This document shows, piece by piece, positions 1 through 39,501 of a DNA stretch of 39,501 nt. How positions within the stretch are numbered: the stretch's first letter is position 1; the number at the start of each line of letters is the position of its first letter. The stretch lies in the IMG/VR virus record IMGVR_UViG_3300020463_000045, positions 1 through 39,501 of that record. The stretch is one strand, 5' to 3'. The notes under the pieces are model-generated. The model saw only the letters and a program-made list of their open reading frames with translations, was not told where the DNA came from and did not search any database. The DNA comes from a virus. The position numbers and the translations under genes were made by a program.

Positions 1-404
1 ATTTTAAAATAATCAAACTTACTGCTTGCACCAGAAACAGTAGTATCAACAGCTAAAACGCAATGATACCAAGCCCCCACATCTCTAAATACTCTTGTGC
101 TTCGTCTTGCTATTTGAAAATTTGCACCATTCGTATTTACCCATCTTGTCGCAAATTGCATCGTATCATCACTACGAATACGCCATGCAAAAACACCATC
201 ATTACCGTGACCTGCCGCAATAAGCTCGTGGTTAACACCTGTTTTGGCTCTTTTTATCCACATTGAAACGGTAAAGGTTTTTCCATCTCCTGCTGAAGTT
301 ATATTTTTGGTGAGTTTACCTGATTCAAACCTCAAAGATTGAGGGATTACATCGTTGTAAAATTTTCTGACACTGTTATACATCCACGGTTGTTTTGAAA
401 ACAT
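1..404 (-). CDS. LamG/concanavalin-like fibre protein, 5' part only
   Basis: The gene starts at 404 and runs off the left edge, so only about 134 N-terminal residues are visible. The start has a good ribosome site (AGGAG at 416-420), which overlaps the stop region of the upstream gene. The protein opens MFSKQPWMYNS, then PQSLRFESGKLTKN, then a block around TFTVSMWIKRA and WRIRSDDTMQFATRW, and ends near AWYHCVLAVDTT. The pattern of SLRF, SxWIKR and WYHxVLAVDTT is typical of LamG/concanavalin-A-like jelly-roll domains in phage fibres that bind surface sugars. It is the last visible member of the fibre cluster. The function is inferred from the motif pattern; the C-terminal part cannot be judged. 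Confidence 0.75.
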   Translation of the reverse strand, partial: MFSKQPWMYNSVRKFYNDVIPQSLRFESGKLTKNITSAGDGKTFTVSMWIKRAKTGVNHELIAAGHGNDGVFAWRIRSDDTMQFATRWVNTNGANFQIARRSTRVFRDVGAWYHCVLAVDTTVSGASSKFDYFK

Positions 405-418
405 TTTATATTTCTCTC

Positions 419-1054
419 CTATGAGAACGCAAGTTGTGGTGTACCTAGTAGTATCCTTCCAGTGTCAGCAACCATGTAAGGTATTAAATCTGTAGTAACA
501 GTACTTGATAAAGTTATACCAGCCCCTGCTGGAGATTCGTAATCCGTACCACTTAAAGATACAGTACGAGCACTACCACTGTGTATTATTATGATTATGC
601 CTGATTGACCACGAACTTCTGTTGTGGGGTTGACAAGAGAGATATTTCCTGTTAAGGTAAGAATGAAATTTTGATATGTTGTAAAGTCAAGTGTAACATT
701 TCCAGCACCAAAGGATTGCACCAGTGTGTGACCAGCAATGTTTTGTGTTATATTTAATTTAGCAGGCGTTATAGTACCATCGGCAGGAATAACTGAATTC
801 TCAATTGTACCAGAAAGATGAAGAACATAAAAGTTCAATCCACTTGGAACTGCTTGCGACATGGTAAGTGATGTACCATTAACAGTATAGGCATCAATCG
901 GTTCTTGTCTTACGTTACCCACAAAGACAGCAATATTGTTTGCGTCTCCAACTTGTTTTGATAACGTAAATACTGTTGTTGAACCGTTGGGTGTAAACTC
1001 ATCTTTGACGATTGATGCGAAACTAGCATTTGGTGTACTTCCAATATATGGCAT
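419..1054 (-). CDS. Small fibre/adhesin protein with one YIG-type repeat module
   Basis: This is a 211-aa structural protein of the fibre cluster. It opens MPYIGSTPNASFASIVKDEF, the same Met-x-YIG entry seen in the genes at 1405 and 3234. One beta module follows (about residues 18-82): DEFTPNGSTTVFTLS, then VFVGNVRQEPIDAYTVNGTSL, then a turn and FYVLHLSG. The second half (ITPAKLNITQNIAG, then a Val/Ile-rich beta region with five consecutive Ile residues) looks like a fibre or capping domain. It is likely a tail-fibre accessory or trimeric adhesin segment. No catalytic motif is seen. The function is inferred from composition, repeats and position in the late structural operon. Confidence 0.7.
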   Translation of the reverse strand: MPYIGSTPNASFASIVKDEFTPNGSTTVFTLSKQVGDANNIAVFVGNVRQEPIDAYTVNGTSLTMSQAVPSGLNFYVLHLSGTIENSVIPADGTITPAKLNITQNIAGHTLVQSFGAGNVTLDFTTYQNFILTLTGNISLVNPTTEVRGQSGIIIIIHSGSARTVSLSGTDYESPAGAGITLSSTVTTDLIPYMVADTGRILLGTPQLAFS

Positions 1055-1064
1055 CCATTGTCTC

Positions 1065-1400
1065 CTATGTGATTTGCATTACACCTAGAACTGCATCAAT
1101 TGCTGACCCTGTTCCAGCTTTAAGTTTGAGTATATCTCCTGCTTCCAAAATATATTTTTGACCAGCAAATAGTTCAAGTGTTGTATTTGCTGGGATGGAG
1201 ACATTCTCTAAAAGTTGTCTGGTTGCATTTGAGTCTGAACTGTCTGTAAACTGACACTGTATAGTCACCGCAGTTGTAGTTTTATTTGCGAGAGACAAAC
1301 CCAATACAACAGTAGTTGTTGCGCCAGGAGTCGTATACAGTGTAGAATACGAACCGTTAGCAACATTTGCGACTGAAGCGTTTTTAAATGTGTTTGCCAT
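1065..1400 (-). CDS. Small beta-rich structural protein, short paralogue of the gene at 4006
   Basis: A 111-aa protein opening MANTFKNASVANVANG. Its C-terminal half reads SIPANTTLELFAGQKYILEAG and ends DAVLGVMQIT. The gene at 4006-4608 has the same plan: MANNFVNG at the N terminus, LPSGSTLKIVAGQKIVLNSN, then VIAGVLQEVT at the end. Together they form a small paralogous family of virion proteins, and this is the minimal version. The fold looks like an all-beta sandwich and may be a fibre-associated or decoration protein. It lies between two YIG-module proteins with short intergenic gaps. The role is not known beyond probable virion component. Confidence 0.7.
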   Translation of the reverse strand: MANTFKNASVANVANGSYSTLYTTPGATTTVVLGLSLANKTTTAVTIQCQFTDSSDSNATRQLLENVSIPANTTLELFAGQKYILEAGDILKLKAGTGSAIDAVLGVMQIT

Positions 1401-1404
1401 ATTC

Positions 1405-2013
1405 CTATCCTAAAGCGATTGCTAATGCTGTTGCATCATCTGCTGGGTCAAAACTCATCTGTGTTAACCCAATAGAATTGTTTGCAACAGTATTTAGTGT
1501 GTTGGCACGTGCCAATTGTGTTACTTGTATATTGTTAGTTCCAGAAGGCGGAGCACTTGAAAATACAATATTAGAACCAGATACAGTATATGCAAGACCA
1601 GAACCATTTCTCTGATAAACATTGTCAACAAATACAATAAAGTTTTCTGGCCCAGTTGTAACTGGTGTCTGTGTCAATGCAAATGATGTTGCTGAACCGT
1701 CTCCACTGAACTGGTCAAAGTGTGGTGAAGATAGAACTGGTTGACCTGTAAGCAACTGTCTACCCAAGTATACGATAAAGATTCTTGCACCGTTTGTTGG
1801 AACACCAGCAAAATTAATTTGTGGTTGAGCAGATGACAATCTAATTGAAAATGCTTCTTCAGGCTCTTGCACAATACCGTCAAGAGATACCAACAACTGA
1901 CCTGCTTGACCAACTGGATAGTCAAGATTAAAAGTCGTAGTAACACCGTCACCAGTTAATAACTGTTTTTCAAATGCACCGTAGCCTGGTTCTAATCCAA
2001 TATATGAAGTCAT
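1405..2013 (-). CDS. Fibre/adhesin protein with two YIG-type repeat modules
   Basis: A 202-aa structural protein opening MTSYIGLEPGYGAFEKQLL. Two copies of the beta module are visible. The first (about residues 17-85) contains TGDGVTTTFNLDYPVG, LLVSLDGIVQEPEEAF and IFIVYLG. The second (about 98-168) contains FSGDGSATSFALTQTPV, FIVFVDNVYQRN, AYTVSGSNIVFSSAPPSG and IQVTQLA. The tail ends ALAIALG, like the VSIALG end of the protein at 4621. The repeats suggest an elongated adhesin. A late-promoter-like CTAAATAC lies just upstream at 2031-2038, so this gene may begin its own late transcript. The receptor is unknown. Confidence 0.72.
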   Translation of the reverse strand: MTSYIGLEPGYGAFEKQLLTGDGVTTTFNLDYPVGQAGQLLVSLDGIVQEPEEAFSIRLSSAQPQINFAGVPTNGARIFIVYLGRQLLTGQPVLSSPHFDQFSGDGSATSFALTQTPVTTGPENFIVFVDNVYQRNGSGLAYTVSGSNIVFSSAPPSGTNNIQVTQLARANTLNTVANNSIGLTQMSFDPADDATALAIALG

Positions 2014-2030
2014 TTACTTTCCCTATAACA

Positions 2031-2038
2031 GTATTTAG
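2031..2038 (-). promoter_or_regulatory. Candidate T4-type late promoter (CTAAATAC)
   Basis: On the minus strand the sequence reads TACTAAATACTG, 17 bases before the ATG at 2013 and overlapping the TAA stop of the upstream gene. It resembles the CTAAATA variant of the T4/cyanophage late -10 box seen more clearly before gp25 and gp48. It could partly be chance, since TAA stops in AT-rich sequence generate such strings. Confidence 0.35.
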
Positions 2039-3234
2039 TACAGCATTGCAACACCAAGTACCTTGGTTATCTTACTACCATCTGCTTGATTTGCAAAATT
2101 AATTCTATATTTGCATTGTGTTCCAGCAGTAACAGTTACTTTATTACTCTTTGCAACCTTAATATTACTTGACAGATTTGGTGCAGCAGAAAGAGTTACC
2201 GTTGTAAAGTTACTACCATTGTTTGCACTAAGAGCACCAACCAAATCAGTATTCAGTGATGCAGTACCACTAGTATCTTCATACATAACAACCATACTCA
2301 TTTGAGTTGTACTTGAAGAAGCAGTCTGTGCAGTTGATACAAAGTTACCAGTAGCATTACGAGCAGTTGTTGTTTTCGTTCCTGCCTTCAATGCGATTTG
2401 CCAACTATTACCACTATCTCTCCAAAATGACATAAACCAACCTACTGTTGTTGCAGTCGTTGATGTAAAGCTACCACCTTGGTATGTACCACCAGCACCG
2501 TAAAATGCTGTTGACTCGTTCTCATAACTTCCGTTTTCATCTAAATCATCAAATGATGTAATAATATTTTGGTTACCAACACCTGTTCTACCATCCCATA
2601 TCCACTTAAATCTGTCACCAACATCATTATTAGCATTAGCATGAACTCTTTGACCACCAGCAGTAAATTGATTTCCAGTATAATCAAATCCACTTTGTTC
2701 GTTATTTTTATTTACCATGAAAATCCAACCTGGGCCTCCACCACCAGCTTTTCTTTGAATTTGAAATTCAAATTCATACTTTGCATTTGCAGTTTCAGAG
2801 GTTGTGGTACGACAATGACCACTACCAGTTGCAGTTGATTGAGCAGCTTTTGCACTGCCGTTAACAGTATAACCTAAAGTATTATCACCAGTTACATCAA
2901 TACTACCACTCCAAGTTTCGTCTGCAAAAACATTATATTCTGCTACTGAATCAGCAAGTGATTCAATCTTTTCATCCGTGCCTCTTTGACAACTTGTAAA
3001 TGTGGCAATATCATTTGCATCTTGATATTGGTCAACAAAAGAATTAGGTAATTCTAATGCACTTCTATTATCTGTTTGAATAGCATCAAAGGCAACAAGA
3101 GCAAGGTCTTGTTTTACAGGAGTCAAATCTGTTGGAGTAACGTGTTGTGTAACACTAGATTGAGTTATCTTAGCATCTGGAACAGTAGCACTATTATTAA
3201 GAAGTTCTGCAATATTTTTTGAATTACTTGCCAT
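2035..3234 (-). CDS. Tail-fibre-like protein, paralogue of the fibre at 13280
   Basis: A 399-aa protein rich in Ser, Thr, Asn and Gly. The N terminus (MASNSKNIAELLNNS, then VPDAKITQSSV) matches marine phage fibres that start with a helix followed by an AKI-type linker. The middle contains WSGSIDVTGDNTLGYTVNG and a Gly/Trp-rich region (GGGGPGWIFMVNK, FKWIWDGRTG) like a lectin-type beta sandwich. The last 80 residues (NNGSNFTTVTLSAAP to TKVLGVAMLY) parallel the end of the protein at 13280 (NNGSNFSAITMTESA to LHGYSLLYK), so the two fibres share a C-terminal domain. It is probably a fibre or adhesin attached to the baseplate. There is no enzymatic motif. The start overlaps the stop of the 3234 gene by one base. 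Confidence 0.72.
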   Translation of the reverse strand: MASNSKNIAELLNNSATVPDAKITQSSVTQHVTPTDLTPVKQDLALVAFDAIQTDNRSALELPNSFVDQYQDANDIATFTSCQRGTDEKIESLADSVAEYNVFADETWSGSIDVTGDNTLGYTVNGSAKAAQSTATGSGHCRTTTSETANAKYEFEFQIQRKAGGGGPGWIFMVNKNNEQSGFDYTGNQFTAGGQRVHANANNDVGDRFKWIWDGRTGVGNQNIITSFDDLDENGSYENESTAFYGAGGTYQGGSFTSTTATTVGWFMSFWRDSGNSWQIALKAGTKTTTARNATGNFVSTAQTASSSTTQMSMVVMYEDTSGTASLNTDLVGALSANNGSNFTTVTLSAAPNLSSNIKVAKSNKVTVTAGTQCKYRINFANQADGSKITKVLGVAMLY

Positions 3235-4004
3235 TATCCTTGATACCTCACCATTATGTTTGAATTATTTAGTGGAGTAAAAGTAAACGTCAAAGTGACA
3301 CCACTAATACCATAGTCCGTTGTTGGTTTCATACAAACACCATTATAGAATACAAATGCACTGTTCACTGGAACTGTCTGAGACAAGGTAAATGCAGTTG
3401 CTGAACCATCACCTGTAAAATTATCTAATACAAAATCTATGCCTCTTCTTACCACTGTACGAAGACCAAGATGTTTTACTTCAATTTCTGCACTTGCAGC
3501 AGGAGCAGATGTAAATGTTAAAGTCGTACCAGATACCCCATAGTTTGTTGATGACTTCTGAAGAATACCATCAACGAATACCATTTCAGTACCACCAGTT
3601 GGTGCCTCACTCATTGTGAATTGAGTTGCTGAACCATTACCAGTAAATACGTCTGTAGTAAAAGATTTTAACTGTGGTGCAAGTTGATTAAGACCAACTG
3701 AACCCTGTGGTACACTTCTTTGAACAGTTGCAAAACCATGATGTACAACATAAATCTTTTCACCATTACTTGGAGCACCAGAGAACTTTAAAATCTTTCC
3801 TTGTGAGTTTCCGTCTGGTTCAATTGTATATGCTGTAGTTGGTTCTTGAACAATGTTTGATACCACAACCATAACATTGTCTTCATTAGCACCAGGCACT
3901 TCATTAGTTAAAGTGAACTGTGTGGCAGAACCATCTCCCACAAAATCCTCTTTGAGAAAAGCAGGATTTAATTGATTTTGAACCGTAACTCCAATATATG
4001 CCAT
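3234..4004 (-). CDS. Fibre/adhesin protein with three YIG-type repeat modules
   Basis: A 256-aa protein opening MAYIGVTVQNQLNPAFLKED. Three tandem modules are visible at about residues 19-90, 112-175 and 190-255. Each starts with an aspartate/phenylalanine plus GDGSATQFTL-type strand, followed by a VFVDGIxQ-type strand, a YxVSGTTLTF strand and a closing hydrophobic strand (YVVHHG, IEVKHLG, IMVRYQG). This is the longest member of a one-, two- and three-module series with the genes at 419 and 1405. Such arrays are usual in marine phage fibre accessory proteins. The function as adhesin or connector is inferred. The gene abuts both neighbours. Confidence 0.75.
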   Translation of the reverse strand: MAYIGVTVQNQLNPAFLKEDFVGDGSATQFTLTNEVPGANEDNVMVVVSNIVQEPTTAYTIEPDGNSQGKILKFSGAPSNGEKIYVVHHGFATVQRSVPQGSVGLNQLAPQLKSFTTDVFTGNGSATQFTMSEAPTGGTEMVFVDGILQKSSTNYGVSGTTLTFTSAPAASAEIEVKHLGLRTVVRRGIDFVLDNFTGDGSATAFTLSQTVPVNSAFVFYNGVCMKPTTDYGISGVTLTFTFTPLNNSNIMVRYQG

Positions 4005-4005
4005 T

Positions 4006-4608
4006 TTACGTTACTTCCTGTAGAACACCAGCAATTACGTCCACTGTACCAAGACTTGCGTATACGAGGACTTTATCATTTGAATTTAAAACAATCTTCT
4101 GACCAGCAACAATCTTTAGTGTAGAGCCAGAAGGAAGAGGAGCATCTTTCACCACATGATATGCCTTGAAGATTAAAATTGTACCAGATGCTGAACCGTT
4201 TGCTGCGCCAGAGTTTTGTGCGTATGTAAAAGTTGTTGTACTTGGAACAGATGCAACTTTATATACACCATTAACAAAGTTAGTTGTAGAACCTGTTACA
4301 CTAACATACATACCAACTTTCAATCCGTGTGCAGATGCAGTTGTTACAGTTGCCACATCTGAAGAGGATGCAACACTGGATACTGTTCCTAATGTTGCAC
4401 TTGTATCTTGCACGAATGCAGTTACCGCACAACCAGCAGTACCAGTATTAGCAGCATCCAACTCAATCAAAATTGAGTTTACTCCACTTGAACCGTTGTT
4501 TGCAGTATAAACTGTTTGCGGCCCAGTAGAAGCATCAGTTGCAACTGATTGATAATTCTCACCAGCAGTTACGATACTTGCGAAACCGTTTACGAAATTA
4601 TTAGCCAT
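4006..4608 (-). CDS. Structural protein paralogous to the 1065 gene, with an inserted beta domain
   Basis: A 200-aa protein. Its N terminus (MANNFVNGFASIVTAG) and C terminus (LPSGSTLKIVAGQKIVLNSN to VIAGVLQEVT) match the 111-aa protein at 1065, but about 75 residues are inserted at roughly 75-150. The insert reads VSSVASSSDVATVTTASAHG, LKVGMYVSVTGSTTNFVNG, then VPSTTTFTYA. This AHGLxVGxxVxVTG and YxVxSVPSTTTFTY pattern is a recognisable beta module found in many phage tail and fibre proteins. The protein is therefore the scaffold of the shorter paralogue carrying an added surface domain. It is probably a virion component; the role is unknown. Confidence 0.72.
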   Translation of the reverse strand: MANNFVNGFASIVTAGENYQSVATDASTGPQTVYTANNGSSGVNSILIELDAANTGTAGCAVTAFVQDTSATLGTVSSVASSSDVATVTTASAHGLKVGMYVSVTGSTTNFVNGVYKVASVPSTTTFTYAQNSGAANGSASGTILIFKAYHVVKDAPLPSGSTLKIVAGQKIVLNSNDKVLVYASLGTVDVIAGVLQEVT

Positions 4609-4620
4609 ATTTTCCTTCCT

Positions 4621-5031
4621 TTAACCTAGTGCAATAGATACTGCAATACTAAAACCTTCAGTGGCAATATTACCACCAGTGTTTGGAAAAGTCAAAGTAA
4701 CGCTATCTGATTTTAATTGTAGACTACCAGTTCCACTATGTTGTATTATACTATTATTAGAGTCATGAAATAGTTGTAAATCATTATGAGTACCGATTTT
4801 AACTCTTTGGGTATTACCATCTGTTGAATCTTGAACACTTAAAATTTGTGGAGTAATAATCCCAGATAGAGAAGCATCAAGTTCTTTGATACCCTCAATT
4901 ACATCTGTGACATTATTACCACCAATGGTAGATGGTAGATTCGCAATATCACCCACATCAACTGCGAGTTCGTTAAATTCTACTCTCCACTCTTCAAACG
5001 TGGCGGCTGCTGGAGTGTTTCTATCTGCCAT
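4621..5031 (-). CDS. Short tail-fibre-like protein
   Basis: A 136-aa protein. The N terminus (MADRNTPAAATFEEWRVEFN, then ELAVDVGDI) is the helical attachment-like segment found at the start of many marine T4-like fibre proteins. The middle carries VKIGTHNDLQLFHDSNNS and IIQHSGTGSLQLKSDSVTL, a repeat type common in long marine phage fibres (the DLQLFHD motif). The protein is short compared with those fibres, and it ends VSIALG. It may be a truncated fibre, or a baseplate-proximal piece that assembles with the next gene products. Its ATG lies 11 bases inside the end of the coiled-coil gene, suggesting coupled translation. Confidence 0.68.
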   Translation of the reverse strand: MADRNTPAAATFEEWRVEFNELAVDVGDIANLPSTIGGNNVTDVIEGIKELDASLSGIITPQILSVQDSTDGNTQRVKIGTHNDLQLFHDSNNSIIQHSGTGSLQLKSDSVTLTFPNTGGNIATEGFSIAVSIALG

Positions 5032-5254
5032 CTTTTTCTACCAATTGCAACAGGAGACTTTTTATCTCATGCATTTCTGACTTTAAAGTATTTATCTCTC
5101 TTGTTGCATCCCTTAATTCATCTTTTGCTTTTTGTGCGTTTTGTGACCTTTCGACTGCAGCAATGTACGCATACCTATTTGTATTCACGATTGCTTTAGA
5201 CCCCATATCTCTAACGAGGTGTTCGTGTCCTTCTACTTTTAGATATTCACTCAT
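5021..5254 (-). CDS. Small coiled-coil protein of the baseplate/fibre operon
   Basis: A 77-aa protein that begins MSEYLKVEGHEHLVRDMGSK followed by AIVNTN, then a charged helix of about 45 residues with heptad-like hydrophobics ending SLLLQLVEKDGR. A short protein with a YLKVEGHxxLVRD opening followed by a coiled coil is common among T4-like marine phages near baseplate genes. I know no established function. The Lys/Glu-rich helix suggests it trimerises or binds a helical partner. It begins at the stop of the 2127-aa gene (one-base overlap) and its own stop overlaps the next start. Confidence 0.7.
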   Translation of the reverse strand: MSEYLKVEGHEHLVRDMGSKAIVNTNRYAYIAAVERSQNAQKAKDELRDATREINTLKSEMHEIKSLLLQLVEKDGR

Positions 5255-8200
5255 TACGTTGCCAGTGCGATTGCTCGCAAGTCCTTCAGTCTTGGTGGTT
5301 CAGAAGAATTAATTCCTTGCATTCTAATTTTGATTGCAAATGCAATAAATTCTTCAAGGTCATTTTGTGTGTACTCGTACTCAATGAAGTCATCTCTTGT
5401 AGTTGATTCATTAACAGGTACATCTGGCCCACCAGTTGTATTGAAAAATCTCCAACCAATTTCATCAAAATCTGAAGCATCATCTGAACGAAGTATCTTA
5501 TACATAACTTGTATTTCTGCACCAGAAAATCTTACTGCACTATGTAAAACTCTAATTGCGGTAGCAGGATTTTCTAATGTAACTTTCTTTGTGCAATAGA
5601 CTGCTTCATTACTATCACCATCTGGTTCAGTTGGAGCAACAAAATCTGTAGTTGGGAATATATTAGACGAACTATCAATATTGTTTAATCTATTAGTAAA
5701 TGCTACAATTGATTTTTTATCTAAATCAATAATTGGTGATAGATTTTCTTTTGTTGTTGTCAAATTAAAATCTAAGAAAAGTGATTTACTACCAGCAAGT
5801 TCATTTGTCTCATTGATTTGTGATGCAACTAATTTAGGATTATTAAAGAAGAAATTCTCTCCAAGAGTTATAATTTCTTTACTCTGTGCATTTAGAGCAG
5901 CGGTACTATAAGATGATTGAGTACCACTTGGTGATGTACCAGTTGTTGCACGAATTTCAGTAACGATAGAAGTGTCTGGATGTTCAATCACTGGAATAAG
6001 AGTTTGCATACCATCAATCATATTATTTTCTGTTGCAGTTATGTTTAGACCACCAGATGTGCTATCGGTATCGGATGCACTAGTTGTTGTAATAACATAA
6101 CTATCAATACCAATCTCTGAAATTGATGTGTGTGTTTTGTTGATTTCTGTCAGAGGTACATCATTGATTTGATATAGTTCAACCGTTGCACCATTAGAGT
6201 GGGCCGCAGCAGTTGTACTGTCTTGTCCTCTTGCAAGTGATGAGACACCTGTACCAGAAATCGTACCTGTCATGATTTCATCACCAATCTTTAAATGAAT
6301 ACTTCCAGAAGTTGCACTTGATGGGAATGCACTAACACTGGCAAGAGTAAGAGATGTTGCACTATTTGTAATTGCACCATTTAGTGTAGTTGTAATACCA
6401 GAAGACGCACCAGCAATAGTTACGTTACTATCTACATCATACATATGATGGTCACGATGTGTAACTTTAACCTTCTTGTTTAAGTTTGCAGTGGACGAAG
6501 AGAAGAACTGCAATGGGTCATTCTCAAGTTCTTTAACTGGTAGAACATCATTAACCAATGTTAACTGACCATTTACCCCTGTGCTGAATGACGCACGATA
6601 AAGTGTAAACTTCAAGTCTTCAAAGTCATATGCTGTCCATGTTGAGTTATTCTGTGATTTGAAGAGAACACCAAGATATGGTTGTTCTGAAACCATACGA
6701 GAACCACCCACATCTAGTTCACCCATTCTAGAAATCCATGCAAGGTATTTATCCGAATCTGTCTGTAAAACAATTGCAACTTCAACACCATTCTTCACAT
6801 ATACTGGTGCGTCAAAAACAAATGTAGTTGCAACAGAGGCATCAGCAGATACGTTAACCTGTGCCGGTGAAAAAGTTACTGACCCAAATGGGAGAACCTT
6901 TGTGGTTGGATATCCATTTTGCATTTCACGAATTTGACAAGTAACTGGAATACTCTCATCCTTTTGCGAAAAGAAAACGTCAATCTTGGTAAGATACTCA
7001 CCACCTTCTGCTTGAGGCATAATTGATTGTGCTAGCGGATCCCACCATCCAGTAACCTCATCTCTAGTCGTTTGATTCGTTGTAAGAGTTCTTTGGTCAC
7101 GAACAGAAGTTCTAATAACGTCTGCATTCCTAGTTGCAATAATTGTTTCTTGTAATGTGTTCAAAATACCTGTTGCAGAATATGTTGCCTGTGCAAATGA
7201 TTCTGGTTCTGGATTTGTTTCATTTGTATCAGAAGTTGTAAGTCTGAATACTCTTTCACCAGTTCTAAATCTTACATTTCCTCTTGTGTTTGGATTAGGA
7301 ATTTGGAATACACCAGACACAGCACCATTTGCAGATGTTACAAGATTACCACCAAGTGAACCACCTGCTGGGGTTACTAATGAGGACACGTTTGTTTTAT
7401 CAAAGAATGGATAAACTCTCATGAGAGGTTTCATACCAGTTACAGAGAACGATACGTTTCTTGCACGAATGAATGGTATAAGTGCTCTTGATACTATTCT
7501 ATCACCCTGTGACTCCCTATCAACACGAGGCACAACTCTTGTGTTGACACCAGTTCTAGATTGTCTGCTTCGTCTTGCAGTTTCCGTTCTTGTAATAACC
7601 GCACGACCAGGCACAGAACGTGATGCAGCAGATGTAAAGGAATGGTCACGAAATGTTCTAGTTGTAGTTGATACACCAGACCATTGAGTTTGCCATGCGT
7701 TCCAAACTGTACCAAGCGCATTTCCAACTTGTGCAAGGATAGTATCAAAGTTACCTTCACGATTAATAATTAATGCTGGTACTCTTTCTGTTTCAAACCA
7801 TTCATCACCAGATGGTGAAAGTTTACAAATGCCTGTCCAAGTAAAATTTAGAACAGGGTTAAGATTTTCAACTCTTGTGGCATATGGTTGTTGGACTGCA
7901 ACAATTTCAGTGTATGGGAGAGTTATTATATCTCCTGTCTTACGATAGTTATCATTAGTTCTTTGTGCATCTGTAGTATTTTCCTCTATAAGGTCAACAC
8001 CCTTCATCTTATATTGTGGACGAAGCTCACCCTCTTCCATATCCATAGAGTTTCTATAGTCTGGATGTTGAACATCACCTGTAGAGTGGCCTTTAAAATT
8101 ATCTACAAGAAAACCAGATTTAAATCTATTCAGTCCATTAGAATCTAAAACTTCAAGAGACTGTGTTTCTGATTCTAATAGGTTTAATGCCGTATAATAC

Positions 8201-11200
8201 TCGACATTTTCAAGACGTAGTTCTAATCTTCCGATATCACGCATCGTGTATCGTCTATTATTTTCTTTTGCTACTTTTGCATCGTCAATATCTAACATAT
8301 AAGCAGGGAATGTAAACTCTGCAATTTTCATTGCATTTTCAATAGCCTTTGGAAGTTCTGGTGCCTCTGCTGGAGTACCAGATACCATCTTAAACTCACC
8401 GTCAGAAGTTAAGAAGAGTTGGTCAATACGACCAAGAAAGAATTCAAAGTCATATGCAATGTTTGAATTATCTTTTGGTATGAGAACATTGTGACCACCT
8501 GTTCCAGTGAAAGAACGTGAACTAAAGTTGAAAGAAAAAGATGTAACCTTTCTGGTAACAACCCCTTGAGAACTTGTTGCAGAGGTCATAGTTGCGTCAG
8601 CTACTCTTGGTCTAAAGTCAATTGAGTTTCGTAAATCAAATTCACCAGAAGGTTCACGAACCTCTGGGTCAACTCTTGTTGCAGTGTATGTTGGAATTTC
8701 TTTGTAGTCTACTCCACTGTAAGAGTCAACAGTAAAGAAGTCACCAGCACCATGTTCAAAGTAATTATACACAACCAACAGTCTACCTGTAGGTACAACC
8801 GCATTACCCTTTCTTACAATCCTTGCAACATCATAGAAGTTATCTCTTTGTCCAGTGTCAAGAACATATCTACCTGTAATGTCCTTAGAACCATCAGTAA
8901 TAACATCAATAGTACAAGTCGCACCAGAACTTTGTCCTGTTACTGTTTCACCAGATTGAAAGATTCTATTGTTTTGTGTAATAAAACATACAACACTAGC
9001 GCCTGGAATTATAAGTGCTCTTGCACCAGTAGTTGAACCAACGATAAACTCACCTTTAGTGAACACACCAACTTGTGAAGTTTTTGTAAACTGTGGAAGA
9101 ACAGGGTCAGTGGATGTGTCCTCTGAGTCTAAGACTGCATAAAGTTTGTATGCGTCTGCAACACCAAGTGATACTTCTTTGTGATGTGCAGATGTACCAT
9201 ATTCAGCACCACCAGCAACACCATCATTATCAACCAAACACACAGATGCAAGTTGAGCAGATTTTGGTGTTTCAGCAGATGCAGTTCTTGTAACTGTGGT
9301 TGTAACTTTACATTTAATATTAGCAGAGTTTAATTGTGTGTTGTTAGTAATTGTCAGTACATTACCATTTGCGTTAAATGTTGTATTAGATGAGTCAAGA
9401 TTTAGTAAGTCACCTTTTGCGACACCACTAGCACTATTGTCATCAAGAACCGATACGATAAAATCTTTATTTGATTTTGCATTAAATGTTTCGTTTGAAT
9501 CAGCAGTCATAATCAATGCACCACCAGCAGTTGAATTCACAACAAACTGTCTACGCAAAGTAACAGATGTAACAGACGTATTTGCATTACTGTCAGTCTT
9601 CAGTGTCTTAATATGATTCTTTCTTAGTTTTCTAAGAAGAAGGTTTTTATTTTGGTCTTGCAGTGCGACACGTTTTCTAGTTGCAGGCACAGTCGTTGTT
9701 GCAGCTCCAGGCGCAACGGTAACTGCAAGGGTATCGTCATCTGTAATTGAATCTACAATTCTATCACCGATACTAGCAATATTAATAACATCACCAACAC
9801 GAAGTTCAGAAACAAATCTAGTTCCAAAACCAGATACGGTTGTACCAGAACCAGCAGTTGAAACTGTACCACTTAATGAGAATGTACTGTCAAGTATTGT
9901 GTCAGCAGTAAAATCTTCTGCAGCAACATTTGCGTCATCCATGAATACTTGTTTAACTCTATCAAAAGTATTAGTAACAACAGCTGCAACAGTTAAATCT
10001 GCATTTGAACTATCCTCAAGAATTTCATCAGTTTCAGTGGATGAAGTTGAGATAATTTTTTCACCTGTGTTAAAAGAACCAACAACATTGATTAATTCCA
10101 GTATTGTATTGTTTGCACTGTGAATAAATCCAGTTGCACCAGATGTAGAACCTGTAACCTTTGTACCCACGGTATTACCAGCAGATGGAATACCAGACAA
10201 TGTAATTTTAGTAAACATACGAATGTCAAAAAGGTAGAGGTTAAATTGAGCAGTAGCTGCAGATGCACTAGAAACTAAATGACTACTAGAAGAATCTTCA
10301 CCAGAACGATGTTCAAATGCTCTTGCTCTTGCGATACCAATCTCAAGACCAGCTGCTGTTCCTCTAGTTGCGGTTGCAGTATCCCTTAGAGAAATAGTTC
10401 TATATGGTTCTGTGACCTCACCACTAATAAATGGTGATAGGTCTGGTGAACTATAAACTTTAGTTACCTTTGTAAAGTTACCAACTTCAGCAGGAGTAAT
10501 AGCACCTTTGAATTCTTCAGTGGTTCTTGGTTTCTGAACATCAATAAATGTTGGTGCAGTTGTCTCAATCTCATAACCACGAACATATGCTTTGCCGGGC
10601 GATACTTGAACTGCCATCAAACTCTCTGCGGCAACTGCATTTTGGTCTGTGTTTGCTCCAGATGTGTATACACCTTCATTTAATCCGTCATCAAGTGACT
10701 CACGAACATCCACACCAAAAGGACGAACTGAATAATCACCAGATTCATCAAATGTTCTTCTTGCAAGAGTTTCACCTAAAACAGAATATTCTGTGTTTCT
10801 TGTAATCTCTTGTATTCTGCCAGTACGAATACGAATAAGTTCGATAAAATTAGAATCCTCAGCAGAACCAATTGGAAGTTTTGAAAGTGTAAGAGTTATT
10901 TTTAGACGGTGAGCACCTTTTGCGTTTACATTAGATGACCCTGTTGCATTGTCGAGAAGAGATGTATCTGCTTCTGGTGTAATTAATGTTTCTGTAATTC
11001 CAAGACCAACACGGTACGATGGTGTGTCGGTATATTTGTCAAGAACAATTCTTTGTGCATTCACACGAACAAATTGTCCACGAACAAAGTATACACCTTC
11101 TTCAATATTTGCAGATGAACCAGTTGCAGTTGCAGAAGATGCCTGTAGTGTTGCAGAAGATGAACCAGCAACTAAACCACCTACTACACCATTTGCTTGA

Positions 11201-11637
11201 ATCTGTTCGTTGTCAGAAAATACTGTTGACGTATTATCTGAACCAGTTGCAGTATACTTAACATAAAGAGTAAGAGGGTCAGTAGTGGTTGCAGATTCAA
11301 AACCAATAACCGTTGCTTTAACACCAGAGGTTGCACCAGTAATTGTCTTTCCAATATAATCATTGACATATCCAGAAACAGGATTTGAATTAAATGTTGA
11401 CTGTAACTTTACCGCATAGTATTCATTGGTAAAACCAACTTGGCCTGGTATTACCATTGCACCTTCTTTGAACATATGCGTACCAAACTTTTCAATTTGG
11501 TTTTGCAGTATGGACTGAAGTTGAGTTAACTCTCTTGCTTGAACGGCAAAGCCAGGACGAAAGAGAACACGATGGAAGTTATCTGTGGTGTCAAAGTCAT
11601 CGTAATACGGTGACACATTCAAATCGGTTTTTTGCAT
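5254..11637 (-). CDS. Giant baseplate/fibre structural protein (2127 aa, DUF4815-like N terminus)
   Basis: This is the largest gene of the window. The N terminus reads MQKTDLNVSPYYDDFDTTDN, then FHRVLFRPGFAVQARELTQL and QSILQNQIEKFGTHMFKEG, a conserved opening of large cyanophage-type structural proteins that I associate with DUF4815. Further on are several beta hairpin modules of the type GExVTGxxSGAxAxV (about residues 90-110 and in two later regions), an Arg-rich central part, and a C terminus (EFIAFAIKIRMQGINSSEPP, then RLKDLRAIALAT) typical of these proteins. It sits directly after gp8, where T4 has gp9-gp12, so it probably forms the baseplate periphery and fibre attachment. It is much longer than any T4 wedge protein. 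The start is preceded by the gp8 stop with three bases between. Confidence 0.8.
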   Translation of the reverse strand: MQKTDLNVSPYYDDFDTTDNFHRVLFRPGFAVQARELTQLQSILQNQIEKFGTHMFKEGAMVIPGQVGFTNEYYAVKLQSTFNSNPVSGYVNDYIGKTITGATSGVKATVIGFESATTTDPLTLYVKYTATGSDNTSTVFSDNEQIQANGVVGGLVAGSSSATLQASSATATGSSANIEEGVYFVRGQFVRVNAQRIVLDKYTDTPSYRVGLGITETLITPEADTSLLDNATGSSNVNAKGAHRLKITLTLSKLPIGSAEDSNFIELIRIRTGRIQEITRNTEYSVLGETLARRTFDESGDYSVRPFGVDVRESLDDGLNEGVYTSGANTDQNAVAAESLMAVQVSPGKAYVRGYEIETTAPTFIDVQKPRTTEEFKGAITPAEVGNFTKVTKVYSSPDLSPFISGEVTEPYRTISLRDTATATRGTAAGLEIGIARARAFEHRSGEDSSSSHLVSSASAATAQFNLYLFDIRMFTKITLSGIPSAGNTVGTKVTGSTSGATGFIHSANNTILELINVVGSFNTGEKIISTSSTETDEILEDSSNADLTVAAVVTNTFDRVKQVFMDDANVAAEDFTADTILDSTFSLSGTVSTAGSGTTVSGFGTRFVSELRVGDVINIASIGDRIVDSITDDDTLAVTVAPGAATTTVPATRKRVALQDQNKNLLLRKLRKNHIKTLKTDSNANTSVTSVTLRRQFVVNSTAGGALIMTADSNETFNAKSNKDFIVSVLDDNSASGVAKGDLLNLDSSNTTFNANGNVLTITNNTQLNSANIKCKVTTTVTRTASAETPKSAQLASVCLVDNDGVAGGAEYGTSAHHKEVSLGVADAYKLYAVLDSEDTSTDPVLPQFTKTSQVGVFTKGEFIVGSTTGARALIIPGASVVCFITQNNRIFQSGETVTGQSSGATCTIDVITDGSKDITGRYVLDTGQRDNFYDVARIVRKGNAVVPTGRLLVVYNYFEHGAGDFFTVDSYSGVDYKEIPTYTATRVDPEVREPSGEFDLRNSIDFRPRVADATMTSATSSQGVVTRKVTSFSFNFSSRSFTGTGGHNVLIPKDNSNIAYDFEFFLGRIDQLFLTSDGEFKMVSGTPAEAPELPKAIENAMKIAEFTFPAYMLDIDDAKVAKENNRRYTMRDIGRLELRLENVEYYTALNLLESETQSLEVLDSNGLNRFKSGFLVDNFKGHSTGDVQHPDYRNSMDMEEGELRPQYKMKGVDLIEENTTDAQRTNDNYRKTGDIITLPYTEIVAVQQPYATRVENLNPVLNFTWTGICKLSPSGDEWFETERVPALIINREGNFDTILAQVGNALGTVWNAWQTQWSGVSTTTRTFRDHSFTSAASRSVPGRAVITRTETARRSRQSRTGVNTRVVPRVDRESQGDRIVSRALIPFIRARNVSFSVTGMKPLMRVYPFFDKTNVSSLVTPAGGSLGGNLVTSANGAVSGVFQIPNPNTRGNVRFRTGERVFRLTTSDTNETNPEPESFAQATYSATGILNTLQETIIATRNADVIRTSVRDQRTLTTNQTTRDEVTGWWDPLAQSIMPQAEGGEYLTKIDVFFSQKDESIPVTCQIREMQNGYPTTKVLPFGSVTFSPAQVNVSADASVATTFVFDAPVYVKNGVEVAIVLQTDSDKYLAWISRMGELDVGGSRMVSEQPYLGVLFKSQNNSTWTAYDFEDLKFTLYRASFSTGVNGQLTLVNDVLPVKELENDPLQFFSSSTANLNKKVKVTHRDHHMYDVDSNVTIAGASSGITTTLNGAITNSATSLTLASVSAFPSSATSGSIHLKIGDEIMTGTISGTGVSSLARGQDSTTAAAHSNGATVELYQINDVPLTEINKTHTSISEIGIDSYVITTTSASDTDSTSGGLNITATENNMIDGMQTLIPVIEHPDTSIVTEIRATTGTSPSGTQSSYSTAALNAQSKEIITLGENFFFNNPKLVASQINETNELAGSKSLFLDFNLTTTKENLSPIIDLDKKSIVAFTNRLNNIDSSSNIFPTTDFVAPTEPDGDSNEAVYCTKKVTLENPATAIRVLHSAVRFSGAEIQVMYKILRSDDASDFDEIGWRFFNTTGGPDVPVNESTTRDDFIEYEYTQNDLEEFIAFAIKIRMQGINSSEPPRLKDLRAIALAT

Positions 11638-11640
11638 ATC

Positions 11641-13176
11641 TTAGTATTCCACTACTACTTTGATGTCTTCTGTTTGGTCTGATGCTCTTGAAATTGCCCT
11701 TCTATTTTCAACGTAAATAATTTGTCCACTATCTCTATCAAGTTCTGGTGAAGCATATCCACCCACGAACACCACACCATTTACTGTTGCAGAGATACTA
11801 GTATCTACACTGTAACTTGCACTTGATGAACCACCAGTAATCGCAGCAGCAGTTGAAAATGCTACAAGGTTTCCAGAAGAATCAAGTCCAAAAGTAGAAT
11901 ATTTTTCTTGAACATAATACAGAATTTTGTTAGTTGCATCCCACTCAATCACACGACCTTGAGCACCTGTTGTTGCTTGTGTGATAAGTTCGTCTACTTG
12001 ATAATTAGTTCCAATAGAACCAGTAACGATTAATGCGTTGGTTGTTCTTGCAGTTGCAATACTTGTTACAGCACCACCAGCAAGTGGGTTCTTTACAATA
12101 CCTACTCTTCTAAAGTCATTGACTTGTGTTGCGTCTGCATCAGCAGGTTCAAACTTTCCTTGAACCATAACAAAGTGAGCACCAAGTTCTTCACGGTCAT
12201 TTGCACCATGACCACCAGTAGGTTCGATGATTGGTGTAATTGAACCAGCAGTTGCATTTGTCCAAGCTGTTGCAGTTGCACCAGAGATTGGTGTTGTTGC
12301 ATTACTGTTACTAAAAATGTTTGCAGCAGATAAATCTACACTTGCAAAGGAATATCCTACTCCAACATTTTGCATACCAGTTGCAGCATTACCGTTACCA
12401 AACTCTTGGATAACACCACCTGTTACTTTCAATCTAATGATTGCAGTTGTAGAACCATCACCACGAATCTTTGTATAAAATGTAGAACCGTCTAATGAAC
12501 CAGTACTGTCTCCACCAGTTGTAGGATAACTAGACCCACCACTTGTTACCATAACAACACTGATTGGTCTATTTGCAGCAGAGTTTGCATTATTTTCGAT
12601 TGGTTGAAAATCTGTAGTTAAAAAGTTTTGAATTTGAGATGTATTCAGTTTATACATAAACTTGATATAATAGTTTGCATCATGCCAAAAGGCACCTGTT
12701 TGTTCTGAAGTAGGAGCAGAACCAGAAATAGTTGCTGCACCAGTTTGTAGTGGGTCACCATTGTATAATACTTTATAAACTCTTCTTGCATCTGTAATAA
12801 AATAAAATGTTGAATTCATAAGAGTTGTTGCACCACTTGATGAACTTGTCTTTGTTGGATATTGTCCAGTAGTAGTTGTACCAGAGATATCATGACGATA
12901 CATATCAAATGCAGTAGTTGTTCCGTAATCTCTACGAGGCACTGCAAAAGTTGTATTAGTTGCACCAATAAGTTTTGCAGCAAGCATATCATCCCAATAA
13001 TATGATTCTGGTGCAACACTATCAACTGGTGCTGGGGGGAGACTATCGGATGCTGCACCCTCTGATGTCCAAGGTTGTGATTTACCTACAAACAGATAAT
13101 ATTTGTCAGTGCCGAACGAAGTTTTAAATGAGTCTGCACTTGACTGTCTAAATTTTTCTGTAATAATTGCTGCCAT
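11641..13176 (-). CDS. gp8: Baseplate wedge protein gp8 homologue
   Basis: In T4, gp8 is a dimeric wedge protein joining gp10, gp7 and gp6. This 511-aa protein matches it in three places. The N terminus (TEKFRQSSADSFKTSFGTDK, then YYLFVGKSQPW) corresponds to T4 TSKFR and FGRSEPWSS. An internal VPRRDYG corresponds to IPRRDWGD. The C terminus (SGQIIYVENRRAISRASDQT, then EDIKVVVEY) corresponds to SGEMIYMENRPPIIMAMDQT. It is longer than T4 gp8 (about 334 aa) because of a Gly/Ser/Thr-rich insertion in the middle (about residues 200-430) that carries beta-module repeats. It follows a 23-aa micro-ORF and a CTAAATAA late-promoter candidate. The match is confident. Confidence 0.88.
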   Translation of the reverse strand: MAAIITEKFRQSSADSFKTSFGTDKYYLFVGKSQPWTSEGAASDSLPPAPVDSVAPESYYWDDMLAAKLIGATNTTFAVPRRDYGTTTAFDMYRHDISGTTTTGQYPTKTSSSSGATTLMNSTFYFITDARRVYKVLYNGDPLQTGAATISGSAPTSEQTGAFWHDANYYIKFMYKLNTSQIQNFLTTDFQPIENNANSAANRPISVVMVTSGGSSYPTTGGDSTGSLDGSTFYTKIRGDGSTTAIIRLKVTGGVIQEFGNGNAATGMQNVGVGYSFASVDLSAANIFSNSNATTPISGATATAWTNATAGSITPIIEPTGGHGANDREELGAHFVMVQGKFEPADADATQVNDFRRVGIVKNPLAGGAVTSIATARTTNALIVTGSIGTNYQVDELITQATTGAQGRVIEWDATNKILYYVQEKYSTFGLDSSGNLVAFSTAAAITGGSSSASYSVDTSISATVNGVVFVGGYASPELDRDSGQIIYVENRRAISRASDQTEDIKVVVEY

Positions 13177-13193
13177 TGTTCTTTCCTATAATG

Positions 13194-13201
13194 TTATTTA
13201 G
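13194..13201 (-). promoter_or_regulatory. Late promoter candidate CTAAATAA upstream of gp8
   Basis: The minus strand reads GACTAAATAACATTATAGG, 17 bases before the gp8 ATG at 13176. The motif is the same octamer found before gp25 (20953-20960) and gp48 (36654-36661). It overlaps the TAA stop of the 23-aa micro-ORF. Recognition would be by the phage late sigma factor (gp55 type), inferred from T4. Confidence 0.5.
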
Positions 13202-13269
13202 TCTTCCGTTTTCACTGGTTGACCATCAAATGGTTTATCAGTGCCAGGGGTAAAATCTTTAACTGCCAT
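13198..13269 (-). CDS. 23-aa micro-ORF between fibre and gp8
   Basis: This short frame encodes MAVKDFTPGTDKPFDGQPVK followed by TED and a TAA stop. It has a strong ribosome site (GGAGATGAGA directly before the ATG), and it fills most of an otherwise empty gap in a tightly packed operon. The acidic, Pro/Gly-containing peptide has no predicted membrane segment. I do not recognise it. It may be a genuine small virion or assembly peptide, or a leader for translation of gp8. It is too short to assess by sequence alone. Confidence 0.5.
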   Translation of the reverse strand: MAVKDFTPGTDKPFDGQPVKTED

Positions 13270-13279
13270 ATCTCATCTC

Positions 13280-14650
13280 CTATTTGTACAGTAAACTATA
13301 TCCATGCAGAGTGAATTTTTTATTTGTGGCGGTTGTCATCTTGAAAACAATTTGAGTTCCAGATGGTTGTCCAGAAACATCTACTGTTCCAGTATATATC
13401 TTGACACCAGCACTATTATATGTAGCAGATTCAGTCATAGTGATTGCACTAAAGTTACTGCCGTTATTTCTACTTACTTGAAATACTGTATCAGTATTAA
13501 TTGTTTGTGTCACCTCTGGTTTTCCAAGTAAGACAAGTCTAATTGTAGCTGGTACAGAAACAGCAGTTCTTGCTGCAGATTGAAATGTTGATGCAAGGTC
13601 AGTTCCATCACTAATTTCTGTCACTAGATAATCTAAATCAACATTATTACCTTCAGCTGCTGAAGTTCCAATTATATAAAAATCACCATCAATTGGAGAA
13701 CCGTTACTACCAGCCCATGCGTTATTTAATGTAGAATTCAATGTACCATTCAATTTAGCATACATTCTATTTGTTGAATTATCTAAACCAAGAGTAATTT
13801 CAGTTCCTGAAGCACCAGCAGTGATACCAACACCACTACTATTACCCTGCCCCCTTACATTATATGCAGAAACATTAGAACCGCCAAAATATAACAAAGC
13901 CGCTTTTACACCAGCACTTGATGGGTTTCCATTAAACCAGTGATTTGATGAACTTGAGAAAATACCAGCACCCCAATAGTTTGATGTAGTATTGCCAGGA
14001 ATGTGTGATGCGTAATCTACATGGACAACACCGAAACCACCATTAATACCAGATACGTTGTTTGCTCTCAGTTTTAAAAAGTCACCACCAGAATTAGTAA
14101 CATTTGTTCTACTGGTAGCACTTACCATTCTAATTGTTGTTCTAGCATTACCACCAAGAGAACCCTCAGATGATTGAATACCATACGCATTACCATCAGT
14201 ATTACTAAATCCAAATGACCAGTTACTTGTATTACCTTGCCAAAGACTAGCATTTGCACCAATTTGAGTCGTTGTTACATTTCGATTTGCACCATATGTG
14301 TCAGATGCAGAAGCATATGCTAAGTTTGAGTTCGCACCAGTATTTACACCTGTTTCATCAGTAAATGCGTCAGAGAAACCTTTGACAAAATCATCTATGA
14401 CAGCACTGTTGTCAACCAAACGATTGACATTAAGAAGACCAACTTCATTTTCAAGTCTCCCCAATCCACCATCAATTGCAGCAGTTAGTCCAGAAATTTT
14501 TGTTGTTACAATTGCAGCATTAGTCGCAACTTTGGCGTCATTAATTGCACCATCAGCAAGGTCAGCAGTTGAAACTGCTCCATCAGTAATTTTTGCAGAA
14601 GTTACAGCATTACTTGCAAGTCCGTTTGCTCCTATTGTATCTATTGCCAT
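13280..14650 (-). CDS. Tail-fibre-like protein with AKI-linker N terminus
   Basis: A 456-aa protein. The N terminus is a low-complexity ladder of short repeats (MAIDTIGANGLASNAVTSAK, then ITDGAVSTADLADGAINDAK), a pattern typical of the trimeric shafts of phage fibres. A helical part follows (DGGLGRLENEVGLLNVNRLV) and then a Gly/Asn/Ser-rich beta region of about 300 residues with ANNVSGINGGFGVVHVDY and WGAGIFSSSSNHWFNG. The C-terminal region (NNGSNFSAITMTESA, then FTLHGYSLLYK) resembles the end of the fibre at 2035. It may bind receptor carbohydrate through a lectin-like domain; this is inference. It lies between the gp10-like fibre and gp8. Confidence 0.75.
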   Translation of the reverse strand: MAIDTIGANGLASNAVTSAKITDGAVSTADLADGAINDAKVATNAAIVTTKISGLTAAIDGGLGRLENEVGLLNVNRLVDNSAVIDDFVKGFSDAFTDETGVNTGANSNLAYASASDTYGANRNVTTTQIGANASLWQGNTSNWSFGFSNTDGNAYGIQSSEGSLGGNARTTIRMVSATSRTNVTNSGGDFLKLRANNVSGINGGFGVVHVDYASHIPGNTTSNYWGAGIFSSSSNHWFNGNPSSAGVKAALLYFGGSNVSAYNVRGQGNSSGVGITAGASGTEITLGLDNSTNRMYAKLNGTLNSTLNNAWAGSNGSPIDGDFYIIGTSAAEGNNVDLDYLVTEISDGTDLASTFQSAARTAVSVPATIRLVLLGKPEVTQTINTDTVFQVSRNNGSNFSAITMTESATYNSAGVKIYTGTVDVSGQPSGTQIVFKMTTATNKKFTLHGYSLLYK

Positions 14651-14660
14651 TGTCTACCCC

Positions 14661-15851
14661 TTATGATATAGCTGCACCACTATTTGAAATTACAACCCAT
14701 CCAATAGTGCTTGCATAAAGTAACATTACAGTATCGTTTACATCAGCAAAAGCAATCGTTGTACCGTTTGCAAATGTTGCTGGAGTTAGTGTTGCATCTC
14801 CACCACCATCTGTTACCATCGTGATAATTTTAATCTGACCGATAACTCCGTTTGCAAGAGTCATTGCAAGACCAGAACCACCAGTTGTTAGTTCTGAAAT
14901 CATTGTGTTTAAACTTAGTGCAGTTGCAGAGTTGACTGCTTCTGTTGTACCTATAGTCTTTGCACCACTCAACAATGGGTTTGGAGTTGCTCTTGCAGAA
15001 CCACCATCCTTTGGTAACATGAAGAAACCACTATCACCAGCAGAGTGAGGTTGTGACATTAGAGTTTGGCCATGAGTGTTATTCTCACAGTTTAACCTAA
15101 TTGCACCTTGGTTATTTCCACCACCAACTGAACGAATTGCAACATGACCAGTTCCCTTTGGAAGTAATGCAAGGTCTACATTGGTTTCACCAGATGCACC
15201 AATAATTGGAGCAGTTGATGCACCAGCAGAAGCTGCACCACCAGTGGCTGCGTTAGTAATTTCAATTTCGTTAACTGCACTTGCAGTTGTTTGGAAGATG
15301 ATTTGTTCAGCACCATTTGCGTCTGCAATAAAACCAGCATCTGCAAACTTAGGTGCAGTCAAAGTTTTGCCTGAAATTGTTTGTGTACCTGTGTCAGATA
15401 CGAGGGTTGCGTCTGCGTTACCGATTACGTTACCGCCGGGCAGGGTTAAAGTATTTGTTGCGTTCACTGAATGGTCAGCAGCAGTAACCTTCTGTCCGTG
15501 TGTGTTTACATGACAGTTAAGTTGTATTTGACCTTCAACTGATGAACCGTCACCTCTTACCTCAACAATTTGAGTAGCAGGGTTTAAAAGTAAGTTACCA
15601 CTTGCAGTTGTGGCAGTACCACCAAGAACTGGTGAAGTTAAAGTTTTATTTGTGAGTGTATCAGTTGAAGCTCTTAAAACAACATTATCAGAAGTAAGTG
15701 CAGTACCATTACTAATAGCACTATTTGCTACACCATTTATTTTTCCAAATAAATCTTCAAAATTCTCGTTGATTTTATCAGCACCAACTCTTAGAGTATC
15801 ACCAGTTCCATCATTTGCAGAACTACCAATACCTACCTTTTGATATGCCAT
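14661..15851 (-). CDS. Fibre protein with T4 gp10-like N-terminal motif
   Basis: A 396-aa protein opening MAYQKVGIGSSANDGTGDTL, then RVGADKINENFEDLFGKING. T4 gp10, the baseplate protein that holds the short tail fibre gp12, starts with the very similar VVDDGTGDYLRKGGIKINEN, then FDELY. The rest is beta-rich: STDTLTNKTLTSPVLGGTA, TQTISGKTLTAPKFADAG and a C-terminal SGAAIS. The TLTNKTLTSP repeat is a common marine phage fibre element. It is best called a baseplate-attached fibre using a gp10-type anchor. A clear TATAAATA late box lies upstream (15875-15882), with an AGGAG-type ribosome site. Confidence 0.78.
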   Translation of the reverse strand: MAYQKVGIGSSANDGTGDTLRVGADKINENFEDLFGKINGVANSAISNGTALTSDNVVLRASTDTLTNKTLTSPVLGGTATTASGNLLLNPATQIVEVRGDGSSVEGQIQLNCHVNTHGQKVTAADHSVNATNTLTLPGGNVIGNADATLVSDTGTQTISGKTLTAPKFADAGFIADANGAEQIIFQTTASAVNEIEITNAATGGAASAGASTAPIIGASGETNVDLALLPKGTGHVAIRSVGGGNNQGAIRLNCENNTHGQTLMSQPHSAGDSGFFMLPKDGGSARATPNPLLSGAKTIGTTEAVNSATALSLNTMISELTTGGSGLAMTLANGVIGQIKIITMVTDGGGDATLTPATFANGTTIAFADVNDTVMLLYASTIGWVVISNSGAAIS

Positions 15852-15874
15852 TTCAGTCTCCTAAATTCTCTTAT

Positions 15875-15882
15875 TATTTATA
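15875..15882 (-). promoter_or_regulatory. Late promoter TATAAATA upstream of the gp10-like fibre
   Basis: The minus strand reads CATTATAAATAATAAGAG, a perfect T4 late -10 box, 23 bases before the ATG at 15851. The gap then carries GAATTTAGGAGACTGAA, with AGGAG as ribosome site. It probably starts a separate late transcript of the fibre and downstream wedge genes. Confidence 0.65.
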
Positions 15883-15889
15883 ATGTTTT

Positions 15890-18592
15890 TTAACCGTTAT
15901 CAAACTTTAATGATGATGTATCAAATGATGTTCCTGTTTCATCATACGATGTTAATACTCCACCAGCAGATTGTCTTGTTCTACCGCCAGCAACATCTTC
16001 ATCGAATGTATTATTTGTATCATCAAACGTGACAAAGGTATTACTAAATGCATTTACAGTTGCACCAGTTGAAGTAATTATTATTTCGCCTGGCGGTGGC
16101 ACATTAAATGATGTATCAAAAGCGAGTTCTGGAATTCTGAATCCACCAGAGCCATCTGGTTCTGATACTTGATTAATTCTAATAGAAGCGAACTGATTGA
16201 TATTGTAGTATGCTCTATTATTAGCACCATCTCTTGCTTTTCTTATTATGCCTGGATAGTTCGATGCAACCTCATCTGTTAATATTGGTTCAACTGCAAA
16301 TGCATACTTAGGTAGATTTGCAAGAGTAGAACCACCAACCTGTGGGTTAGCACGAACAACACCAACGAAGATTGTATTAATTCTTGTTAGTGTTGTATCC
16401 CTTGTTCCATCTCTACCAAGAACAGTATCAGTTCCTAATGTTGGTGTATTACGAAGAGTTGTTCCATCATCGACTGTACCAAGTCTTCTACCAAAGATAC
16501 GAACAAAAACGGTCTTGAGAAGTGATGCAAGTTCTGGGGTAAATGAACCTTCTGGAACACTGAGGTCACTAGCAGTAAATGCTTGAATACCAGCAGACAC
16601 TTTAGATACAATGGACACTTCACCAAAGACTGCCCAACCAGCAGGATGGACTGTTCTCTTGATTGCGTTTCTCCATGTGTTAATTGACTCACCAACTTTA
16701 ACCACATATGAATAATCTTGATAATAGAAACTATCTTGTACTCTCATAACATCAGATGAAATCTTACCACGTTCACCTAAGAACTCACCAGAGGTTATTG
16801 CAATTGTACCAACTTGTGGAGTAATTGATGGTGTATCAATTTGAGCAATTGTTGCACTTGCACCAGATGTTGTCACAGTATTACCTGTTGCTAAATTAGC
16901 AGTGGTATTGATTGATAGTATCTGTCTTGCAGAATCAAATGCAGTAACCGTTCCACTATGTGAGGTTAAAGCATCTCCATTAGAAAATGTTCCTGTAATG
17001 TCTTTTAGGACAGCATGTCTGAATGCAGAAAATGTTGGTGCAGACAAATAGTCAAAACCAGTATTAGTAACCTCAACGTCTTTTACTGCACCAATACCAG
17101 AGGTAGAAATAGGTAATAGTTTTGCACCACTACCAGAACCAGATGTGATACTTGTAATTGTGGGAAGTTTTGTATATCCAAAACCACCAGTAATAAGTCT
17201 AATGTCTGTGATAGAACCACGTTCATTTACGTTACTGCCAGGAGCATTACCAAAGGTTGCTTCTTCCAAAACAATCTTAGTACCATGATAGGTATCGTTT
17301 GATTCTATCTGTGTTGCATCTTCAAGAACAATATGGTCAGTCAATGCCATTCCATATGCTGCAACATCACCAGATTCTGGCGCAACCGCACCACCCACAA
17401 CTTGAATAACAGCAGAAATACCAGTTCCATCAGTTCCACTATTGTCAAAGTTAATAACATCATTAACTGCAAAGTTTGAACCAACATCATCAATTAAAAT
17501 ATCATCTACTGAACCAGCACCAACTGTATTAATTTGTGCGGTTGCGGTCTGACTACCAGCAGAGGAAATATTAATCGCTTGACCAGCAGTATAATATTGT
17601 CCTTCATCAGAACTACTAACTTCAACACCAGAAAGAATAGAAAATACTGTAAATGAAACGTCTTGGTCAGATACACTTGAAATACCTGTAACAGTTTCAC
17701 CCTCTTCAAATGTTCCTGTTTGTGTATCTGCATCAATTTCTATTTCAACGATATCAGTGAAAGCCTCACGCACACCAATTGTTGAGACAGGAATTGCAGT
17801 TGCTGTTGAAGACAATCCTGTTACTACTTGACCTATAAGTTCACTAACATCACCAGCAGTAACCGAAACTCGCATGATGCGTTTAGTTGTCCAAACACCG
17901 TCAGAGTTACGCAACATTTGTTCATTTGGATATGATATTACAGCATCGTCATTAAATAGAAGTCTGAAGAATAATTCATGTGCTTTTCTTGTACCCTTTG
18001 ATATGTACAAGTCACGAATACTTTTTATAAGTTTTCTTTTATTAATACCATCTGTAAGATTATCAACTATACCGTCAAGAAACGCATCTCTGAAATTGTC
18101 AAGGAACTTATCAATAGTTGCATCTACGTTTGCGTATTCTAATAGTTGTTGGATATTCTGTACAGGGTTTGCACGATAGTCTTGAACTGTAGCATTAGCA
18201 CCAGACTGTGAACCTGTTACCAATTCACCTATAATAAACTGACTTTGTGCAGATACAAATAATCTTTTACCATCATCAACATCATCAACAAGAACAGTTG
18301 CAGTTGCACCAGAGTTTCTACCAGTGATTATCTCACCGACAGTAAACTTTGCTTCGGAGTCTTCTAGAACAACTTTTTCATCATCTTCATCTAATATAAA
18401 GTTTACTGAAGTTGTGTCTTGAACAAGATAGTTATTAACTTCACTAACTGTTATTTCAGCACTTTCTAAAAACTGAAAGTAAGTTCTAACAAACTGATTA
18501 AATACAGGATGGTCTGCCTGAATAAATTCTGGCAGTTGAGTTTGTATCAACGAAGATATTTTGTTTGTCAGCGTATTATCATCATACGACAT
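15890..18592 (-). CDS. Baseplate wedge protein in the gp7 position (900 aa)
   Basis: This is a 900-aa structural protein following gp6, where T4 has gp7. The N terminus reads MSYDDNTLTNKISSLIQTQL, then PEFIQADHPVFNQFVRTYFQ, a conserved helical opening of cyanophage wedge proteins. Beta hairpin modules of the GEIITGRNSGATATV type appear at about residues 86-140. A conserved helical block (NLTDGINKRKLIKSIRDLYI, then SKGTRKAHELFFRLLF) lies at about 200-235. A later block around SFYYQDYSYVVKVGESIN, TWRNAIKRTVHPAGW is also well conserved in marine T4-like phages. I assign the gp7 role by position, since direct similarity to T4 gp7 cannot be seen by eye. It is separated from gp6 by two bases. Confidence 0.72.
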   Translation of the reverse strand: MSYDDNTLTNKISSLIQTQLPEFIQADHPVFNQFVRTYFQFLESAEITVSEVNNYLVQDTTSVNFILDEDDEKVVLEDSEAKFTVGEIITGRNSGATATVLVDDVDDGKRLFVSAQSQFIIGELVTGSQSGANATVQDYRANPVQNIQQLLEYANVDATIDKFLDNFRDAFLDGIVDNLTDGINKRKLIKSIRDLYISKGTRKAHELFFRLLFNDDAVISYPNEQMLRNSDGVWTTKRIMRVSVTAGDVSELIGQVVTGLSSTATAIPVSTIGVREAFTDIVEIEIDADTQTGTFEEGETVTGISSVSDQDVSFTVFSILSGVEVSSSDEGQYYTAGQAINISSAGSQTATAQINTVGAGSVDDILIDDVGSNFAVNDVINFDNSGTDGTGISAVIQVVGGAVAPESGDVAAYGMALTDHIVLEDATQIESNDTYHGTKIVLEEATFGNAPGSNVNERGSITDIRLITGGFGYTKLPTITSITSGSGSGAKLLPISTSGIGAVKDVEVTNTGFDYLSAPTFSAFRHAVLKDITGTFSNGDALTSHSGTVTAFDSARQILSINTTANLATGNTVTTSGASATIAQIDTPSITPQVGTIAITSGEFLGERGKISSDVMRVQDSFYYQDYSYVVKVGESINTWRNAIKRTVHPAGWAVFGEVSIVSKVSAGIQAFTASDLSVPEGSFTPELASLLKTVFVRIFGRRLGTVDDGTTLRNTPTLGTDTVLGRDGTRDTTLTRINTIFVGVVRANPQVGGSTLANLPKYAFAVEPILTDEVASNYPGIIRKARDGANNRAYYNINQFASIRINQVSEPDGSGGFRIPELAFDTSFNVPPPGEIIITSTGATVNAFSNTFVTFDDTNNTFDEDVAGGRTRQSAGGVLTSYDETGTSFDTSSLKFDNG

Positions 18593-18594
18593 TA

Positions 18595-20493
18595 TTAATA
18601 TCCAGAACTAGACGAAGCGGTGGGTGGTGTATAAGAACTTGTTGTTGTATAACCAACACCAGCAGATGCACCTCCACCAGCAATTGTATCCTCTTGAGAA
18701 GCAACAGTTGTATTTACAAAATCTATCTGTAGAATTTGATTTCTTACAGCAACAACATCCGTTGAATCTGGTGTAATAACAATTCTAATTTTACTTGAAG
18801 TAGAACCGTCAACATTTGAGATAGATGAAATGTTAAGAGCAGTTATTATAACTTTACCAGTTGAATAGTCAATGACGCCAGCAGTTTCATCTGCGTAGGT
18901 GACAGTTGTTCCATCTGTAAAGAAAAACATTCTAACATTACCATTACCATCATCATTTAAAAACATTTCATTATCATTACCAACAATCTTGAAACCAGTT
19001 GAAGATAAAACACCACCTGTATTCATAGCATGACCAGAGTGTGGATTAAAAATTGCGTTATTGAATTCTAACTCATATTTTGTATTGACATTCAATGTTG
19101 GTGTGATATTCTGTGAAAGTTTTACTGTGGTAATATTTGATAAGATTGAATCATCAACATCATCAATTAATCCTGTAACTTGAGAATGTCTAAAGATACC
19201 GTTAAAGGTTTGTAGAGTACTGGTATCATAATTTTGTAAAGCATTCGTTACATTTGTAACCAAAGTTTCTGAGGTCTTTGTTGTATTTTTCTTGTTAAAT
19301 TTAAAGTTTACTCCAAGACGAATAAACGTAGTAATTGGGTCAACAATTTCTGGAGTCACAGATGCAATAGTATAAGTATTTTTTAAATCATTAACAATAG
19401 TTTCTTTTGCAGATGCTGTGATTGAACCAGCAATTGGAACTATGGATATAAATGTTTTACCATAAACAGCAATTGAATTATCTTCTCCACCCCATACCTG
19501 TACAGATTTTGCATTTGGATAAACCTTTGGTACAATGGCTTTGTAATCTTCTGGGGTAACCGCACGACCTTGTGCAGCAAAGTCAAGAGGTGCATTTAGT
19601 TTGATAGACTGAATAGATTCTCGTTCAGCACCACCAGATGCAGCATCTACGGTTGCAACAGTAATATCAGTAATGGTAGAAATAGTTGCGGTGGTTCTAA
19701 AGTTGGTTGCACCGTTTGCTTTTGTTTTATTTGTAACAACATACGAAAGAACAACCACGTTATTGTCTGAAACTGCACGACCAACAATACCATCACCAAA
19801 GTATATTTCAAATCTACCATCACCACATTCTTGCAAGAAGTAAACCTCTGAAGTTGAACTTACTTGTGTTATATCTGTTGCAAGATTATAGGTTTTGAAA
19901 TTAGATGATTCAGCAGAATCAAAAACTTGAACTTTTAGAGTTGTTGTGTCTGCTCGGTCACTTGTAAGTTTAAACTTCTGGTCAACATTTTTTGTATCAA
20001 CTGTGTATCTATTTTTTGTAAATGTTCCTTCATAGATTGGAATGTTAGAAAAGGAAAGAACACCATTTGTAATAGGTGAAGTGTATTCTGATATTGTGAC
20101 AAACTGATAAGACACATCGTCAAGAGTTGCAGTGAAAACTGTTTCTGATGGAATTGTTGCAGTAACAATATTACCGACATTATTAAGTGTTACGTTAATT
20201 GTTCCGATAGGAGCTCTTGCAGAGTTTGGTGTATATCCTAAAGTCTTTGCATGAGAAACAACAGACGCACGAACAGATGCAGTGTCAAGGAACATTTCGT
20301 TTGCAGCCATATTGACATTCATTGCAAGGTAGTGTGTATTATACGCAAGTAAATCCATTAGTGCGTTAATACCAGAACCTTCAAAATCATAATCTGTAAA
20401 TGCATCTTGATTACGCATGAATGTTTTTAGATTTGTTTTGATATCATCAAAATCTAAATCCGTTACGGTAAGTCTTTTGTCTGTAGTTGCCAT
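18595..20493 (-). CDS. gp6: Baseplate wedge protein gp6
   Basis: A 632-aa protein, close to T4 gp6 (660 aa). In T4, gp6 forms the inner iris of the baseplate by dimerising between wedges. Recognisable segments are the N terminus (FDDIKTNLKTFMRNQDAFTD, then YDFEGSGINALMDLLAYNTH), then NVNMAANEMFLDTASVRAS and VVSHAKTLGYTP. The central GGAERESIQSIKLNAPLDF, then GRAVTPEDYKAIV is the gpJ-like baseplate signature shared by contractile injection systems. The C terminus is Ser/Thr/Gly-rich. It is transcribed directly after gp25 with one base between the genes. High confidence. Confidence 0.93.
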   Translation of the reverse strand: MATTDKRLTVTDLDFDDIKTNLKTFMRNQDAFTDYDFEGSGINALMDLLAYNTHYLAMNVNMAANEMFLDTASVRASVVSHAKTLGYTPNSARAPIGTINVTLNNVGNIVTATIPSETVFTATLDDVSYQFVTISEYTSPITNGVLSFSNIPIYEGTFTKNRYTVDTKNVDQKFKLTSDRADTTTLKVQVFDSAESSNFKTYNLATDITQVSSTSEVYFLQECGDGRFEIYFGDGIVGRAVSDNNVVVLSYVVTNKTKANGATNFRTTATISTITDITVATVDAASGGAERESIQSIKLNAPLDFAAQGRAVTPEDYKAIVPKVYPNAKSVQVWGGEDNSIAVYGKTFISIVPIAGSITASAKETIVNDLKNTYTIASVTPEIVDPITTFIRLGVNFKFNKKNTTKTSETLVTNVTNALQNYDTSTLQTFNGIFRHSQVTGLIDDVDDSILSNITTVKLSQNITPTLNVNTKYELEFNNAIFNPHSGHAMNTGGVLSSTGFKIVGNDNEMFLNDDGNGNVRMFFFTDGTTVTYADETAGVIDYSTGKVIITALNISSISNVDGSTSSKIRIVITPDSTDVVAVRNQILQIDFVNTTVASQEDTIAGGGASAGVGYTTTSSYTPPTASSSSGY

Positions 20494-20494
20494 C

Positions 20495-20935
20495 TTATCT
20501 TAATCTCTCTAATGTAAACGATAAGTCTTGAAGTTCAGCAGGAGCATTATTAATATAAAACTCAACAGTAACTTGATATTCGTTTGTATCCATTCTTGGT
20601 ATTACTTCAACACCAGCAAGTAATGCTCTTGGTTCAAAGTTGTTTATAACATCCTCAATTTTTCTTGCAAGTATGTTTGCAGTAAATGGAGTCATATTTT
20701 CAAATAACAAATCACGAATACCAGAACCAATCTCTGGGTGAAAAGGTTTTTCAAAGTGACCAATCTGTACAAGATTACGCACACTTCTCTTTACGGCAGC
20801 TGCACCAGTAAGTGGTGTTACATCTTTCTTAATTGGATGCTTAGTAAAATTAAGATTCAAATCTTTATATATCTGTGCATCACGATTTGAGTCGTTAACT
20901 GATTCTGCATCTCTGTATGCGGATTGTACTGCCAT
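20495..20935 (-). CDS. gp25: Baseplate wedge protein gp25 (lysozyme-like fold)
   Basis: A 146-aa protein of the gp25 family, slightly longer than T4 gp25 (132 aa). It joins gp6 and gp53 and initiates sheath polymerisation in T4. The family signature is visible: AAVKRSVRNLVQIGHFEKPF, then HPEIGSGIRDLLFENMTPFT, then ILARKIEDVINNFEPRALL and VEVIPRMDTNEYQVTVEFYI. The motif around PFHPEIGSGIRDLLFEN is diagnostic. It begins 31 bases after the PAAR gene, with a CTAAATAA late promoter candidate in that gap and a GAGAG ribosome site. Confidence 0.95.
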   Translation of the reverse strand: MAVQSAYRDAESVNDSNRDAQIYKDLNLNFTKHPIKKDVTPLTGAAAVKRSVRNLVQIGHFEKPFHPEIGSGIRDLLFENMTPFTANILARKIEDVINNFEPRALLAGVEVIPRMDTNEYQVTVEFYINNAPAELQDLSFTLERLR

Positions 20936-20952
20936 TGTTACTCTCTTTTGTA

Positions 20953-20960
20953 TTATTTAG
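20953..20960 (-). promoter_or_regulatory. Late promoter candidate CTAAATAA upstream of gp25
   Basis: The minus strand reads CAGACTAAATAATACAAAAG in the short gap between PAAR and gp25, 17 bases before the ATG at 20935. The 17-base spacing equals that before gp8 (13176). It would direct late transcription of gp25-gp6 and downstream genes. Confidence 0.55.
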
Positions 20961-20966
20961 TCTGAT

Positions 20967-21257
20967 TTACCCACCAGCAAAAACATTTCCAGAACCAGCA
21001 GCAACAGATGTACAACCAGATATTCCATCACCAACACGACCACAACCTTTGCCGTTAACAAACACTGTGCCAGAACCAGAAGCGATTGGTGCAGAGTGTG
21101 CTGGACAAGGTGCAGGCGGTAAAAGATGTGCAGTATTAACATCACCCTGTCTACTAATTCCTATACCATTTGCAAAGACGTTACCAGAACCAACTGCTCT
21201 GGTCATACCACTACAGTGTGCTACATCTGCATCACCTATTCTTGTTACTGCTGGCAT
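20967..21257 (-). CDS. gp5.4: PAAR-domain spike tip protein (T4 gp5.4-like)
   Basis: A 96-aa PAAR protein. PAAR proteins form a sharp, metal-binding cone on the central spike and help pierce the outer membrane. The two PAAR-type halves are visible: MPAVTRIGDADVAHCSGM, then AVGSGNVFANGIGISRQGD and VNTAHLLPPAPCPAHSAP, then GSGTVFVNGKGCGRVGDGI. The closing TSVAAGSGNVFAGG repeats the same strand. His and Cys residues (H14, C15, H44, C50, H53) could supply the metal site. It lies directly after gp5 and a 65-aa protein and overlaps the latter as TAATG. The assignment is confident. Confidence 0.93.
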   Translation of the reverse strand: MPAVTRIGDADVAHCSGMTRAVGSGNVFANGIGISRQGDVNTAHLLPPAPCPAHSAPIASGSGTVFVNGKGCGRVGDGISGCTSVAAGSGNVFAGG

Positions 21258-21454
21258 TATCTTGTTTCCCTTTTTAAAAGTTCTTGTAGTTTACTGTTCC
21301 ACTGTTCAATCTCATGATGTTGTTCTTCTGTGTGTGGTTCTGGTGGAACTTCTGGTTCAAACCTAATTACGTTCTCAAAAATTTCTGGTATGTCATCGTA
21401 GTTATCAAAAACTTGTACCTTACCATCTATGAGTATCGCAAATTGATGAGCCAT
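21257..21454 (-). CDS. Small protein between gp5 and PAAR
   Basis: A 65-aa acidic protein, MAHQFAILIDGKVQVFDNYD then DIPEIFENVIRFEPEVPPEP, ending in a charged helix (HHEIEQWNSKLQELLKRETR). It is joined to gp5 and to PAAR by TAATG overlaps on both sides, so it is co-translated with the spike. I recall comparable short proteins in cyanophage spike operons, but no established function. By position it may be a chaperone or a minor spike component; this is inference. Confidence 0.68.
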   Translation of the reverse strand: MAHQFAILIDGKVQVFDNYDDIPEIFENVIRFEPEVPPEPHTEEQHHEIEQWNSKLQELLKRETR

Positions 21455-22701
21455 TAGTTCAAGTCAATCCTTGCACCATCAATATCAACATTACCAGAAA
21501 CTTGTGTTGATTGATTACCACTATATGTTTCCGAAACATTTCCACTTACATTTTGTGTCATTGTATCAGAGTATGTTTCCGTAACAGAATTAGAAACTGT
21601 CTCTGCTCGTTTACCTGTTACACTAATTGTATGAGAGTGTTCTTCATTCTCAGTTCCATATGTTTCAGTAACATTCTTTTTAACAACTTCATTCTTGTTA
21701 CCGTCAACTTGTATATCCCAATCACCTTTAATATATGTCTTACAATTTGAGTCTATTGTTAGATTAACATCGCCCTTAACATTTACAAAGTTACTACCAG
21801 CAATAATATGATAGTTCTGTCCAACAATTCTGGTGACCACATTACCATCAGCATCAATCTCTCTAAACGTGCCACTCTTGTGTTTCTCGTATATACGTTC
21901 CGCAAATGGTGTATCATCAAATTCAACAACGTGACCACTCTCTGTTTCGTATGTGCGGTTGTATGGATATTCTGTATTACGTCTTTTATAGGGAGCAGTT
22001 CTATCTTCTTTTGTTTCTGGATTGCGACCAGTTGCATCTACACCACGAATTGAATCATCAGTGGTCTTTGGTTCTTTCCATTGTGTTGCGGTAAGGTCAA
22101 TGTTAGTTGCTAGTTTGTCTGTCCAGTTTGATGCAGTGTCAACAGTTGATTCGGAGTCACCTAAAATCTTTTTCTCGTTTGCGGTTGGTACGTCTTCTGT
22201 TACCGCACCATCACGTTCTGCAATCTCTGGATGAATATTATTCTCATCATTCTTTGCAAGTCTGGATACGTCACTGTCTGAAGTTCTTAGAGGATAAGGC
22301 CCATAGTCTGGTTTATACTTATACGCACCTTCACTTTGTTCTGCACTCTCATTGCGAGGGTCATTAAAACCTGTATCGACTGTTGGTGTTTCGGATGGAA
22401 TGCCTGGTAATGTTCCGATAACAACTGGTTCTTGCATAGTCAATGCATCTCGCCAGAAACCAATAACCCAACTTCCCTCAACGATAAACGGCATACCTTC
22501 ACCTAGACCACCCATAGAAGAAGTGGTTGTCGGCATCATTACCCATGCCCAAGGAAGGTCTGCGGTTGGAATTTTGTTTGTATCATTTGTGTGGTATCCA
22601 ACGCACCGCACACGAACTCGACCTAATTTTTCTGGGTCATCTCTGTCCTCGACAACACCAGTAAACCAAATGAATCCATCTCTGCCTGTAAAGTTTTCCA
22701 T
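21454..22701 (-). CDS. gp5: Baseplate hub/spike protein gp5 without lysozyme domain
   Basis: A 415-aa central spike protein. The N-terminal OB-fold (about residues 1-105) is clear: GRDGFIWFTGVVEDRDDPEK, then LGRVRVRCVGYHTNDTNKIP, then DLPWAWVMMPTTTSSMGG and VEGSWVIGFWRD. The middle (about 110-260) is an acidic, low-complexity linker where T4 gp5 has its lysozyme domain; no lysozyme motif is seen. The C-terminal part (about 265-415) has the beta-helix repeats of the needle (VNVKGDVNLTIDSNCKTYIK, then Asn/Thr/Ser-rich strands). T4 gp5 has 575 residues. Cell-wall digestion must come from another protein. A TATAAATA box lies only five bases before the ATG, and no ribosome site is visible. Confidence 0.92.
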   Translation of the reverse strand: MENFTGRDGFIWFTGVVEDRDDPEKLGRVRVRCVGYHTNDTNKIPTADLPWAWVMMPTTTSSMGGLGEGMPFIVEGSWVIGFWRDALTMQEPVVIGTLPGIPSETPTVDTGFNDPRNESAEQSEGAYKYKPDYGPYPLRTSDSDVSRLAKNDENNIHPEIAERDGAVTEDVPTANEKKILGDSESTVDTASNWTDKLATNIDLTATQWKEPKTTDDSIRGVDATGRNPETKEDRTAPYKRRNTEYPYNRTYETESGHVVEFDDTPFAERIYEKHKSGTFREIDADGNVVTRIVGQNYHIIAGSNFVNVKGDVNLTIDSNCKTYIKGDWDIQVDGNKNEVVKKNVTETYGTENEEHSHTISVTGKRAETVSNSVTETYSDTMTQNVSGNVSETYSGNQSTQVSGNVDIDGARIDLN

Positions 22702-22706
22702 ATAGA

Positions 22707-22714
22707 TATTTATA
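22707..22714 (-). promoter_or_regulatory. Late promoter TATAAATA directly before gp5
   Basis: The minus strand reads CTGTATAAATATCTATATGG. The octamer is a perfect T4 late -10 box and ends five bases before the gp5 ATG, immediately after the U-tract of the terminator. In T4 the transcript starts about six bases after the box, which would put the 5' end at or next to the start codon. See the findings. Confidence 0.65.
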
Positions 22715-22715
22715 C

Positions 22716-22743
22716 AGAAAAGGGGGAACGAAAGTTCCCCCTT
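22716..22743 (-). terminator. Strong hairpin terminator ending the accessory island
   Basis: A perfect 10-bp stem (22720-22729 with 22734-22743, AAGGGGGAAC and its complement) with a four-base loop is followed on the minus strand by TTTTCT. It stops transcription coming from the island and tRNA before gp5. Confidence 0.8.
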
Positions 22744-22746
22744 GAT

Positions 22747-22824
22747 TGGCGCATCCGGCAGGACTCGAACCTGCGACCTACGGTTTAGAAGACCGTTGCT
22801 CTAATCCTGCTGAGCTACGGATGC
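22747..22824 (-). tRNA. tRNA-Arg (anticodon TCT)
   Basis: The minus strand folds into a full cloverleaf. The acceptor stem is GCATCCG with CGGATGC, the D stem is GCTC with GAGC, the anticodon stem is ACGGT with ACCGT around the loop CTTCTAA, and the T stem is GCAGG with CCTGC around TTCGAGT. The anticodon is TCT, so it reads AGA. The terminal CCA is encoded. AGA is a frequent Arg codon in this AT-rich phage, which gives the tRNA an obvious use in translating late genes. It lies between the last island gene and the terminator. Confidence 0.96.
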
Positions 22825-22829
22825 ATTGT

Positions 22830-23027
22830 TTAATAGTAGTTTGCCCAATAGTCATTCCAGACATTAGAGGCAACATACTGAATATCATTTAATGACATTG
22901 CATCACCGATTTTTTCTTTTGCAATTGCAACGAACTCTTCAAAAGAATCTACACAAAGGTCACTTTCGTCTACCTTGTCATAGAATTGTTCTTCCAAGTC
23001 CATAATCCATGCTTTCACTTTACCCAT
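22830..23027 (-). CDS. Small acidic hypothetical protein
   Basis: A 65-aa acidic protein, MGKVKAWIMDLEEQFYDKVD, then SDLCVDSFEEFVAIAKEKIG and ending NVWNDYWANYY. It has no membrane segment and one Cys. It is predicted mainly helical. I do not recognise it, though phages of this type often carry short acidic proteins with a MGKVKxWIMDLEE opening. It is the last protein gene before the tRNA and overlaps the previous stop by one base, so it belongs to the transcript from the promoter at 23661-23689. Confidence 0.68.
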   Translation of the reverse strand: MGKVKAWIMDLEEQFYDKVDESDLCVDSFEEFVAIAKEKIGDAMSLNDIQYVASNVWNDYWANYY

Positions 23028-23212
23028 TACACGTTCTCCTTATATAAAATATAACTACCTGTAAGAAACATAATTAAACCACTAAAGGCGTAAGTCAACA
23101 TTTCTCCAAAACTGTTTGCATACTCCATGCACTTCCCATCGCAATCACCAGCAGAACCAGCAATCGCCACGAGACCAGCAAGAATTAAAAACGTACCTAC
23201 AAACTTTAACAT
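23027..23212 (-). CDS. Small two-helix membrane protein
   Basis: The start is taken at 23212, where GGAGG lies before GCTGCGTAATG and the ATG overlaps the upstream stop; a longer frame upstream only re-reads the previous gene. The 61-aa product has two hydrophobic helices (MLKFVGTFLILAGLVAIAGS and about TYAFSGLIMFLTGSYILY) separated by a short loop with two Cys residues (DCDGKCMEYANSFGE). It probably sits in the inner membrane with the loop exposed. No specific family is recognised; holin-like or superinfection roles are only speculation. Confidence 0.68.
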   Translation of the reverse strand: MLKFVGTFLILAGLVAIAGSAGDCDGKCMEYANSFGEMLTYAFSGLIMFLTGSYILYKENV

Positions 23213-23628
23213 TACGCAGCCTCCACGATTTGATAATCTTTGTTCCACTTTCCAACATGAATACTTACATAGTAAGCAACATCAAAGTAGTCACTCTGAA
23301 TATCATTGTTATTGTAGTAAGTCTTTCCACCAGCAAGTCCAGGCGCAGTGTGAGCAATCTCAGAAACCTTGTCTATGATTTTTGCATTGTCATCACCATA
23401 GAAGTGAGTGTGGAAGTGATTCAATTGATGATGTCCATCAAGATTGTCAATCGTAGTTTCGTGAGTGTACCTATCAAAAGATTCAAACTCTGCGAACCTT
23501 GGGCCTTTCATGAAGGCAATCATGACACCTAAGTGGTGGTCACGAGTCACAGAAAACTTGTATTGAGGAAACTCTTTTTTAAGAGCGACACGAATGTGAT
23601 TAACATCTTTTGCATCTATATAAGCCAT
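23212..23628 (-). CDS. LPD29-like domain protein
   Basis: A 138-aa protein opening MAYIDAKDVNHIRVALKKEF, then PQYKFSVTRDHHLGVMIAFM. The IRVALKKEFPQYKFSV segment is the hallmark of LPD29, a small domain first described as part of large polyvalent proteins of phages and mobile elements. Here it stands alone. The later part is His-rich (THETTIDNLDGHHQLNHFHT) and ends FDVAYYVSIHVGKWNKDYQI. No catalytic role is established for the domain. It is the first gene after a promoter with the shared palindrome, and its own C terminus (VEAA) encodes the ribosome site of the next gene. Confidence 0.75.
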   Translation of the reverse strand: MAYIDAKDVNHIRVALKKEFPQYKFSVTRDHHLGVMIAFMKGPRFAEFESFDRYTHETTIDNLDGHHQLNHFHTHFYGDDNAKIIDKVSEIAHTAPGLAGGKTYYNNNDIQSDYFDVAYYVSIHVGKWNKDYQIVEAA

Positions 23629-23660
23629 TATTTTTAGTCCTTTCTCTCTATTACCCTTAT

Positions 23661-23689
23661 ACTATACCAATGTTCTGATAACAAGTCAA
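23661..23689 (-). promoter_or_regulatory. Sigma70-type promoter P1 with palindromic operator
   Basis: The -35 is TTGACT (23684-23689), the spacer is exactly 17 bases and the -10 is TATAGT (23661-23666). The spacer contains the palindrome TGTTATCAGAACA (23671-23683). It drives the LPD29 gene, two small genes and the tRNA. Three other promoters of the island share the same layout. Confidence 0.8.
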
Positions 23690-23739
23690 GTCTTTTTTTC
23701 ATCTTTTTTGAAGTTTTTTTCTTCAGTAGAATCAAAGAC

Positions 23740-23988
23740 TTATCCCCACTGAAGTTCGTTATCAGCAAGAATAATGTCACGAACACGTTCACGGTCAACC
23801 GAATCACCCCCACCCCACTCAAGTGATTCGCCCTCACCGATTTGAGTAATGTAGGTTTGAACAGCTTTAATAACCATTGTATTGGTCATACCCTTGATAG
23901 GATAGACACCATCTTTTTCATTATAGAATGAGTCCACATAAGCAATAAAATCACATAGAGTATCCACGATTGTTTTTGTATTAGACAT
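23740..23988 (-). CDS. Hypothetical protein, 82 aa
   Basis: The product reads MSNTKTIVDTLCDFIAYVDS, then FYNEKDGVYPIKGMTNTMVI, ending near DRERVRDIILADNELQWG. It is soluble and probably helical, with a Gly-rich turn (EWGGGDS). It is not recognised. It is third in the transcript from promoter P2, with its start overlapping the end of the preceding gene by eight bases, and a sound reading frame. An overlapping frame on the same strand at 23634-23837 crosses P1 and is rejected. Confidence 0.65.
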   Translation of the reverse strand: MSNTKTIVDTLCDFIAYVDSFYNEKDGVYPIKGMTNTMVIKAVQTYITQIGEGESLEWGGGDSVDRERVRDIILADNELQWG

Positions 23989-24202
23989 TTATCAAAACCT
24001 TTCCTTGGTCAATTGCATCAAACGTCATCTCTAAAGCATTCATACGTTCTTTGCATTTCATTTTTGCAAAACCATTGCCTGGAGTCTTCTTCTTCATTTT
24101 TTCAATCTTGTTGTACATTTTTTCAAAGTACAGATAGTCGTTCTGAAGTTTTGTCAACTCTTCCATAGTAATGGTTGGAACTTTTACAGTAGTGTAATTC
24201 AT
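23981..24202 (-). CDS. Hypothetical basic protein, 73 aa
   Basis: The chosen start at 24202 gives MNYTTVKVPTITMEELTKLQ, then NDYLYFEKMYNKIEKMKKKT, ending FDAIDQGKVLINV. The ATG overlaps the stop of the upstream gene as TAATG and has GAGGAA upstream; nine extra N-terminal residues in the longer frame belong to the upstream gene. It is a Lys-rich, coiled-coil-like protein. The function is unknown. Confidence 0.68.
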   Translation of the reverse strand: MNYTTVKVPTITMEELTKLQNDYLYFEKMYNKIEKMKKKTPGNGFAKMKCKERMNALEMTFDAIDQGKVLINV

Positions 24203-24435
24203 TAGGCAAGTTCCTCTTCTAAAGCACAAATCGCATCGTGAATTAATACACGCAACAAATGCAAGTCAATGTGAAACCGTCCGTTGACAGGTAAAACACA
24301 GTAGTTCATACAAGCAGTAATGTCACTCGTACCAATACCTTGTCCACCTTTAATGAAGTCAGTAAACAAGTCAGCAACTTCACACTCAACAATCTCTTTC
24401 AAGACTTTCACATTTTCAAGGGTCATTACGGTCAT
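24202..24435 (-). CDS. Hypothetical protein, 77 aa
   Basis: The start at 24435 (MTVMTLENVKVLKEIVECEV) follows a leader with AGAGAG, and the transcript would start near 24461, downstream of P2. A longer version starting at 24465 would begin before there is room for a leader, so it is unlikely. The protein ends with an acidic tail (AICALEEELA). It contains ITACMNYCVLPVNGRFHIDL. No domain is recognised. It is the first gene of the P2 transcript. Confidence 0.65.
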   Translation of the reverse strand: MTVMTLENVKVLKEIVECEVADLFTDFIKGGQGIGTSDITACMNYCVLPVNGRFHIDLHLLRVLIHDAICALEEELA

Positions 24436-24467
24436 ATCTAATCTCTCTTTCTCTTGACTATACATAT

Positions 24468-24496
24468 ACTATACGATGTTCTCATAACAAAGTCAA
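24468..24496 (-). promoter_or_regulatory. Sigma70-type promoter P2 with palindromic operator
   Basis: The -35 is TTGACT (24491-24496), the spacer is 17 bases and the -10 is TATAGT (24468-24473), the same two hexamers as in P1. The spacer holds TGTTATGAGAACA (24477-24489). It drives three small genes down to 23740. Confidence 0.82.
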
Positions 24497-24628
24497 GAGA
24501 AAAAAACACATTTATTTTCCCTTATATTTCAGAGACTTACGAGTCGGATTTTTGGATTTTTTCAGAGGACAAAGAGATTTTGGCCGAATCACTTGCGAAT
24601 CGTGGGAAACCCTAGAGTTCTTGCAGTA
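24497..24628. other. Non-coding gap with one copy of a 20-base inverted repeat
   Basis: No credible gene is seen between the MazG stop and P2. The stretch contains an imperfect copy of a 20-base element at 24584-24603 (minus strand ACGATTCGCAAGTGATTCGG) that recurs in the opposite orientation at 26331-26350. No clear hairpin terminator is visible. Confidence 0.5.
24584..24603 (-). repeat. Inverted repeat element, copy 1
   Basis: The minus strand reads ACGATTCGCAAGTGATTCGG. It matches the plus-strand copy at 26331-26350 at 18 of 20 positions. The two copies flank the MazG, membrane micro-ORF and Cys-rich gene block. Confidence 0.55.
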
Positions 24629-25117
24629 TCATTTCTGTAAACCTCTACTGAACATTTTCTGTAACCAGTTCTTTGTTTTTGTTTCCTCAACCTCAAATTC
24701 TCTTTGAGGCATGTTCAGATAATCACCTGTTCCTGTCATGTCCTGTGTGTATTCTTTCTGTGTCCATGTCACACCATACGCAGATACTTGTTGCTCAGAT
24801 TTTGGGGGGTGGGGCTTCTCAACCTCATCATCAGATATAAGGTCAGACCATTCGGAAAGTTTCTTGCGTTTGACTTCTCTACGTTTCTCTATCTCATCCC
24901 ATGAGACTACATCCCATTCGTGCAACAAATCAATCATAGTATAAACATCACCGACTTCATCCTTAAACTTTTTATTATTAAAGAGTTCACCTCTGCGTAG
25001 ATTCTTTGATGCTTCCTGTATTAACTCTCCACACTCTTCCATGAGAATGACCATGAGTTCTTGCCTCGCATCTAACTTTCTCATGTCTGTGTAACCTTTA
25101 CCATCCCAGATTTTCAT
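24629..25117 (-). CDS. mazG: MazG-like nucleotide pyrophosphohydrolase
   Basis: A 162-aa protein. The N-terminal 100 residues carry the MazG/all-alpha NTP pyrophosphatase metal motifs: EECGE at E27, E28 and E31, and EVGD at E54 and D57, which bind Mg2+ to hydrolyse nucleoside triphosphates to monophosphates. Phage MazG is common in marine myoviruses and has been linked to control of host nucleotide or ppGpp pools; that role is not shown here. The C-terminal 60 residues (from EKPHPPKSEQQVSAYG to FSRGLQK) are acidic and polar and not part of the domain. It overlaps the 28-aa membrane protein by four bases (ATGA), so translation is coupled. Confidence 0.85.
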   Translation of the reverse strand: MKIWDGKGYTDMRKLDARQELMVILMEECGELIQEASKNLRRGELFNNKKFKDEVGDVYTMIDLLHEWDVVSWDEIEKRREVKRKKLSEWSDLISDDEVEKPHPPKSEQQVSAYGVTWTQKEYTQDMTGTGDYLNMPQREFEVEETKTKNWLQKMFSRGLQK

Positions 25118-25200
25118 ATCATATGTCCTATAACTATAACCAATATACCAAAGATAAATGCAGCCAATAACTGCAATGAAAACTTATCTATTCTTTTCAT
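25114..25200 (-). CDS. 28-aa membrane micro-protein upstream of mazG
   Basis: The frame encodes MKRIDKFSLQLLAAFIFGIL followed by VIVIGHMI, a basic start and one transmembrane helix. Its start overlaps the previous stop (ATGA) and its stop overlaps the mazG start (ATGA), so a ribosome could re-initiate from gene to gene. It is too short for family assignment. The hydrophobic pattern and double coupling support expression. Confidence 0.6.
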   Translation of the reverse strand: MKRIDKFSLQLLAAFIFGILVIVIGHMI

Positions 25201-25256
25201 GCAAAAACACTCAGTATTATATTTGCAATAATCAATGCGCCTATTACTTCAATCAT
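25197..25256 (-). CDS. 19-aa hydrophobic micro-protein
   Basis: The frame encodes MIEVIGALIIANIILSVFA, a single hydrophobic helix with almost no soluble part. Both ends overlap neighbours by four bases as ATGA. It could be a genuine micro-protein or only a re-initiation bridge; the frame is too short to decide. Confidence 0.45.
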   Translation of the reverse strand: MIEVIGALIIANIILSVFA

Positions 25257-25408
25257 ACTCCAAACCTTTCAATCAGTGCAATGACAACTTGATAGATTGC
25301 CCATCCCACGCAAGTGCCTAGAGAAGCAAAGAGAACTAACTCTATACTATCATGCACAAACCACCACTGACGAAATGCCCAGTAGTATTCTTTCAGTTTA
25401 TTCTTCAT
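25253..25408 (-). CDS. 51-aa small membrane protein
   Basis: The product begins MKNKLKEYYWAFRQWWFVHD, aromatic and basic, then has a transmembrane helix (LVLFASLGTCVGWAIYQVVI) and a short ALIERFGV tail. It probably sits in the inner membrane with the aromatic belt at the interface. It is the first gene after promoter P6 and is coupled downstream by ATGA. The ribosome site is weak (AAAGATATTTCA before the ATG). The function is not known. Confidence 0.62.
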   Translation of the reverse strand: MKNKLKEYYWAFRQWWFVHDSIELVLFASLGTCVGWAIYQVVIALIERFGV

Positions 25409-25490
25409 TGAAATATCTTTCTGTATCTTTATTGCATTTATAGATTATCAATCCATGCTATATTTTAGGGGATACCCCATCGTATGGCCC

Positions 25491-25520
25491 ATAGTATCAC
25501 AGGCCGCCGCCGAATGTCAA
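25491..25520 (-). promoter_or_regulatory. Candidate sigma70-type promoter P6
   Basis: The -35 is TTGACA (25515-25520), followed by an 18-base spacer and TACTAT (25491-25496). The spacer is strikingly G+C rich (GGCGGCGGCC). It lacks the shared palindrome. A short GGGGTATCCCC hairpin lies in the leader (25468-25478). It would drive the membrane micro-ORFs and mazG. Confidence 0.55.
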
Positions 25521-25523
25521 GTA

Positions 25524-25874
25524 CTAATCACCCATCATGTAATATCCCTTTGCGAATACTTTAAAGGTATTGGTGCTGTTCTGTTCCATGACAGATAACT
25601 CCGTACCAGTGAAATACTCCACGGCTGCTCTGAATGGATTCAAGTCTCTAATAGGAATAGTACCAGAGATGGGCAGCTTCCAATCAGACATACCATCAGT
25701 AAGTACATTGAAGTAATGCGTAAGACATTCCTTCTCCACTGTATACCTCACTGCATCTGGCAGCTGCTTGTATGCGTCTGTCTGCATAAACTTCCACTTG
25801 GTGAAAGCATTGCCCACTGCGAACTCCTTATTCAACTCTGCAATCTCCTGTGCAGTCATTTCTTTTGTACTCAT
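25524..25874 (-). CDS. Hypothetical protein, 116 aa
   Basis: The product starts MSTKEMTAQEIAELNKEFAV, then GNAFTKWKFMQTDAYKQLPD, and ends NSTNTFKVFAKGYYMMGD. It is soluble with helices first and a likely beta part at the end. A ribosome site (AGGAGAG) lies before the ATG. It is the second gene of the P5 transcript. I do not recognise a family. Confidence 0.68.
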   Translation of the reverse strand: MSTKEMTAQEIAELNKEFAVGNAFTKWKFMQTDAYKQLPDAVRYTVEKECLTHYFNVLTDGMSDWKLPISGTIPIRDLNPFRAAVEYFTGTELSVMEQNSTNTFKVFAKGYYMMGD

Positions 25875-25886
25875 AACAACTCTCCT

Positions 25887-26138
25887 CTAAGCAGCAACTC
25901 TCAATAACCTCTGAACATCTCCGTCCTTGAAGTCTCCATTAGTACCCCAATTACGAAATGCACTACACTCAGTGAACTTTGCAGCACACTGTTCAAACAA
26001 AGGACAAATATCACAAGGACACTCCCTCTTATTCTCTGGGCCTGTATGGTACTCAGTGGTATTGTAGATGGCATCAGTTTCATCCTTCCATCCCTTACCC
26101 ATGTAGTTTTCCATATCAGCCCAAATCATATTTCCCAT
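25887..26138 (-). CDS. Cys-rich small protein with possible metal cluster
   Basis: The product is 83 residues. Its feature is a five-cysteine cluster in NKRECPCDICPLFEQCAAKF then TECSAFRNWG, with C40, C42, C45, C51 and C58. This CxCxxC-x5-C-x6-C arrangement could bind zinc or an iron-sulfur cluster. The first 35 residues and the last 20 (ending LLRVAA) are polar. It is first after promoter P5 and has an AGAGAGG ribosome site. The function is unknown. Confidence 0.66.
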   Translation of the reverse strand: MGNMIWADMENYMGKGWKDETDAIYNTTEYHTGPENKRECPCDICPLFEQCAAKFTECSAFRNWGTNGDFKDGDVQRLLRVAA

Positions 26139-26181
26139 AAATTTACCTCTCTTTTATTCCTTATTCTCATCTTACATAGAG

Positions 26182-26210
26182 AAGCTAACACAGAGTCAAG
26201 TAGTTGTCAA
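26182..26210 (-). promoter_or_regulatory. Sigma70-type promoter P5
   Basis: TTGACA (26205-26210), a 17-base spacer and TAGCTT (26182-26187). The -10 equals that of P4, but the palindrome is absent. A second TTGACT lies 11 bases downstream (26194-26199) within a direct repeat ACTTGAC, so start use is uncertain. Confidence 0.55.
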
Positions 26211-26448
26211 GTAAAAAATGCAACTATTTTCAACTTTTTTTCGCTGTATTATCAAGGGTTTATGGGGGCGTTGTGAGTGGTTCTGGGTTGTTTTGGTAAC
26301 AACTCTGTGGTTCTGGGGGCAGCATTCGATACGATTCGCAGGCGATTCGGGCAGCAGCACTGATAGGTGGGAATATTTAATGACAAGAGCATGCCATTTA
26401 TTTTAATGTTTTTATTGTTTATGGGGAATCATGGGATATGATGGGTTC
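26211..26448. other. Non-coding 240-base gap with repeats
   Basis: No supported gene. The plus strand shows a G-rich stretch with GTGGTTCTGGG-type direct repeats (around 26276-26316), the 20-base element at 26331-26350, and four ATGGG units close together (26421-26456). A 21-codon Pro-rich frame on the minus strand lacks a ribosome site. The gap ends the P3 transcript and precedes P5; I see no clean terminator hairpin. Confidence 0.45.
26331..26350 (+). repeat. Inverted repeat element, copy 2
   Basis: The plus strand reads ACGATTCGCAGGCGATTCGG, an internal GATTCG direct pair and an 18-of-20 match to the minus-strand copy at 24584-24603. It is in a non-coding gap. Confidence 0.55.
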
Positions 26449-26643
26449 TTATGGGTTTTCCTTCCGCACGAATACTAAGTCACAATATCCACACACTACA
26501 AACCCTTCTTCTGGTATGGTATAATACACTAATGGATGGTCGTTATTCTCTCCACTACACCGAACTCTCTCCGTAGTGCTTTCTATAATAGTCTTTCCAT
26601 CTATTACCGTAGACCTTTCTATATGCGTTGATGAGTCTACCAT
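26449..26643 (-). CDS. CHCC-type zinc-finger protein
   Basis: A 64-aa protein. The second half fits the zf-CHCC pattern: C29 (RVRCSG), H36 (NDHPLVYY), C51 and C54 (FVVCGYCDLVFV), four ligands for one Zn2+. The family is known from the mitochondrial complex I subunit NDUFS6 and from small bacterial proteins; its role in phages is not established. The first 25 residues lie inside the end of a neighbouring frame (26555-26800), so the N terminus is uncertain. The ATG overlaps the stop of the 67-aa frame (ATGGTAG). Confidence 0.72.
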   Translation of the reverse strand: MVDSSTHIERSTVIDGKTIIESTTERVRCSGENNDHPLVYYTIPEEGFVVCGYCDLVFVRKENP

Positions 26644-26800
26644 CCATATTCTCTTGCATTGTTTTGGACTTCTTCAGCAGTTCTTTTGACTTCTTCTCTA
26701 GTCTTGTTGCCTCTTGTACTATTCTGTCCATCTGTCTTCCTAGTCGTACTTCTGTTATACGATTCGGAAACTGCACTATATTGTTCTGGTACTTTACCAT
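26555..26800 (-). CDS. Helical hypothetical protein, 81 aa
   Basis: The product starts MVKYQNNIVQFPNRITEVRL, continues as a basic coiled-coil-like helix (QEATRLEKKSKELLKKSKTM) and ends NRWKDYYRKHYGESSV. The NIVQFPNR opening is a usual start for small phage and bacterial proteins. The sequence is protein-like, but the frame overlaps two other frames and its ATG has only AGGAT with one base of spacing. It may depend on re-initiation from the frame beginning at 26840. Confidence 0.55.
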   Translation of the reverse strand: MVKYQNNIVQFPNRITEVRLGRQMDRIVQEATRLEKKSKELLKKSKTMQENMDGRLINAYRKVYGNRWKDYYRKHYGESSV

Positions 26801-26840
26801 ATCCTACTGTTCTATCCCATTGTCTCTGTGTGTATTTCAT
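26637..26840 (-). CDS. Alternative polar frame overlapping the 81-aa gene, 67 aa
   Basis: The frame starts MKYTQRQWDRTVGYGKVPEQ, has a strong ribosome site (GGAGAATAAAG) and ends AREYGW exactly at the start of the zinc-finger gene. The product is almost free of hydrophobic residues, so it could be a shadow of the 81-aa frame. The good start and tight junction argue for translation. I give the two equal attention and doubt that both are fully functional. Confidence 0.42.
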   Translation of the reverse strand: MKYTQRQWDRTVGYGKVPEQYSAVSESYNRSTTRKTDGQNSTRGNKTREEVKRTAEEVQNNAREYGW

Positions 26841-26843
26841 TCT

Positions 26844-27032
26844 TTATTCTCCAACGCCTGGCATTACATAACCTTTGGGTGGTAAATACAATGTGCTGTA
26901 TCCTTCTATCTCGTAACCACATTCAGCACAATATCCATAACCACCTGTTAATATCGATACATCGTGATTATTCACACACTTACCTGTTTCACCGTTCCAA
27001 TCGGTAAGTTCAAGTGTTACTCCTTTAGTCAT
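26844..27032 (-). CDS. Small zinc-ribbon-like protein
   Basis: The 62-aa product carries C19, H23, C35 and C38 (GKCVNNHD and GYCAECGYEI), a CxxxH and CxxC pair able to bind one Zn2+. The N terminus is MTKGVTLELTDWNGETGK and the C terminus PPKGYVMPGVGE. A GGGGAA ribosome site lies in the end of the upstream gene. It is not assigned to a family. Confidence 0.65.
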   Translation of the reverse strand: MTKGVTLELTDWNGETGKCVNNHDVSILTGGYGYCAECGYEIEGYSTLYLPPKGYVMPGVGE

Positions 27033-27264
27033 TTTGCTTATTCCCCAATGCTTTATTCTCTATATACTCTTTAATATCAATGACTTTCTCTGTCTGTATG
27101 ATAGCAAGTATGGTTTCTGTCAGTGTTTTCTCTTTATACAGATAACCTAGGCGTTCTTGTATCTTGCGTAGTTCTTTCTCATAGTAGTCTATTTCCTGTT
27201 CCTTGCGTAATCGTTGGTCTACAAGGTCAGTGATAAGTATGATTTTCTTTTCTTCTTCACTCAT
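27025..27264 (-). CDS. Coiled-coil hypothetical protein, 79 aa
   Basis: MSEEEKKIILITDLVDQRLR, then KEQEIDYYEKELRKIQERLG, is a long charged helix with heptad hydrophobics. It ends ENKALGNKQND. It probably self-associates as a coiled coil. It overlaps the preceding gene by eight bases. The function is unknown. Confidence 0.66.
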   Translation of the reverse strand: MSEEEKKIILITDLVDQRLRKEQEIDYYEKELRKIQERLGYLYKEKTLTETILAIIQTEKVIDIKEYIENKALGNKQND

Positions 27265-27511
27265 CTTTAGATTTTACTTTGATATTATATGGTGACATTC
27301 CAAAATCATAAATCTTAGCACTCTTTTTGACAACTTCAATATCACCTTCAAGCTGATAACCATTTGCCAAAAGGAAGTGTTGGAATGAATCACACAACTC
27401 ATCTACACTAGCGTCATCATCGACACAAAATTCAATTCTATTGGTGTGATGAGTTGTCTTAAACCCATGCACATCTTCTTGGTCTTCTTCTTGGTGTGTA
27501 AAATAATACAT
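27257..27511 (-). CDS. Acidic hypothetical protein, 84 aa
   Basis: The product starts MYYFTHQEEDQEDVHGFKTT, then HHTNRIEFCVDDDASVDELC, and ends MSPYNIKVKSKDE. The strand-helix-strand alternation (RIEFCVDD, DELCDSFQHFLLANGY, KSAKIYDF) suggests a small alpha/beta fold. A GGAGAAATT ribosome site is present. It is not recognised. Confidence 0.66.
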   Translation of the reverse strand: MYYFTHQEEDQEDVHGFKTTHHTNRIEFCVDDDASVDELCDSFQHFLLANGYQLEGDIEVVKKSAKIYDFGMSPYNIKVKSKDE

Positions 27512-27541
27512 ATTATAATTTCTCCATTAGTGTGTTTCTAC

Positions 27542-27640
27542 TTACCATAATCTGTTTTGTTTACCAATATGCCATAGAATATATAGTACTAGACATCCTA
27601 CAAATATCCAAGGGTTGTATCCTAATCGTTCTAATATCAT
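27542..27640 (-). CDS. 32-aa membrane micro-protein
   Basis: The frame encodes MILERLGYNPWIFVGCLVLY followed by ILWHIGKQNRLW, a single transmembrane helix with a basic tail. It starts within the stop of the previous gene (ATGA). The size and coupling resemble the micro-ORFs at 25114-25408. No family can be assigned. Confidence 0.6.
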   Translation of the reverse strand: MILERLGYNPWIFVGCLVLYILWHIGKQNRLW

Positions 27641-27879
27641 CTGTGATACCCCAAACAGTAATTTTCAGCACTGTTATCTGCATATGTTTCGTTGTGAAAG
27701 ACAATCTCATCTTCGTATTCTGTTTTCATAACAACAGTTCTTACCAGTTCATCTGCTAACCAGTAATCGACTTCCCAATGTCCTGTCTTTTCGTTCTTAA
27801 ACACAGCAGCAGTTCTGTCTTCGTACTGTCCTACTCCCATATGTTTGCTGTAAAAAATTCTTGTATCCTCTGTAGCCAT
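27637..27879 (-). CDS. Hypothetical protein, 80 aa
   Basis: The product starts MATEDTRIFYSKHMGVGQYE, then DRTAAVFKNEKTGHWEVDYW, and ends SAENYCLGYHR. It looks like a small beta sheet protein with one helix (LADELVRTVVMK). A GGAG/TAGGG ribosome region precedes the ATG. It is not recognised. Confidence 0.66.
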   Translation of the reverse strand: MATEDTRIFYSKHMGVGQYEDRTAAVFKNEKTGHWEVDYWLADELVRTVVMKTEYEDEIVFHNETYADNSAENYCLGYHR

Positions 27880-27881
27880 CC

Positions 27882-28040
27882 CTATCTACTCCAATACTCT
27901 TCTGCCATCTGTAATTCTAACTCATATATCTTATCTTTAAGTAATAATTTAATGATTTTTTCTTCTTTTGTCAAGTCTTTTTTGTTATTTAAATCTGCGT
28001 GTTGTTCCTTTAATGAACAAATATACTCTGGTAATCTCAT
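27882..28040 (-). CDS. Small helical protein, 52 aa
   Basis: The frame encodes MRLPEYICSLKEQHADLNNK, then KDLTKEEKIIKLLLKDKIYE, ending AEEYWSR. It is a Lys/Glu-rich helix, probably a coiled coil. It starts as ATGA on the stop of the 299-aa gene and fills the gap before the 80-aa gene. The frame contains a TTGACA by chance or as a weak internal promoter. Confidence 0.6.
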   Translation of the reverse strand: MRLPEYICSLKEQHADLNNKKDLTKEEKIIKLLLKDKIYELELQMAEEYWSR

Positions 28041-28936
28041 TCGTAATACTCCATCTTTGTACCGTTATCAGCAGTTCTGGTAACCTTGGTCAATACATCA
28101 CCCTTCTCTTTGGTTTCCTTAACCTTCTTTTCCCATGCTGTTTCCTGTTTTCTTCTCTGTCGTGTACGTCTTGCACTGCGTCTTTGTCTGCGTCTTCTAC
28201 TCTCCTGTAGTAGTGACTGATTTGCAGCAACCAGTAGTAACACCGCAAGTGGGTCAAACACAAACACTATGATGAGGATGACTCCTCTGACTGCATCTTC
28301 AAGTACTCCCTTCGTGCTTTCTCCGTAGATAAGTTCTGCGATGTACTTGATTGGGCCGACCTCTGCTTCAATTGCAATTCTGTCTGCGTTGAGTTCTGAC
28401 ATCTCCTTCGTGAGAGTTGTGATAGTCTCTGTTGACCTTGTAATCGTAGTGTTGAGTTCATTGCGTTCTGCCTCCTGTTCTTTTCTTGCGTTAAGTCCCT
28501 TGGTGACCGCACCTAACTCCACATATTTTTCCAATGCAGAATCTAACTGCCCAAGAGTATCTTCGGCACGTCTGATAGTGGTACGTTCTCGTTGTATCTG
28601 TGATTCGATAAGTTCTATTTGAAGTGTGTTGTCAGATGTGACAGTGGTTTGTTCGATATGTGCTTTTGATAGGAATCCGAATATTCCCATAGATGTGATA
28701 AACATCAATACGATTACCGCACTGATAAGATATCCTTTAAGTAGTTTGGGTGTTCTTTTCCAGTTGTGATATACCCATGCTGCGGTGACCAGTTTACCAG
28801 ACTCCAAAACAATCCCCATGACTGCGATAGGTATTACCGCAGCACTGAAGATTGCAATCAGTCCTATAATACTATAATAGGCTGCAACTGCGGATATGGC
28901 AAGTGCAACCAGTAAAGTCAATACCGCAAGAATCAT
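28037..28936 (-). CDS. Multi-pass membrane protein with coiled coil
   Basis: A 299-aa protein. Two or three hydrophobic helices lie in residues 2-45 (ILAVLTLLVALAISAVAAYY, SIIGLIAIFSAAVIPIAVMG) and one at about 68-90 (YLISAVIVLMFITSMGIFGF). A charged coiled-coil region follows at about 100-200 and a further helix at about 217-240 (VILIIVFVFDPLAVLLLVAA). The tail is very basic (RRRRQRRSARRTRQRRK). The plan fits an inner-membrane protein with a periplasmic or cytoplasmic coil. Proteins with this plan are found in marine T4-like phages, function unknown. It is coupled on both sides by overlaps. Confidence 0.72.
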   Translation of the reverse strand: MILAVLTLLVALAISAVAAYYSIIGLIAIFSAAVIPIAVMGIVLESGKLVTAAWVYHNWKRTPKLLKGYLISAVIVLMFITSMGIFGFLSKAHIEQTTVTSDNTLQIELIESQIQRERTTIRRAEDTLGQLDSALEKYVELGAVTKGLNARKEQEAERNELNTTITRSTETITTLTKEMSELNADRIAIEAEVGPIKYIAELIYGESTKGVLEDAVRGVILIIVFVFDPLAVLLLVAANQSLLQESRRRRQRRSARRTRQRRKQETAWEKKVKETKEKGDVLTKVTRTADNGTKMEYYE

Positions 28937-29097
28937 TAGATGTATTCTGTGCTGGTTGAGACTGTTGGATTATGTCGTGTGTCACTGTCTTCAAACCACT
29001 TGGTGGTAGTAGTGACTATCTTGATTGTCCGTCTACCATCTGGGTCAGTGACCACGATATATTCCTTAGTCTCTTCCTTTGATTTAAATTCACTCAT
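28936..29097 (-). CDS. Small hypothetical protein, 53 aa
   Basis: The frame encodes MSEFKSKEETKEYIVVTDPD, then GRRTIKIVTTTTKWFEDSDT, ending TSTEYI. It is a polar beta-strand-rich peptide. It starts as ATGA on the stop of the glycine-zipper gene and ends as TAATG on the start of the membrane protein, so it is translated with both. No family is recognised. Confidence 0.62.
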   Translation of the reverse strand: MSEFKSKEETKEYIVVTDPDGRRTIKIVTTTTKWFEDSDTRHNPTVSTSTEYI

Positions 29098-29507
29098 TTC
29101 TGAAACCTCAATGTGTAACTCTTGCCACCATGCGTAAATGTGACCGTTGAGTGTGAGTAGATAGTTCTACTTTCCTCTGTGTAACGTGTTTCCTGTTTAC
29201 ATACAGTTCGTGTACCACCTGTTGCATTACTATTGCTATGACCAATCATACCACCAATAATCGCACCAGCAGCACCACCGTTCTTGATGTCTCCAACATT
29301 GTTACCAAGGATACCACCAAGCAACGCACCCTTCAGTGTGTCACCAGTTTTATCTCCACTCACCTGTTGGTCGTAACATACCTCTACCATGTGTGGTGTC
29401 TTATGATATACGTCCTTATAGTGGTCTTGTGTTGTCTCTGCTGATGCAGAGTTTGATGCGAGTAACAATACTGCGATTGCAGCAGCACTCCATATTATAT
29501 ATTGCAT
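29094..29507 (-). CDS. Exported glycine-zipper protein
   Basis: A 137-aa protein with a signal peptide (MQYIIWSAAAIAVLLLASNS, cut after ASA near residue 23) and no lipobox cysteine. The centre has a double glycine-zipper helix pair (TLKGALLGGILGNNVGD, then NGGAAGAIIGGMIG), as in the 17-kDa antigen/SlyB-like 2TM domain that inserts in the outer membrane. The C terminus is polar (YTEESRTIYSHSTVTFTHGG). Two Cys residues flank the zipper (VCYDQQ and TVCKQE). It may change the envelope during infection, for example superinfection exclusion or lysis support; this is inference. Confidence 0.78.
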   Translation of the reverse strand: MQYIIWSAAAIAVLLLASNSASAETTQDHYKDVYHKTPHMVEVCYDQQVSGDKTGDTLKGALLGGILGNNVGDIKNGGAAGAIIGGMIGHSNSNATGGTRTVCKQETRYTEESRTIYSHSTVTFTHGGKSYTLRFQK

Positions 29508-29509
29508 TT

Positions 29510-29872
29510 TTATCTCCTTTTCCCTGTCATTGGGTCATTGATTTCTTCCGTGGATAGTACCTGTAATCCACCCTTGTTATACGCCTGTCCAATGACGGCA
29601 CTACCAGTGTATAACGGTCTACTAGTCTTCAGTCCATTACCAACCTTGTCGGATGTTGGAACTGATACACGATTGTCATAATTATCCCACAACCTGTCGA
29701 GTTTCAGTGGTTTAGAAACCTGTCGTTGTTCTTTTGGCACATAACCTATCTTCTTGAGAAACTTCTCATGTTCCTGTTGTGCCTTCTGCATAGATGCAGT
29801 GACCTTACGTCTTTTTCTCTTCTTTAGATTCGTGTCCGTGTAATACACGGGCAGTAGATGCATTCCACTCAT
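29510..29872 (-). CDS. Basic hypothetical protein, 120 aa
   Basis: The product begins MSGMHLLPVYYTDTNLKKRK, then RRKVTASMQKAQQEHEKFLK, and ends EEINDPMTGKRR. The LPVYYTDTNLKKRKRRKVTA, SMxKAQ segment is common in small proteins of marine phages, but its role is not known. The basic first third could bind nucleic acid. GGAGG lies ten bases before the ATG. The start overlaps the end of the upstream gene by 68 bases. Confidence 0.68.
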   Translation of the reverse strand: MSGMHLLPVYYTDTNLKKRKRRKVTASMQKAQQEHEKFLKKIGYVPKEQRQVSKPLKLDRLWDNYDNRVSVPTSDKVGNGLKTSRPLYTGSAVIGQAYNKGGLQVLSTEEINDPMTGKRR

Positions 29873-29954
29873 TATATATCGCCTCCATCAAAACGTCCAT
29901 CGGCAGATTGTCGATAGACTCACCATGCTTTTCTGCGAGTTCAGTCAATGTCAT
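29805..29954 (-). CDS. Small helical protein, 49 aa
   Basis: The start at 29954 gives MTLTELAEKHGESIDNLPMD, then VLMEAIYNEWNASTARVLHG, ending ESKEEKKT. It overlaps the upstream stop as ATGA, which supports this start over one 19 codons upstream. A helix-turn-helix-like region is possible (LTELAEKHGESIDNLPMDV), but this is weak. The function is unknown. Confidence 0.6.
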   Translation of the reverse strand: MTLTELAEKHGESIDNLPMDVLMEAIYNEWNASTARVLHGHESKEEKKT

Positions 29955-30094
29955 TGTACTGTACTCAGTGACTTTTGTTTTAACAACAACGCACTCTTTG
30001 TGCGTGTCCAAAAGTCGATTGCCCAGGCACTCTTATTATAGTGACCCCAACCAATCATAGTATCGCAATTTGCAATCAATCTTTCATAGTTCAT
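29951..30094 (-). CDS. Small hypothetical protein, 47 aa
   Basis: The start at 30094 (MNYERLIANCDTMIGWGHYN, then KSAWAIDFWTRTKSALLLKQ) has an AGAGG ribosome site. A much longer frame upstream reads through the previous gene and is rejected. It is rich in Trp and helical. The stop is inside the next start. It is not recognised. Confidence 0.58.
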   Translation of the reverse strand: MNYERLIANCDTMIGWGHYNKSAWAIDFWTRTKSALLLKQKSLSTVQ

Positions 30095-30110
30095 AATAAC
30101 CTCTTTTCTC

Positions 30111-30359
30111 TTATTTGTCAAGAAGTAACTCGGGCTCTGGAATGTCCTTGTTGTACCGATACTTCTGTCTAAAACCCTCAAACAATGTCTCTGCACGTTT
30201 ATCTGTTCGTGACATCGACACCAACATACTCTCTTCACGATTGCCTTCAGTCCACACTCTATGGTCATCCGAATAGTCGTAAAACCAGTCATGTCTTTTC
30301 AGACGATTGTAGTACCACCGAAGTTCATCGTCTGTCATATTTCTTACTTCATCTGCCAT
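30111..30359 (-). CDS. Hypothetical protein, 82 aa
   Basis: The start at 30359 (MADEVRNMTDDELRWYYNRL) follows GAGGA, nine bases upstream. The product is rich in Arg, Asp and Tyr (KRHDWFYDYSDDHRVWTEGN) and ends PEPELLLDK. It is probably a helical soluble protein. The function is unknown. It overlaps the end of the secreted 63-aa gene by eleven bases. Confidence 0.64.
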   Translation of the reverse strand: MADEVRNMTDDELRWYYNRLKRHDWFYDYSDDHRVWTEGNREESMLVSMSRTDKRAETLFEGFRQKYRYNKDIPEPELLLDK

Positions 30360-30540
30360 GACTTTCCTCGACACAAGTTTGAATTACCTTCATACTAATC
30401 ACACCCATGAAGTTAATTGATGGTTGTTCACTCTTATGGTTCATACAGATTGCTTTAGAATCTTTTGGTTCAGTGATGACAGCAGTCATCTCTTTCTCTG
30501 GTGTTGTGAAAATGATGGTAGTTAACAGTAACCATTTCAT
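30349..30540 (-). CDS. Small secreted-like protein, 63 aa
   Basis: The product begins MKWLLLTTIIFTTPEKEMTA, a short hydrophobic start like a signal peptide, and then has two Cys residues (AICMNHKS and IQTCVEES). If exported, these could form a disulfide. It starts as ATGA on the stop of the previous gene. Its placement near the glycine-zipper protein suggests a group acting at the envelope; this is inference. Confidence 0.58.
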   Translation of the reverse strand: MKWLLLTTIIFTTPEKEMTAVITEPKDSKAICMNHKSEQPSINFMGVISMKVIQTCVEESHGR

Positions 30541-30818
30541 ATCTGCTCTCCTTCTGATGCAGTAATACTTATCATCTTTTTCATGATACCTGTGACATCT
30601 TCTTCTGTCAAAAATCCCTTTACAGTGTCACCTTCTTGAGTGATGCCAGGCATCTCTACCAAATGATTGTCTTGAAAGACTGCAATCTCATACAGACCAT
30701 TCACATTACCATATGAACCAGAGTGTCTTATAACCGACAATTCATAGTCACCATATGATACCCTCGTACTAACTCCATCAAAAAACTTTACGAATTGTAA
30801 ATCATCAAATTTTTTCAT
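30537..30818 (-). CDS. Hypothetical protein, 93 aa
   Basis: The start at 30818 (MKKFDDLQFVKFFDGVSTRV) follows GGAGG in the end of the upstream gene, and the ATG overlaps its stop (TGATG). The rest, SYGDYELSVIRHSGSYGNVN and FQDNHLVEMPGITQEGDTVK, fits a small beta fold with a C-terminal helix (EDVTGIMKKMISITASE). No family is recognised. Confidence 0.68.
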   Translation of the reverse strand: MKKFDDLQFVKFFDGVSTRVSYGDYELSVIRHSGSYGNVNGLYEIAVFQDNHLVEMPGITQEGDTVKGFLTEEDVTGIMKKMISITASEGEQI

Positions 30819-31243
30819 CACGCAGCCTCCTTTATCCATCGTTGTAGTGTGGGTACGTCAATACCCAAAGACTTTGCAAGATTTGTTTCTTCCTCAATTG
30901 CTTTCTTTTCCATTTGTTCTTCCCACTTGCGTTCACGTGCCGCCGCATCGGAAGCATCCTTAATAACCTCTTCCACCTCTGCATCTGTCATAGATGCAAA
31001 ATCAAAAGAACGAGCATACGACTTGCTGTACGCATCTGCAACACAGTAGTAAGCATCCTCTTCAAGATTGATGCGATTGAACTCTTTCAGTGTACCAGAC
31101 GGTACACGTTCTGACCAATACTTGGTGTCAGATGGTTCAGCATACATACCCATCCAACAGCCAGGCTGTTTGGAAAACTCAATCGCCTCTGCACGTTGAG
31201 CATTAATAGTTTGAACCAGTTCTTTTTCCATCACATATGTCAT
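30818..31243 (-). CDS. Hypothetical protein, 141 aa
   Basis: The product starts MTYVMEKELVQTINAQRAEA, contains YWSERVPSGTLKEFNRINLE and ends NLAKSLGIDVPTLQRWIKEA plus A. The last 25 residues look like a helix-turn-helix (LAKSLGIDVPTLQRWI), so DNA binding is possible but weakly supported. The middle is a long charged helix (EVIKDASDAAARERKWEEQM). It is the first gene after promoter P3. Its last codons supply the ribosome site of the next gene. Confidence 0.68.
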   Translation of the reverse strand: MTYVMEKELVQTINAQRAEAIEFSKQPGCWMGMYAEPSDTKYWSERVPSGTLKEFNRINLEEDAYYCVADAYSKSYARSFDFASMTDAEVEEVIKDASDAAARERKWEEQMEKKAIEEETNLAKSLGIDVPTLQRWIKEAA

Positions 31244-31271
31244 AACGAATCACTCCTCATCTTTCTATTAC

Positions 31272-31300
31272 ATAATACTTGTTTTCATAACAAATGTCAA
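31272..31300 (-). promoter_or_regulatory. Sigma70-type promoter P3 with palindromic operator
   Basis: TTGACA (31295-31300), a 17-base spacer and TATTAT (31272-31277). The spacer has TGTTATGAAAACA (31280-31292). The -35 overlaps the stop of the upstream gene. It drives the longest run of small genes in the island (31243 to about 26449). Confidence 0.8.
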
Positions 31301-31557
31301 GAAGTTTTGTAATATTTCTTGTACAAATACCCAAGTTTTTTTATCTCTGGATGAGCTCTTATCCACATACCTGTATCTGGTTTGAAGTGTGTTTTAAAAA
31401 ACTTATCCATCAACTCATTACCAGTTTTTTCTTGTGGATTTATCTGCAAACTTAGTTGGTCATAATCATGGTCTGACATTATACTGTCATTCATGAACTC
31501 ATATGCGTATGCAGCAACTGACAGTCTTATTCTGTTTCGTATCTCTTGGTTTATCAT
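31297..31557 (-). CDS. Conserved small protein resembling a ligase N-terminal segment, 86 aa
   Basis: The product starts MINQEIRNRIRLSVAAYAYE, then FMNDSIMSDHDYDQLSLQIN. The AYAYEF, DSIMSDHDYDQL string resembles the start of NAD-dependent DNA ligases (YYxxDxPxMSDxEYDxL), which binds NMN, but the catalytic domain is absent. The rest, GMWIRAHPEIKKLGYLYKKY, is not from ligases. It could be a stand-alone domain or a coincidence. It starts on the nucleotidase stop by ATGA. Confidence 0.66.
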   Translation of the reverse strand: MINQEIRNRIRLSVAAYAYEFMNDSIMSDHDYDQLSLQINPQEKTGNELMDKFFKTHFKPDTGMWIRAHPEIKKLGYLYKKYYKTS

Positions 31558-32063
31558 GATTTCTCCACAATCCCTATCAACTTTTGTTTGAGTGACACAA
31601 GACTATCTTGGTTTGCTTGATATAGTATTCCTATACCACCCTTCTCATTCCATCTCTTTATGTTAGATGGTTTGTCATCAATCAAGACATTCGGTTCACC
31701 ATCTATCTTATCCATTGCATACTGTTCTTTACGTCCAGTAAATAATAGGTTTTCTATCTTGGGCATAATGAAGTGTTTGGTCAACCAAGTTCTTTTCCAG
31801 AATGCAGAATTGTCTCTGTCACCTTTTAGTGGTGAAGAACAGATACCCCAACCATCATCACCAGCAAGAGTTTGTACAAAATTCACTAACTCCATAGTCG
31901 ATGGAAACGTATCCAGTGTATTAAAGAAGTCAGTACCCTGTAACTCCTGTATAGACTTCTCCTTATTCTCTATCATTTTCCAATGGTCTTTTCCAAACTT
32001 TTGGGCGAACCCATTAAAGAAGTCTGCAAGAACACCATCCATATCTAAGTATATTTTCATCAT
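31554..32063 (-). CDS. HAD-superfamily 5'(3')-deoxyribonucleotidase-like protein
   Basis: A 169-aa protein. The HAD motif I DMDGV is at residues 7-11 (D7 nucleophile, D9 acid/base). A motif II serine lies near ICSSPLKGD, Lys residues follow, and motif IV DD is in NVLIDDKPSNI. This matches 5'(3')-nucleotidases, which dephosphorylate nucleoside monophosphates. In phages such proteins recycle host nucleotides. It is the second gene after P4, coupled by a four-base overlap. The family is confident; the substrate is not. Confidence 0.82.
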   Translation of the reverse strand: MMKIYLDMDGVLADFFNGFAQKFGKDHWKMIENKEKSIQELQGTDFFNTLDTFPSTMELVNFVQTLAGDDGWGICSSPLKGDRDNSAFWKRTWLTKHFIMPKIENLLFTGRKEQYAMDKIDGEPNVLIDDKPSNIKRWNEKGGIGILYQANQDSLVSLKQKLIGIVEKS

Positions 32064-32710
32064 ATATTACCTTCTCTCATCTTTTCCATTCGCATCACAC
32101 TTTCAATCCACTTCTCTGGTGTCATGATATGTTGCGAAACGGTTACTTTTAGTTTTGCCTTCTTGAACTGACCTTTGAGCATCTTTGCAAACTCAGTACC
32201 CAAAAACCGTGAAGACAGTTTGATTACATCCCTACGAAATCCGATATCATGGTGCATATTACCACATAGGTGGGCAAACTCATGAATGATTGTGTAAGGA
32301 CAATTAGTTTCTGCAAGACGCATCGAACCATATCCAGTTGCCTGTCCGGCAGTGCGTCCACGAAAGTGTGCGAGTTCAAGTGTTGGGTCTAATCGACCAT
32401 AACGTGACGCATCCTCTTTTGCACACAAGTCTTTATATGTCTTAGACTTTGCAATCTTCTTAAAATATCTTTGAGACTGTTTCCAACTCAGTCGTTTGAA
32501 TTTTACATCATTAGGATACTTTGCACGATACTCTGAAATTGCTGCAAACTCTGCATTGTAAGTCTTAGACCGACCAGAATCTTTACGATTTGCTTTACCA
32601 GTTTTAATTACTTTGTTTTTCTTTGACCAGTAATTCGCATACTTGTTTGCATATTCATGAGACATGATTTTTGCAGCAGCTTGATAGGCATCGGTTGAAG
32701 TATTGTACAT
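32060..32710 (-). CDS. Zinc metallopeptidase-like protein (HExxH)
   Basis: A 216-aa protein. Residues 143-147 are HEFAH, the Zn-binding metallopeptidase motif, followed by a His pair at 153-154 that could give the third ligand (LCGNMHHDIGF). This resembles SprT-like/WLM proteases. The first 100 residues are very basic (YWSKKNKVIKTGKANRKDSG), consistent with nucleic-acid association. It is first after P4 with an AGAGAGG ribosome site. The target is unknown. It may cleave a host or phage protein early in infection. Confidence 0.8.
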   Translation of the reverse strand: MYNTSTDAYQAAAKIMSHEYANKYANYWSKKNKVIKTGKANRKDSGRSKTYNAEFAAISEYRAKYPNDVKFKRLSWKQSQRYFKKIAKSKTYKDLCAKEDASRYGRLDPTLELAHFRGRTAGQATGYGSMRLAETNCPYTIIHEFAHLCGNMHHDIGFRRDVIKLSSRFLGTEFAKMLKGQFKKAKLKVTVSQHIMTPEKWIESVMRMEKMREGNI

Positions 32711-32740
32711 AATATAGACCTCTCTCTAGTTTCTATATAC

Positions 32741-32769
32741 AAGCTATCATGTTATGAGAACAATGTCAA
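32741..32769 (-). promoter_or_regulatory. Sigma70-type promoter P4 with palindromic operator
   Basis: TTGACA (32764-32769), a 17-base spacer and TAGCTT (32741-32746). The spacer holds TGTTCTCATAACA (32750-32762), the mirror orientation of the P2 element. It is directly downstream of the terminator of the late kinase gene. Confidence 0.75.
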
Positions 32770-32783
32770 GTAGTTTTTTGGAA

Positions 32784-32812
32784 ATAAAAAAACCCTTGAA
32801 AATCAAGGGTTT
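32784..32812 (-). terminator. Rho-independent terminator after the kinase gene
   Basis: A 10-bp stem (32790-32799 with 32803-32812, AAACCCTTGA with its complement), a three-base loop and TTTTTTTATTTC on the minus strand. It ends the late gp48-to-kinase transcript before the island. Confidence 0.88.
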
Positions 32813-32818
32813 TGGGGG

Positions 32819-33490
32819 TTACTTGTTGCGGTCTTTTTTAGCAAGTTCTTTTGCAATCCATGATTTTGCAATGCGATTCGTTACTTTCTTACGAACCAAT
32901 AACATACACCGTTTCCAGACTTTCTCAAATACATCTTCACCAGCATCGTTATTATCTACAATGATGAAGTTCTTACCACCAAATAGTCTCTGGAACTTAC
33001 CAATATTGTTTTGCACCTCATTCCACATTGCTTCAACTGCCTTAGGTGCAAGTGTACGTTTACGTTTCTTATTACGTTCTTGTGCAGTATCTAATGAAGT
33101 GTTGACAAATATCATGTAACATTCATAACCAAGTGCTTTTAGACCAGCAGTTTGTTTAGAAATCTTATCGTAGTCTTTTCCTGTGCCGTCAATGATAAGT
33201 CCTAAACGTCCTTCAAGAAAGTTACCTTGCATACGTTTAGTCACTGCTTTTGCTTTACCACGAATCTCTTGTCCTTGGTCTGAAAAGATATCCTCTGGTG
33301 TTGTATCTAATCCAGCATCATTCAACATCTTCTCATAGATGTCATCACTATTGACAATCTTCATGCCGAGACCGCCAGTGGTTCGTCTAACAACATACGA
33401 CTTACCACTGCCAGGCCCACCAGCAAGGAAAATCGCCTTAAATATATTGGGGTCGTAGACTCCCTCTTGTATTTGTTGATACGTCTTCAT
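32819..33490 (-). CDS. P-loop kinase (zeta-toxin/polynucleotide-kinase type)
   Basis: A 223-aa protein with a Walker A motif GGPGSGKS at residues 24-31, a likely catalytic aspartate in VNSDDIYEKML, and a Walker-B-like IIDGTGKDYDK. Basic residues (QERNKKRKRT) fit the lid. The pattern belongs to small zeta-toxin/AAA-like kinases that are conserved near hub genes in marine T4-like phages. The substrate could be a nucleotide, RNA or protein. It is transcribed with the late hub genes and ended by a strong terminator. Confidence 0.8.
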   Translation of the reverse strand: MKTYQQIQEGVYDPNIFKAIFLAGGPGSGKSYVVRRTTGGLGMKIVNSDDIYEKMLNDAGLDTTPEDIFSDQGQEIRGKAKAVTKRMQGNFLEGRLGLIIDGTGKDYDKISKQTAGLKALGYECYMIFVNTSLDTAQERNKKRKRTLAPKAVEAMWNEVQNNIGKFQRLFGGKNFIIVDNNDAGEDVFEKVWKRCMLLVRKKVTNRIAKSWIAKELAKKDRNK

Positions 33491-33614
33491 GATTTATTTT
33501 TCCTAACAACTCTTTTAGGTATTTAGTTTCCTCTGGTTTCATAGGTTCTAGCTCCCTTGATTGTCTCTGCAAATTCGTAAACTTTCTTAGTTTTTGTTTT
33601 TGTTTTGCTCTCAT
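33438..33614 (-). CDS. Small basic protein, 58 aa
   Basis: The start at 33614 (MRAKQKQKLRKFTNLQRQSR) has an AAGGAA ribosome site seven bases before. The product is Lys/Arg-rich with KPEETKYLKELLGKINHEDV. It overlaps the kinase start by 53 bases. It may bind nucleic acid. The evidence for a gene is the start and the usual protein-like composition. Confidence 0.55.
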   Translation of the reverse strand: MRAKQKQKLRKFTNLQRQSRELEPMKPEETKYLKELLGKINHEDVSTNTRGSLRPQYI

Positions 33615-33683
33615 TTCAGTTCCTTCTCTATGTGATTTAATTACCATGACAAAGATTTGTTGAGTTGTTATTGACTTGTCCTC

Positions 33684-35060
33684 CTATGTTAATTCTTTTT
33701 GTGCTGTACCACTATTACTATAGACTACTCCATCCTCTGGGAATCCATCTACCAGACCATCTTTGATAGTCTCCATGTATATCTGATGTCGTGGGTCACC
33801 TGTAAGATTGAATTCGTGTCTTAGTGTGGTTATGATATGTCTACCAGAAACTTGTGGGTCGAGTGAATCGTCTGTCTGGGAAGATGTAGCACCAACTTGC
33901 ATTGTAATAACATCTCCTGCCTGTATTGTAGTTTGCCCAGGCACTTTGACTTGACATTTGATACCCTTGTCGATTTGAAAAAACCGTGATATTCTACGTT
34001 GTATAGTGTTTATCAAATTATCACTCTGATATGGATAGTCCTTAGACTCATAGAAATGTTTACCACTACTTGTTGTTGAAACAAATAGTTTCGTGTCTGG
34101 GTAATCACTCAATGTTTTGCCCGATACTGCATCTGCTGATTTTGACATGAGGGGTTCACTTCCCTCTGTGTGAATGTCGTTTTCAAAGTTTTCCAAGTAA
34201 CTAAAATTATAGTCCTTCAGTGTTTTGTTGTAAACGTCATGAACTTTGAGTCTTGATGAATAAAACCCACTGTTCATATTATATATAGTATCTTTAGTTG
34301 GTAGCTGAGAGATTTCATTGATAGTTGATAGATTTTTTATTGGGTCAATTGTTCCCTTTTCACTTAATGTATTTGGTATGTTCTCAACGTAATCATATGC
34401 AGATTCTTGAGAGGCAAGACCATCAATACTTCTAAAATGAAATCCTTTTGTAGTCTCATAGAATAGATATGCTGGTGATTGATTATACTGTTTTGAGTTT
34501 GATATCTTACACAAATGAACAAGTGCCATAAATGGTCGCATATTTGGGAATATTACTTGAGTATGATTAGCAGTTTCTTCTACAAATAGTTTTCTGGTGG
34601 AGTCAAGATAGTTTTTGTCACGCAATATCTTTTCTACAATCTCTGATGGTTGACCCTTGTATGATTGTGAAATTTTACAGACTTGATTGCGAAAGGATTC
34701 CTGTGTTGTGAAGTTTAGTGAATACATCAAAGCATTCTCACCTTCACCCATAACCATGTTCACCTTGTAAATACTAAGTGGTGTATCAACATAGTTAATA
34801 ATGGTTTCGTCTTTTGGATTTGCTTGTGGTGTCTGAATGCGTAGTATCAACTTCTCCTGTCCAATGATTGGGCCATTCATCACAAGGTTGATAGTATCCT
34901 TGAGTAGAATATCACCACTCACTGTATGAGAGAAAATGTCTTCGTATATATTAATGTTCTGAACAAGATTTCTTATGTCATATTCAGTACCAGATGTTGT
35001 CAACAACTTGCACTGTGTAATAAGAAACTCGCCTGCAAACTGCAAGTCACTTTTTGCCAT
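33684..35060 (-). CDS. gp27: Baseplate hub protein, gp27-like
   Basis: A 458-aa protein (T4 gp27 has 391). The N terminus (GEFLITQCKLLTTSGTEYDI, then NLVQNINIYEDIFSHTVSGD and ILLKDTINLVMNG) and C terminus (QTTIQAGDVITMQVGATSS, then GRHIITTLRHEFNLTGDPRH and QIYMETIKDG) have the beta-barrel pattern of hub proteins that form the cylinder around gp5. In T4, gp27 carries the gp5 spike and tail tube. Here gp5 lies 11 kb downstream, separated by the accessory island. The assignment uses motif, length and order between gp53 and the spike genes; it is likely but not shown by full alignment. Confidence 0.8.
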   Translation of the reverse strand: MAKSDLQFAGEFLITQCKLLTTSGTEYDIRNLVQNINIYEDIFSHTVSGDILLKDTINLVMNGPIIGQEKLILRIQTPQANPKDETIINYVDTPLSIYKVNMVMGEGENALMYSLNFTTQESFRNQVCKISQSYKGQPSEIVEKILRDKNYLDSTRKLFVEETANHTQVIFPNMRPFMALVHLCKISNSKQYNQSPAYLFYETTKGFHFRSIDGLASQESAYDYVENIPNTLSEKGTIDPIKNLSTINEISQLPTKDTIYNMNSGFYSSRLKVHDVYNKTLKDYNFSYLENFENDIHTEGSEPLMSKSADAVSGKTLSDYPDTKLFVSTTSSGKHFYESKDYPYQSDNLINTIQRRISRFFQIDKGIKCQVKVPGQTTIQAGDVITMQVGATSSQTDDSLDPQVSGRHIITTLRHEFNLTGDPRHQIYMETIKDGLVDGFPEDGVVYSNSGTAQKELT

Positions 35061-35587
35061 TATGCACCTTCTTTGATTTTGGCTTCATATTCATCTACAA
35101 AATCATTTATAAATTTTGGTTGTATTAGACGAATCCTTCTCTTCTCATCCTGTAAACTTTGTTCGTATTGATAGTTTGATATGATATCTGCTGATGGGTA
35201 ATCTGTTACATTCAGTCCAACATCAATCTTTTCTGTTGTGTCACCAGATGTCTGCGATACCTCATAATGGTGAATAGCATTGGGATTTTCATACTTGTCA
35301 TTCATATACTGTTCAAACCTTTGTACTGACATAGGCCAATCAGTGTAATAATCAATAACATCGTTAATCACAAGAACAGTCCAGTGTAACTGTGCATCTC
35401 CGTAGTATTTAAATGCAATCATTTCTGGTGTTTCACCATCCTGTACATCATAGAAGTCAAACTCTACGATATTATTTTTTGCATTTGATTTAATTTTAAT
35501 TCTGCGAAAGATATCCTTCATAAAGGTTTCTTTGCCGTTACCCTTTGCATCGTATTTTATATCTGGAAACATAGAAAAATATGACAT
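35060..35587 (-). CDS. gp53: Baseplate wedge protein gp53
   Basis: A 175-aa protein (T4 gp53 has 196). It contains the family sequence FSMFPDIKYDAKGNGKE, IKSNAKNNIVEFDFYDVQD, then GETPEMIAFKYYGDAQLHWT, VLVINDVIDYYTDWPMSVQR and the Glu-Tyr-containing tail. The GETPEMIAFKYYGDAQLHW part is the LysM-like fold recognised in gp53. In T4 it closes the wedges into a ring. The ATG overlaps the hub gene by one base. Confidence 0.92.
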   Translation of the reverse strand: MSYFSMFPDIKYDAKGNGKETFMKDIFRRIKIKSNAKNNIVEFDFYDVQDGETPEMIAFKYYGDAQLHWTVLVINDVIDYYTDWPMSVQRFEQYMNDKYENPNAIHHYEVSQTSGDTTEKIDVGLNVTDYPSADIISNYQYEQSLQDEKRRIRLIQPKFINDFVDEYEAKIKEGA

Positions 35588-36628
35588 TTAGAAACCCTCT
35601 GCAATCTTTTCTCTGGTGATGATTTCTAGCTCTTTAAATCCTAGTTGGATAGATGTCTCCACTGGTGGAGCTCCTCTACCATCTGCTGTTGGTCTGAAGA
35701 ATTGTGTACGTTCACCACCATAAGTGACGGTGCAAGTTTCAAGAACACAAGTTGATATCCTGTTTAAGAATTCATTTCGTTTACCAACTGCATAATAGTA
35801 TTCGATATCAAAGGTTGCTGGTACAATAAATGTTCTGCTTTGCAAGTCACCCTCTGCAAAACTTGGTGCCATATAAAACCTAAACATATTTACAATCTTG
35901 TCTACCATGATTGCTTCTGCCTCTGACTTCGGCATCATCTTAAAGTCAAAAGCAAATGACCGTCTGTCAACACCCTCAAAAACCATTTCCAAACGATTGT
36001 TTGTAACCATACCTCTGTTGATGTCAATTGCTGCTTTTGCACCCTTTGCCGCAACGTCCAGTGCTTCCTTACCTACCTCTACTGCTGACTCAGCAATCTT
36101 TGGCCCGATTGCATTTTTGATTTCACCAACTGTGTTAAAGAAACCACTACCTTCTTGATATCCCTTGTATGCTGCAATTGCACCAGCAACCATTGCACCA
36201 ATCTCATGTTCACCATACTTTGAGTTTTGTGATGCACTGACTGTTGCGGGCATATACATACAGATTGAACTGGATAATGTTCTGGTTGCAGACCGTTTTA
36301 CTTGTGCAGTGGAAGAACCAGTATTTCTTGCTGACTGAAAACTTCTACCCTGTCCACCAAAGTTGACGTTTGCATTTGCCTGTTCGTTAATATAAAACTG
36401 AACATAGTGTCCTTGGTCATTAGACCCCAAGTCTTCTGGGTAAATAACACTCTCACCTTTGAATGGGTTTTTGTTTAGATTACGATAAACATTAGTTTGA
36501 AACGTACCACCAATGTTGTTGGGCATACCCCTTCCCATTGGACTGATAAGACCGCCCAGTGCTTGATTAATTCTGTTGGTTGCACGATTGACTGCAACAT
36601 TTTTGATTTCTTTTAAGAATCCACGCAT
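35588..36628 (-). CDS. gp48: Baseplate tail-tube cap gp48
   Basis: A 346-aa protein close to T4 gp48 (364 aa). It caps the hub and starts the tail tube with gp54. Visible family parts are RATNRINQALGGLISPMGRG, IYPEDLGSNDQGHYVQFYIN, then SICMYMPATVSASQNSKYGE, HEIGAMVAGAIAAYKGYQEG, and near the end FAFDFKMMPKSEAEA, VDKIVNMFRFYMAPSF. The FDFKMMPKSEAEAxxI pattern is the tail-tube-like fold. It is the first gene of the late minus operon, with a promoter region shared with gp4. Confidence 0.92.
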   Translation of the reverse strand: MRGFLKEIKNVAVNRATNRINQALGGLISPMGRGMPNNIGGTFQTNVYRNLNKNPFKGESVIYPEDLGSNDQGHYVQFYINEQANANVNFGGQGRSFQSARNTGSSTAQVKRSATRTLSSSICMYMPATVSASQNSKYGEHEIGAMVAGAIAAYKGYQEGSGFFNTVGEIKNAIGPKIAESAVEVGKEALDVAAKGAKAAIDINRGMVTNNRLEMVFEGVDRRSFAFDFKMMPKSEAEAIMVDKIVNMFRFYMAPSFAEGDLQSRTFIVPATFDIEYYYAVGKRNEFLNRISTCVLETCTVTYGGERTQFFRPTADGRGAPPVETSIQLGFKELEIITREKIAEGF

Positions 36629-36631
36629 CGT

Positions 36632-36639
36632 TATAAATA
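36632..36639 (+). promoter_or_regulatory. Late promoter TATAAATA for gp4 (plus strand)
   Basis: The plus strand reads GTTATAAATATCCTTAC, a perfect late -10 box 32 bases before the gp4 ATG. A second box for the opposite strand lies in the same 43-base gap. Confidence 0.65.
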
Positions 36640-36653
36640 TCCTTACATATTAT

Positions 36654-36661
36654 TTATTTAG
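36654..36661 (-). promoter_or_regulatory. Late promoter CTAAATAA for gp48 (minus strand)
   Basis: The minus strand reads CCTAAATAAATAATATG, 25 bases before the gp48 ATG. An AAGGA ribosome site follows. The same CTAAATAA octamer precedes gp25 and gp8. Confidence 0.6.
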
Positions 36662-36671
36662 GTGTAATATA

Positions 36672-37106
36672 ATGGCATACCGTGGAAGATACAGTCCGTC
36701 CAACCCAAAAAAGTATAAGGGTGACCCTTCCAATATTATTTATCGTAGTTTGTGGGAACGCAAGTTCATGGTCTATTGTGACATGAACGAGAGGATAATT
36801 GAATGGGGTTCTGAAGAGTTCTTCATTCCATATCGTTCACCTATAGATGGCAAAATACATCGTTACTTTCCAGATTTCTATGTCAAAGTCAAAACCAAAG
36901 AAAACAAGATTAAGAAGTGGGTTGTTGAGGTCAAACCTAAGTCACAATGCAAACCCCCCAAGATACCCAAACGCAAAACCAGAAAATATATCAATGAGGT
37001 GCGTACCTTTGCAATCAATGAGGCAAAGTGGATGAATGCAAAAGAATGGTGTAAGGACAGGAATATGGAGTTTATCATCCTCACGGAAGTTGAATTGATG
37101 ATATAA
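36672..37106 (+). CDS. gp4: Head completion protein gp4 (PD-(D/E)xK-like)
   Basis: The start at 36672 (MAYRGRYSPSNPKKYKGDPS) gives 144 aa, matching T4 gp4 (150); the longer frame would re-read the gap. Conserved parts are NIIYRSLWERKFMVYCDMNE, IEWGSEEFFIPYRSP, then HRYFPDFYVKV and WVVEVKPKSQC. The PD and ExK spacing (YFPDFYV, then VVEVKPK) is that of PD-(D/E)xK nucleases. In T4 gp4 completes the DNA-filled head before tail joining. It is first in the plus-strand late transcript. Confidence 0.92.
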   Translation: MAYRGRYSPSNPKKYKGDPSNIIYRSLWERKFMVYCDMNERIIEWGSEEFFIPYRSPIDGKIHRYFPDFYVKVKTKENKIKKWVVEVKPKSQCKPPKIPKRKTRKYINEVRTFAINEAKWMNAKEWCKDRNMEFIILTEVELMI

Positions 37107-37109
37107 ATA
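37102..37109 (+). promoter_or_regulatory. Late promoter TATAAATA directly before the 37115 gene
   Basis: The plus strand reads GATGATATAAATAAGAGTAT, with the octamer overlapping the gp4 stop and ending five bases before the next ATG. The spacing equals that before gp5, on the other strand. Confidence 0.6.
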
Positions 37110-37114
37110 AGAGT

Positions 37115-37633
37115 ATGGCAGAGACATATTTTGATAAAATACAACAACAGGTAAAAACAGGTAACGAACCATACAAGTGGTATCGTAACCGTATTAAAGA
37201 GTTGGGTACACCTAGTGTGCCTGAACTGTTGCGTAGTGGTGATTTAGATAGAAGACCACATTTCGGTTCTTTGAATATGTTTGTATACTCACCCAAAATG
37301 AGAAACAAACTACCATACTATGACACGTTTCCATTGGTATTACCTCTTAGAAGATATAATGATGGTTTCCTTGGACTAAACTTTCACTACCTACCATATG
37401 CGTTAAGAGCAAGACTTCTTGATGCGGCTGGTGGTGACAGTTTAAGTGTTCGTGCAGTTGAAAACAATCGACTTACAAAACCATGTCTCAAGAGATATTT
37501 GTATGGGTTTACGAAATCAATGTTCCGTAAGATACCAGACGATGACAATCTCACCGCAATCATGTTACCAGTACAACGGTTTAAGAAAGCATCTGCAACT
37601 GAAGTCTGGTCAGATTCTAGGAAGATGATTTAA
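37115..37633 (+). CDS. Conserved T4-like protein of unknown function, 172 aa
   Basis: The product contains DKIQQQVKTGNEPYKWYRNR, then MRNKLPYYDTFPLVLPLRRY, FLGLNFHYLPYALRARLLDA, KPCLKRYLYGFTKSMFRKIP and ATEVWSDSRKMI. Such LPYYDxFPLVxPL and GLNxHYLPxxLRARL sequences recur in marine T4-like phages next to gp4, and I recall variable labels such as hypothetical or DNA end protector. I cannot assign a T4 number with certainty. It overlaps the next gene start (TTTAATGG) and is probably a virion or assembly protein. Confidence 0.72.
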   Translation: MAETYFDKIQQQVKTGNEPYKWYRNRIKELGTPSVPELLRSGDLDRRPHFGSLNMFVYSPKMRNKLPYYDTFPLVLPLRRYNDGFLGLNFHYLPYALRARLLDAAGGDSLSVRAVENNRLTKPCLKRYLYGFTKSMFRKIPDDDNLTAIMLPVQRFKKASATEVWSDSRKMI

Positions 37634-38361
37634 TGGCAAAGTTCAATTTCGGTAATGTCCTTGGTGGTGCAGTATTCGGTGGGTTAAATGCAATCCTGTC
37701 GCACAATGCGTCCAGAGATGGATATTCAAAAGCAAATCGTTATGAAGTCGTGGTTGGTCTACCAGCAGGAACAAACAATGCAGAGGCAGGTGACTCTGCA
37801 CAATCTGGTAACTTGTTATCACAACTACATGGTGAAACTGCAAGACGCATTTCATTTAGATGTGACAGTATTTCTATGCCTGGTAGAAACCTTCGTACTG
37901 TTATGAATGGTAATATATATGGCCCACCGCATGAAATGGTACAGGGTCAGACATTTGCAGAAGTTGCTGCAACATTCTATATGGGTTCTGATATGGCAGA
38001 AAGATATTTCTTTGAAGAATGGCAAAAGGTATCATACAATCCAGAAACATATAACATAAACTACTACAAAGAGTATGTCGGTGCTATTGAAATATATGCA
38101 CTTAACGAAAAAGACGAAAGAACAATGGGTGTTCGTCTGGAAGAGTGTTTTCCAAAAACAATTGATGCAGTACCCTTTTCTCATGCGTCAAGTAACACAA
38201 TAAATAAAGTTGGTGTTTCATTTGCATATCGTTATTGGAGAAATATTGCAACTGAACCCAAAAAGGCAAATCTTGATGATACACTTCAAGATATCTTGAA
38301 AAATTCTGTTATCAAACAAGTACAAAGTCAGATACCAGCAGTTTTGAGGCGATTATTTTAA
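37633..38361 (+). CDS. gp54: Tail-tube-like initiator, gp54-like
   Basis: A 242-aa protein (T4 gp54 has 320). It contains FGNVLGGAVFGGLNAILSHN, then ANRYEVVVGLPAG, RISFRCDSISMPGRNLRTVM, QGQTFAEVAATFYMGSDMAE, and INKVGVSFAYRYWRNIATEP. ISFRCDSISMPGR and VSFAYRYWR match the tube-like fold shared by gp19, gp48 and gp54. The order gp48/gp54/gp26 supports gp54, but gp19-like tube relatives cannot be excluded. It starts on the previous stop. Confidence 0.78.
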   Translation: MAKFNFGNVLGGAVFGGLNAILSHNASRDGYSKANRYEVVVGLPAGTNNAEAGDSAQSGNLLSQLHGETARRISFRCDSISMPGRNLRTVMNGNIYGPPHEMVQGQTFAEVAATFYMGSDMAERYFFEEWQKVSYNPETYNINYYKEYVGAIEIYALNEKDERTMGVRLEECFPKTIDAVPFSHASSNTINKVGVSFAYRYWRNIATEPKKANLDDTLQDILKNSVIKQVQSQIPAVLRRLF

Positions 38362-38383
38362 ATTATTAATATAGGAGAATATT

Positions 38384-39091
38384 ATGGCATTGCCAAAGTT
38401 GAATACACCCACCTATGAGATGATACAACCATCCACAGGTGAAACGGTAAAGTTCCGTCCGTTTTTGGTAAAGGAACAAAAAATACTGATGATAGCACAA
38501 GAGACAGGTGAAGGACTAGAGATGTCTAATGCCATGTGCGAACTCATCAAATCATGTACTTTCGGTAAAATATCAGAACCAGAACACCTACCATCTTTTG
38601 ATATTGAATATATGTTTCTGAAGATTCGTTCTAAGTCAGTTGGTGATGAAGTTGACTTAAACATCACCTGTCCAGATGATGGTAAAACTGAAGTTCCATA
38701 CACCCTTAACTTAAATGATGTTGAGATACAGTATACTGAAGGTCATAAAGATACGATTATGATTACAGATACAGTCGGCATGACAATGAAATATCCATCT
38801 TTGGAAAATCTCAAAAAATATACCACAGATAAGTTGGGTGCGGTTGATGTGACATTTGGTGTAATCGGAGAGTGTCTTGTAAACATCTTTGATGAAAATG
38901 AAGTATATGAGGAACTTCCCAAAAAAGAACTGGATGAATTTATCGAATCCATGAACACTGACCAGTTTGCTGAAGTTCAATCATTCTTTGATGGTATTCC
39001 AAGATTAAGACATGAAATTGTTGTAACCAATCCAAATACTGGTAAAGAGAACAAAGTATTACTTGAAGGACTGCAAAGTTTTTTAGGGTAG
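38384..39091 (+). CDS. gp26: Baseplate hub assembly protein gp26
   Basis: A 235-aa protein of the gp26 family (T4 gp26 has 208). Visible features are MALPKLNTPTYEMIQPSTGE, then FRPFLVKEQKILMIAQETGE, IEYMFLKIRSKSVGDEVDL, the Cys in LNITCPDDGK, and a C-terminal QFAEVQSFFDGIPRLRHEIV. T4 gp26 is needed to assemble the hub, probably as a chaperone. The ORF ends TTT TTA GGG TAG. The T TTT TTA string is a slippery heptamer and an open -1 frame begins here, so a longer product is likely. The start has AGGAGAA before ATG. Confidence 0.92.
   Translation: MALPKLNTPTYEMIQPSTGETVKFRPFLVKEQKILMIAQETGEGLEMSNAMCELIKSCTFGKISEPEHLPSFDIEYMFLKIRSKSVGDEVDLNITCPDDGKTEVPYTLNLNDVEIQYTEGHKDTIMITDTVGMTMKYPSLENLKKYTTDKLGAVDVTFGVIGECLVNIFDENEVYEELPKKELDEFIESMNTDQFAEVQSFFDGIPRLRHEIVVTNPNTGKENKVLLEGLQSFLG
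39079..39085 (+). promoter_or_regulatory. Programmed -1 frameshift site T TTT TTA
   Basis: The heptamer T TTT TTA lies in the gp26 frame (39080-39082 TTT, 39083-39085 TTA), four codons before the stop. GAAGGA at 39065-39070 could act as an internal Shine-Dalgarno stimulator, and a small hairpin CTTTC-TCAT-GAAAG (39094-39107) begins eight bases downstream. The -1 frame is open from 39067 to 39282. All elements of bacterial -1 frameshifting are present. Confidence 0.75.
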
Positions 39092-39285
39092 GCCTTTCTC
39101 ATGAAAGTCTTAAAGGATACTATAAGACTAACTTTATTATGATGCAAAATTATCATTACAGTCTAACAGAGATAGATGAAATGATGCCGTGGGAAAGGGA
39201 AATATATGTGGGGATGTTACAACAACATATTGAAGAAGAAAATGAACGTATAAAGAGACAGAACGCACAGTACAATAATAAATAG
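39085..39285 (+). CDS. gp51: gp51-like extension of gp26 reached by -1 frameshift
   Basis: In the -1 frame after the slippery site, 66 codons follow: RVGLSHESLKGYYKTNFIMM, QNYHYSLTEIDEMMPWEREI, then a charged helix (LQQHIEEENERIKRQNAQYN). A GLSHESLKGYYKTNF and EMMPWERE pattern resembles the C-terminal part of tail assembly chaperones, and gp51 is the T4 gene next to 26. No ribosome site precedes the first ATG (39139), so a gp26-gp51 fusion of 300 aa is the most likely product. The frame ends at 39285 (TAG). Confidence 0.75.
   Translation, partial: RVGLSHESLKGYYKTNFIMMQNYHYSLTEIDEMMPWEREIYVGMLQQHIEEENERIKRQNAQYNNK
39277..39284 (+). promoter_or_regulatory. Late promoter candidate AATAAATA
   Basis: The plus strand reads CAATAATAAATAGTCC at the end of the gp51-like frame, 18 bases before the next ATG. 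One base differs from TATAAATA. It could drive the EF-hand gene. Confidence 0.4.
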
Positions 39286-39302
39286 TCCAGAGGGAAAGAA
39301 TA

Positions 39303-39501
39303 ATGTCAGAAGAGAAGAAAACTATTACCGCAGACCCAGCAGTTTTAGATAAAGTTGACAGTAATGGTGATGGACACATTTCACATGAAGAAATGGAGAT
39401 GAATTTGGAATTTAAAAGAAAAGAGTTGGAAGATGCAGATGCTCGTAGAGATGCAATGCGTAAGATGACATGGTTTGCATTGATGGGTATGTTACTCTAT
39501 C
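39303..39501 (+). CDS. EF-hand membrane protein, 5' part only
   Basis: The gene begins at 39303 (AGAGGGAAAG ribosome site) and runs off the right edge, giving 66 residues. DSNGDGHISHEEMEM at about residues 19-33 is a canonical EF-hand Ca2+ loop (D1, N3, D5, H7, I8, E12). A charged helix follows, with RKMTWFALMGMLLY at the end entering a hydrophobic, probably transmembrane, segment. Calcium binding is inferred from the loop. Membrane position and function remain open because the C terminus is missing. Confidence 0.75.
   Translation, partial: MSEEKKTITADPAVLDKVDSNGDGHISHEEMEMNLEFKRKELEDADARRDAMRKMTWFALMGMLLY

Follow-up and report, generated by a model that had tools for sequence, protein, structure and literature searches.

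Among described tail chaperone frameshifts, those of phages lambda (gpG/gpGT) and P2 (E/E′) use a slippery heptamer that differs from the one at the locus examined here. The abstract of a 2022 study of T4-like phages reportedly states that frameshifting appears conserved in several groups of these phages and that T4 uses genes 26 and 51. A 2016 review treats G-T frameshifting as conserved in long-tailed phages, with T4 excepted (PMC5009743). Vladimirov, Gautam and Davidson identified which proteins act as tail assembly chaperones in T4-like phages (Virology 2022;566:9-15; PMID 34826709). One later paper cites that work for polyT slippery sequences in the TAC-N genes of T4-like phages (PMC12846349), and another cites it for some T4-like phages in which the short form and the fused long form have separate genes (PMC10885494).

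The locus reported here lies near the end of a 39,501-nt stretch of DNA from a marine T4-like phage (IMG/VR record IMGVR_UViG_3300020463_000045), called the window below. We conclude, with a probability of roughly 0.93, that a -1 frameshift joins the product of its gene 26 homologue to a gp51-like extension, giving the short and long forms of a G/GT-type tail chaperone pair. In this reading, we infer the slippage itself, its efficiency and the chaperone function. The T4-like systems of the 2022 paper also comprise short and long chaperone forms; however, its title stresses T4-type phages with a non-frameshift mechanism, whereas the window phage would rely on frameshifting (PMID 34826709). The tail chaperone frameshift of the Vandenendeviridae and Andersonviridae likewise combines a conserved polyT slippery site with a -1 extension before the tape measure gene, although its motif is GTTTTT and these are different phage families from that of the window phage (PMC12846349). 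Compared with the lambda and P2 systems (Xu, Hendrix and Duda 2004), relatives of the window phage have one further open reading frame (ORF) between the chaperone and tape measure genes.

The gene 26 ORF matches PF12322 (T4_baseplate) with an E value of 3.5e-64, and its product matches phrog_150 with an E value of 6.7e-67. As the sequence-only reading had proposed, T TTT TTA is present near the end of this frame and in slippery codon phase, being read T|TTT|TTA and followed by GGG TAG. The limits that it gave for the -1 frame also agree with the sequence: the frame is closed by a TGA at 39064-39066, is open from 39067 to 39282 (72 codons) and ends at a TAG, so that its overlap with the gp26 frame is 25 nt and contains the heptamer. 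In-phase heptamers occur in the window at 0.0038 per codon, and this is the only one that lies a few codons from a stop and is followed by an extension of at least 60 codons. The junction observation is thus correct and well beyond chance. Coordinates are collected in Table 1. Elsewhere in the window, a second, weak frameshift candidate was noted on the minus strand at 30537-30839, where a 100-aa ORF has AAAGGGA in phase, 27 codons short of its stop, and the -1 frame stays open for 62 codons beyond that stop.

Table 1. Features at the gp26/gp51 junction and its surroundings, in window coordinates
Feature	Position	Strand	Evidence
Tail tube-like protein, directly upstream	37633..38361	+	phrog_45 tail tube, E 5.3e-34
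Gene 26 homologue, predicted short tail assembly chaperone (TAC-N), 235 aa	38384..39091	+	PF12322, phrog_150, fold match 2OB9
GAAGGA, Shine-Dalgarno-like, 8 nt 5′ of heptamer; possible stimulator	39065..39070	+	sequence
Slippery heptamer T TTT TTA	39079..39085	+	
Predicted -1 frame extension, gp51-like (TAC-C), including stop TAG 39283-39285	39079..39285	+	phrog_634, end of phrog_150, selection, model
Zero-frame stop TAG of gp26, one codon past heptamer	39089..39091	+	
5-bp hairpin CTTTC-TCAT-GAAAG (stem A), weak, not conserved	39094..39107	+	
7-bp stem AGTCTTA/TAAGACT (stem B; arms 39106-39112 and 39123-39129), 20 nt past heptamer; weak candidate stimulator	39106..39129	+	
First ATG of -1 frame, without ribosome site	39139..39141	+	
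Next ORF, start; runs off the window	39303..39501	+	

The proposed mechanism is as follows. Gene 26 would encode the short form of the tail assembly chaperone. Ribosomes decoding U UUU UUA, with a single codon left ahead of the stop, would in a minority of passes slip back one base and read 66 more codons, producing a long form (TAC-NC) of about 300 aa (234 + 66) that carries the helical gp51 domain at its C-terminus. If the pair works like lambda gpG/gpGT (PMC5009743), the short form would coat or bind the tape measure protein, while tail tube subunits would be recruited by the long form, the rarer of the two.

Several observations concern the coding status of the -1 frame 5′ of its first ATG. 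Between the gp26 stop and the first ATG of the window, pN/pS in the -1 frame is 0.38-0.40, whereas the remaining two frames give about 1.0-1.3. The same contrast is seen in the 19 representative lineages that lack an ATG in this stretch. All 53 representatives are free of stops in the -1 frame up to the position of the window's first ATG, and the peptide LSH.SL..YYKTNF is conserved. The AlphaFold model of the extension is helical (pLDDT 86), with a predicted helix at residues 11-24. Judged by selection, then, the -1 frame appears to be translated upstream of its first ATG. As in frameshifted TAC-N/TAC-NC pairs, it overlaps the upstream frame, has no start of its own and is under coding selection.

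A rival account holds that gp51 is a separate protein, for which ribosomes re-initiate at an ATG of its own once they have passed the gp26 stop, and that the T run is a coding accident of Phe-Phe or Phe-Leu. Annotators usually call gp51 as its own gene, and most cyanophage-type relatives carry an ATG in the -1 frame 5 nt past the point where the gp26 stop begins; a few other relatives have TAATG or TGATG at the junction. However, the window and 18 other representative lineages have no ATG in the stretch, and the stretch is nevertheless selected as protein. In the window sequence, the -1 frame contains no ATG, GTG or TTG upstream of the ATG at 39139, and no purine-rich ribosome site lies immediately 5′ of it, in agreement with what had been read from the sequence. 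A start at this ATG would also cut through the predicted helix at residues 11-24. Selection, the conserved peptide and the interrupted helix thus make a separate gp51 gene starting at 39139 unlikely in the window. The window offers neither a start codon nor a ribosome site for an independent gp51; in the many cyanophages with an ATG just past the stop, and in the few other relatives with TAATG or TGATG, re-initiation could be an extra route that yields gp51 separately.

The frameshift reading is further supported by the persistence of the slippery run. Among 79 IMG/VR relatives with gp26 identities of 43-97%, all carry the T6 heptamer, and all have it exactly at -10 relative to the gp26 stop. 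A wider set, formed by adding further IMG/VR loci and reference phages, comprises 141 distinct junctions and includes cyanophages P-SSM2 and S-WAM1, pelagiphage HTVC008M, Methylophilales phage Melnitz-1, a vibriophage, rhizobial phages and Acidovorax phage ACP17. The heptamer is in phase in 139 of these junctions (131 at -10, seven at -7 and one at -13) and is kept in 46 of 47 clusters formed at 75%.

Codon choice points in the same direction. In the clusters with standard spacing, the Phe codon is TTT in 40 of 40, compared to 74% TTT elsewhere in the genes, and the codon before it ends in T in 40 of 40, with 65% of Ser codons ending in T elsewhere. This argument rests on an unselected codon table, the other table having used sequences picked for the T run. 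The invariant T-ending codons exceed what codon usage would give, which counts against a coding accident. One junction (L176) was rejected as a true loss of the heptamer because its gp26 frame stops early, probably through a sequencing or assembly indel, and subsequent counts exclude it. The distant relative Pseudomonas phage Cygsa01 (L092) has no slippery heptamer, and its gp26 and gp51 frames overlap as TAATG, which suggests that this lineage may use re-initiation in place of a frameshift.

The domain make-up of the T4 proteins also bears on the question. The extension of the window matches phrog_634 (baseplate hub assembly catalyst; gp51 family) with an E value of 6.9e-27, and it matches the C-terminal end of phrog_150 (gp26 family) as well, which indicates that the phrog_150 collection already holds long-form members. 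In T4 gp26, the match spans PF12322 and reaches phrog_150 position 235 of 282, the point at which the zero frame stops. In T4 gp51, residues 1-201 align to PF12322 and the match then continues to phrog_150 position 280 of 282, with a C-terminus that aligns with the window extension. The extension is therefore gp51-like, as had been claimed, and the locus combines the two features of the T4 gp26/gp51 family, namely a PF12322 domain in gp26 and a gp51-like C-terminal domain.

Based on these alignments, T4 gp51 consists of an entire gp26-like domain followed by the extension, and so represents the long form as a gene of its own. Because genes 26 and 51 of T4 lie on opposite strands and gp51 has this make-up, T4 makes its short and long forms from two genes. 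T4 gp26 corresponds to the short form and T4 gp51 to the long form, with the same domains as the window pair; the difference is that T4 has two genes on opposite strands that are not joined by a frameshift, whereas the window phage would use one gene and a frameshift. That T4 gp51 is itself a fused long form speaks against a free-standing gp51 in the window, and overall we regard a separately initiated gp51 with an accidental T run as very unlikely. Less probable still is transcriptional slippage by RNA polymerase on the T run, which would give a fraction of mRNAs with the frames fused: homopolymer runs of six to eight T residues are conserved and reading phase alone cannot tell the two processes apart, but six T residues are short for such slippage, in most relatives the run is closed by A, C or G, and it keeps precisely the X XXY YYZ phase, immediately 5′ of the stop, that ribosomal slippage would lead one to expect.

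Predicted structure and gene order are consistent with a tail chaperone. The best match for the predicted fold of gp26 residues 1-86 is the solved structure of the tail assembly chaperone of HK97 (2OB9), with a Z of 7.7 and 84 residues aligned at an rmsd of 3.5, followed by 3FGX (Z 7.6); the next, unrelated entry has a Z of 3.0. The short protein thus resembles TAC-N in its fold, a Z score under 8 being only moderate by itself. Foldseek alone found no significant match of the gp26 model in the PDB, PDB sequence searches with gp26 or the extension returned only unconvincing matches, and the extension fold had no significant match in a viral library. The chaperone gene lies between tail tube and tape measure genes, the tape measure side being taken from a relative (L003) because the window ends earlier. 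In that relative, the chaperone is followed by a 114-aa ORF and then by a tape measure-like ORF of 653 aa (L003:4270-6228; phrog_4070 tape measure, E 5e-8). The make-up of T4 gp51, the HK97 chaperone fold match and the nearby tape measure gene in relatives together argue that -1 frameshifting produces a chaperone pair of the G/GT type here. The earlier proposal that gp26/gp51 is the T4-type tail chaperone pair is supported.

Two further features of the window were observed. The ORF that begins just past the extension, at 39303-39501, and lies between chaperone and tape measure encodes a hydrophobic segment as well as an EF-hand-like stretch (DSNGDGHISHEEME). On the minus strand, a tRNA-Arg gene (anticodon TCT) at 22747-22824 includes a short stretch that shares about 88-91% identity with the tRNA-Arg found in T4-like phages of enterobacteria.

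The sequence-only reading had also named a Shine-Dalgarno-like motif and a downstream hairpin as possible accompaniments of the slippery site. The GAAGGA motif exists 8 nt before the heptamer; however, it codes for a conserved Glu-Gly whose codons show no conservation beyond that of the protein sequence, and some relatives lack the motif. We therefore rejected it as a stimulator, and as far as codon use can tell, it is a by-product of the conserved Glu-Gly. The 5-bp hairpin is likewise present, yet its pairing is weak, and the family as a whole does not conserve it: 54% of cells are paired in 46 representatives (p 0.39 against a codon-preserving null). The longer stem does no better than this null family-wide (p 0.19, 46 representatives), and RNAalifold predicted no conserved RNA structure downstream of the heptamer. 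A conserved downstream structure was thus rejected as a stimulator for the family, since both stems fail the codon-preserving null.

Within the clade of the window, the longer stem is paired at 0.865 compared to 0.796 +/- 0.015 under the codon-preserving null in 19 related sequences, a test inflated by shared ancestry. It is conceivable, if rather doubtful, that this stem is kept by paired changes in the clade and tunes the frameshift, that other marine T4-like phages manage without it, and that stimulators turn over around a fixed slippery run.

The frameshift-made chaperone of the window is well supported and is not new in kind, since a 2022 publication had already set out the principle for T4-like phages. 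None of the reference records examined annotates the long form as a joined gene; they either give gp51 an ORF of its own or lack it. Three cyanophage records (L082, L185 and L186) leave the conserved gp51 extension wholly unannotated, whereas other records list it as a gene in its own right. Thus, in a common group of marine T4-like phages the tail chaperone pair is very probably a product of frameshifting, and the public records examined for this group split or omit the long form. The comparison also makes the two-gene solution of T4, with a gp26-like domain inside gp51, easy to see.
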